From contig JAIOIU010000083.1 of assembly GCA_019912425.1 (NCBI GenBank), positions 1 through 38,476 of the forward strand: 38,476 nt of DNA. Direction: 5' to 3'. Both the position numbers and the translations under genes were made by a program. How positions within the stretch are numbered: the first letter of the stretch is position 1; every line of letters begins with the position of its first letter. This stretch comes from Candidatus Methylomirabilis tolerans (GTDB taxonomy: Bacteria > Methylomirabilota > Methylomirabilia > Methylomirabilales > Methylomirabilaceae). Positions 1 through 38,476 of this stretch are shown here, piece by piece. The notes under the pieces are model-generated. The model searched no databases. It was not told where the DNA came from and saw nothing but the letters and a program-made list of their open reading frames with translations.

Positions 1-804
1 ATCTTCCTGGCCGTCATGATGTTCCTGGTGACTGCCCTGATCGGGATCTCCCACAACTTCTACTGGATCGCCAAGCCGACAGGGATCATCGCACTGGGTA
101 GCGTCTTCTCCACCATGCAGGTGTTGCCGCTGCTCCTGATCACCCTGGACGCCTGGAAGATGCGGACGGAGCGGGCGAAGGCCCAGGAAGCCGTTGCCGA
201 GGGCAAGCAGCGCTTCGTGATGGACGGCGTCTGGACATTCATCCTTGCCGTGAACTTCTGGAATATCTTCGGCGCGGGTGTCTTTGGGTCGCTGATCAAT
301 CTGCCTATCGTCAACTACTATGAGCATGGCACCTATCTTACCGGCAACCATGCGCACGCCGCCATGTTCGGCGTCAAGGGGAACATCGCCATTGCCGGTA
401 TGCTGTTTGCGTGTCAGCACCTGTTCCAGCGCTCTGCCTGGAATGAGAAGCTGATCAAGGGTGTGTTCTGGTCCCTGCAGGTCGGCTTAGTGCTGATGAT
501 GATGTTGGACCTGTTCCCGGTCGGTCTGTATCAGGTCGCGACCGTCTTCAAGAAAGGTCTCTGGGCCGCCCGAGCACAGGCGCACGTCACAGATGGTGTG
601 TGGATCACCTTGACGTGGATGCGCACAATCGGTGGCGCGGTCTTCCTGTTCGGCGGTGTTCTGCCTCTCATGTGGTTCATCCTGTCGAGGGCTGGACGGA
701 TGGTTCGTGAGGCCAGCGTCGTCGAAGAGGGTGAGTGGACAATCTACGATAGGGAGAAGGAGAAGGAGCGGGCTGCTTGGGCTGCCGGCGACGAAGCCTT
801 CTAA
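1..804 (+). CDS. nod: Nitric oxide dismutase-like protein (NorZ/qNor family), C-terminal part
   Basis: This is the last 267 residues of a quinol-dependent NO reductase homologue; the 5' end lies outside the window and frame 1 is open from base 1. It is a multi-helix inner-membrane protein. The heme-ligand helix motif NHAHAAMFGV is present (residues about 116-125 of the fragment). Two positions differ from true qNors. The FeB-ligand pair HH reads HN (residues 18-19). The conserved Glu that follows 21 residues after the second His reads Gln (STMQ, residue 40). The conserved PGD near the C-terminus, linked to quinol binding, reads IGG. As I recall, the same kind of ligand changes set the NC10 Nod proteins apart from NO reductases; Nod is proposed to turn 2 NO into N2 and O2. 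A hairpin follows the stop. Family is near certain; the Nod assignment is strong but rests on these residues. Confidence 0.88.
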   Translation: MFLAVMMFLVTALIGISHNFYWIAKPTGIIALGSVFSTMQVLPLLLITLDAWKMRTERAKAQEAVAEGKQRFVMDGVWTFILAVNFWNIFGAGVFGSLINLPIVNYYEHGTYLTGNHAHAAMFGVKGNIAIAGMLFACQHLFQRSAWNEKLIKGVFWSLQVGLVLMMMLDLFPVGLYQVATVFKKGLWAARAQAHVTDGVWITLTWMRTIGGAVFLFGGVLPLMWFILSRAGRMVREASVVEEGEWTIYDREKEKERAAWAAGDEAF

Positions 805-832
805 CCTGATAGGGTAGACACCACTTCGTTTC

Positions 833-872
833 GACACCCCCAGCGCAGCGATAGCGCTGTGCTGGGGGTGTC
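833..872 (+). terminator. Terminator-like hairpin after nod
   Basis: An 18-bp stem (GACACCCCCAGC plus GCAGCG paired with their complements, one G-U wobble) closes an ATAG loop 29 bp after the nod stop. A weakly T-rich GCTTTGTT follows. It probably ends the nod transcript or protects its 3' end. Confidence 0.75.
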
Positions 873-1050
873 GCTTTGTTGGCGCGGACGCTTTATACGT
901 GAGACCTGATCCCAAACAGTACAGTTAAAAAAGCATCATGTTGTTCGTGACCCTTTGGTAACAAGGGGTTAGCGCACCAACCACATATACACGAGTGACA
1001 AAACGATGTACACACAGGTTACCCCTTTAGACGAGAGGAGGGCAATTACG

Positions 1051-1458
1051 ATGCGCGTTCATTTTCTGTCCCGGCTCCGTTGCCAGTGGTTATGCGTGAT
1101 GGTGATGTTGTTCGTCGTGGGGGCCTCTTCCACGTTTGCCGCTGAGCCCAAAGGAACGGTAAGCGCTCAGTCGAGGTACGATTCTGGGTGTGCGCGATGC
1201 CATGGCGCAAGCGGCAAAGGCAATGGACTACAGGCGATGGCGTTGTTTTTTATGTTTAAGATGCCCAACATGGCCGATCCGGCCTATATGCAAACACGGT
1301 CTGATGACGTTCTCTTTCGAGCTATTAAGCAAGGTAAGGCATCGATGCCTTCGTTTGGGCTAAAACTGACCGATCCCGAGATCAAGGACCTGGTGGTCTA
1401 CATCAGAAGCTTTACGAAGGCGCCAGGGTCCGCAAAGCCAGCGGTCACAGCGCACTAA
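1051..1458 (+). CDS. Small exported class I cytochrome c
   Basis: 135-residue monoheme cytochrome c. A hydrophobic signal peptide (about residues 12-31, ending TFA-AEP) sends it to the periplasm. The heme site is CARCH (residues 47-51) and the likely sixth ligand is Met99 in MPSFG, followed by the usual C-terminal helix (DPEIKDLVVYIRSF). I chose the ATG at 1051 rather than the upstream one at 1006 because GAGGAGGG sits 8 bases before it and the signal peptide then has a normal length. It lies about 250 bp downstream of nod and its terminator, so it probably has its own promoter. It could shuttle electrons in nitrogen-oxide respiration; the partner is unknown. Confidence 0.88.
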   Translation: MRVHFLSRLRCQWLCVMVMLFVVGASSTFAAEPKGTVSAQSRYDSGCARCHGASGKGNGLQAMALFFMFKMPNMADPAYMQTRSDDVLFRAIKQGKASMPSFGLKLTDPEIKDLVVYIRSFTKAPGSAKPAVTAH

Positions 1459-1777
1459 ATCTGAAAGCCCTCGAAGCGACCGCTGAGCGTGCAGCGGCTT
1501 AGCGCGTTGATCTTGGCAAGGAGGGCTGTCGAGTTGCTTGCCGACGTCCTGTGCCGCCCCGCCGTGGGGCGGGCGGTGAAAATCCAAGAGGTGATTGTGC
1601 GAGCAGTTGATGGACGACTGAGACGGATGCGACCGCCGGAGTCAGCGTATGTTTCTGGCGAGCGCAGAGAGGATAACAGCTTCTTGGTTATTTTTTCCAC
1701 CGGCCAGCTACATAACACACAGAGTAAGGTCTAATGCGTCCGCATTAGTTCCTCACACGTAGCTTGAGGTGGTGGTG
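1459..1777. other. Intergenic stretch without a recognised gene
   Basis: About 320 bp between the small cytochrome and the pentaheme gene. A weak 6-bp hairpin (CCGCTG/CAGCGG, about 1480-1497) lies shortly after the cytochrome stop. The open frames on both strands lack recognisable protein features. A promoter for the following three-gene unit is expected here, but I see no convincing -35/-10 pair. Confidence 0.5.
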
Positions 1778-2476
1778 ATGCGAGCGATAGCGGGAGGGCC
1801 AAGGAAATGGCAAAACCGCGCCTATTTGACCGGCTTCTGTTTGGGATTTGCGCTCCTGGCGTTTACCGTGCTTCCCGTCGGGGAGTGGTTTCATGCGAAA
1901 GGATCCATGAATACAGGCCACGGCAAACTTGCCTGCGCGGCCTGCCACAAAAACGCACCGGGCAGCTTCCGCCAGCAGATTCAGGCCAACCTGCGCCATG
2001 CCCTTGGTCGGCGCGAAGGGCCCGCCCCCTTCTTCGGACGGCTTCCCGTGGGTAATGCGGACTGTATGGCCTGTCACGAGCGGCCCAATGACCGCCACCC
2101 GGTCTATCGCTTCCTCGAGCCCCGTTTCAGCCAGGCTCGGGAAAAGCTGCGTCCCCATCAGTGCGTCTCCTGCCACGCGGAGCACCAGGGCAGGCGTGTC
2201 ACGTTGGCAGAGACCGGCTATTGCGTGAACTGTCACAAGGACACCCGCCTAAAGAAAGATCCAATCGACGTGTCCCATGCGGATTTGATCGCCGGCAAAC
2301 AATGGGACTCCTGCCTGGGCTGCCACGACTTCCACGGCAACCACATCATGCAGACTGAGAAATCGGTCGACAAGCGAACGCCGACAGAGAAAATCCGCGC
2401 CTATTTTGACGGTGGGCCCTCCCCGTACGGCACAACCCTTCACTACAAAGCAAAACAGGATGGTCAAGATGGCTAA
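1778..2476 (+). CDS. Membrane-anchored pentaheme cytochrome c
   Basis: 232 residues with one N-terminal hydrophobic helix (about 15-36) that looks like an uncleaved anchor, then a periplasmic domain. Five CXXCH heme sites are visible: CAACH 53-57, CMACH 96-100, CVSCH 129-133, CVNCH 149-153 and CLGCH 179-183. Extra His residues are scattered between them, suiting bis-His coordination. Three GTG codons precede the ATG at 1778; I prefer the ATG because a GAGG lies about 8 bases upstream. The next gene starts inside the end of this one, so the two are translationally coupled. The layout resembles multiheme electron-transfer subunits, but I cannot place it in a named enzyme family. It probably accepts electrons from the downstream b-type membrane protein. 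Confidence 0.85.
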   Translation: MRAIAGGPRKWQNRAYLTGFCLGFALLAFTVLPVGEWFHAKGSMNTGHGKLACAACHKNAPGSFRQQIQANLRHALGRREGPAPFFGRLPVGNADCMACHERPNDRHPVYRFLEPRFSQAREKLRPHQCVSCHAEHQGRRVTLAETGYCVNCHKDTRLKKDPIDVSHADLIAGKQWDSCLGCHDFHGNHIMQTEKSVDKRTPTEKIRAYFDGGPSPYGTTLHYKAKQDGQDG

Positions 2477-3338
2477 ACAACACTTCTGGATCGCCTGCCT
2501 GGCGCTGGGCGCCTTAAGCATCTACCTGTTTGTCAGTGCCCCGCCGCCATTGGAAGAGAAGAAGGCCGCCGATGCGGCCATCCCGGTGGAACGGATGTTT
2601 GAGATGCTCAAGGCGGAAAACGACGTGGTGAGGGCGATGTGGACCAAGGAAGTAGTCGGCGCGGGTAAGCAGACCGGCTTGAAATTCGACGAGCGTTGGC
2701 GCGAGGCGGACGTAGAGGCCGGTCCTTTGCCCGCATTGTTCCTGCGTGAGACGGCGAAAAGCCTGGAAAAGAACCCGACGCCGCTCAGCCTGTTCCTGGG
2801 GTCGGACTATCCCGTCAACTCAGCGAACCGCTTCGAGGGGCTACAGTTGGAAAAATTCCAGATGGTCAAGCAAACCCTCAAGCCGCAATTCTTCTTCATG
2901 CCAGACATTCAAATGCAGGTCGCCATGTTCAGTGATGTGGCGGTCGTCGAAGGCTGCATCCAATGCCATAACAAGCACGAACAATCACCCAAGCACGACT
3001 GGAAGCTCAATGATGTGATGGGCGCGACCACGTGGATGTACCCAAGCGGCAGCGTATCCATGGATGAGTTGCTCCGCACGCTCGCCGCCTTACGCCAAAG
3101 CTTCAAGGATGCCTACGAGTCTTATCTTGAAAAGGCGCGGAAATTCGCCAATCCCCCCGCCATTGGCGAACACTGGCCGGCTGAGGGTTATTTCTTGCCG
3201 AGTTCCGAGGTGTTCATGGGGGAAATCGCCAAGCGCACAGCCCCGCACACCTTGGCGGCGCTCAGTTCGCTGGCAAGCAAGCCCCAACCGGGGTCAGCAA
3301 CGAACAAAGAAGGGGGCGCCAATATCGTTACCCGGTAA
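2469..3338 (+). CDS. Tll0287-like (DUF3365) monoheme cytochrome c protein
   Basis: 289 residues with an N-terminal membrane helix (about 6-23) and a periplasmic Tll0287-like heme domain. The heme site is CIQCH (163-167), followed by the family-typical KHDWKLNDVMGA stretch, and residues about 38-160 resemble a helical sensor-like fold. The start at 2469 overlaps the pentaheme gene by 8 bases and has AGGA 8 bases upstream; an ATG at 2460 is the alternative. Tll0287-like domains occur in heme sensors and redox proteins and do not by themselves identify a reaction. Because it sits between a pentaheme cytochrome and a diheme b protein, I infer that it is a redox subunit of one complex rather than a free sensor. 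Confidence 0.82.
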   Translation: MAKQHFWIACLALGALSIYLFVSAPPPLEEKKAADAAIPVERMFEMLKAENDVVRAMWTKEVVGAGKQTGLKFDERWREADVEAGPLPALFLRETAKSLEKNPTPLSLFLGSDYPVNSANRFEGLQLEKFQMVKQTLKPQFFFMPDIQMQVAMFSDVAVVEGCIQCHNKHEQSPKHDWKLNDVMGATTWMYPSGSVSMDELLRTLAALRQSFKDAYESYLEKARKFANPPAIGEHWPAEGYFLPSSEVFMGEIAKRTAPHTLAALSSLASKPQPGSATNKEGGANIVTR

Positions 3339-3351
3339 AGGTGTGGTTTTC

Positions 3352-3879
3352 GTGCAAGACTTCATCCGTCTGAAATCGTTGCTGTCGGTCGTCCTCAAGT
3401 CCGGCTTGCCCGCCAAGGGGTATTTTCGGGTGGGTCTGTTCCTGCTGGCGGCCTTGATCGTCCAGCAATCGACCGGGTGGCAGTGGACCTTGTTGACCGG
3501 ACTGCAAGACGACAATACGTATAAGCTCACCACAGGTTTCGGATTGCTCGCGTTGATCCTGTATCAATGGCGTTTTTCCGTGAAGCGTGCCCAAGGGGAG
3601 CAGCGCAAGGCCGCAACCATGATGGGTCGCCACAAACTGTTCGGCGCCCTGTTTCCGTTGTTTTTCTTGAGCCATTCCCAAATCCTGGGCTATGGCTATC
3701 TCGGGATCCTCAGTCTGACGTTGTTGCTGGCCTTTCTCACCGGCCTGTTCAATTTTCAAATCGTCACAATCCACAAGTCTTGGTACAGGCCGGCGTGGAT
3801 CAGTGCCCATGTCGGATTATCTATGGCGTTGTTGCTGCTCATGGCGTACCACGTCTACATAGACTATGCCTTTAAGTAG
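3352..3879 (+). CDS. Diheme b-type membrane electron-transfer protein
   Basis: 175 residues, almost entirely hydrophobic, with about five membrane helices. Two His pairs each have exactly 13 residues between them: His94/His108 and His153/His167. This spacing is typical of two stacked b hemes crossing a membrane, as in ferric-reductase or cytochrome b type proteins. A further His141 lies in a loop. No FAD- or NAD-binding domain is attached. I chose the GTG at 3352, 10 bases after AAAGG; a GTG at 3343 is in frame but too close to that site. The gene begins within about 14 bp of the preceding stop, so it belongs to the same unit. Expected role: carrying electrons across the membrane between the quinone pool and the two c-type neighbours. 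The direction is unknown. Confidence 0.78.
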   Translation: MQDFIRLKSLLSVVLKSGLPAKGYFRVGLFLLAALIVQQSTGWQWTLLTGLQDDNTYKLTTGFGLLALILYQWRFSVKRAQGEQRKAATMMGRHKLFGALFPLFFLSHSQILGYGYLGILSLTLLLAFLTGLFNFQIVTIHKSWYRPAWISAHVGLSMALLLLMAYHVYIDYAFK

Positions 3880-3940
3880 GGAAAGGATTCGCCACCGACC
3901 GTTTCGTGAGGCCTGCGTTGTCGAGGAGGGTGATCTGGCC

Positions 3941-4008
3941 CGTCATTCCGTGCTCGACACGGAATCCGGCTTGGCCCTCGAGATACCGGCTTTCGCCGGT
4001 ATGACGAA
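3941..4008. repeat. Palindromic repeat of the widespread 'attcc...ggaat / gccggtatgacg' type
   Basis: Begins CGTCATTCCGTGCTCGAC and ends ACCGGCTTTCGCCGGTATGACGA, with internal inverted repeats (CATTCCGTG...CACGGAAT; ACCGGC/GCCGGT). Translated on the minus strand it gives VIPAKAGIS, the well-known signature of a dispersed bacterial palindrome. It lies between the convergent cytochrome b and nadE genes, where it could also act as a bidirectional terminator. Confidence 0.8.
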
Positions 4009-4057
4009 CTTGCGGCAAGCTGCGGGGAATGAACCCGCTGTAGATTCAATAGCAGCG

Positions 4058-4879
4058 TTACTTACCCCAGTCGCGGGGGTAACGGAAGTCGCGGTCGATG
4101 GTGCGGGCGGAGATCTTGGCGATGAGGGGAGGGCGCCGCTTGTACTGGGAGGCCTGGACCTTGGCGAGAACGGCTCTGACGAATCGTTCGTCGAAGCCGG
4201 CCGCAATAAGATCGGGGATATCGTACCGGCGGTCCACCATCAGGTAGAGGATCCGATCGACCTCCTCATAGGTAAAGCCGAGCTCCGCCTCGTCAGTCTG
4301 CCCAGCCCAGAGGTCACCGCTGGGCGCCTTTTCGACGATGACCTCCGGGATAGCCATGTGGCGCGCCAGTTGCCGGACCTGGGTCTTGTACAGGTCACCC
4401 AGGGGGTTGATGGCGCTGGCCATATCGCCATATAGTGTACCATACCCCAGCAGCAGCTCCGTCTTATTGCTGGTCCCCAGGACCAGGGCCTTGAGCCTGG
4501 CTGAATGGTCGAACAGAATGGTCATTCGCTCGCGAGCCATCTTGTTGCCGCGGCGGACCTGATCCGATTCTGGGAACCGTTCGAAATAGGCGTCCACCAT
4601 CGGCGTGATCTCGATGACGTCCGATTGGATGCGGAGTTGCTTCACCACCAGTTCGGCGTGCTCCCGGCTCTCCGGACTGCTGGTCCGGTACGGCATCAGG
4701 AGGGCCCAAACATTCTCGGCGCCGAGGGCCTTGGCCCCGAGATATGCGGAGAGCGCTGAATCCACCCCGCCGGAAAGTCCAACCACGATACGACTGAACC
4801 CGGCCTTTCGAACTTCGTTGACGATAAACCCGGTCAGGATCTGTTGGACGAATTCGCAGTTCAAGGAGAGATCGATCAT
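4058..4879 (-). CDS. nadE: NAD+ synthetase, ammonia-ligase subunit (stand-alone)
   Basis: 273 residues. It adenylates nicotinic acid adenine dinucleotide and amidates it to NAD+ in the cytoplasm. The PP-loop [20 protein letters not shown] lies near residue 34. [20 protein letters not shown] and the [17 protein letters not shown] region are the conserved substrate loops. It has no N-terminal glutaminase domain. That activity is supplied by the adjacent upstream gene, which it overlaps by 4 bases (ATGA), so the two should be made together. The length matches short ammonia-type enzymes. The 3' end faces the cytochrome b gene across a palindromic repeat. Confidence 0.93.
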
Positions 4880-5733
4880 CTGACCCCCTCTCTTTTGATC
4901 CGCTCGAGCTCTCGGAGGGTGACATCTAATCGCTCATCTCGAAGTAATGGATTTATCGTTCTTGCCCGCCGAACCTCTCCGGGATCGATTTCGGTTACCA
5001 GGATTTGCTCGTTGAGGTACTCCGCCTTAGCCACCAACTCGCCGGAGGGAGCAATCACCTCAGAGCCGCCCCAGAAGCAGGCCCCATCCTCGTAACCGAC
5101 TCGATTCGCGTAGAGGACATAGCAGGTAAAGAGTTGGGCGTAGGCGCGGTTGATCGTTTCCCAGGCCCTGGCGTTTGCGAACGATTGGCCTTCCTCCAAA
5201 CCGCCGCGACCCGGGCTGGCAGAGGGCGAGATGAGAATCTCCATCCCATCGAGAGAGGCGACACATGCCGTCGAGGGATGCCACATGTCTTCACAGATCA
5301 GGATCGCAGATCGACCGACCCCCGCGCGAAATGTCCTGATCCGACCCCCTTCCGCAAGATACCGTTGTTCGTCGAAGATGCCATAGGTGGGCAGGTAGAC
5401 CTTGCGGTGGACGTGCTGGATTTCGCCCTTTGAGAGGTAGAGGGCGGCGTTGTAGAGGAGAGAGTCGGGCGACTCCTCCACCAGCCCAACAACGAGATCG
5501 ATACGGCGACTCAGATCCCTGAGTCTGCCGAGGATGGGGCTGGTTATGGGAAGGGCCACGGATGAGACGATATCTTTGAGGAAGTACCCGGTTAGGCTCA
5601 GTTCAGGAAAGACCAGCAGACCGGCGCCACGGCCAATCGCCTCCTCAGCCGTCTTTTCATGTAGGGCCAGGTTCCGCTTCAGATCGCCGAGGACTGGGTT
5701 AATTTGCGCAATGGCGATCGTATGGCGATTCAT
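4876..5733 (-). CDS. Nitrilase-family glutaminase partner of NadE
   Basis: 285 residues of the carbon-nitrogen hydrolase (nitrilase) fold. The catalytic triad is visible: Glu in FPELSLTGY, Lys in [14 protein letters not shown] and Cys in [10 protein letters not shown]. In most glutamine-dependent NAD+ synthetases this domain is the N-terminal half of a single chain. Here it is a separate gene ending in an ATGA overlap with nadE, so I infer that it hydrolyses glutamine and passes ammonia to NadE. Its start also overlaps the upstream methyltransferase stop by 4 bases. A stand-alone amidase of another substrate is possible but less likely given the coupling. Confidence 0.88.
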
Positions 5734-6533
5734 GCGACCGTGCTCCGTACGTCAGAGGCAGCCAGACTGTGATAGATAGCTTCCATATCGGCTGACAAAG
5801 GTCCGCCCCGTGCTTGATAGACGAACAGAGGGGCAAGGATTTGCAGTCCAGGCCGTCCATTTCGCCGTGCCTCAATTAAGCTCAGTTCCGCCTCGGTACC
5901 AGGGCAGGAATGGACTAGCCGCAACATCTTCGGTTCCAGTCGTGAAGCCCTGAGGCCGCTCAATACATCGATAAGCCGCGAGGCATGGTAGATGAGGTGC
6001 GCTCGTCCTTTGGGGGCGAGCACATATCGGATGGCCGCGACGACCTCTTGAAGGGTAGCGGTCATCTCATGCTTGGCCTGTCGAATCTCCGGGTCCTGGC
6101 TGAGCCGCCCTCGGCCGAGTTCTCGATACGGCGGATTGCAAAGCACCATGTCAAAGCCCGCTGCCGGCAGTAGTTCTTTGATTTGGCGGAGATCACCCTC
6201 CACGATCTCGATGCGGTCCTGTAATCCATTGCAGCATGCTCCCCGACGGATCCGGTCGGCTAAGGCGGGCTGAACCTCAAGCCCGGTTATATGAAGATCG
6301 GGATGTCGATGAGCCAGCAGGAAGGCGATGGCGCCGTTTCCGCAGCCGAGATCAAGGATCCGGTCCGTCGGTCGCGGCGCGGCCCACTGGGCCAGCAACA
6401 GCGCATCCATCGAATGACGGAAGCCCGTCAGACTCTGAATAACCTTCAGGCCCGAGATGCCAAGGTCATCGAGCGATTCATCCTTGCGAAGCCACGAGTC
6501 GGTCTCCCGCCGGCCCATCGTCCTCGTCATCAC
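5730..6533 (-). CDS. TrmN6-like tRNA/DNA adenine-N6 methyltransferase
   Basis: 267 residues. The SAM-binding motif ILDLGCGNGAIAFLLAHR and the catalytic NPPY motif (VLCNPPYRELGRGRLSQ) place it among N6-adenine or N6-type methyltransferases. The PPYRELGRGR...P..I..AKHE pattern is typical of the YfiC/TrmN6 group, which modifies A37 of tRNA-Val. It is first in a three-gene run with the glutaminase and nadE. The start could instead be the Met six codons later. Substrate is inferred from the family only. Confidence 0.85.
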   Translation of the reverse strand: MMTRTMGRRETDSWLRKDESLDDLGISGLKVIQSLTGFRHSMDALLLAQWAAPRPTDRILDLGCGNGAIAFLLAHRHPDLHITGLEVQPALADRIRRGACCNGLQDRIEIVEGDLRQIKELLPAAGFDMVLCNPPYRELGRGRLSQDPEIRQAKHEMTATLQEVVAAIRYVLAPKGRAHLIYHASRLIDVLSGLRASRLEPKMLRLVHSCPGTEAELSLIEARRNGRPGLQILAPLFVYQARGGPLSADMEAIYHSLAASDVRSTVA

Positions 6534-6570
6534 GCCGCTACTGTAATATATCCCTTGGGAAAAGACAAAT

Positions 6571-6630
6571 GGTCAGCCGTCAGCGATCAGTAGTCAGCAA
6601 AGAAAGCTGAGAGCTGATGGCTGACGGTTG
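6571..6630. repeat. 'gtcagc/gatcagc' palindromic repeat
   Basis: Left arm GGTCAGCCGTCAGCGATCAG and right arm GCTGAGAGCTGATGGCTGACGG form an imperfect hairpin just after the priA stop. Related sequence occurs at 31716-31791 and, as a half element, at 28318-28337. Confidence 0.7.
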
Positions 6631-6635
6631 CTTAG

Positions 6636-9233
6636 TCAACACAGATCGACCGGATCGACGTCGACCTCGATCCCTGCTTGTTCTGACGGCGGGAGCAGCG
6701 CGATCGTCTCCTTGACCCAATGACGCAGCGCACGTGGATCGAGGCCTTTGGCGAGGATCTGCCAGCGATAGCGTCCCTTCAGTCGGTAAAGCGGCGCCGG
6801 CGCCGGCCCCTCGATGGCCAGGGCCTGTCCTCGACTCCGATCGGGGAACGAAGCAGCCCGTTCCAGAAGAAGATCGGCGAGTCGTTCAGCGTTTTCCTGC
6901 GCGTGGCCCTCGTGTGAAGAGGCGACCAGGAGCAGAACGAGGAAGCCGAATGGGGGAAGACCACGCCTCTCTCTGAGAGGTCGCTCGATCCGATACAGCG
7001 CTTCATAATCGTGATTGCGGGCTGCGAGGATGCAATAGTGTTCGGGATTATAGGTCTGAACGATAACGTGGCCTGGGCGGTCCCCACGGCCGGCCCGTCC
7101 GGCTACCTGTGTAAGCAGGGCATAGGTCCGCTCCCCGGCCCTGAAGTCCGGGAGTTGCATCGAGGCGTCAGCGGAGAGGATACCAACCAAGGTAATTCCT
7201 GGAAAGTCGTGCCCTTTCCCGACCATCTGCGTCCCGATAAGAATCTGTGTACGCCCCTGCTGCACGTCCCTGAGAATCTGCCGGTACGCATGCCGCCGCC
7301 TGGTGGTATCACGATCCATTCTCGCGAGGGTTGCATCCGGAGCGAGCATCCGAACGGCAGCTTCGACCTGCTGCGTCCCATACCCGAACCATCCACAGGC
7401 AATCCCGCCGCACTGAGGGCAACCACTTGGTGGCCGTTCTCGATAATCGCAGTAGTGGCAGCGCATCCTGCCATCTGCAGCATGGTAGATGAGCGAGACG
7501 CTGCAATGCGGACACCGTAAGGTAAAACCGCACTCGCGGCAGAGCAACAATCTGGCGTAGCCTCGTCGGTTGATGAACAGCAGGACCTGTTCCCCTTTTG
7601 CCAGCGTCTTCTTGATCGCATCTGTCAGCCGTTCGGAAAAAATGAGCGGGGCGCCTCGCCCCCCCGATCCCCCCGTGCCCTCATTTTGTAAAGGGGGGGT
7701 GGGGGAATCTCGCGCCGCGTATCGCGCATTCCGGCTTAAGACATGCCGGGACAGGCGCTCTTCGCGCATATCGATCAGCGTCATCGAGGGCAGCACCCTG
7801 TTCTCCACCCGCTCCGGAAGTCTGAACAGTCGGTAGGCCTCTTCCTTGGCGTGATGGGTAGTTTCAAAGCTTGGGGTTGCGGAACCCAGGAGGACGGCAA
7901 TCCCAAGCATCCGTCCTCTGGTCAATGCCACATCCCTTGCGTGGTAGCGCGGCTCATCATCCTGCTTATAGGAAGCGTCGTGCTCTTCATCGACCACGAT
8001 GAGACCAAGGCGGGAGAGGGGAGCGAAGACCGCAGACCGCGTACCTATGACAATATCGGCCATTCCGCGCTTGATGCGACGCCACTGATCCAGTCTCTCA
8101 CCGGGCGAGAGGCCGCTGTGCAGCAGCGCGACTCGGTTCCCGAAGCGGGAGCGGAATCGATCGGCAGTGACGGGGGTCAAGGCGATTTCCGGAACAAGCA
8201 CGAGCGCTTGCTTTCCCCGCCGCACCACCTCGCCGATCACTCGAAGATAGACCTCGGTTTTCCCACTTCCCGTTGCGCCATGGAGCAGCGCCGGGAAAAA
8301 GGTGCGCGAGCGTAGTCCCTCCAGGAGTCCATCAATGGCTGTTTGCTGGGCTGAGTTCGGTGTTGGCCAGAGGTCTGTGGCAATAGCGGTCTCTTCCCAA
8401 GGCGACCGCTCGATCTCTTCTGTAGTACGACGGATGAAGCCTTTGGCGATGAGACGACGTACCCCGGAGACGCCGGCGATGGCTGTAGCCTCCGCAGAGG
8501 TAAGCTTTGAACCGGATTGCAACAGGTGTTCGAGCAATGAGGCTTGCCGCTGTGCCCTCTTACGAAGGGCGTCGATCTCTGTTTGGACTACGGCCCGGTC
8601 AGCCGCTAGATCAAGCAGTGATCGGTAGATGGGTCGGACAGTCGGCATGTGCTCGCGATAAACGAGCGTTGCGAGGTCAAGGTTGACGAGAGTTCGGATG
8701 AGCGCATTGACCTCTTTAGCCGGCCAACGCCGCTTGAGGGATGATAGGTCCATGCGACCCCGCGTCTGAAGCATAGTTAATATCTCGCGCTGGAGGGGGC
8801 TAAGCTTGTCGGTCCCTTTGATGAGGCGATCTACGCTTAAAGGATGCGAGGACAGATCCGGCGACTCGATAAGCTCAACGGTCCTGATGGTCCCGCGATC
8901 GATTCCCGGCGGCATGGCCGCTCGAATGACCAGCCCCCACGATGTCAGATAATAGTCGGCAACGAAGCGCGTCAGCTCCAGCAGGTGATGGTCGAGCAGC
9001 GGCTCCTGGTCCAGGATCGCATCGATCGGCTTGAGGCCTGGAGGACTGACTGGTTCGGAGGAGAGGAGACCGACAATATACCCGGTTACCAGACGCGGGC
9101 CGAGCGGAACGAGGGCTCGCTTACCAACCTCGACCTGTTCCCGTAGAGGAGGTGGAATAGTATACGTCAGGACTCTTCGTGGTGGAACCGGCAGGGCGAT
9201 GTCGACGAGAAGATAGTTGGCTTCAGTGGCCAT
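6636..9233 (-). CDS. priA: Primosomal replication restart helicase PriA
   Basis: 865 residues, longer than E. coli PriA (about 730). It loads the replicative helicase at stalled forks. Visible parts: N-terminal DNA-binding domain, Walker A GATGSGKTEV, Walker B VVDEEHDASY, GSATPS, and the zinc-binding cysteine cluster (CRECGFTLRCPHC...CHYCDY...CPQC) between the helicase lobes, then helicase motifs VGKGHDFPG and QVAGRAGRG. Between the first helicase lobe and the SERLTDAIKKTLAKGEQVLLF segment lies a low-complexity insertion (about residues 507-526). It is encoded by an intergenic-type palindromic repeat that keeps the frame open. The start is the ATG at 9233. Confidence 0.96.
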   Translation of the reverse strand: MATEANYLLVDIALPVPPRRVLTYTIPPPLREQVEVGKRALVPLGPRLVTGYIVGLLSSEPVSPPGLKPIDAILDQEPLLDHHLLELTRFVADYYLTSWGLVIRAAMPPGIDRGTIRTVELIESPDLSSHPLSVDRLIKGTDKLSPLQREILTMLQTRGRMDLSSLKRRWPAKEVNALIRTLVNLDLATLVYREHMPTVRPIYRSLLDLAADRAVVQTEIDALRKRAQRQASLLEHLLQSGSKLTSAEATAIAGVSGVRRLIAKGFIRRTTEEIERSPWEETAIATDLWPTPNSAQQTAIDGLLEGLRSRTFFPALLHGATGSGKTEVYLRVIGEVVRRGKQALVLVPEIALTPVTADRFRSRFGNRVALLHSGLSPGERLDQWRRIKRGMADIVIGTRSAVFAPLSRLGLIVVDEEHDASYKQDDEPRYHARDVALTRGRMLGIAVLLGSATPSFETTHHAKEEAYRLFRLPERVENRVLPSMTLIDMREERLSRHVLSRNARYAARDSPTPPLQNEGTGGSGGRGAPLIFSERLTDAIKKTLAKGEQVLLFINRRGYARLLLCRECGFTLRCPHCSVSLIYHAADGRMRCHYCDYRERPPSGCPQCGGIACGWFGYGTQQVEAAVRMLAPDATLARMDRDTTRRRHAYRQILRDVQQGRTQILIGTQMVGKGHDFPGITLVGILSADASMQLPDFRAGERTYALLTQVAGRAGRGDRPGHVIVQTYNPEHYCILAARNHDYEALYRIERPLRERRGLPPFGFLVLLLVASSHEGHAQENAERLADLLLERAASFPDRSRGQALAIEGPAPAPLYRLKGRYRWQILAKGLDPRALRHWVKETIALLPPSEQAGIEVDVDPVDLC
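7655..7713. repeat. C-run/G-run palindromic repeat inside priA
   Basis: Left arm CCCCCCCGATCCCCCC, centre CCTCATTTTGTAAAG, right arm GGGGGGGTGGGGGAATC. It belongs to the same family as 28347-28391 and 38150-38183. Within priA it encodes a Pro/Gly-rich segment. Confidence 0.8.
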
Positions 9234-9309
9234 GTCCAGACTATAACTGAGACGGCCTTTATCTGTAAAGGACTGTGGTAAAGGTGAGCACTGCCTGGAA
9301 GCCGACTTC

Positions 9310-9355
9310 CCGACCGAGGACCGATGACGGTTATCCGTTACTGGTCCTCGGTCGG
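9310..9355. terminator. Long perfect hairpin between the lipoprotein gene and priA
   Basis: A 13-bp perfect inverted repeat (CCGACCGAGGACC / GGTCCTCGGTCGG) with an inner ACGG-TTAT-CCGT hairpin. On the minus strand it lies 73 bp after the lipoprotein stop, so it probably ends that transcript before priA. No T run follows, so it may need a factor or be a processing site. Confidence 0.6.
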
Positions 9356-9427
9356 CCGGATGCCTTGCGTCAGATCAGGTCTTCCGCCTGATCGCTGCAG
9401 GCGACTTTGTCCAGCTAAGGACTAGCC

Positions 9428-10123
9428 TCAAACCTGAGGCGCGTAGACCTGCACTTTGTATTTCACATTTTTCTTGAGTTTCGGCGATGCGGCGCCCATA
9501 CCGGCTGTCTCCTTAATGGTTGCCTCGACGGACCTCGGACCCTTTGTGGAGACAAGGCCGAAGAAGAAGGTGCTATCGCCCTGGCTATGGGAACCTCCGA
9601 CGCAGACGGGAGAGTCGAAGTTAAACGTCAGCTTACCGTGGTACCGCTCTATGGATCCAATCCCTATCTTTCCAGGACCGCCGCTCGTCACGACATAGGC
9701 TAGATCTCCGGCCTCCCCATCGCCATCGTAATCCAGGGTATCGATGATTGGACCGAACTCAAACGCTATAGACCGCAGACAAGGCATGTATGTGATCTCA
9801 CCGACCTCTTCGACCTGAACCTTGGTCGAAACGGCCTTCTCCAGATCAATCCGGTATTCATACCCGTACAGACCACTCGCCGGCGTACCAGGCTTACCAG
9901 CAAAAGTGCGGGACTGAACAAAAGCCGTTCCCCCAGCCTGCATCGAGATGGGAGTGGTACTGCTGTCGGTGGGGGTCACCGCACAGGATGGATCGAAGAG
10001 GCAGTAGACGGCTGAAGAACTTACCGTGACAGCCTTGAGATTCATATCGCTCTTCATCCGGCATCCTGCAGTGAAGACTAAGCCCAGCGCTATAGCAACG
10101 AAGACTGGCACCCTTCTTGTCAT
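9428..10123 (-). CDS. Predicted lipoprotein of unknown function
   Basis: 231 residues when started at the ATG at 10123, which has GGAG 10 bases upstream and gives a compact lipoprotein signal (MTRRVPVFVAIALGLVFTAGC, acylated Cys21). Longer frames reach 10207 but add non-signal residues. The mature part includes a stretch TLDYDGDGEAGDLAYVV that resembles a calcium-binding or VCBS-like D-x-D-x-D loop. I recognise no enzymatic motif. It probably sits in a membrane facing the periplasm. It stands alone on the strand, with a 540-bp gap upstream and a hairpin downstream. Confidence 0.72.
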   Translation of the reverse strand: MTRRVPVFVAIALGLVFTAGCRMKSDMNLKAVTVSSSAVYCLFDPSCAVTPTDSSTTPISMQAGGTAFVQSRTFAGKPGTPASGLYGYEYRIDLEKAVSTKVQVEEVGEITYMPCLRSIAFEFGPIIDTLDYDGDGEAGDLAYVVTSGGPGKIGIGSIERYHGKLTFNFDSPVCVGGSHSQGDSTFFFGLVSTKGPRSVEATIKETAGMGAASPKLKKNVKYKVQVYAPQV

Positions 10124-10666
10124 CCTACACTTTCTCCTTTCTCCCATGGTCACGCCTGGGAATGATATATTTATCCGCTTCTTGACGATCGGCTCATAGG
10201 CGCTCACGCGTCGATCGTGATCCTCACCGTAATCGCCGCGGTTACCCCAAGTGTCTGCCGTGTTCCATTATTACTCTTGCCTCCTCTTCAAGGAGGAGAT
10301 TGCTCTGGTCCACCTGTCTTACATTCGGGGTCTATTATACATCTGAAATTCACTAAGGAAATGACGAAGTTTATGGAGCGACTGGCTGAGGAGTTTGTTG
10401 GAGCAGTGTTGGGAAAGCGTGTATGAGCCTACGGCGCCCAGACAATCTCCCGGGTCATTGGCCAGATAGGCTCCCGTGTGACGCGTGCGCCTGTGCTACT
10501 CGAGTAGGCGATTATCCTATCCATAGGGTCAAACTCCTTAGAGAAGAAATCTCATCTTTTATTCGATCACTCTGTGGCCTTGCGACGACACTATTGAATT
10601 GCGCGGACGGTTTATCCGTGGCGCCTGGATGGGCTCTCCTGGAAGACGGCCCACTGTGTCCGCACC
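10124..10666. other. Intergenic region without a supported gene
   Basis: About 540 bp between the lipoprotein start and the end of the next minus-strand gene. Short plus-strand frames (10217-10426, 10423-10731) lack ribosome sites and recognisable protein character. A short palindrome CTCCTC-TTCAAG-GAGGAG lies near 10282-10299. The lipoprotein promoter should be here but is not evident. Confidence 0.5.
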
Positions 10667-11653
10667 CTATGTGTTCTTTCCCACCAGTTTCAGGAACTCA
10701 CTGCTGTCGAGGGGCCGTTCCCGAGGCGTAAAATAGTTCTTTGGGAACCAGATGAGCTTGAGCACTATGCTTTTTAGTCCCCCCTCAGCGTGGACGCTGG
10801 AGAGGGCGAGCGCGATCCGATTGCCATCCGGGAAGAGGGTGTTGTCGGTAAGGGGGAAGTCGAAGTGGGTAAGGGTGAACGCCACGCTTGAGTTCAGCAA
10901 CTCCCCTTTTGTGCTGATGTCGACGAGCTGCACCCTCAACCGATGGTTGGCCCAGTCGGCTTCGTCTACGACAATGGTCAGTCGGTGTTGCCCGTCGGGA
11001 GAAATCAAGTCACTAATTGGCTCTTGCAATTTCGCCACCACCTGATACGGCCGTTGCTCATTGGCAGCGAGCGAATCAAACACCGCCTTCTGCGTGGGGG
11101 CCAGCGGCGGCTCCGTGATGGTCAACATGTCAACCCTAGCTCCTACCCCATCAGAGCTATTGACGCCCCCCTCTTTTCTCAGCGATGCGATCTGCCGATC
11201 GATGATCCGGTCAGCGACCGATCTCAACGACTTGCGCGCTTCCTGTGCCCCCTCACTGGCGAGTCGCTTGTCCACCCGGTCGAACAATGGCTTCAACTCG
11301 ATATGCTCATGGAAATTGAGGGCCAGCAACTCGACCAGCAGTCGTTCCCCGTCGGCGGATACACCGTCTCCTCGCTTCGGTCCGACGATCGGATCGATGA
11401 GACTGCTGAACATGGAAGCCCGGAGCTGAGTTTCCGCCTTCTCCCGCTCACTGAGTAAGGTTGCGCCGGACATTTGCCGCTGGAATGTATTTGCATAGTG
11501 AGCCCCTATCCAGGTCGCGACAGCAACCGCAACAGGCACGGCCACCTTGGCAATTGCTTCGATCCAATCCAGGATGCGCCCTGAATGTCGCCCCTCCCGC
11601 GTTGGCTGTGAACTCGACTCTTCTTCCGGGTTACTTGGCATACTTCGCTCCAT
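10667..11653 (-). CDS. Membrane-anchored protein of unknown function
   Basis: 328 residues. A charged N-terminus (about 30 residues) precedes one hydrophobic helix (about 33-55, AKVAVPVAVAVATWIGAHYA), then a soluble domain. Residues about 60-160 look helical and charged. The C-terminal half (about 200-300) reads as beta-rich, with SPDGQHRLTIVVDEADW and FPDGNRIALALSSVH, resembling repeats seen in extracytoplasmic beta domains. No catalytic motif is recognised. The ATG is 3 bases after the stop of the upstream small exported protein, so the two are co-translated. An alternative Met lies four codons downstream. Confidence 0.7.
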   Translation of the reverse strand: MERSMPSNPEEESSSQPTREGRHSGRILDWIEAIAKVAVPVAVAVATWIGAHYANTFQRQMSGATLLSEREKAETQLRASMFSSLIDPIVGPKRGDGVSADGERLLVELLALNFHEHIELKPLFDRVDKRLASEGAQEARKSLRSVADRIIDRQIASLRKEGGVNSSDGVGARVDMLTITEPPLAPTQKAVFDSLAANEQRPYQVVAKLQEPISDLISPDGQHRLTIVVDEADWANHRLRVQLVDISTKGELLNSSVAFTLTHFDFPLTDNTLFPDGNRIALALSSVHAEGGLKSIVLKLIWFPKNYFTPRERPLDSSEFLKLVGKNT

Positions 11654-11656
11654 CCC

Positions 11657-11986
11657 TCACTTGAGGTAGATATTTTGCTGAAGCGGTTCCGGATGGCTCT
11701 GGATCACTGCGCCCCTGCCATCGCTGAACTCCACCGTATAGATGCCAGGAGGCAGGAAAATACTATACCCCCCGCGCTCATCCGTCTTCACGCGGTCGTT
11801 GACCACCTTACCCTCTGAATCTTTCACGCGGAAAGTCCCCCCCGCTTGAAATTTCCCCTTCGTATCATTGACGCGCCCGGATACTAAGCCGGCATCGGCG
11901 GAGATCGGCCCAATAAAGGCCAAGGTCGCCGTGAGCAAGATGCCGGTGCCAGTGAACCTGAGCATGTGCCACCCTGTTCTCAGCAT
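11657..11986 (-). CDS. Small exported protein with carboxypeptidase-regulatory-like fold
   Basis: 109 residues. An N-terminal signal peptide (about 1-32, ending SADA) is followed by one Ig-like domain of the carboxypeptidase regulatory type: SGRVNDTKGKF...FRVKDSEGKVV...KTDERGGYSIFLPPGIYTVEF. Such domains are structural or binding modules and are not enzymes. A strong ribosome site (AGGAGG, 7 bases before ATG) supports the start at 11986. It is followed after 3 bases by the membrane-anchored unknown, with which it presumably works. Confidence 0.78.
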   Translation of the reverse strand: MLRTGWHMLRFTGTGILLTATLAFIGPISADAGLVSGRVNDTKGKFQAGGTFRVKDSEGKVVNDRVKTDERGGYSIFLPPGIYTVEFSDGRGAVIQSHPEPLQQNIYLK

Positions 11987-12077
11987 GAACTACCTCCTTG
12001 ATTGCCTCTGAATCTGTTCATTATTTGCTTTTCCAGACGTGGCGTGAGCGTGCCACGTCAAGAGCCAAATCTGCACG

Positions 12078-14168
12078 TTACCTCGAGACCAGCACGACGA
12101 TGCTCCGCCCCTGCACCGAGCAGACATTACCAGCGAACTCCACCTCATCCCCTGGATTCGCGATGTCGTGGGGCGAGGGCGCAGCCGTGTCGATCGCCTT
12201 GAACCAACGCCGACCGGGCGCCGGTGGGATCTCAAATTCGAGGCTCTTCCAGTACATGTTCAGCATGACGTGAATGTCCGCGTCGCCATCAAACCCGCCA
12301 AGGGTCATCCCCAGAGCCCGGGCGTCCGGATCGGACCACCCGGGCTGATTCAATGTGCAGCCATGCCAGGCGACGTCCGCCAAGCCTCGCTCGTTAACCG
12401 CCCCATTAAAGAAGAAACGCCGGCGGAGGGTGGAATGAGTCCTCCGAAATTCGATCATCCGCTTCCAGAAGCGAAACATTTCATGATACCGCTGCGTCAT
12501 GGTCCAGTCAAACCACCCGACCTCATTATCCTGGCAGTAGGCGTTATTGTTGCCCTTCTGCGTCCGCCGAACGTCATCGCCTGCCAGGATCATCGGCACC
12601 CCGCGTGAGAGTAGCAGGATCGTCGCGAAGTTCTTGATCTGGCGCTCTCGGAGCACTTCGACGGCGGCGTCATCCGTTTCGCCCTCCACGCCGCAGTTGT
12701 CGCTCAGATTGTCATTGATGCCGTCCCGATTGCCCTCTCCATTCCCCTCGTTGTGTTTCTCTTTGTAAGAGACCAGGTCGTTCAGGGTAAAGCCGTCATG
12801 ACAGGTGATGAAGTTGATGCTATTGATGGGGAGCTCTCCGTGTGATTGATAGAGGTCGGCGCTTCCCGCTAACCGCGATGCCACGGCGCCGATCAGTCCT
12901 GGGTCTCCTTTGACAAAGCGGCGGATATCGTCGCGATAGCGACCATTCCACTCGGCCCACCTGTCGCCGGGAAAATGGCCGATCTGGTACAGTCCGGCGG
13001 CATCCCACGCCTCGGCAATCACCTTCGTGTCCGCCAGCTCCTCATCCAGCTCGATCTGCCACACAACCGGCGGATAAGGGAGGGGACTGCCATCCTCGCC
13101 CCGAGACAGAATAGACCCTTGATCGAATCGGAATCCATCCACATGGGTCTCTCGAACCCAGTACCGCAGACAGTCGATGATGAGCTTCTGCGCGATCGGG
13201 CGGCTGCAGTTGACCGTGTTTCCACACCCCGAGTAGTCGAGATAGAACTGTCTGTCCGACGGTACCAGGAAGTAGTAGACGCGGTTGTCAATCCCTTTGA
13301 AGGAGAAAACTGGTCCCTGATGGTTTCCCTCATCCGTGTGATTGAAGACTACGTCCAGAATCACCTCGATGCCGGCCTTGTGCAGCGCCCTCACCATGTC
13401 GCGGAACTCCTGTAGGTGGGAGCCGCTTTCCGGGGAGACACAATAGGCGGATTGCGGCGCAAAAAATCCCATGGTGCTATATCCCCAGAAGTTATGGAGA
13501 GGCGTGCCATCTACCACACGGAGGATGTCCGTTTCGTCAAAGTCAAACACCGGCAACAATTCTACTGCAGTGATACCCAACTCCTTGAGGTAGGGGATCT
13601 TCTCGATGATGCCCGAAAAGGTGCCGGGGTGCGTGACCCCAGATGAGGGCGACTTGGTGAATCCGCTCGCATGCAGCTCATAGATGATCGTTTCCTCCAT
13701 GGGTCGATTGAGGGGCCGATCCCCTTCCCAATCATACCCCGACATATCGATTACGACCGACCGCATCGAGGTCCTGAGGTTGTTCGCGGGTCCACAGGCG
13801 TCCACGCGCTGCCAGAGGCTGTTCGTGTTGCCTCTGGCGTATGGATCGATCAGTACCTTTTTCCGATCAAAACGATGTCCTGCGCCGAGATCCCAAGGAC
13901 CGTCCACCCGGTACGCGTAGTGCGCGCCAGGCCGCAACCCCCGCACGTAGACATGCCAGAAATGGAACGTCTTGTTCACGAAGGGATCGAATTGGATGAC
14001 CTGGAACGGTTCGGGGGCATCATGCCGCTCGAATAAGAGGAGTTCAACGCCGGCGGCATTCTCCGAGAATAGCGAGAAGTTCACACCGTCTCTATCGGGG
14101 ATGGCCCCGAGCGGATGAGGCGATCCCTTTTCTACTTGAAGTAGTTTCTTGACAGCGACGACCGTCAT
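12078..14168 (-). CDS. glgX: GlgX-type glycogen debranching enzyme (isoamylase, GH13)
   Basis: 696 residues, normal for GlgX/isoamylase. It hydrolyses alpha-1,6 branches of glycogen or limit dextrins. It has an N-terminal CBM48 domain (PLGAIPDRDGVNFSLFSENA) and a GH13 barrel with DVVFNHTDEGN (about 272-282), the nucleophile Asp349 in DGFRFD, acid Glu386 in VIAEAW and Asp458 in CHDGF. I chose the ATG at 14168 because AAGGAGG lies 8 bases before it; an upstream ATG at 14192 lies before that site. No other glycogen gene is nearby. A hairpin separates it from the protease gene upstream. Confidence 0.93.
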   Translation of the reverse strand: MTVVAVKKLLQVEKGSPHPLGAIPDRDGVNFSLFSENAAGVELLLFERHDAPEPFQVIQFDPFVNKTFHFWHVYVRGLRPGAHYAYRVDGPWDLGAGHRFDRKKVLIDPYARGNTNSLWQRVDACGPANNLRTSMRSVVIDMSGYDWEGDRPLNRPMEETIIYELHASGFTKSPSSGVTHPGTFSGIIEKIPYLKELGITAVELLPVFDFDETDILRVVDGTPLHNFWGYSTMGFFAPQSAYCVSPESGSHLQEFRDMVRALHKAGIEVILDVVFNHTDEGNHQGPVFSFKGIDNRVYYFLVPSDRQFYLDYSGCGNTVNCSRPIAQKLIIDCLRYWVRETHVDGFRFDQGSILSRGEDGSPLPYPPVVWQIELDEELADTKVIAEAWDAAGLYQIGHFPGDRWAEWNGRYRDDIRRFVKGDPGLIGAVASRLAGSADLYQSHGELPINSINFITCHDGFTLNDLVSYKEKHNEGNGEGNRDGINDNLSDNCGVEGETDDAAVEVLRERQIKNFATILLLSRGVPMILAGDDVRRTQKGNNNAYCQDNEVGWFDWTMTQRYHEMFRFWKRMIEFRRTHSTLRRRFFFNGAVNERGLADVAWHGCTLNQPGWSDPDARALGMTLGGFDGDADIHVMLNMYWKSLEFEIPPAPGRRWFKAIDTAAPSPHDIANPGDEVEFAGNVCSVQGRSIVVLVSR

Positions 14169-14196
14169 CGAGCGCGCCTCCTTGACATGCAAATCG

Positions 14197-14246
14197 GCTC
14201 TTCCGGATCTCGCGTGGGTGAACGATATCCCGGAAGCCGGAAGAGC
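14197..14246 (-). terminator. Hairpin after the papain-like protease gene
   Basis: A 10-bp perfect stem GCTCTTCCGG / CCGGAAGAGC directly after the protease stop and before the glgX ribosome site. It has a 30-base loop with an inner GATATC palindrome and a short T stretch. It probably ends or attenuates the upstream transcript. Confidence 0.6.
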
Positions 14247-14249
14247 TCT

Positions 14250-15164
14250 TTAAATTTTGAACGCCCCGGTATCTACCCACTCGTTTTTCAGGAGTGACCA
14301 CCAATCTACGGCCAGTCCCTTTAACACATAGTCGTAAGGCAGCCAGCCATATCCCTGGTCGCCCCATCCTGTTCCCCAGGAGTTCCGGATGAGCAGGGCC
14401 CCTACGGTCTCGACACCGCCGGAATTGGTGTTCTTAATCTTCATGGCGTTGTCATACCCCACGGCCACGATGGCATGTCCGCCCGCTACCTTTTCTCCGG
14501 GGGTTGGGCAGGAGATCTTGCCGTTCCCGGCCGCCTGAGAGATCGAGGTGTAGACCGTAAACCCGAATATCGACGGCAGCCCTGCGGCCAGATTGGTCTT
14601 GATTCGGGTGAGCAGGGTCGGCTTGCCGGTACCGGGCGGATCGAGCCGGTAATATTGAATCGCCTGATAGTTCTGGGCAAAGGCATAGCAGAAGGCGGTC
14701 GGCTCTTTGTCGAAATCGGCGATGCTGTACTTCCAGTACTCCTCAGGCGGGACGCCGAATAGCACCAGAGCCCCCATCGTACTCCTGAGGAAGGCACCTG
14801 TATCCCCGGTACAATGCATCAGGTTCCTGGTCGCCTTGTACAAAAAGAGGCGGGAGGCGTCCAGATGGTGTCCGAAGGCTCGGCGCTCAAAGTACTCCAC
14901 CACTCCCACCCCGGCATTGGCGGTGCAGGAGCCCAAGGCGCTCTGATCCTCGATAGGGGAGCACCAGCTCCGAAGATCGATAGAGGTCGGCAGCGCCTTG
15001 GAGGACGTAGTGGCCCCCACCTTTTTCAGCATTACCTTGACCGAGTCGCGCTGGCCGAGCACCTTGAGCCGCGGAGGTAGCTCATCCAGTTCGACTGTAT
15101 GATCCCGAAAGTCGGGGTAATCCGGCAACCATCCCATCCCACGCTGCCCATTCATTTCTGCCAT
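14250..15164 (-). CDS. Papain-like (C1A family) cysteine protease
   Basis: 304 residues. The papain triad is complete and correctly ordered: Gln74 and Cys80 in DQSALGSCTANA, His230 in GGHAIVAVGYD and Asn261 in IRNSWGTGWGDQGYGW. The N-terminal segment (about 1-60) is too short for a classical inhibitory propeptide, though WLPDYPDFRDH is a stretch often seen in bacterial C1A enzymes. No signal peptide is visible, so it appears cytoplasmic or exported by another route. AGGAGG 7 bases before the ATG supports the start. It sits upstream of glgX with a hairpin between. Its target is unknown. Confidence 0.9.
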   Translation of the reverse strand: MAEMNGQRGMGWLPDYPDFRDHTVELDELPPRLKVLGQRDSVKVMLKKVGATTSSKALPTSIDLRSWCSPIEDQSALGSCTANAGVGVVEYFERRAFGHHLDASRLFLYKATRNLMHCTGDTGAFLRSTMGALVLFGVPPEEYWKYSIADFDKEPTAFCYAFAQNYQAIQYYRLDPPGTGKPTLLTRIKTNLAAGLPSIFGFTVYTSISQAAGNGKISCPTPGEKVAGGHAIVAVGYDNAMKIKNTNSGGVETVGALLIRNSWGTGWGDQGYGWLPYDYVLKGLAVDWWSLLKNEWVDTGAFKI

Positions 15165-15771
15165 GTGCTCGCCTCCTGCGCATTAGCGCGGTTAAGTGCT
15201 TCCTCCGAAATTCGGCCAGCTCCTAATTCGTGGCGGCAATGACCCGGATATCGATGGACTCTTGCCAACCAGGAGGTGCCCACTAATCAGGTCTGGCACG
15301 CTCGACGATATGCCGACTGATGCCGAATGGTTATCTTCGATGGAAAGAGCATTGGGTGGCTGCATTGGGCGCCTTGTTTTGATCGTGAAAAGCCTTCTGC
15401 TACGCAAATCCACGGCCAGTCCGTTCTCGGCAGAGGTCCTGAACGTTAAGTTACCGTTCGCATGAGGGGAGTGAAACGGATCCTTATTCCAGACAAGTTC
15501 GCAATTTGTAGGCCATGAGTACGCGATCGACGAGAAAATTCTGCAACACTTGTGTTCTTGATTAGTTATACCGCATCTCTCCTGGTTGACGCAAGGTGGT
15601 AAGACTTACAGATACGTCACTTTTTCTGCTCAGGTATGTAAAAAAGAATACAGTAGAAGCGTATACTTCTTCGCGATAGGAAGTCCCACCTGAACAAGTG
15701 AGCTCCTATGTCCATTAAGTTGTGTTATCTCGATCCGACTGTCCGGAGGATTCCGGTGTTGAGGTGAGGGG
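15165..15771. other. Non-coding stretch of about 600 bp
   Basis: The only open frames are short and mutually overlapping on opposite strands (15196-15465 plus, 15192-15413 minus), with no family resemblance or good ribosome site. The right half (about 15530-15660) is more AT-rich than the neighbours. The protease promoter should be near 15180-15300, but no clear boxes are seen. Confidence 0.5.
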
Positions 15772-16482
15772 TTACGTTGTGCGGAGTTTCTCGTATTCTC
15801 GCTGGAGGAGTTGCATGTCCGCCCACACCGTTTTCTTCTCGTGTGGGTTGCGAAGCAGGTACGCGGGATGGAAGGTGGGCAGAACAGGAATCCCGTGATA
15901 GTCGTGAAATCGCCCGCGCAGTTTCGAGATCGGCTCCTTGGTGCGCAGGAGCGACTGGGCCGCAAAGGTGCCTAATGCACAGACCAGTTTCGGTTTAATA
16001 GTCTGAAGCTGTGCGATTAGGAACGGTTCGCACGCGGCGATCTCATCCGGTTCCGGATTGCGATTTCCGGGAGGTCGGCACTTAATGATGTTGCAGATAT
16101 AGACCTGTTCGCGGGTGAGCTTCATCGCCTCAATGATGCGAGTGAGCAGTTGCCCCGCCCGCCCGACGAACGGCTCGCCCTGCTGATCTTCATCGGCTCC
16201 TGGCGCCTCCCCGACGAAGACAAGCCAAGCCTGCGGGTTACCGACCCCGAACACAATAGTCTTTCGACCCGTGTGCAGCTTGCACCGCGTGCACTCCCCC
16301 AGCTTCTCACGCACCTGGACGAGGGTCCGGGAAGATGCCGGCTGTACCACCGGCTCCGGGCGTTCGGGCCACGCGACGCGCAGACGGTCTACCCCCAGAA
16401 GCTGCTGCCGACGCAGGTGGGCCCGCGCCTGGGTGATCAGCTTGCGGAGTTCGTCGATGTCAGTACCGGTTAATTCAGCCAT
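15772..16482 (-). CDS. Type-4 (iron-sulfur) uracil-DNA glycosylase
   Basis: 236 residues. It removes uracil from DNA. The motifs GEAPGADEDQQGEPFVGRAG (residues about 91-110) and HPAYLLRNP (205-213) are those of family 4. Four cysteines that would bind a 4Fe-4S cluster are seen: Cys64 and Cys67 (CTRC), Cys135 (KCRPPGNRNP) and Cys151 (CEPFL). The N-terminal 60 residues are a less conserved extension. It follows coaBC by 6 bases and is last in the mtnA-slt-coaBC-udg run. Confidence 0.94.
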   Translation of the reverse strand: MAELTGTDIDELRKLITQARAHLRRQQLLGVDRLRVAWPERPEPVVQPASSRTLVQVREKLGECTRCKLHTGRKTIVFGVGNPQAWLVFVGEAPGADEDQQGEPFVGRAGQLLTRIIEAMKLTREQVYICNIIKCRPPGNRNPEPDEIAACEPFLIAQLQTIKPKLVCALGTFAAQSLLRTKEPISKLRGRFHDYHGIPVLPTFHPAYLLRNPHEKKTVWADMQLLQREYEKLRTT

Positions 16483-16488
16483 CTCACT

Positions 16489-17700
16489 TTATACCCTGTC
16501 TTTGTGTTGCCGAAGGCCGACAACCCGGTCGATAATATGCCGTGCCACCTGCCGTTTTGGGAGCAGGGGGAGCTCCTCGACGCCTCCCCCTGAGTCGAGA
16601 ATGACGACCAGATTGGTCTCGCTCCCAAAGCCGGCCCCCTCCTGGCTCACGTCGTTGGCTACGATCAGGTCGAGTCGCTTTGCTGTCAACTTACGGTGAG
16701 CTCGTCGTATGAGGTCGCCGGTCTCGGCTGCGAAGCCGACGACAATTCGCTCGCCCTTCTTCGTGCCGACCTCTTTCAGAATGTCCGGATTCGGTACCAG
16801 TTCCAGCGTCAGGGGCGCATCCCGTTTCGTAAGCTTTGAGTCGGCCGGTTGTGCGACACGATAATCGCTGACCGCAGCCGCCTTGATTACCACCGTCGCC
16901 TCAGCGAGTCGATCCAGTACAGCCGTATGCATCTGCAGGGCAGTCTCGACTCGGATGCACTCGACCCCGTGCGGCGAACTTAAGGCGGTTGGGCCACTCA
17001 CCAGGATGGTGCGCGCACCTCGCGTCATCGCCTCCTCCGCAAGGGCGTACCCCATCTTGCCGGAGGCGCGTGTACTCAGATAGCGGACCGGATCGAGCGG
17101 TTCGCGCGTCGGGCCGGCGGTGATCAGGACGACCTCGCCGCGTAGGTCACGTGTTGGGCAGAGTAACTCGGTCGCGGCCTGCACGATCTCGCCGATGTCG
17201 GCCAGCCGCCCGGGGCCCAACAGTCCAGAGGCCAGCTCACCGGTCGCCGGACCTACAATGCGCACTCCCCGGTTCCGCAGCCGCTCCAGATTTTCTTGAA
17301 CGGCGAGGTGGCGGTACATGTCAGTGTCCATGGCGGGCGCAAGGACGACCGGCTGTGTCGTGGCCAGGAAGAGGGTGCTCAGCAGATCGTCGGCGAGCCC
17401 TTGGGCGAACTTGGCGATAGCGTTAGCCGTAGCGGGCGCCACCAGGAGCAGGTCGGCTCCATCAGGAGCGGCGACATGACGGATCTTCGCCTCGGCATCC
17501 AGTGTAAAGAGGTCGGTCATCACCTCTTGTCGCGAGAGGGTAGCAAAGGTCAGGGGCGCGACAAACTGTTGCGCCGATTCGGTCATGACAACACGGACGG
17601 AGACCCCTGCCGTGACGAACGCCCGCACCAGTTCCACGGCCTTATAGGCGGCGATGCTTCCGGTTACGCCCAGCACGATCTTTTTTCCTTGCAGCGTCAT
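16489..17700 (-). CDS. coaBC: CoaBC: phosphopantothenoylcysteine decarboxylase/synthetase
   Basis: 403 residues, the usual bifunctional length. The C-terminal CoaB half (about 185-400) joins cysteine to phosphopantothenate and the N-terminal FMN-dependent CoaC half decarboxylates the product. Seen: GVTGSIAAYKAVELVR, His75 (RHVAAPDGADLLLVAPATANAI), GLADDLLST, and in CoaB ITAGPTREPLDPVR with the GFAAET segment. Two CoaC positions are unusual: the PAMN motif reads PAMD (residue 125), and the LACG cysteine reads LASG (Ser158). Neighbouring genes are on the same strand in a close run. A repeat hairpin precedes the start. Confidence 0.94.
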   Translation of the reverse strand: MTLQGKKIVLGVTGSIAAYKAVELVRAFVTAGVSVRVVMTESAQQFVAPLTFATLSRQEVMTDLFTLDAEAKIRHVAAPDGADLLLVAPATANAIAKFAQGLADDLLSTLFLATTQPVVLAPAMDTDMYRHLAVQENLERLRNRGVRIVGPATGELASGLLGPGRLADIGEIVQAATELLCPTRDLRGEVVLITAGPTREPLDPVRYLSTRASGKMGYALAEEAMTRGARTILVSGPTALSSPHGVECIRVETALQMHTAVLDRLAEATVVIKAAAVSDYRVAQPADSKLTKRDAPLTLELVPNPDILKEVGTKKGERIVVGFAAETGDLIRRAHRKLTAKRLDLIVANDVSQEGAGFGSETNLVVILDSGGGVEELPLLPKRQVARHIIDRVVGLRQHKDRV

Positions 17701-17710
17701 CTGTAAATAC

Positions 17711-17750
17711 AGGGTATAGGGTGTGAACCCCCGACACCCTCTACCCTATC
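17711..17750. repeat. 'agggtgtagggt' palindromic repeat overlapping the slt stop
   Basis: Arms AGGGTATAGGGTGT and ACACCCTCTACCCT form a hairpin between slt and coaBC. The slt stop codon TAG lies inside the right arm. The element resembles the 7-base units found inside queA (32352-32441). Confidence 0.65.
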
Positions 17751-19980
17751 CTTTGCTATATTGCGCGCGGTAGCGATAATAGCTTCCGAGGACCCGCTTC
17801 ACATACGCTCTTGTCTCCAAAAACGGGATCTCTTCAATGAACTCGTCATCAGTGCGATTACTCAACTGTCCCAACCAGCGGCGCACCTGGTTTGGCCCGG
17901 CATTGTACGCGGCAATTGCCCTGGCCCAATTGCCGTTGAACTCCTCGATCATCATCGCCAGGTATCGAGTACCAAGTGCGATATTATTGGCTGGTACGTC
18001 GAGTTTCGGTGAATCTCCTGAGTTGCCTGTTGCCTTGACCAGGTCATTGGCGGTCGTGGGAAGCAGTTGCATCAGACCAACAGCCCCGGAAGACGATACG
18101 ACCCGTTCGCCGAACGCGCTCTCTTCCCGAATCAGCGCAATAACCAGGTACGGATCGAGGGTATTACGTGCGCTCTGCTCCTGCACCAGCTCCCAGTACC
18201 CGAGCGGATAGAGGAACTCCCAATACCTTGGCACAGGCTCCGCGGACCGATTGCGAGCGTGCAGCGGGCGCAGGAGGCGCTTTGCAATAGACACACTCTT
18301 TTCGAAAGAACCCAAGTCGAGCAAAGCGCTGCTAGCCTCATAGAGGAGCCCACGGTCGTCCGCAGACCGCCCTGCGAGTGCCCAGAACTCCTCCGAGGCC
18401 TCCTCCCGAAGGTTCAGTTCCTTGAGCAATCTGGCTTTTGCGGTCTCTGAAGAACAGGACGCAGGAGTTAGGGTGCAGGGTGAAGGCGCTGCTGACTGCT
18501 GATCCGTAACAAAAAGGAGGGCCTGCGCGGCTTTTGGTTCCAGCACCTTCAGGCGCAGACGTGTCTGCTCGGCGTAATAGTTCTCGTCGTTGTAGGTTTT
18601 AAGCAGCCCCCGGTATACCTCTACTGCCTTCCCCTTCTTTTTCAGATCTTCGAGAATCCGTCCCTGCCAATAGAGGGCTTGTACGCCGAATCGTGAATCT
18701 GACGCAGCCTTCGCGTGCAGTTGCCGCAGATCGGCGAGCGCCTTCGTAAGGGCCGACTGTCGATAATGGATCCATGCCCGAGTCCAGAGGGCAGCATCGG
18801 CGAACCGGCTGGACGGGTGATCCCTGAGGAGTCGGTCCAGAGTCCGGACTGCCCGTTTCGGTTTGCCGTTGTCTCTGTACTGAAGCGCCATCAGGTAGAG
18901 TGACTCGGCGGTAAAGGGGCTGTTCGGATAGGCGTGGGCCAAGCGGTTCCACGTCGTGACGGCCTTTTCGCGATCGTCTGTTCGGGCATAGCTTCGTCCG
19001 ATCCAGTACAGCGCTTCCGCTGCATGAAGGGAATGGTCCTGACCCACGGGTGACAGGAGGCTGATGGCTCGACTGTAGTCTCGCCGTTGAAAGTGGCTGA
19101 TACCGCTCCACAACCTTGCGCGGGAGGCAAATCTGTCTTGAACTCCGTCAAAGGGGGGCGAATGGTTGCTCAAGAAGGGTGTGAACGCGGCAATGGCCTG
19201 GGCGTACTGGTTGCTACGGTACAGGTTGAGTGCCCGTTCGAACTGCTCGTCGAGGGTGAAGGGTGCTGCTTCCGCCATCGAGGTCAGGAGTTCGCCGGCG
19301 CGAGCCGCCTCCCGGCTCCCCGGTGACTTTAGCCACAGCCCGCGCAGCAGAGCTTCCGCCTCTCGTCGTTTGTCTGCCTTGACGGCGATCTCTGCCAGCG
19401 CAAGCAGAGCTTCCCGCCGCTTCGCCTCGCCCGAGGCGCGAGACAGAACCTCTCTGTACGCCTCCTCAGCCTGCGCGGGCTGATTGGTGTCGAGATAGAG
19501 CCGTGCGCGCTCTTGCCGAACTCGCTCGGTGAGCAGGCTTTCCGGATACTCGTGCAGCAGACGCGACAGCATCGCTAGCGCCCGAGGTTGCAGGCCAAGG
19601 GCCTGATAGGCGGACGCGGCGTAGTAGAGGGCGTAGTCTCCAAGCACAGGTACCTGCGTTGCGGCCGCCTCCAATGTGCCGGCGGCCTCCTGCCACTGCT
19701 GCTGTCGGTACAGCGCCACTCCTAGAAGGAAGTCGGCCTCGCGCGTCCTGGAAAAGTCCTGCCTATGGCGCAGATCATCGAGGAGGGGGGTCGCGCCCCG
19801 GTAATCCTTCGTCCCGATGCGCGCAAGCGCCTCCTGCCATAGGATCGCGGCGGATGTCTCAGGGGAAGCAGCAGCCTGCAGCGACGCCAGCAGCATCAGC
19901 AGCAGTGTCACGCCCGCCGTTGTGACGTGGGACCATGCGACGGGTCGCAGCCGGTGACGCGCCGGTGAGGTGGACCTCAT
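17746..19980 (-). CDS. slt: Soluble lytic murein transglycosylase (Slt) with TPR-like repeats
   Basis: 744 residues. It cleaves peptidoglycan glycan strands, forming anhydro-muropeptides. An N-terminal signal peptide (about 15-38, [16 protein letters not shown]) sends it to the periplasm. Residues about 45-560 are helical TPR-like repeats, rich in Ala and Leu. The C-terminal domain has the catalytic Glu in [12 protein letters not shown], then [13 protein letters not shown], and [15 protein letters not shown]. The ATG overlaps the mtnA stop by 4 bases. A Ser/Thr/Pro/Cys-rich segment near residues 490-506 coincides with a repeat fragment. The end of the frame is set by another repeat. Confidence 0.93.
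18463..18505. repeat. Repeat fragment inside slt
   Basis: Contains TTAGGGTGCAGGGTG next to GCTGCTGACTGCTGATCC, combining the 'agggtg' and 'gctgatc' repeat families seen elsewhere. It encodes a Ser/Thr/Pro/Cys-rich spacer within the helical repeats. Confidence 0.5.
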
Positions 19981-21029
19981 AGGGCTACGGCAGGCCCGGC
20001 CAGCGCGGCTAGGCCCGCGTCGTAGGGCGGCCGGACTATGCCCCGATCGGTAATCAGGGCGGTAATGTAGCGGTATGGTGTCACGTCAAAGACGGGATTT
20101 CTCGCCCTCACACCCACCGGCGCGGTCCGAACGCCGGCCCAGTCGGTGACCTCTTTGGGATCGCGCTCCTCGATCGGGATTGCCTCTCCATCACGAAGCG
20201 ACAGATCCAGGGTGGACAGGGGGGCTGCGACATAGAACGGGAGCCCGTGCGCCTGTGCCAGAACGGCCAGGGTGTAGGTTCCGATCTTATTCGCCACGTC
20301 GCCGTTACGAGCGATCCGGTCGGCTCCGACGATGACGAGATCGATCTCGCCCCGCTGCATCAGGTGTCCGGCCATATTGTCGGTGATGAGCGTCACCGGA
20401 ATGCCGTCCTGCTGCAATTCCCAGGCGGTTAGCCTGGCGCCTTGCAGAAACGGTCTGGTCTCACCGGCCCACACCGACAGTCTGGTCCCGGCCGCGTGCG
20501 CCGCGCGGATCACTCCCAGGGCGGTTCCATAGCCGGCGGTTGCCAGGGCCCCAGCATTACAGTGAGTCAGGACGGCGGCCCCATCGGGGATCAACCCTTG
20601 GCCGTACGCGCCGATCGCCCGGTTATCCCGGATGTCTTCCTCCCGGATCTGTTGCGCCTCCCGAATGAGGGCCTGCACGAGCTCAGCGATCGGGAGGGTC
20701 TTATGCTGCTGAGCGCACCGCTGCATCCGCTCGATCCCCCATGCCAGATTCACGGCTGTAGGACGGGTCCGGCGCAGCGCCTCGCCATGGCGCGATAACT
20801 CCGCGTAGAACTCCTCGAAACTGCGAGCCCCGATCGACTGCGCCGCCAACGCCAAGCCCATGGCGCCGGCCACACCGATCGCCGGGGCTCCGCGGATCTG
20901 CATCGACCGGATTGCCTGCGCGACCGCCGCCGCATCGCGGCACTCGACATACACTTCCTCTGCCGGCAACCGGCGTTGATCCAGAAGCCGGACCACGCCT
21001 GCCGACGTCCATTCGATGGTCTCAAACAT
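19977..21029 (-). CDS. mtnA: Methylthioribose-1-phosphate isomerase
   Basis: 350 residues. It converts 5-methylthioribose-1-phosphate to the ribulose form in methionine salvage. Seen: the [11 protein letters not shown] motif, the catalytic Cys in [20 protein letters not shown], the catalytic Asp in [18 protein letters not shown], and [12 protein letters not shown] longer frame reaches 21101, but the ATG at 21029 has GGAG 7 bases upstream and matches the family N-terminus (MFETIEW). It is first in the mtnA-slt-coaBC-udg run. No other methionine-salvage gene is in the window, so this enzyme could also serve a related route. Confidence 0.94.
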
Positions 21030-21179
21030 CTCGTATCTCCATGACTCGTCCGTTCCCGGCTTCGCGTTCCTCCGCGTGCTGTATGCTGAAAAGCGGCGCA
21101 TAGCTCCATATCTACCCTACCATTGCTGTCCAGGCGCTTTCAACCGAAATATGTTGCCCAGTCCGGCTCAAGAAAACCC

Positions 21180-21209
21180 TTGACAGGCGGACGCTGGTGG
21201 TGCGATAGT
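21180..21209 (+). promoter_or_regulatory. Candidate sigma-70-type promoter for nirS
   Basis: TTGACA at 21180-21185, an 18-base spacer, then GATAGT at 21204-21209 with a TG two bases upstream (extended -10). It lies about 160 bp before the nirS ATG, leaving a long leader. No clear FNR/NNR box is visible. Tentative. Confidence 0.35.
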
Positions 21210-21372
21210 GGCCCCCAATGCGGCTTGGGAGTGTGTCAAATAGGCTCACCAGTCACAGAAACATACAGTTGAGCAGTATAAACGGCATGCAATTAACGTG
21301 AGGGCATGATGAGGTTTGTCAGCGCGCTAACCGTGAAATGCCTGTGGGTACCATTTAACGAAAGGAGAGGGC

Positions 21373-23019
21373 ATGACGACTAGAACAAAGTTGACGGTGT
21401 TAACTGTGGCGCTAGGGATGCTATGGACCGTTCCGGTTCAGGCCCAGCAGGCGCCTGCGGCGCCGGAACTTCCACCGGCTCCACCTCTGGCGCAGGGTGA
21501 GCTTGAGACGGCTAAGCGCATCTACTTTGACCGGTGTGCAGGCTGTCACGGGGTCCTGAGAAAAGGCGCGACAGGCCCGCAGCTTCTGCCCGCGAAAACT
21601 CGCGCTCTCACTACGCCCGTTCTGAAGGCGTTCATCGTGAACGGTACAGGCGGTGGTATGCCGGACTGGGGTCGACAAGGGATTCTCACCGACGCCGAAA
21701 GCGATCTGATGGCCCGCTACATCCAACACGACCCGCCCGTGCCGCCAGAGCTCTCCATGGCGGATATGAAGAAAAGTTGGAACATGACCGTGCCGCCGGA
21801 CAAGCGACCCACAAAGCCCGAACATAACCGTGACTGGAAGAACTTTTTTGCCGTGACCCTCCGCGATGCCGGCCAGGTGGCGATCATCGACGGCGACACC
21901 AAGGAGATCGTCAACACTGTCAAGACGGGGTTTGCGGTCCATATCTCGCGCAGTTCCTTTTCAGGGCGCTACATGTATACGATCGGCCGTGATGGCCGGG
22001 CGACGATGATCGACCTGTGGATGAAGGTTCCGGATAAGGTCGCCGAGGTCAAGCCATGCAGCGATGCGCGCTCCATCGACACGAGCAAGTATAAAGGAAA
22101 GCTCGGCGACTTCACCGACAAGCTGGCCGTCATTGGCTGCTATTGGCCGCCGCAGATCATTGTGTTGGACGGCGCCACGCTGGAACCGAAGACGGTCATC
22201 AGCAGCCGGAGCATGACCTACGATACCATGGAGTATCACCCCGAGCCCCGGGTCGCCTCGATCGTGGCGTCGCACTTCAAGCCCGAGTGGGTTATTAACA
22301 TTAAGGAGACCGGGTTGATCTGGCTGGTCGATTACTCGGATCTCAAGAACCTCAAAATGACCCAGATCCAGGGCGAGAAGTTTTTGCACGACGGCGGCTG
22401 GGATTCCACCAAACGCTACTTCATGGTGGCGGCTAACATGGCGAACAAAGTGGTTGTGATCGACGTCGAGAAAGGCAAACTTGAGGCGATCTTCGAATCC
22501 GGAATCAAACCTCATCCAGGGCGAGGCGCCAACTGGATAGATCCGAAATTCGGTCCGGTGAATGGCACGCCGCATCTTGGCGAAGGCAAGGTCACCGTCT
22601 ACGGAACCGATCCGGCCAAGCACAAGGAGTCTGCCTGGAAAAAGGTGAGGGAGCTCAAGACCCTGGGAGGCGGCGGCCTGTTTATCAAGACGCATCCGAA
22701 GAGCAAAAATGTCTGGGTAGACCACGCCCTGAACGGTGATCCGGCAATTCAAAAGCAAGTTTGCGTCTTCGAGAAAGCGAACATGGACAAAGATCCGAAG
22801 TGCTGGAAGGTTTCGGATAAAGGGCGCGCGGTCCATTTCGAGTTCAACAAGGCCGGGGACGAGGTATGGATAAGCGTGTGGGGGAAGAAAGACGGTCAGA
22901 GCGAGATCGTCGTCTATAATGATAAGACGCTTCAAGAAGTAGCCAGGATCGACGATCCGCGCATCATCACGCCGACAGGCAAGTTTAACGTCTATAACAC
23001 GGTGCACGATATCTATTAA
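21373..23019 (+). CDS. nirS: Cytochrome cd1 nitrite reductase
   Basis: 548 residues. This periplasmic enzyme reduces nitrite to NO. An N-terminal signal peptide (about 1-24, VQA-QQ) leads into a cytochrome c domain with CAGCH (55-59) and Met96 in GGGMPDWG. An eight-bladed d1-heme propeller follows. The heme d1 ligand is His190 (HISRSSFSGRY), and the catalytic pair is His339 (FLHDGGWD) and His381 (PHPGRGANW). Their 42-residue spacing equals the His327/His369 spacing of the Pseudomonas enzyme. GGAGAGGGC precedes the ATG. Downstream lie genes for heme d1 synthesis. All catalytic residues I can check are present, so it should be active. Confidence 0.97.
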   Translation: MTTRTKLTVLTVALGMLWTVPVQAQQAPAAPELPPAPPLAQGELETAKRIYFDRCAGCHGVLRKGATGPQLLPAKTRALTTPVLKAFIVNGTGGGMPDWGRQGILTDAESDLMARYIQHDPPVPPELSMADMKKSWNMTVPPDKRPTKPEHNRDWKNFFAVTLRDAGQVAIIDGDTKEIVNTVKTGFAVHISRSSFSGRYMYTIGRDGRATMIDLWMKVPDKVAEVKPCSDARSIDTSKYKGKLGDFTDKLAVIGCYWPPQIIVLDGATLEPKTVISSRSMTYDTMEYHPEPRVASIVASHFKPEWVINIKETGLIWLVDYSDLKNLKMTQIQGEKFLHDGGWDSTKRYFMVAANMANKVVVIDVEKGKLEAIFESGIKPHPGRGANWIDPKFGPVNGTPHLGEGKVTVYGTDPAKHKESAWKKVRELKTLGGGGLFIKTHPKSKNVWVDHALNGDPAIQKQVCVFEKANMDKDPKCWKVSDKGRAVHFEFNKAGDEVWISVWGKKDGQSEIVVYNDKTLQEVARIDDPRIITPTGKFNVYNTVHDIY

Positions 23020-23046
23020 CCGGGGTTATGTCTGGAGAATCACACC

Positions 23047-23078
23047 TTCGGGGCGAGTCCTTCGGGACTCGCCCCGAA
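23047..23078 (+). terminator. Perfect hairpin between nirS and nirJ
   Basis: A 14-bp perfect stem TTCGGGGCGAGTCC with a TTCG tetraloop, 27 bp after the nirS stop. Only GTCTATT follows, so it may be a weak terminator or a 3' stabiliser. It could lower expression of the biosynthesis genes relative to nirS. Confidence 0.72.
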
Positions 23079-23144
23079 GTCTATTGCGTGGTATGATGAA
23101 TTGCCGATTCATTAATATGCGGGCTAAGGATTGGATTATCGACG

Positions 23145-24362
23145 ATGCTGAGGATTACAGAGCTGTCGTGCGGGGCTATCCAAGGTTCTGAGAAGCCCCT
23201 GAAGCAGAAAGACGGGTCGCCTGCGCTGCCCTGTGCCAAAAAGCCGATAGTCATCTGGAACCTGACAAGGCGCTGCAACCTCCATTGCCTGCACTGCTAC
23301 AGCCTATCACAGGACCGTGCCTACGCCGACGAATTAACAACTGATGAGGGAAAACGGCTGATTGTCGACCTGGCCCGCTATAAGATTCCGGTGCTCATCC
23401 TTTCCGGCGGCGATCCGTTATATCGGGAAGATCTTTACACGCTTGCGGATTACGCCAGAGACCTCGGGGTGCGTTGCGCACTGTCAACGAACGGTACCTT
23501 GATAGATGCCACGGCGGCAAAGAGGCTCCAGCGTTCCGGCATCACCTACGTCGGCGTGAGCCTGGATGGAATCGGGCAGGTACATGATCGCTTTCGCGGA
23601 ATGCAGGGCTCCTTTGCACTGGCGCTACAAGGGCTGCGCCACTCCCGCGATGAAGGGATGAAGGTTGGCATTCGGACCGCTCTTTGCCGTCGGATACTCC
23701 CTGACCTGCCGGCGATCTGTGATATGGCAGAGCAGGAGAGCCTGGATCGTCTCTACTTCTCGCACCTGGTCTATGCGGGACGGGGAGTTGGGCTCATCGA
23801 CGATGATCTTTCGTCTGAGGAAAAGCAAGGTGCGCTTGATTATCTCATACAGAGAGGTGCGGATTTTCATCGCCGCGGCGTAAAGATCGAAATAACTACC
23901 GGCAATAACGATGCCGATGGCGTGTACCTCTATTTGAAGATGCGGCGATCCAATCCTGAACGGGCGCAATCGGTTTTTCGTCTCCTTCAACGTCAAGGGG
24001 GGAATAGCTCCGGCACCTCGCTGGGCAACATCGACAACCTCGGAAACGTCCACGCCGATCCTTTTTGGAGCCATTACTCCCTTGGCAATGTCCGTGAGAG
24101 GAGCTTTGCGGAGATTTGGGAAGATACCACCGATCCAATCATGCATGTGCTGAAAGATCGACACCGAGCCCTCAAGGGCCGATGTGCTCAGTGTCCGTAT
24201 CTTGAGCTGTGTGGTGGCAATTCACGAGTACGAGCGGAGGCGACGACCGGGGATCTGTGGGCTTCCGACCCGGGCTGCTACTTGAGCGACGAGGAGTTGG
24301 GAATCTCATCGGATGGAAAGGAAGACAGCCGTGCCAGTACGCCTTTTTCAGTACGTCACTAA
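23145..24362 (+). CDS. nirJ: Heme d1 biosynthesis radical SAM protein NirJ
   Basis: 405 residues. In heme d1 synthesis NirJ acts on didecarboxysiroheme to remove the propionate side chains and leave carbonyls. Seen: the radical SAM cluster CNLHCLHC (Cys44, 48, 51), LSGGDPLYRED, and a SPASM-type C-terminal cysteine cluster (CAQCPYLELCGGNSR). Position directly after nirS and before nirF supports the role over other SPASM proteins. The ATG at 23145 is accepted although its ribosome site is weak. The 3' end overlaps the nirF start region by about 30 bases, implying coupled translation. Confidence 0.93.
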   Translation: MLRITELSCGAIQGSEKPLKQKDGSPALPCAKKPIVIWNLTRRCNLHCLHCYSLSQDRAYADELTTDEGKRLIVDLARYKIPVLILSGGDPLYREDLYTLADYARDLGVRCALSTNGTLIDATAAKRLQRSGITYVGVSLDGIGQVHDRFRGMQGSFALALQGLRHSRDEGMKVGIRTALCRRILPDLPAICDMAEQESLDRLYFSHLVYAGRGVGLIDDDLSSEEKQGALDYLIQRGADFHRRGVKIEITTGNNDADGVYLYLKMRRSNPERAQSVFRLLQRQGGNSSGTSLGNIDNLGNVHADPFWSHYSLGNVRERSFAEIWEDTTDPIMHVLKDRHRALKGRCAQCPYLELCGGNSRVRAEATTGDLWASDPGCYLSDEELGISSDGKEDSRASTPFSVRH

Positions 24363-25539
24363 GGCTTTTCTCATTCTCTTTCTCTTGACACTCGGCTTGC
24401 CTCTCCAGTCGAGTGCCGATGACCCGCGTTGGGGCACGGCGTCGTTGGTGGTTGTTATCGAACGGGAGACCGGTAGTGTTCTTGTCATCGACTCCTCCCG
24501 CCACGAGCTTCTGGGGCGGATTTCCGGGCTCGGTAACCTCACCCATGCGACGGTGAAATTTTCCCCTGACGCCCGCTATGCCTACGTCATCGGTCGTACG
24601 GGCGAAGTCTCTAAGATCGACCTCCTAACCCTGAAGCTTGTCAAGCATGTGAATGCAGGAAAATTGTCCGTCGGCGGTGTCATCAGCCAGGATGGCAAGT
24701 ATATAGCCCTCAGTAATTATGTCCCCGGCGAGGTGCGCATTCTGAATGCCGATACGCTGGAACTGGTGAAAACGATTCCGGCGCTGTACACGGATGCGAG
24801 CGGAAAGGAGCTTCCGTCACGAGTCGTGGGACTGGTCGACGCGCCAGGGAATCTGCTTGTGTTTTCCTTGATGGATGCCAACAGTATATGGGTGGTGGAT
24901 GCGGGGAAAAAAGAGTTTCCGGTGATCCGAAAGTTTACGAATATTGGGAAGGAGCCGTACGATGCCCTGATTACTCCGGACGGGCGCTACTATCTTGTAG
25001 GCTTGTTAGGCTCTGACTGGATGGGACTCCTCGACACATGGAAGCTCGATCGGGTTACTCCAATTCTTGCGGAGCAAGGTAAGGGTTCGGAGGTCCCTCT
25101 GTGGAAGATTCCGCATCTGAAAGGCTGGGCGCTCACTGGAAGGCTGGCTTTTCTTCCCGCGCTGAAGCGCGAGGTTGCCTTGGTCTATTCAGCGCTCGAC
25201 TGGACGCCACTTACGCCCATACCGATCAGCGGCACCGCGCTCTACACCGTGGTGCGGCCCGACGGACGCCAGGTGTGGGTGGATATTATCGGTAAAAATG
25301 GGGACCTGATCGATGTGATCGACGTTGAGAGCATGAAGGTCGTCAAAACGCTCAATCCCGGACCCGGGGCTACACACCCCCAGTTCACACCCAAAGGAGA
25401 AGCCGCATACGTCTCTCTCATGGACGGCGGCAAGGTGGTTGTCTACGATACGGCGACCTTTAAGGTGCTGAAGGAGTTCCAGGCGGATCATCCCTCCGGG
25501 ATCTTTTTTACTAACCGAGCACACAAATTCGGGATGTGA
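24331..25539 (+). CDS. nirF: Heme d1 biosynthesis protein NirF
   Basis: About 402 residues, a d1-type beta-propeller protein required for the last steps of heme d1 formation in the periplasm. A signal peptide (about residues 5-30, ending SSADD) is followed by repeated propeller blades with motifs such as FSPDARYAYVIGRTGEVSKIDL and YDALITPDGRYYLVGLLGSDW. It ends in AFHKF-like FTNRAHKFGM. It lacks the cytochrome c domain of NirS. I prefer the GTG at 24331, with AAGGAAG six bases upstream; an ATG at 24313 is the alternative. It lies between nirJ and napA, whose start is 49 bp downstream. Confidence 0.92.
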   Translation: MPVRLFQYVTKAFLILFLLTLGLPLQSSADDPRWGTASLVVVIERETGSVLVIDSSRHELLGRISGLGNLTHATVKFSPDARYAYVIGRTGEVSKIDLLTLKLVKHVNAGKLSVGGVISQDGKYIALSNYVPGEVRILNADTLELVKTIPALYTDASGKELPSRVVGLVDAPGNLLVFSLMDANSIWVVDAGKKEFPVIRKFTNIGKEPYDALITPDGRYYLVGLLGSDWMGLLDTWKLDRVTPILAEQGKGSEVPLWKIPHLKGWALTGRLAFLPALKREVALVYSALDWTPLTPIPISGTALYTVVRPDGRQVWVDIIGKNGDLIDVIDVESMKVVKTLNPGPGATHPQFTPKGEAAYVSLMDGGKVVVYDTATFKVLKEFQADHPSGIFFTNRAHKFGM

Positions 25540-25588
25540 GAGATTACGGTGCCGGTTTTCGACTTAATCCGGACAGCAGAGGCCGATT

Positions 25589-27958
25589 ATGAAACTTTCT
25601 CGTAGAGAGCTGTTAAAGACCTTGGTGGGAGCAAGCGCAGCAATCATTTCCTCCCCTGATGTCTTACTTCCTAGCCCTGAGGGTCTCGCGGAGGCTGCGG
25701 AGACGGCGGTAGAGGCCTGGAAGAAAAGCCCCTGTCGCTTCTGTGGCGTCGGATGCGGCGTGCTGGTAGGTCTTCAGGAAGGTAAAGTGGTGGCCGTCAA
25801 GGGTGATCCGGAGGCCCCAGTCAATCGAGGCCTTCTCTGCATCAAGGGCTATAGTTTACCCAAAATTCTCTATGGTCCTGACCGCTATAGTGTACCGCTG
25901 CTTCGCCAAGGCAACAAGTTTGTCAAGATCTCTTGGAGCCAGGCGTTGGATATCATGGCCTCCAAGTTTAAAGAGACTATCCAACAGCATGGTCCGGAGT
26001 CGGTAGCGGTGTACTTCTCGGGTCAAACAACCATCTTTGAAGGCTACGCCATCAATAAATTGATGAAGGCTGGGATAGGCTCCAACAACGTTGAGAGCAA
26101 TGCGCGCCTCTGCATGGCCTCGGCCGTGACCGGTTTCTACTCGACCTTCGGCATGGATGAGCCGATGGGGTGTTACGACGATTTCGAGTTGACCGATACC
26201 TTTTTTGTCTGGGGCTCAAACTTCGCCGAGATGCATCCGATCCTCTACTCGCGGATGGTTGAGCGGAAGCACCAGGATTCCAACGTCAAGGTTGTCAGTC
26301 TACAAACCTATCTGAACCGTAGCACCGATGAACCCGCAGATATCGTAGCTATTTTCAAGCCTCACTCAGATCTCGCTATTGCGAATGCTATGGCCCATAT
26401 CATCGTGAAAGAGGGGCTCGCAAACGAGGCGTTTATTCAGCAGCATGTCACCTTTAAGAAGGGGCTGACAGGGATCGGCTATGGTATGGAAGACAACTTT
26501 GAGTATGGCGGGGCCTCGGAAACCAGTTGGAAGACGTACAAACCTTTTGCCGATAAGGGCCAGCCGATCAGTTTCGAGGAGTACAAGCAATTCCTGGAAA
26601 CCTACACACCGGAATATGCGGAAAAACTCTCCGGCGTCCCGGCTGACACGATCCGTCAGATTGCTCGGCTCTTGGGCGATCCAAAGCGTAAGGCCGTGTC
26701 CTGTTGGACGATGGGCTTTAATCAGCACGTACGCGGTACCTGGATCAACAACCTTGTCTATAACCTCCACCTTCTTACCGGAAAAATTGCCGAGCCCGGC
26801 AACGGTCCCTTATCGCTGACCGGGCAGCCTTCAGCGTGCGGGACGACGCGGGAGGTAGGCGTGCTGTCCCACACGCTTCCTGGGGGCATGTCTATCGCGA
26901 ATCCGGAGCATCGGAAAAAAACCGCGCACATCTGGAATGTTCCGGTTGAGAAAATTTCACCCAGACCAGGGTACCACACCATGGAGATGTTTCGTGCGTT
27001 GGATCGTGGTGATATCAAGGTCATCTGGATCAACACTACCAACCCTTTTCAGACGCTTCCCCATGTGAGTCGCTATCGCAGGGGTGCGCGAAAAGGGGGC
27101 AAGCGGTTTGTTATTGTCTCCGATGTGTATCCCAGCGAAACCGCTCGGCACGCCGATCTCATCCTTCCGTCGGCCATGTGGGTCGAGAAGGAGGGGATGT
27201 TCGGCAACACTGAGCGGCGCACGCAGCACTGGTTTAAGATGGTAGACCCGCCTGGCGAAGCGAAGGACGATCTCTGGCAGATCGTCGAGTTGGCCAAGCG
27301 TCTTGATTTGGGACACCTGTTCGCCTACGGGGAGGAGCCTTTACAAAAGGCGCTCTTTGAGGAGTATCGAAAATTCGGCCAGGGGTCCGGAAAAGACCTC
27401 GCACCCTATGATGTGTATGCGAAGGTTCGAGGCGGGCTACGCTGGCCGGTTGTCGAGGGAAAAGAAACACGATGGCGTTACAGGGAGGGGTTCGACCCGT
27501 ACGTCAAGAAGGGCGAGGGCATCCGTTTTTACGGCCAGCCTGATGGTCGTGCTGTGGTCTGGGCGCGCCCTTACGAGCCGCCGGCCGAGCAGCCCGATGC
27601 AAAATATCCTTTGTGGCTCACGACGGGCCGCGTCCTTGAACACTGGCATACAGGGACCATTACGCGAAGAGTTCTTGAGCTTCACCGTGCCGTCCCCTTC
27701 GCTGCCGTATGGATCAATCCCGAGGACGCGGGTGCCTTGGGAATCAAGGCTGGGGACTCAGTCCGTGTCCAATCGCGCCGCGGCGAGATCGTCACAAAGG
27801 CTCAATTAGACGGAAGAAACACGGTCCCGAAAGGAGTGATTTTTGTTCCTTTCTTCGACGAAAATGTTTTAATAAATTTGGTCACACTTGATGCCTACGA
27901 TCCTATTTCCAAGCAGCCGGACTTTAAAAAGTGTGCGGTTCGGATCGAGAAGGCGTGA
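25589..27958 (+). CDS. napA: Periplasmic nitrate reductase catalytic subunit
   Basis: 789 residues. A molybdopterin guanine dinucleotide enzyme that reduces nitrate to nitrite. A Tat-type signal (SRRELLK, residues 4-10) marks export as a folded protein. The 4Fe-4S site is Cys49, Cys52, Cys56 and Cys84 (CX2CX3CX27C), followed by Lys86. Cys175 in NARLCMASAV is the likely Mo ligand. The C-terminal domain shows TTGRVLEHWHTGT. The length is near other NapA proteins. napB follows after 6 bp. The usual napC, napD, napG and napH are absent from the window, so the electron donor and Tat chaperone must be elsewhere. A related assimilatory enzyme is unlikely because of the napB partner. Confidence 0.94.
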   Translation: MKLSRRELLKTLVGASAAIISSPDVLLPSPEGLAEAAETAVEAWKKSPCRFCGVGCGVLVGLQEGKVVAVKGDPEAPVNRGLLCIKGYSLPKILYGPDRYSVPLLRQGNKFVKISWSQALDIMASKFKETIQQHGPESVAVYFSGQTTIFEGYAINKLMKAGIGSNNVESNARLCMASAVTGFYSTFGMDEPMGCYDDFELTDTFFVWGSNFAEMHPILYSRMVERKHQDSNVKVVSLQTYLNRSTDEPADIVAIFKPHSDLAIANAMAHIIVKEGLANEAFIQQHVTFKKGLTGIGYGMEDNFEYGGASETSWKTYKPFADKGQPISFEEYKQFLETYTPEYAEKLSGVPADTIRQIARLLGDPKRKAVSCWTMGFNQHVRGTWINNLVYNLHLLTGKIAEPGNGPLSLTGQPSACGTTREVGVLSHTLPGGMSIANPEHRKKTAHIWNVPVEKISPRPGYHTMEMFRALDRGDIKVIWINTTNPFQTLPHVSRYRRGARKGGKRFVIVSDVYPSETARHADLILPSAMWVEKEGMFGNTERRTQHWFKMVDPPGEAKDDLWQIVELAKRLDLGHLFAYGEEPLQKALFEEYRKFGQGSGKDLAPYDVYAKVRGGLRWPVVEGKETRWRYREGFDPYVKKGEGIRFYGQPDGRAVVWARPYEPPAEQPDAKYPLWLTTGRVLEHWHTGTITRRVLELHRAVPFAAVWINPEDAGALGIKAGDSVRVQSRRGEIVTKAQLDGRNTVPKGVIFVPFFDENVLINLVTLDAYDPISKQPDFKKCAVRIEKA

Positions 27959-27964
27959 GGGATC

Positions 27965-28297
27965 ATGATGAAGCCGCTTACGAGATTCTGCTTCCGGCTT
28001 TTCTTCTTGGGCTTATTGGCCGCTCTGAGCGTCAGTACGCTTGTTGAGCCGGTTGCTGCCCAACAAGGCAGTAAGCGACTGCCTCGTGCCTATGAAGGCG
28101 CTCCGCCCTTAATCCCCCACGATGCGGAAGCGAGGAAAGGCGTGTGCCTGGCATGTCACGAATTCGGGATCGCCGGGGCTCCGATTGTCCCGCATCCGAC
28201 GCGTAATCATTTTTGCTTGCAGTGTCATGTTGGCCAGGACCTTTCGGTGAAAGCATTCTCGTCCGTTTCGTCTCAGGAAGAGAAGAGACCAGAGTGA
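27965..28297 (+). CDS. napB: Nitrate reductase diheme cytochrome subunit
   Basis: 110 residues. It passes electrons to NapA in the periplasm. A signal peptide (about 1-32, PVAA-QQ) is followed by PPLIPHDAE, a NapB signature, and two heme sites: CLACH (61-65) and CLQCH (84-88). It is short because the C-terminal part after CHVGQD is only about 20 residues. The start may be either of two adjacent ATGs (27965, 27968). It is the last gene before a repeat-bearing gap and the NirDL gene. Confidence 0.92.
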   Translation: MMKPLTRFCFRLFFLGLLAALSVSTLVEPVAAQQGSKRLPRAYEGAPPLIPHDAEARKGVCLACHEFGIAGAPIVPHPTRNHFCLQCHVGQDLSVKAFSSVSSQEEKRPE

Positions 28298-28317
28298 GGG
28301 GATCCCTAGACGAGAGC

Positions 28318-28391
28318 GATCAGCACTCAGCGGTCAGTTCCGGATAAACCCCCCGTGCCCCCCATTGATAAAGGGGGTTGGGGGGGATTTG
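28318..28391. repeat. Half 'atcagc' repeat followed by C-run/G-run palindrome
   Basis: GATCAGCACTCAGCGGTCAG (28318-28337) resembles one arm of the 6571 and 31716 repeats. Next to it AACCCCCCGTGCCCCCCATT with AAAGGGGGTTGGGGGGGATT (28347-28391) is a full palindrome of the priA-inserted type. It separates napB from nirDL. Confidence 0.75.
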
Positions 28392-28487
28392 CTTGAGGTA
28401 TGGGTGTGTCACCGGGCATGATCATTCCTGTCATGATTACTGGCCGGGCGCATAGGTTTGTTCTGGATATAGCATGGAGGGATGTTA

Positions 28488-29573
28488 GTGCCCGAGATTG
28501 ACGCAATTGATCGTAACCTGCTGGATGCGGTGCAGGCCGGTATCCCACTTGTGGAGTGCCCGTACCGCGCCCTCGGCGAAGGCCTGGGACTGACCGAGGG
28601 TGATGTGCTTGAGCGCATTGCCAGACTCAAAGCCGACAGCATTATCCGGAACATCGGCGCTATCTTCGATACGTCGCGCCTTGGCTATCGGTCATCGCTG
28701 GTCGGCTTTAGACTGCGCGAGGAGTGTGTTGACGAAGCGGCTGTCCTGGTTAACGCTCATCCGGGGGTAAGCCACAATTACCTGCGCTCGTTCGCATTTT
28801 CCAACGACTACAGGCCCGCTGCGTATTGCCCGTACAATATGTGGTTTACCCTCGCGGTTGAGCCTGAGAGCCGGCTTGGACTCGAGGACAGCGTGGCCGT
28901 GTTAGCACGGGATACGAAGGCCGAGGCGGCACGTCTCTTTCCAGCGCTCAGAGTTTTTAAGATCGGGGTGCGTCTGGATATGGACGCTGAAGCTGCAGGC
29001 GCACGCAAGGAAGCGGGCAATTTCTTCACAGGCAACGGTGGCGCCGCGGCCGGGTATTGCTTAAATCCTACTGAGCGCCGGATCGTGCAGATTCTGCAAC
29101 ATGATCTGGCGCTTGTCGAGAAGCCGTTTTGCGAGATTGCGCGGCAATGCGGACTGGACGTTGAGACGTTATTAGCCGGTGCTCGGGAGCTTCTGCAGCG
29201 GAAGATCATGCGCCGCTTTGCTGCGATCCTCAACCACCGCAAGGCCGGCTACACCGGAAACGTGATGGCGGCGTGGCCGGTATCTGAAGAAAAGGTAGAG
29301 GCCATAGGACTTCAAATGGCACAGTTCCGAGCGGTGAGCCACTGCTATCAACGCCCCGCCTATCCGGAGTGGCCGTTTACACTCTTTACGATGGTTCATC
29401 AGAAGAGCCGTGAAGCGTGTGAGGAGACGGTGGCGGCGATCAGTCGCGAGACAGGAATCAGTGACTATGCGATGCTGTGGACGACGCGAGAATTCAAAAA
29501 AGTACGGTTGAAATATTTCACCGAAGATTATGCGGCCTGGGAGGAGCAAACTGCCACCCGGGTTCCTCTGTAA
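28488..29573 (+). CDS. nirDL: Siroheme decarboxylase, fused NirD/L and NirG/H type
   Basis: 361 residues made of two AsnC/Lrp-like halves in tandem (about 1-160 and 185-340). Each half has a winged-helix N-terminus and a ligand-binding domain. GAIFDTSRLGYRSSLVGF in the first half and AAILNHRKAGYTGNVMAAW in the second are corresponding segments. The family removes two carboxyl groups from siroheme on the heme d1 route. I chose the GTG at 28488 because GGAGG is 7 bases upstream; the ATG at 28482 is only 1 base away. It completes the nirS-J-F set. NirE and NirN are not seen here. Confidence 0.9.
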   Translation: MPEIDAIDRNLLDAVQAGIPLVECPYRALGEGLGLTEGDVLERIARLKADSIIRNIGAIFDTSRLGYRSSLVGFRLREECVDEAAVLVNAHPGVSHNYLRSFAFSNDYRPAAYCPYNMWFTLAVEPESRLGLEDSVAVLARDTKAEAARLFPALRVFKIGVRLDMDAEAAGARKEAGNFFTGNGGAAAGYCLNPTERRIVQILQHDLALVEKPFCEIARQCGLDVETLLAGARELLQRKIMRRFAAILNHRKAGYTGNVMAAWPVSEEKVEAIGLQMAQFRAVSHCYQRPAYPEWPFTLFTMVHQKSREACEETVAAISRETGISDYAMLWTTREFKKVRLKYFTEDYAAWEEQTATRVPL

Positions 29574-29637
29574 GCTTTTGAGTAGCCTGAGTGATCAGGC
29601 CGAAAGCGATGGGCCTGCGCTAGGAGTCATACTTTTT

Positions 29638-30153
29638 ATTGACCAGTTGAAGGCACACCTCTTCAATGGAACGCTTTGGCCAGACTTCAGTGTACTTCCG
29701 TCTTCGCTGCGCCCCACCTTGACCTTTCATGCACTGTCGGAAGGTCGTCCGCACCAGATAGGCCGGTACGAGGTAACGGCTGTAGGCGTACACCACACGG
29801 TTGAGGCGGCGGGGTACATGATCTCCGATGGCGCCTCGTCTATCCTCTATCAGGGGGACAGCGGTCCGACGACCGAGATCTGGCGTCTGGCCAACCGGAC
29901 GGCTAAACTGGACGCTATCATTGTCGAGACTTCATTTCCGAACCGATTTGGCGAGCGTGCTGTCCGGACTGGCCACCTGACACCGGAATTGTTACGTGCC
30001 GAGCTGGCCCAACTCACGGTTCAGGCATCAGTCTATGCTCAGCACATGAAGCCCCAATACATCTCGGAAATCGTGAGCGAGCTTACCGCGCTTTCCGAGC
30101 CGCCGGTTTTACCTCTCGACCAGGGGAAAATGTACACCTTCGGTGCCGCTTAA
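29638..30153 (+). pseudogene. 5'-truncated class II cyclic-nucleotide phosphodiesterase-like gene
   Basis: The translation from IDQLKAHLFNGTLWPDF onward, with HHTVEAAGYMI, YQGDSGPT, IVETSFPNR and GHLTPELL, resembles the C-terminal two thirds of metallo-beta-lactamase-fold class II phosphodiesterase-like proteins. The N-terminal HxHxDH metal-binding segment is missing. Upstream sequence (about 29577-29637) is open but unrelated. An ATG at 29530 in this frame lies inside the nirDL coding sequence. It is therefore likely a remnant that cannot bind its metals fully. Confidence in the family is good; in non-function moderate. Confidence 0.72.
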
Positions 30154-30205
30154 GTGCGCCATCCGGAAGACGAAGCACTCCCGCTTACGGCATACGGGGA
30201 CAGGC

Positions 30206-30550
30206 TTATTCGCTCTTACTCTTCGCTGCCTCCGTCGTCTCGGCGACCTTTCCGGTAATGGCGCTCCTGGCGATGAAAACCGTGACGTTCTCGGCGATCC
30301 TGACCTTGACCCGGTTGTCCTCACCAAATTTGACAATCGTGCCGTACAATCCTCCCGTTGTCTCGACCTGATCGCCGGTCTTCAAATTGCCGAGCATTTC
30401 CTTTTGTTCCCGTGTCTTTTTCTGCTGGGGACGAATCATTAAAAGATAAAAGACAAAGAATATCAGTACCGGTGGGGCGAGGGCTGCGATCAGCCCTGCA
30501 GATCCACCTTCACCAGTTGGAGTCCCCTGTTGCGCATACGCGATTCCCAT
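30206..30550 (-). CDS. yajC: Preprotein translocase subunit YajC
   Basis: 114 residues. A small inner-membrane partner of SecDF in protein export. One helix (about 19-40, LIAALAPPVLIFFVFYLLMIRPQQKK) is followed by the conserved cytoplasmic part LKTGDQVETTGGLYGTIVKF. GGAGG 7 bases before the ATG supports the start. It is last in the ruvCAB-queA-tgt-yajC order. secD and secF, often next, are not seen downstream; the run ends at the convergent pseudogene. Confidence 0.95.
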   Translation of the reverse strand: MGIAYAQQGTPTGEGGSAGLIAALAPPVLIFFVFYLLMIRPQQKKTREQKEMLGNLKTGDQVETTGGLYGTIVKFGEDNRVKVRIAENVTVFIARSAITGKVAETTEAAKSKSE

Positions 30551-30565
30551 TTCCTGACCTCCTTC

Positions 30566-31702
30566 TTAGTCTCGTTCTGTTATGGTTTCGTTACGATCCG
30601 GCATGCCGGTCCTCTCAAAAAATCTTGTTCGGAATGCGGCAAAGCTTCCATCTTCGATAGCCTGGCGGATCTGTTGCATGAGCGTGAGATAGAAATGAAG
30701 GTTGTGAAGCGTGTTTAAGCGTAGCCCAAGGATCTCGCCCGCCATAAAGAGATGTCGGAGATACGCGCGGGAGAAGTGTCGGCACGTATAACAATCACAG
30801 GAGAGATCAGGCGGCCTCTCGTCCGACGCATGTCTGGCTCCTTTGATATTAATCCGACCCTGGCTGGTGAACAGGCTTCCTGTCCTGCCGTGCCTGGTGG
30901 GCATCACGCAGTCGAACATGTCTACCCCCCGCATCACGCCTTCCACGAGATCCTCCGGCGTTCCGACCCCCATCAGGTAGCGCGGTCGATCGGCAGGCAA
31001 GAGCGGCGTCGTGTGAGCGATGGTCTCGTACATTACCGCGCTTGGTTCGCTGACGCTGAGGCCGCCGAGCGCGTAGCCGTCAAAGCCGATCTTCTGTAGA
31101 GCTGTTGCAGCCTGTTCCCGTAGTGCCTTATCGGTCCCGCCCTGCAAGATGCCGAACAACGCCGGTTGCCCATCGGGATGAGCCGCCCGAGACCGTTCTG
31201 CCCACTTGAGCGTCAGTTCCAGTGATCGCTGAAGGTAGTCGGTGGTCGAGGGGTAGGGCGCGCACTCGTCGAGCGGCATGATGATATCAGCCCCGAGAGA
31301 TTTTTGAATTTCGATGGCGAGCTCCGGCGAGAGAAAATGGAGTGATCCGTCAAGATGGGACCGAAAGTTCACCCCCTTTTCTGAGATCTGTCGTAACGGA
31401 GCCAGACTGTAGACCTGGAACCCCCCACTGTCGGTGAGGATCGAGCCGGGCCACGCCATGAAACGATGCAAACCGCCGAGCTGCTCAATGAGCCGGTGGC
31501 CGGGACGCAGGTACAGGTGGTAGGTGTTGCACAGGGCTAACTGCACCCCTTCGGTCTCCAGCTCGTGGGGTGTGAGCGCCTTGACCGCGCCTCCCGTCCC
31601 ACAGGGCATGAACACAGGGGTCTCCACTGTGCCGTGGGGCGTCCTCAGCCGTCCTCGCCGCGCACCTGTTACGGCATCGGTCTTCAGCAACTCGAAGATC
31701 AC
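30566..31702 (-). CDS. tgt: tRNA-guanine transglycosylase
   Basis: 378 residues, standard for bacterial Tgt. It exchanges guanine-34 for preQ1 in His, Asn, Asp and Tyr tRNAs. Seen: ILTDSGGFQVYSL with the active-site Asp, IMPLDECAPYPS, VGTPEDLVEGVMRGVDMFDCVMPTR and the zinc site CDCYTC...H. The start is a GTG at 31702 with AGGAG 5 bases upstream. It follows queA in the same direction, so both queuosine steps are made together, separated by a repeat. Confidence 0.96.
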   Translation of the reverse strand: MIFELLKTDAVTGARRGRLRTPHGTVETPVFMPCGTGGAVKALTPHELETEGVQLALCNTYHLYLRPGHRLIEQLGGLHRFMAWPGSILTDSGGFQVYSLAPLRQISEKGVNFRSHLDGSLHFLSPELAIEIQKSLGADIIMPLDECAPYPSTTDYLQRSLELTLKWAERSRAAHPDGQPALFGILQGGTDKALREQAATALQKIGFDGYALGGLSVSEPSAVMYETIAHTTPLLPADRPRYLMGVGTPEDLVEGVMRGVDMFDCVMPTRHGRTGSLFTSQGRINIKGARHASDERPPDLSCDCYTCRHFSRAYLRHLFMAGEILGLRLNTLHNLHFYLTLMQQIRQAIEDGSFAAFRTRFFERTGMPDRNETITERD

Positions 31703-31715
31703 TATCTCTCCTATG

Positions 31716-31791
31716 AGGCTGTCAGTACTCAGCCTTTAGCCTTCAGCCAGATCAGGACCTATAACGCGCTGACCGCTGATTGCTGAATGCC
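31716..31791. repeat. 'gtcagt/gctgat' palindromic repeat between tgt and queA
   Basis: Left arm GCTGTCAGTACTCAGCC and right arm GCTGACCGCTGATTGCTGAAT form an imperfect hairpin around GATCAGGACC. Same family as 6571-6630. Confidence 0.65.
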
Positions 31792-31805
31792 ATCCGGCTA
31801 CCTTA

Positions 31806-32945
31806 TCACACAATCAACATCGCGTCGCCGTAGGAATAAAAACGGTAGCGTAACGCGATGGCCTCGCGATACGCGGCCATGATGGCTTGGCGGCCCGCGA
31901 AGGCTGAGACCAGCATGAGAAGGGTGGAGCGAGGCAGATGAAAGTTGGTGATCAGGGCGTCGACACATGTATAGCGGTAGCCGGGGTAGATAAAGAGGTC
32001 TGTGACGCCGGCTCCGGACCTCATCTCGCCGCCGACTGCGGCATGTTCTAGCGCCCGGACGGTCGTGGTCCCGACCGCGATCACCCTCCGCCCTTCTCTC
32101 CTCGCGGCCTTGACCGCCAGGGCTGTACGCTCCGGAACAATGTAGCGCTCCGGCTCCATTCGATGCGTAGACACCTCCTCCACCCGAACAGGACGAAATG
32201 TGCCTGGTCCGACATAAAGAGTGATCGGAGTCACGGCGACATTCTGCCGCGTGAGCGCCTCGATCAATTGCGGTGTGAAGTGAAGGCCGGCCGTGGGCGC
32301 GGCAATGGCCCCTTCATGCTTTGCGTATACCGTCTGGTACCGCTCGCGATCCACAAGAACAGGGTGTAGGGTGTCTGGGGTAGGGGGTAGGGCAGTGACT
32401 GATCCGTTTTCTCCACCCTCCACCCTCCACCCTCCACCTTGTCTTTTGATATAGGGTGGAACCGGCATCTGGCCGAATCGCGACAAAAGGTCGGTGAGGC
32501 TCCCGTCATGCACGAGCTTGAGCAGGTGACGTCCTTCACCGCGTTTCTCTATCACCTCCGCCGTCATCGTTTCCTCGGCCAAGGTAAGGCGGTCGCCGAC
32601 TCGAACCTGCCTGGATGGCTTGATCAAGGCCTCCCAGCAGCTTGTTCCGGTATGTTTTAAGTCGGGATCGGCGTCAACGCCACACAGGAGCAATACCTCA
32701 ATAAGATGTCGCCGCTCGGATCGACCGAATAGCCTGGCGGGGATCACCTTTGCCTCGTTGATAACCAACAGGTCTCCCGGCAGCAGGTGTTCCGGGAGAT
32801 CCCGGAAGATCCGATGCTGCAGGACGCCCGTGTTCCGATCCAGGACCAGGAGCCGCGACTGATCGCGCTCGGGGGAGGGCGCCTGGGCAATCAGATCTGG
32901 AGGCAGGGTGTAGTCAAAGTCGGCCGTCCGAATAGGAATAGACAC
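31806..32945 (-). CDS. queA: S-adenosylmethionine:tRNA ribosyltransferase-isomerase QueA
   Basis: About 379 residues. It builds epoxyqueuosine from preQ1-tRNA. Conserved segments: DFDYTLPPDLIAQ, PARLFG, MPVPPYIKR, DRERYQTVYA, GAIAAPTAGLHFT and NFHLPRSTLLMLV. Between YIKR and DRERY there are about 30 extra residues, against about 8 usually. These come from a repetitive element, yet the frame stays open. I prefer the GTG at 32945 over a TTG at 32957 that abuts the ribosome-site-like AGGAG; neither is decisive. It lies between the DUF2905 gene and tgt. Confidence 0.93.
   Translation of the reverse strand: MSIPIRTADFDYTLPPDLIAQAPSPERDQSRLLVLDRNTGVLQHRIFRDLPEHLLPGDLLVINEAKVIPARLFGRSERRHLIEVLLLCGVDADPDLKHTGTSCWEALIKPSRQVRVGDRLTLAEETMTAEVIEKRGEGRHLLKLVHDGSLTDLLSRFGQMPVPPYIKRQGGGWRVEGGENGSVTALPPTPDTLHPVLVDRERYQTVYAKHEGAIAAPTAGLHFTPQLIEALTRQNVAVTPITLYVGPGTFRPVRVEEVSTHRMEPERYIVPERTALAVKAARREGRRVIAVGTTTVRALEHAAVGGEMRSGAGVTDLFIYPGYRYTCVDALITNFHLPRSTLLMLVSAFAGRQAIMAAYREAIALRYRFYSYGDAMLIV
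32352..32441. repeat. 90-bp repetitive insertion within queA
   Basis: Starts (minus-strand sense) with four direct copies of the 7-mer complementary to CTCCACC (32411-32438) and continues into degenerate AGGGTGT-type units (32359-32391). The two arms are roughly complementary and could fold. It is exactly 30 codons, so the frame is kept. Confidence 0.8.
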
Positions 32946-32979
32946 GGGAGAAGTCAACTCCTAGCAGTATTGGCGCCGT

Positions 32980-33195
32980 TCACCGACGGCGAAACAATGA
33001 AAAAAGTATGGTCAGGAGGATGCTCAACAGTATTGAGGTGGTCAGGGGAAAGTAGAATGAGAAATTCTTTCGTTGAATATAGATGTCCCCCGGTAGCTTC
33101 CCAATGAAAGGGACCTTTCCGATGAACAGGATGAGTCCCCCTACGGCGGCCAGAGCGAGGCCGAACAGGATCAACATTCTGGCGAGTGAATCCAT
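32980..33195 (-). CDS. Small membrane protein of the DUF2905 family
   Basis: 71 residues with two hydrophobic helices (about 5-23 and 45-66) separated by KVPFIGKLPGDIYIQRKNFSFYFPL, the hallmark of DUF2905. The function is unknown. These genes are commonly found next to ruvB or queA, as here. A longer start at 33222 adds TQRTQRQG from a repetitive-looking leader, so I prefer the ATG at 33195. Confidence 0.85.
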   Translation of the reverse strand: MDSLARMLILFGLALAAVGGLILFIGKVPFIGKLPGDIYIQRKNFSFYFPLTTSILLSILLTILFSLFRRR

Positions 33196-33238
33196 CCCCT
33201 GCCTTTGCGTTCTTTGCGTCATACGCTATAGACGCAAT

Positions 33239-34294
33239 CTACCCGTGCCACAAGTCGCCCTGCAACTCGGCCGGACGGGGGAGCTTGAAGTGATCGAAGG
33301 CCAGGCGAGTGACGGTGCGGCCCCTTGGAGTCCTGGCTAGAAACCCTTGCTGGATCAAAAACGGCTCGTAGACGTCCTCGATCGTTTCTTTCTCCTCTCC
33401 CACAGCGACTGCGATCGTTTCGATGCCTACCGGCCCGCCGGCAAACTTTTCGATGATAGTGTACAGGATTCGCCGATCCATCTCGTCGAACCCGTTGGCA
33501 TCCACCTCGAGTCGTTCTAGCGCACTATGCGCGACTTCACGGGTGATGACGCCATCTCCCAGCACCTGGGCGAAATCCCTGACGCGCCGTAGCAGACGAT
33601 TGGCCACACGAGGCGTTCCGCGAGAGCGCCGCGCGATTTCCCACGCGCCATCCTCTATGATCGATACCCCCAGGATCTTTGCCGACCGCAGGACGATCCG
33701 AAAAAGATCAGTCTCATCGTAAAAGTCCAGGCGTTGGACCACACCGAACCGGTTGAGTAACGGCGAGGCCAGAAGTCCCGCGCGAGTCGTGGCCCCAATC
33801 AAGGTGAAACGCGGCAGCTTCAGCCGGTAGGTCTGTGCGCTCGGACCCTGACCGATGATCAGGTCCAGCCGGTAATCTTCCATAGCCGGATAGAGGGTCT
33901 CTTCGACCAGAGGATTCAGCCGGTGGATTTCGTCGATGAACAGCACATCCTGTTCTCTGAGGCTGGAGAGGATTGCTGCCAGGTCCTTCTGCCGTTCGAT
34001 CACTGGTCCGGAGGTGACCCGGATGCTTACACCCATCTCCGAGGCGATGATAGAGGCGAGAGAGGTCTTGCCAAGTCCCGGCGGGCCGTAGAAAAGTAGG
34101 TGGTCCAGGGGCTCCCTTCGCGCCTTGGCCCCCTGCACAAAGACCTGGAGGTTCGCCTTGACTTTTTCCTGGCCAATGTAGTCATCCCAGGCTTTTGGGC
34201 GCAGGCTTTGTTCGAGTTCCTGGTCCTCGTCCTGGAGCTGTCGATTCGCCACCCGTTCTCGCCCGCTCTCCTTTTTCTGCTTTGCCGATGTCAT
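33239..34294 (-). CDS. ruvB: Holliday junction branch migration ATPase RuvB
   Basis: 351 residues, a normal length for RuvB. It drives branch migration of Holliday junctions with RuvA. Seen: [18 protein letters not shown], Walker [12 protein letters not shown], Walker [10 protein letters not shown], the arginine-containing sensor region [18 protein letters not shown], and the C-terminal winged helix ending in RTPRGR. It overlaps ruvA by 4 bases. Confidence 0.97.
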
Positions 34295-34917
34295 AGCCGC
34301 TTCCCCGTTCCCTCGGAGAGATGCTTCAGCGCCTGCTTGACGACCTTTTCAAAGTCCGCCCCATCACCGACGGCGTGATGCGCCGCTTCTGCTGCCACCG
34401 AGGCTTCTTTGCGGCTGCAACCTAAGTTCAGTAGCGCGGAGATCACATCCTCGACGGTCCGATCTCGTTCCGAGCTCGGCTGGTGGCCAGCCATGACTTG
34501 ACCCGCACGAGGAACCCCCAGGACCTTATCCTTCAATTCCAAGATGATCCGCTCGGCCGTTTTCCGACCCACCCCTGGAATTGCCTTGAGCCTTGCGATG
34601 TCGCCCTCCAGGATAGCCGGGATAAATTCCTCCACCGTGATTCCTGACAGGATATTGGCGGCGAGGCGAGGTCCGATCCCGGACACTCCCGTCAGTAGCT
34701 CGAACGTCATCTTTTCCTCGATCGCATGAAATCCGTAGAGCTGGATGGCATCCTCTCTGACATGTGTGTACACGCGGAGGCAGACCTGCTGTTGGATCTC
34801 CGGGAGCTGATAGAACGTCGAAAGAGGGACAAAGACCTGGTAGCCGACCCCGTTCACATCGACTACAATCTGTCCAGGATCCTTGGACACCAACAGACCG
34901 CGGAGTTGAGCGATCAC
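34291..34917 (-). CDS. ruvA: Holliday junction DNA-binding protein RuvA
   Basis: 208 residues when started at the GTG at 34917, which gives the usual N-terminus (MIAQLRG). An upstream ATG frame reaching 34968 would add an unrelated 17 residues. Domain I is a beta barrel ([11 protein letters not shown]), and two helix-hairpin-helix motifs follow (VSGIGPRLA and [13 protein letters not shown]). A C-terminal domain III contacts RuvB. The GTG overlaps the ruvC stop (GTGA), and its own stop overlaps the ruvB start by 4 bases. Confidence 0.96.
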
Positions 34918-35414
34918 CGTTCTCCGCCTTTCAATAGATGCAGGAGCCTGGCCGAATGATGGTGGCAAATGGCCACGGCCAGCGCATCGGCCGCGTCGGT
35001 CGAACGGATCGGCTCTTTGAGGTCAAGGAGTGACTGAACCATCTGCTGGACTTGGCCCTTGCCCGCAGCGCCGTACCCGGTGACAGCACTTTTTATCTGC
35101 AGCGGGGTGTACTCCGCGATGGCAAGCCCGCTCTGCGCGGCGGCCAGAATCGCGACCCCTCTTACCTGGCCCAGCTTAAACGCGCTCTGCGCATTTTTCG
35201 CGAAGATAAGACTTTCGATGGCTGCCCACTCCGGCTGATAACGATGGATCAGCTCGGCCAGGCGGCTGAAGATTTGTTGCAGGCGGGAAGGAAAGGAGTC
35301 GCGAGGCGTCGTGATGATGCTGCCGTAATCGACGGCTTGCAGGAGACCATCACTGCGAGCCACAATCCCGTATCCGGTGGCGCCGGCCCCTGGATCAACC
35401 CCTAAGACCAGCAC
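34914..35414 (-). CDS. ruvC: Holliday junction resolvase RuvC
   Basis: 166 residues. It cuts Holliday junctions after RuvAB migration. Acidic active-site residues are Asp7 (VDPGAGATGYG), Glu67 (AIESLIFAKN), Asp140 and Asp143 (STDAADALAVA). The start is a GTG at 35414 with only a weak ribosome site. It lies downstream of yebC in the same direction and overlaps ruvA, so ruvCAB is one coupled unit. Confidence 0.96.
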   Translation of the reverse strand: MLVLGVDPGAGATGYGIVARSDGLLQAVDYGSIITTPRDSFPSRLQQIFSRLAELIHRYQPEWAAIESLIFAKNAQSAFKLGQVRGVAILAAAQSGLAIAEYTPLQIKSAVTGYGAAGKGQVQQMVQSLLDLKEPIRSTDAADALAVAICHHHSARLLHLLKGGER

Positions 35415-35471
35415 GGCAGTTCCATCGGGATCATTGGGCGATCCAATGGTTCGACAGACCTCACCACAGGC

Positions 35472-36221
35472 CTAGCCGGTCACTGTCGCCATGATCTCTT
35501 CGGGAATGTCGAAGTTCGCGTACGCATTCTGGACGTCGTCATGCTCTTCAAGTGTCTCCATCAACTGGAGCATCTGCTGCGCCTGCTTTCCTTCCAGCCT
35601 GACGGTACTCTGTGGGAGCATGGTCACCTCTCCGTCCGTGATCGCGATCTTCTCCTTCATCAGGGACTCCTTGACCTGCTCGAGGTCTTTGGGTACGGTG
35701 ATAATCTCGAAAATGTCGTCTGATCGGCGGACATCCTCGGCGCCGGCCTCCAGCGCAACGCTCAGGAGTCGATCCTCATCAGCCGCGGCTGTTTCCACTT
35801 GAATCAGCCCCTTCTTTTCAAACATCCACGCCACACATCCCGATTCCCCCAAGTTTCCCCCGTATTTGGCAAACGCTTTACGGATCTCCGGAGCGGTCCG
35901 GTTTTTATTATCCGTCACGATCTCCAGCAAGACGGCGACGCCTCCAGGCCCATACCCCTCATAGACATACTCCTCGTAGGAGGTGCCGGGGAGCTCACCG
36001 GTCCCCTTCAGGATACCTCGCTGGATATTGTCCTGAGGCATATTGACAGCCTTGGCCTTCTCGATCGCCAATCGGAGACGAGGATTTCCGTCCGGGTCGC
36101 CGCCACCCGCCCTGGCGGCCACCGTGATCTCCCTGATCAGCTTGGTGAATACACGACCCCGTTGGGCATCCACCTTTGCCTTCTTGTGTTTGATGCCCGA
36201 CCATTTGGAATGTCCAGACAT
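35472..36221 (-). CDS. yebC: YebC/PmpR-family regulatory protein
   Basis: 249 residues. Seen: [49 protein letters not shown] and [20 protein letters not shown], all signatures of YebC. These proteins act in transcription control or ribosome-related quality control depending on the lineage; I do not choose. TAAGGAGG 7 bases before the ATG makes the start firm. It is first in the ruvCAB-queA-tgt-yajC run. Confidence 0.96.
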
Positions 36222-36291
36222 AGATTCACCTCCTTACCACAAAGCGAAAATAACACAATAACTCGAAGATTGTAAAGAGGATTGGGGCAGG

Positions 36292-36339
36292 AAAAAGGCG
36301 CAAGGGAATCGGGTGATAACCCGACCCCCTTGGTGCGCC
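36292..36339 (-). terminator. Rho-independent terminator of the acidic exported protein gene
   Basis: Read on the minus strand, GGCGCACCAAGGGGGTCGGGT pairs with the complementary ACCCGATTCCCTTGCGCC to form a long imperfect stem around a TATC-like loop. TTTTTCC follows directly (36296-36290). This is the clearest intrinsic terminator in the window. Confidence 0.85.
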
Positions 36340-36369
36340 CAGCATGAGGAGCTTCAGAGAATCGGACGC

Positions 36370-36996
36370 TCAGTGCTGTTCGAAGGTGCCCTCCAGGAAA
36401 TCAATGTCTTGGGTGCGATCGGCTGGATTTCTGACAAGCGTAGCCGTCGCCAGATCGCCGTCCTGGACATCAGGAACGCCCGACTGGATACCGGCAGTTC
36501 CCAGGTCTACGTCGCACGCACCCTTTGTCACTTTCACAGCACCTTTCTTCATTCGCACATGAATCTTGAATACCGCCTGAATTTCCTCATCCTCATCGTC
36601 ATCCTCATCGTCGAACTCGTCGAACTGCAGGAAGCACTCCGAAAAGTCGGTACCATTGCTGCTCAAGATCAGGCGGATGTCAGCGTTCTCTGCCGAAGCC
36701 TCGTCCACGATTCCCAAGGCAGAAGCAGGATGGGCTCGCATCCTTACGTTCCCCTTGAACTCATCTTTCTTTAATATCCCTTTCCGGATCTCTTTCTGGT
36801 GTCTCATCTTGCCCTTGGCGTCGTCCTCAGGAGATCCGTCAGCCGGCTCCAACTCCGCCCTGACGTCGATCTTCACCTTTGAACCTGAACTCCCGCCTTT
36901 CTTCGCCTGGCTGACACTGGCGAACATGAACATCGATACAGCAATACAGAGAGTGGTTACCAAGAGGTTCCTGTATAACGTTTGCAATCGCTTCAC
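36370..36996 (-). CDS. Exported acidic protein of unknown function
   Basis: 208 residues. A signal peptide (about 9-31, VTTLCIAVSMFMFASVSQA) marks export. A Lys/Gly/Ser-rich start (KKGGSSGSKVKI) is followed by a charged central part and a very acidic run, FDEFDDEDDDEDEEIQ (about 123-138). I recognise no family. The repeated V-K-V and I-x-V pattern around the acid run suggests beta structure, and the acid run might bind metal. The start is GTG at 36996 with GGAGGA abutting it; a TTG three codons later would have better spacing. A strong terminator follows the stop. Confidence 0.75.
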   Translation of the reverse strand: MKRLQTLYRNLLVTTLCIAVSMFMFASVSQAKKGGSSGSKVKIDVRAELEPADGSPEDDAKGKMRHQKEIRKGILKKDEFKGNVRMRAHPASALGIVDEASAENADIRLILSSNGTDFSECFLQFDEFDDEDDDEDEEIQAVFKIHVRMKKGAVKVTKGACDVDLGTAGIQSGVPDVQDGDLATATLVRNPADRTQDIDFLEGTFEQH

Positions 36997-37237
36997 TCCT
37001 CCAGCTAGGGTTCACGAGAATGAAACTGCCGGGCCGCACGGGGGGTTTCTCAAGCGTAAGAGTGCAAGCGCGGTGCCACCTCGCTAAGTCGCCGAGAACA
37101 CCTCACTACACGAAAAGGTTCAATCACCTGCCCAACCCGGCACTCGGGAATTCTTACATAGAAGGCGTTCGGCCGATGTCATTATTTCTATTGGTATCAC
37201 CGGGTTCATATAGCGTGGCGGCGAGCAGATCACGTGT
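36997..37237. other. Short intergenic region
   Basis: About 240 bp upstream of the acidic protein gene on the minus strand. A ribosome-like GGAGGAG lies at its left edge. Nothing else is recognised. Confidence 0.5.
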
Positions 37238-38119
37238 TCAGGGTTGACGCATCGCTTCAATAAATTGTGTCGGATCGACCAGCGCGGCGCCGACTCTCAA
37301 TGCAAGGTGCAAGTGGGGCGCGTGACTATTTCCGGTACTCCCGACCCGCCCGATCACGTCTCCCTTCTTGACCTCATCCCCGACCTTCACGAGAAACGCC
37401 GACTGGTGCAAGTACGAAGAAAAGACTCCCAGGCCGTGATCAATCACCGTGATGTTACCTTCCAGTAGATAATCATGGCCGAGGTGCGCGACCTTCCCGG
37501 CGGCAATCGCCTGTATCGCAAAGCCCTCCGGGGCCTGAAAATCGGTGCCTCGATGAAACCGAAACCAGTCTTGAGCTGGATTCATCCGAATCTGGCCGAA
37601 AGGGGTCGTCATCAATCCGGCATGGTCGGTTTTTTCAATCGGATAGATCGTTCCGTCCTGCCAGAGTGGCAGAGGTGAAGAGGCCTGAAGAGCCTCAGTG
37701 ATCGCCTTTTTCTCTCTGGCGATTCTGTCGAGATCGGTTTGGCCAAAGACCTGTGTGTTCCAGCGCGGGCTGACGCTCTTCTCAAATTCTCCTTGTTTGA
37801 CGATCAGTGTTTTCGTCGATAACGCTCGTTTGGTTGCCGCCTCATACACCGTCATCTGGTATTCACCGGGTTGCTGGTATAAATCCACCGCGACAATTCC
37901 GTATAGCGCGCCCCCCTTGCTGAAGATCGGGATGGCGGAGGTGGCGCTGCCTGTTGTCATGATACCCTGAACGTCTGAAACCTTCGCGCCGTCGGTAACC
38001 TTCACTATCTTCACGTCTCCCTGACGGAGCGTCAGTGCATCCAGGGACTCCGCCTGAGTCACCGTATCGAAGGTCATGCAGACAAGCAGGGTTATGGCAA
38101 TAGCAACTAACTTCTTCAT
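37238..38119 (-). CDS. Exported M23-family peptidoglycan endopeptidase
   Basis: 293 residues. A signal peptide (about 1-23, MTFDTVTQA) sends it to the periplasm. The C-terminal LytM/M23 domain has the zinc ligands in FRFHRGTDFQAP (H-x3-D) and HAPHLHLAL (H-x-H). FSSYLHQSAFLVKVGDEVKKGDVIGRVGSTGNS is typical of the family. The N-terminal half (about 25-130) is a beta-sandwich-like region of unknown role. It is likely an endopeptidase cutting peptide cross-links; all metal-binding residues are present, so it should be active. Confidence 0.94.
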   Translation of the reverse strand: MKKLVAIAITLLVCMTFDTVTQAESLDALTLRQGDVKIVKVTDGAKVSDVQGIMTTGSATSAIPIFSKGGALYGIVAVDLYQQPGEYQMTVYEAATKRALSTKTLIVKQGEFEKSVSPRWNTQVFGQTDLDRIAREKKAITEALQASSPLPLWQDGTIYPIEKTDHAGLMTTPFGQIRMNPAQDWFRFHRGTDFQAPEGFAIQAIAAGKVAHLGHDYLLEGNITVIDHGLGVFSSYLHQSAFLVKVGDEVKKGDVIGRVGSTGNSHAPHLHLALRVGAALVDPTQFIEAMRQP

Positions 38120-38149
38120 GAGGCTCCGTTCCCCCTCTATTTTCGTCTC

Positions 38150-38183
38150 CCCCCTTTGTAAAAGGGGGTCAGGGGGGATTTCA
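38150..38183. repeat. C-run/G-run palindromic repeat
   Basis: CCCCCCTTTGTAAAAGGGGG followed by TCAGGGGGGATTTC. Same family as 7655-7713 and 28347-28391. It lies between the M23 gene start and the end of the gene at the right edge. Confidence 0.8.
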
Positions 38184-38230
38184 GTGCCCTGGGCTGTCGA
38201 ACTTTGTAAGGGGACTTGTGGAACACCGCG

Positions 38231-38476
38231 CTACACACAAGGACCCATTTCCAGGTGCTGCGGAGGAGTGGGCGGAAGCTTCCAGATAATCTCAGGGTGA
38301 TTGGTGGACCCGTGCATCTTATTGGCCAGTTCGATACCCTGCAGGTAGCACTTCTCGAACTCGGCGAAGTTCCTGGTCTCGATGTGCAGCGCAAGCGGAT
38401 CGAAGATCGCCTTGGCATAGCTCTCGATCATCGCCTTGTACTTCGGCCGCGTGGTATTGGCTTTCTTGCACAGGCT
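38231..38476 (-). CDS. C-terminal part of an unidentified protein
   Basis: The last 81 residues, open to the window edge on the minus strand; the 5' end is missing. The visible part is helical and mixed-charge (RPKYKAMIESYAKAIFD, ETRNFAEFEKCYLQGIELANKMHG), ending in a Pro-rich tail. No family is recognised. Cys occurs in LCKK near the edge, in KCYLQ and in the tail GPCV. Confidence 0.6.
   Translation of the reverse strand, partial: SLCKKANTTRPKYKAMIESYAKAIFDPLALHIETRNFAEFEKCYLQGIELANKMHGSTNHPEIIWKLPPTPPQHLEMGPCV

What the first reader, a model, noticed from the sequence alone, without database searches (positions are those of the whole stretch)
1..804. C-terminal part of a nitric oxide dismutase candidate
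The FeB-ligand pair HH reads HN and the conserved Glu 21 residues later reads Gln, while the rest of the qNor scaffold (NHAHAA heme motif, helix pattern) is intact. This combination is what separates proposed Nod from NO reductase. The quinol-linked PGD also reads IGG. The protein is expected to make O2 from NO without oxygen input. Finding a cd1 nitrite reductase 20 kb away supplies its substrate.
Basis: partly seen in the sequence, partly recalled or inferred. Interest (0 to 1): 0.85.

Follow-up and report, generated by a model that had tools for sequence, protein, structure and literature searches.

The report
Known nitric oxide dismutase gene fragment
The start of this DNA piece carries the last third of a gene already known from methane-eating Methylomirabilis bacteria, whose enzyme is thought to split nitric oxide into nitrogen and oxygen; the reading is correct but it is the expected gene in the expected organism.

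Summary
Window 1-804 is the C-terminal 267 residues of a quinol NO-reductase-like protein. Against Geobacillus qNor (3AYF), His559 is kept, His560 reads Asn, Glu581 reads Gln and the quinol ligand Asp746 reads Gly. The fragment ends only because the contig ends. The window is contig C83 of a Methylomirabilis-genus genome and is identical to the public record 'Candidatus Methylomirabilis sp. Ru_enrich_MO2' over 4,801 bases except for 24 sites inside nod.

The genome has the tandem pair of nod genes seen in this genus, a separate canonical qNor with all ligands, and a pMMO subunit. A true NirS, heme d1 genes and NapAB lie in the window. A tree puts the fragment inside a fully supported Nod clade that includes strain HdN1. 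This is the Nod described for Ca. M. oxyfera in 2010-2012, so it is already known. O2 production by Nod remains a hypothesis, because I found no report of a purified active enzyme.

One side observation I did not find in the literature held: the two nod copies are homogenised over the catalytic core, apparently by gene conversion, while their ends diverge. That also explains why the contig breaks here.

The parts
1..804 (+). C-terminal 267 aa of the downstream nod copy (nodA); the 5' part is missing because the contig starts here
   Evidence: ORF; (93-96% identity to the orthologous Nod in most same-genus genomes, 89-91% in two); tree
52..57 (+). His-Asn at the FeB site (His559-His560 of Geobacillus qNor); Asn replaces the third FeB histidine
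118..120 (+). Gln in place of the conserved catalytic-site Glu581
346..357 (+). NHAH motif: the two heme-ligand histidines are kept
   Evidence: assignment to heme b3/b by analogy with qNor/cNor
628..636 (+). Ile-Gly-Gly where qNor has Pro-Gly-Asp or similar; Gly at the quinol-binding Asp746 position
   Evidence: PMC3413370 for the role of Asp746
832..873 (+). strong stem-loop (19 pairs) followed by a T-rich tail, a probable terminator of nod; a similar hairpin sequence follows nod in two relatives
   Evidence: sequences
1006..1458 (+). small c-type cytochrome (one CxxCH); first gene of a four-gene cassette between nod and nadE (start probably 1051)
1769..2476 (+). multiheme c-type cytochrome (c7/c3-like)
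2406..3338 (+). Tll0287-like protein with one CxxCH
3334..3879 (+). small membrane protein, no Pfam match, conserved with the cassette
3903..3933 (.). 31-nt remnant of the nod 3' coding end (90% identical to 704-734)
21373..23019 (+). NirS, cytochrome cd1 nitrite reductase, with CAGCH and the equivalents of P. aeruginosa His182, His327 and His369
23145..24362 (+). NirJ-like radical SAM protein (heme d1 synthesis)
   Evidence: scores below the curated cut-offs of NirJ and relatives
24313..25539 (+). NirF-like d1-type propeller without a cytochrome c domain
   Evidence: PF02239; NirF name from context
25589..27958 (+). NapA periplasmic nitrate reductase
   Evidence: above cut-off
27965..28297 (+). 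NapB-like cytochrome (short)
   Evidence: PF03892 above cut-off, partial
28482..29573 (+). NirDL / AhbAB-type siroheme decarboxylase (heme d1 synthesis)

Best explanation
Window 1-804 is the 3' third of nodA, the downstream gene of the tandem pair of putative nitric oxide dismutase genes found in Methylomirabilis. The protein keeps the NO-reductase fold and both NHAH heme histidines, but it lost one FeB histidine (Asn), the nearby Glu (Gln) and the quinol site. It therefore probably cannot take electrons for reducing NO to N2O. NirS in the same window makes NO from nitrite. Nod is proposed to bind two NO at heme b3/FeB and release N2 and O2, and the O2 would feed particulate methane monooxygenase. 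Shown here: the residues, the family membership, the neighbouring genes and the gene copy number. Inferred from the literature: the chemistry.
For: Residue table: HN, Q and loss of Asp746 in the window; the same genome's qNor has HH, E, D. Tree: all Nod rows form one side of a branch with SH-aLRT 100, including HdN1 (L086); the window row sits with Methylomirabilis Nods. Tandem nod pair plus qNor in five same-genus genomes. Public Ca. Methylomirabilis sp. record 99.5% identical over 4,801 bases. NirS confirmed. pmoA-family gene present. Published Nod definition and gene inventory match.
Against: No activity can be measured here. The literature held reports no purified Nod making O2. The window's own N-terminal two thirds are missing. 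The HN of the set is partly selected by the search pattern ISHNFYW.
Confidence: 0.85

Rival explanations
1. The protein is still an NO reductase making N2O, fed not by quinol but by another donor, for example the c-type cytochromes encoded just downstream.
For: Reductase scaffold; a cassette with c-type cytochromes follows nod on the same strand in four of six species compared.
Against: A strong terminator-like hairpin separates nod from the cassette. Two same-genus species have the tandem nods without the cassette. The genome already has a canonical qNor. The published organism makes little N2O (PMC3413370).
Confidence: 0.1
2. The protein has lost catalysis and serves as an NO sensor, NO store or other non-enzymatic role.
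For: Loss of a metal ligand and of the quinol site.
Against: Heme ligands and the core are almost invariant from Methylomirabilis to Bacteroidota. Published expression in M. oxyfera is very high (PMC3413370).
Confidence: 0.04
3. The substitutions are an assembly artefact or pseudogene decay at a contig end.
For: The fragment lies at a contig end, and a homogenised repeat is known to confuse assembly.
Against: The frame is open. Full-length Nods in five other same-genus genomes have the same residues, and the public MO2 record continues the frame to an 823-aa open frame.
Confidence: 0.01

Closest known systems
Putative NO dismutases NOD1/NOD2 of Ca. Methylomirabilis oxyfera (DAMO_2434, DAMO_2437)
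   Same: H560N, Glu-to-Gln, loss of the quinol-site residues, pair of genes, separate canonical qNor in the genome (PMC3413370)
   Different: Nothing of substance; 96% identity over the fragment to the complete single-contig genome G006 (probably M. oxyfera, but unnamed)
Nod of gammaproteobacterium HdN1 (L086)
   Same: HN, Q and heme histidines; same clade
   Different: About 60% identity to the Methylomirabilis query; Ile at the Asp746 position and different residues at the His328/Glu332 positions
Quinol-dependent NO reductase (qNor; Geobacillus 3AYF; own-genome copy on C70)
   Same: Overall fold family, heme ligands, NorB cytochrome-c-like N-terminal domain
   Different: qNor keeps HH, Glu581, His328, an acidic residue at 332 (in most rows) and Asp746; about 40% identity between the fragment and genus qNors

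Membership tests
NO dismutase (Nod) | His560 replaced by Asn while His559 is kept | tested here: met
   H18-N19
NO dismutase (Nod) | Catalytic-site Glu581 replaced by Gln | tested here: met
   Q40
NO dismutase (Nod) | Quinol-site Asp746 lost | tested here: met
   G212 in RTIGGAV
NO dismutase (Nod) | Quinol-site His328, Glu332, Phe336 lost | tested here: met
   Not in the window; tested on the N-terminal part on C36, which reads E, G, A in the alignment. C36 nodN is identical over 1,290 nt to the MO2 gene whose 3' end matches the window
NO dismutase (Nod) | Remaining heme and FeB histidines kept | tested here: met
   H559 and both NHAH histidines in the window; the H508 and E512 columns fall in the assembly gap but are kept in all relatives that cover them
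NO dismutase (Nod) | Groups with known Nods apart from qNor | tested here: met
   SH-aLRT 100, clade includes HdN1; quick tree, some long branches
NO dismutase (Nod) | Makes N2 and O2 from NO | not testable with these tools
   needs isotope assay on protein or cells
Canonical qNor | Intact HH, Glu581 and Asp746 | tested here: not met
Cytochrome cd1 nitrite reductase (NirS, 21373-23019) | c-type heme motif, d1 ligand and the two catalytic histidines; closer to NirS than to NirN | tested here: met
   E 1.7e-187 to P. aeruginosa NirS versus 5.8e-40 to 6rtd (NirN from my knowledge; listed as 'Cytochrome c')

The most novel reading that the evidence does not exclude
The two tandem Nod paralogues of Methylomirabilis evolve in concert: gene conversion keeps the FeB/heme catalytic core nearly identical within each genome, while the N-terminal domain, the quinol-site region and the last ~120 residues diverge. 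This would suggest one fixed chemistry with two differently specialised shells.
Probability: 0.6. Interest if true: 0.35.

Novelty: already known. Interest (0 to 1): 0.2.

Why it matters
NO dismutation would be one of very few known biological ways to make O2 without light, and it explains how Methylomirabilis oxidises methane with a monooxygenase in anoxic water. This window adds a confirmed occurrence in a genus where the gene is already known. It does not bring the missing biochemistry closer.

Tried and rejected
A nosZ search of the own genome (PF18764) found nothing, but no control rang either, so absence is not shown. The plasmid collection search gave only qNor-level matches (all under 60% identity), some used as outgroups. 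The antisense ORF 487-915 and the ORF 3866-4435 (mostly antisense to nadE) were rejected as genes; they are frame shadows. The Tll0287-like gene was queried in a wrong frame; the hits still mark its position, but their percentages are not protein identities. Structure prediction was not run, because the alignment to solved qNor structures was unambiguous.

Full report
Observation. The forward frame from base 1 to the stop at 802-804 encodes 267 residues with no upstream stop. The window is the whole of contig C83 of a 2.65 Mb, 167-contig genome that is 99.96% complete. The sequence contains GIS-HN-FYW...STM-Q-VL, TG-NHAH-A and RT-IGG-AV. phmmer against the PDB finds only NO reductases, best Geobacillus qNor 3AYF (E 8e-44). 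In that alignment and in a MAFFT alignment of the full set, H18 falls on His559, N19 on His560, Q40 on Glu581, the NHAH histidines on H651/H653 and G212 on Asp746. Ettwig et al. 2012 (PMC3413370) define putative Nods by exactly these changes: one FeB histidine to asparagine, the nearby glutamate to glutamine, and loss of the quinol-site residues, which include His328 and Asp746.

The same genome as a control. The genome carries a second nod C-terminus on contig C36 (88% identical) and a canonical qNor on C70 (41% identical to the fragment). The qNor reads HH, E and PGD at the same columns. C36 also holds a 486-codon open frame with a nod N-terminal part that ends at the contig end. In that part the qNor residues His328, Glu332 and Phe336 align with Glu, Gly and Ala. 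The NorB cytochrome-c-like domain is found in full-length relatives (PF22085).

Relatives. Of 13 other same-genus genomes, five (G004, G006, G008, G009, G013) hold full-length tandem nod pairs with start-to-start distances of about 3.1-3.4 kb plus a qNor. Several fragmented genomes show one copy or none. A scan of 84,980 species genomes with a Nod alignment gave 269 relatives, of which the best 80 were kept. All of those that cover the positions read HN and Q, and all but one (L112) lack Asp at 746. Caution: that scan used the peptide patterns ISHNFYW and FVMDGVW, so HN was partly selected for; Q and the Asp746 loss were not. The Nod set spans Methylomirabilota, Acidobacteriota, Myxococcota, Pseudomonadota, Planctomycetota, Bacteroidota, Chlorobiota and Bdellovibrionota, and includes strain HdN1.

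Tree. A 56-row IQ-TREE tree (LG+C20, quick mode) puts all 45 Nod rows on one side of a branch with SH-aLRT 100 and all 11 qNor rows on the other. The window falls in a supported clade of downstream-copy (A) Nods of Methylomirabilis, and the C36 C-terminus falls in the sister clade of upstream-copy (B) Nods. The program warns of long qNor branches, and L112 is on a long branch; neither affects the window's place.

Identity of the organism. The closest public record is Ca. Methylomirabilis sp. Ru_enrich_MO2 (NSJM01000007.1). Over 4,801 bases the window and this record differ at 24 sites, all between bases 141 and 359 of nod. At all 24 the MO2 record carries the base of the other nod copy. The rest, including the downstream genes, is identical, so this is the same species and practically the same strain. 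Versantvoort et al. 2018 (PMC6094997) list for this genus two NODs, one qNor, NirS, NapAB with heme d1 genes in the same cluster, and pMMO. The window shows NirS, NirJ-like, NirF-like, NapA, NapB-like and NirDL genes, and the genome has a pMMO/AMO subunit A gene. NirS was checked for the equivalents of P. aeruginosa His182, His327 and His369, and is far closer to NirS (E 1.7e-187) than to 6rtd (E 5.8e-40).

Mechanism. Shown: fold family, residue changes, clade, copy number and neighbouring genes. Inferred from published proposals: without a quinol site and with an altered FeB site, the enzyme binds two NO and rearranges them to N2 and O2, and the O2 feeds methane monooxygenase. The authors themselves call this speculation until purification. 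The papers I could search do not report a purified active Nod, but that library is incomplete. An N2O-forming reductase fed by the cytochromes downstream is the main rival. It is weakened by the terminator-like hairpin after nod and by two species that lack the cassette.

Side result: concerted evolution. In codon alignments of the five complete tandem pairs, third-position identity within a genome (copy A against copy B) is 92% over codons 390-535, against 80-82% between the same copy in different species. Over codons 1-200 it is 53% within a genome against 58-62% between species. The longest exact A=B runs are 316 nt in G006 and 230 nt in G008, covering the stretch before and around the FeB histidines. 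This pattern is expected from gene conversion. It also explains the assembly break: both C36 and C83 are cut in this homogenised stretch, and the missing middle is about 70 codons. I found no paper in the held library with the terms Methylomirabilis, nod and gene conversion together. A formal conversion test was not run.

Verdict. This is the known Nod in its known genus, so novelty is 'already known' and interest is low; the concerted evolution of the two copies is a modest extra.

Noticed in passing
window 1-359 and contig C36; loci L127-L131: The two tandem nod copies are homogenised over the catalytic core (codons ~390-535) within each genome but diverge outside it; looks like repeated gene conversion.
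   Followed up: partly
L043 3725-4083 versus window 1-359: The public MO2 record has a hybrid nodA: all 24 differences from the window carry the nodB base, and the rest of 4,801 bases is identical. Either a short-read chimera or a recent conversion.
   Followed up: partly
window 3903-3933: A 31-nt remnant of the nod 3' coding end lies 3.2 kb downstream, between the cytochrome cassette and nadE. It is also present in G004 and G006 but was not found in G013. It hints at a lost third nod end or at how the cassette entered.
   Followed up: partly
window 1006-3879: A four-gene cassette (c-type cytochrome, multiheme cytochrome, Tll0287-like protein, small membrane protein) sits between nod and nadE in four of six species compared and is absent in two. 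Function unknown.
   Followed up: no
L112 (Myxococcales MAG CSSed162cmA_369): A protein with the Nod-type HN and Gln but with His at the 328 position and Asp746 kept (RTPAD); a possible intermediate between qNor and Nod.
   Followed up: no
genomes G001 and G007 (same genus): No nod match although the genomes are listed as 99% and 94% complete; possibly repeat dropout in assembly, possibly real absence.
   Followed up: no

Follow-up and report, generated by a model that had tools for sequence, protein, structure and literature searches.

Three genes for a pentaheme cytochrome c, a Cache heme protein and a di-heme cytochrome b-like membrane protein in Methylomirabilis and Cytophagales

Multiheme cytochromes can receive electrons from inner-membrane quinol dehydrogenases with b and c hemes, such as CbcL, NrfBCD and NapC/NrfH. 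The fold of the Cache heme domain is that of a sensor, and the heme of Tll0287 is ligated by Cys and His (PMC12889525), with Cys as second heme ligand being a trait of Tll0287 and the P. putida subtype only. In a 2026 preprint (PMC12889525), i) a Cache-heme protein without the axial Cys, part of a HAMP-linked sensor, bound NO tightly with a slow off-rate, ii) a stand-alone Cache-heme protein with the Cys behaved as a redox protein that bound NO weakly and released it fast, and iii) NO release was also fast in the Cys-to-Ala variant of the latter.

The window analysed here is the whole 38,476-nucleotide contig JAIOIU010000083.1 of Candidatus Methylomirabilis tolerans. An earlier note on it had pointed to three consecutive genes next to nod as an undescribed heme electron-transfer module. 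We found that the three genes are kept together in two distant phyla, and we regard them as probably encoding an electron-transfer system without a name of its own that acts in the chemistry of nitrogen oxides, perhaps of nitric oxide, because of their predicted eight-heme anatomy, their recurrence in distant bacteria and their presence, twice, inside nitrate-use clusters. As the note had supposed, no name for the trio was found in the literature; coverage of the literature was partial, and the absence of a name is not proof of novelty.

The three proteins and their candidate heme ligands

The first gene (1769..2476, plus strand) encodes a pentaheme cytochrome c with an N-terminal membrane anchor. 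Its CxxCH motifs lie at residues 56, 99, 132, 152 and 182, and five such motifs occurred in none of 20,000 shuffles of the protein, which also scores above the Pfam cut-off for Cytochrome_C7, Paired_CXXCH_1 and Cytochrom_c3_2. The five motifs and six further His residues (51, 110, 139, 170, 189 and 192) are invariant among 18 homologues. Profile searches gave, besides these c7, c3 and paired-CxxCH families, a weak similarity to NrfB/DmsE-type carriers and no match to NapC/NrfH. The start proposed for the gene before, ATG at 1778, is not conserved (two relatives have ACG), so an upstream GTG (e.g. at 1769 or 1772) may be used instead.

The second gene (2469..3338, plus strand) encodes a monoheme protein of the Tll0287/sCache_heme family (PF11845, E 1.1e-8; 36.1 bits against a Pfam cut-off of 24.1, with 28.4 bits for the copy from Flammeovirga), with a signal or anchor N-terminus. 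This agrees with the earlier assignment. Its single heme motif (C163/C166/H167) is invariant in 17 sequences, and a second His three residues past CxxCH, giving CxxCHNxH, is conserved in the 17 homologues. Beyond CxxCH and outside the signal/lipobox region, none of the 17 sequences has a Cys, which leaves the mature protein with no axial one. A C-terminal extension of about 100 residues past the Pfam domain is common to both phyla. The protein is stand-alone and devoid of the Cys, so that binding of NO is a reasonable conjecture and no more than that; the weak NO binding of the stand-alone protein of the preprint, where the tight binder was HAMP-linked, counts against the nitrogen-oxide role proposed below. 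A chemoreceptor with a Cache-heme domain (PF11845-like match) is found in other Methylomirabilis genomes, together with a second CxxCH protein of similar size in the same chemotaxis cluster (contig L045, 8098-8526 and 10338-11129).

The third gene (3352..3879, plus strand; alternative start 3343) encodes a membrane protein in which the pattern His-x13-His occurs exactly twice, at residues 94/108 and 153/167, an arrangement already pointed out before. Two or more such pairs occurred in 0.3% of shuffles, the four residues are the only invariant His across 18 homologues, and they are the only His residues of any kind in the Flammeovirga protein. A chance origin of the CxxCH and His patterns was rejected on the basis of the shuffles. 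Two His pairs 14 residues apart on two helices correspond to the pattern of di-heme transmembrane cytochromes b, with the helices taken from hydropathy and a low-confidence model. Of the five helices claimed previously, the model does contain five long ones following a short N-terminal helix, but hydropathy by itself, in a simple scan, supports just two to four of them. Loop Lys/Arg residues alternate such that, by the positive-inside rule, the inner side of the membrane would hold H94 and H153 and the outer side H108 and H167. No Pfam family was matched above cut-off by the membrane protein of the window; below the curated cut-offs, its relatives matched Ni_hydr_CYTB (best E 7.7e-4, one relative), DUF4405 (6 of 7) and Ferric_reduct (the Flammeovirga copy).

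The first two genes overlap by 8 bases (ATG at 2469) and the third starts 4–13 bases past the end of the second, in accordance with their description as overlapping or nearly so. In alignments of 17–18 sequences across both phyla, the invariant metal-ligand candidates of the unit are five CxxCH plus six His, one CxxCHNxH, and four membrane His, and b and c hemes are the only cofactors to be expected inside it, as had been proposed. The three proteins are correlated in their pairwise distances (0.97–0.99), which mainly reflects the separation of the two phyla. AlphaFold2 models of the membrane and Tll0287-like proteins, predicted as single chains, were poor (mean pLDDT 53 and 35) because the input alignments, of six close sequences, were shallow, and PDB sequence searches gave chance matches only.

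Distribution in Methylomirabilis and relation to nod

The ORF at 16..804 (plus strand), cut by the contig start, encodes the C-terminal third of a putative NO dismutase (PF00115, E 9e-27) and lies outside the unit. It shows the Nod-type His-to-Asn change at the metal site (GISHNFYW, compared with GTGHHWYW in the true qNor of the same genome), and HN in place of HH is a signature of Nod (PMC3413370). Between nod and the trio are an intrinsic terminator (832..873, plus strand; 19-bp stem, 95% complementary, with the tail CTTTGTT), a gene for a monoheme cytochrome c (1006..1458, plus strand; PF13442, E 8.5e-13) that is not part of the trio elsewhere, and a probable promoter/operator region (1670..1768, plus strand). 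The right border of the insertion site is the convergent nadE (4058..4879, minus strand).

Seven of the 15 genomes in a family-wide Methylomirabilis set have all three genes side by side. Among the 95 genomes of the phylum that were searched, the membrane protein was confined to these seven, and the pentaheme protein gave just two marginal matches beyond them. Six of the seven have the order nod, cytochrome c, pentaheme, Tll0287-like protein, membrane protein, nadE. In the seventh, G002, nod is followed directly by nadE, and the trio lies on a different contig, remote from nod; the extra cytochrome c does not accompany it, no match having been obtained around the relocated genes. The same direct nod-nadE junction is present in G006, G013 and G007 (99%, 99% and 80% complete, respectively), where the module was found nowhere in the genome. 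The monoheme cytochrome c is present at all six nod-linked module loci and absent between nod and nadE at the four sites read that lack the trio. These comparisons indicate that a four-gene block is either present or absent at this site, with three of the four genes being constant.

The last 100 nt upstream of the trio are 69–78% identical to those of five relatives, with 78% for the relocated G002 copy, and the preceding 100 nt share 54–62% identity with the same relatives. A perfect inverted repeat, CTAATGCG-TC-CGCATTAG, at 1731-1748, is partly retained in relatives and is a possible operator. An Fnr/Dnr box was searched for upstream of the trio and none was found.

Could the trio take part in NO dismutation, as an accessory that supplies electrons to Nod or takes them up from it? 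All seven trio genomes carry nod, which adjoins the trio in six of them; however, nod is present in 12 of the 15 family genomes, so its occurrence in all seven is not significant by itself, and five of the genomes with nod lack the trio. Dismutation, moreover, requires no net electrons. A strong hairpin terminator follows nod in all nine loci folded, whether or not the module is present, and has been retained despite many sequence changes, so the trio is probably outside the nod transcript. The G002 copy, and the copies in Cytophagales with no nod nearby (see below), are likewise at odds with membership in a nod operon. We therefore consider a part in dismutation very unlikely, and an obligate partnership with Nod, also considered, is largely refuted by the same observations. 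The position next to nod given in the earlier note thus applies to six genomes, but the specific tie to nod that it implied is not borne out.

The trio in Cytophagales and its genomic neighbours

All three proteins are also encoded on a plasmid of Flammeovirga kamogawensis (Bacteroidota), at 50, 41 and 35% identity; the genes there run hemA, globin, Tll0287-like protein, membrane protein, FAD/NAD/2Fe-2S reductase, pentaheme. These matches were reached through a plasmid collection and then through the order around genome G362, the label Cytophagales being the order given in the Flammeovirga record. The trio, with about 30–47% identity to that of Methylomirabilis, was detected in 12 of 390 genomes searched, from 6 genera and 4 families; one of the 12 (G763) is the F. 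kamogawensis replicon itself, and the spread is a lower bound of at least 12 genomes. In all 12 the membrane and Tll0287-like proteins accompany the pentaheme, with the contig of G712 ending inside the Tll0287-like gene. Conservation of the three genes elsewhere, on which the earlier note had made its proposal depend, extends across two phyla, and since they are kept together in several gene arrangements, selection keeps the set and not the site. Other searches returned nothing further: the membrane-protein profile matched 0 of 395 genomes in a Bacteroidota sample, the membrane or pentaheme profile gave no match outside the genus among 290 relatives, the Methylomirabilis Tll0287-like alignment, of which only two peptide patterns were used, matched the genus alone among genome contigs, and scans of viral contigs gave no matches.

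In most of the Cytophagales loci, genes for a globin and a flavin/2Fe-2S reductase adjoin the trio. The earlier statement that no flavin domain is present thus holds within the window but not for the neighbourhood of most relatives. In G801 the globin is placed at the end of the locus, and in G843 and G936 a CcmF/NrfE-type heme lyase lies between the reductase and the pentaheme. G775 has the order of the window (pentaheme, Tll0287-like protein, membrane protein; contig L092, 8763-9473, 7952-8773 and 7472-7951), with no globin or reductase adjoining. The N-terminus of its Tll0287-like protein resembles the Methylomirabilis one. Together, the order and the N-terminus are a hint of two module subtypes.

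Several of these neighbours bear on nitrogen oxides. Two of the loci are set within nitrate/nitrite-assimilation clusters. Around the module of G936 are NirB, NirD, a NarX/NarQ-like kinase and its response regulator, molybdopterin genes, an Fnr-type regulator, ATPases of a nitrate ABC transporter, NarK and a NasA-like reductase; that of G843 adjoins NirB, NirD, an Fnr-type regulator, moeA and a NasA-NirB-like fusion. For the Flammeovirga-type, G801 and G775 loci, the flanking stretches that were read contain no nitrogen-oxide genes. In the window, NirS, a NirJ-like protein, a cytochrome d1 protein and NapA are encoded about 17–24 kb downstream of the trio, and taken with the G936 and G843 clusters they make nitrogen oxides a shared theme of the two phyla, though not of every locus. 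The segment concerned (21373-30153) encodes a NirS-like cytochrome c-d1 protein, a NirJ-like radical SAM protein, a second cytochrome d1 protein, NapA and a fused siroheme decarboxylase. The partners in Cytophagales (hemA, the flavohemoprotein-type globin and the reductase) and the CcmF/NrfE-type lyase of two loci also favour a nitrogen-oxide role, as does the place of the trio behind nod in the window, and the globin, for which NCBIfam gave the globin portion of NO-inducible flavohemoprotein as the sole match, points toward NO too.

The same neighbourhoods can be read differently. The trio might be a general module passing electrons from quinol (or NAD(P)H) to the periplasm with no special tie to NO, a stand-in for NapC/NrfH that feeds, for instance, NapAB. 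A di-heme cytochrome b with an anchored multiheme cytochrome c is the architecture of an inner-membrane electron exporter, the pentaheme weakly resembles NrfB/DmsE-type carriers, and napA (25589-27958) adjoins an ORF for a NapB-like diheme protein (27965-28297) with no napC-like ORF among those adjoining it in the window. On the other hand, the NasA/NirB enzymes of the nitrate clusters in Cytophagales are assimilatory, of cytoplasmic type, and need no periplasmic donor; a general exporter leaves the constant Cache heme protein unexplained; and relatives bearing nod manage without the module. We hold this to be the strongest of the alternatives, but still an unlikely one.

Histidine kinases and an Fnr-type regulator near some copies raise a further alternative, that of a redox or NO sensor in which the Cache heme would bind NO or sense redox state, the b and c hemes would keep it reduced and a nearby regulator would receive the output. 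The sensor fold of the domain (PMC12889525) would suit such a function, as would the closeness of the stretch CxxCHNxH..SP..D.K..D.MG to the Cache heme of the Methylomirabilis chemoreceptor, yet all three proteins are devoid of a signalling domain, no regulator constantly adjoins the trio, and the wiring of seven hemes would be excessive for a sensor. This alternative seems improbable, more so than the general exporter.

Proposed function and comparison with known systems

That the trio transfers electrons across the membrane is, judging from its anatomy, likely; that it has a nitrogen-oxide role as well, as suggested by the neighbours and the 2026 preprint, stands at about even chances. In the scheme we favour, two b hemes would be stacked in the membrane protein, one between His94 and His153 on the cytoplasmic side and one between His108 and His167 on the periplasmic side, and would carry electrons across the membrane as the usual two-heme wire. 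The anchored pentaheme would accept them in the periplasm and pass them to the single heme c of the Cache protein, whose distal side, having no Cys ligand, may bind a small molecule. The electron source in Methylomirabilis would most likely be the quinol pool. In most Cytophagales it would most likely be NAD(P)H, by way of the neighbouring ferredoxin reductase. A direct NAD(P)H feed was considered for Methylomirabilis and dropped, homologues of the reductase being absent, partial or weak in the trio genomes.

Such a membrane-anchored b/c-heme complex delivering electrons to the Cache heme would reduce, detoxify or respond to NO (or nitrite) in the periplasm, a proposal that we rate as likely to be right as wrong. 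A bolder version, in which the trio is a periplasmic NO-processing enzyme of NC10 and Cytophagales with a catalytic Cache heme, i.e. an NO reductase or detoxifier unrelated to the heme-copper NORs, we consider unlikely, and the putative catalysis at the Cache heme is by itself similarly doubtful. If the favoured scheme is correct, two distant phyla have retained an unnamed transmembrane module of eight hemes, more than once next to nitrogen-oxide genes; stand-alone Cache-heme proteins would gain defined partners; and bacteria that make oxygen from NO would have a candidate for NO or electron handling. As F. kamogawensis is an isolate, the module would be testable in culture there, which is hard in Methylomirabilis.

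Like CbcL, NrfBCD and NapC/NrfH, the trio couples a membrane redox protein to a periplasmic multiheme cytochrome c. It differs from them in having a separate membrane protein of 175 residues and a Cache heme subunit and in lacking an iron-sulfur subunit, and it gave no match above cut-off to these families. The membrane protein shares with Ni_hydr_CYTB (b561), DUF4405 and Ferric_reduct (NOX/MsrQ type) the two His pairs on two helices with one helix between, along with weak profile matches, but it is short and its matches stay under the curated cut-offs; in Cytophagales, the separate FAD/NAD reductase that accompanies it is reminiscent of the ferric reductases. With a flavohemoprotein-type globin and an FAD/NAD reductase, the Cytophagales loci also look like a flavohemoglobin (NO dioxygenase) that has been split, although the parts are separate proteins with an extra 2Fe-2S domain and none is found beside the Methylomirabilis trio. 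With the Tll0287/sCache_heme family (PF11845; e.g. Tll0287, GSU0582 and GSU0935), the Cache protein shares the family match, one CxxCH heme and export. Unlike Tll0287, it has no axial Cys, carries about 100 additional C-terminal residues and is constantly accompanied by a pentaheme and a di-heme b-like partner.
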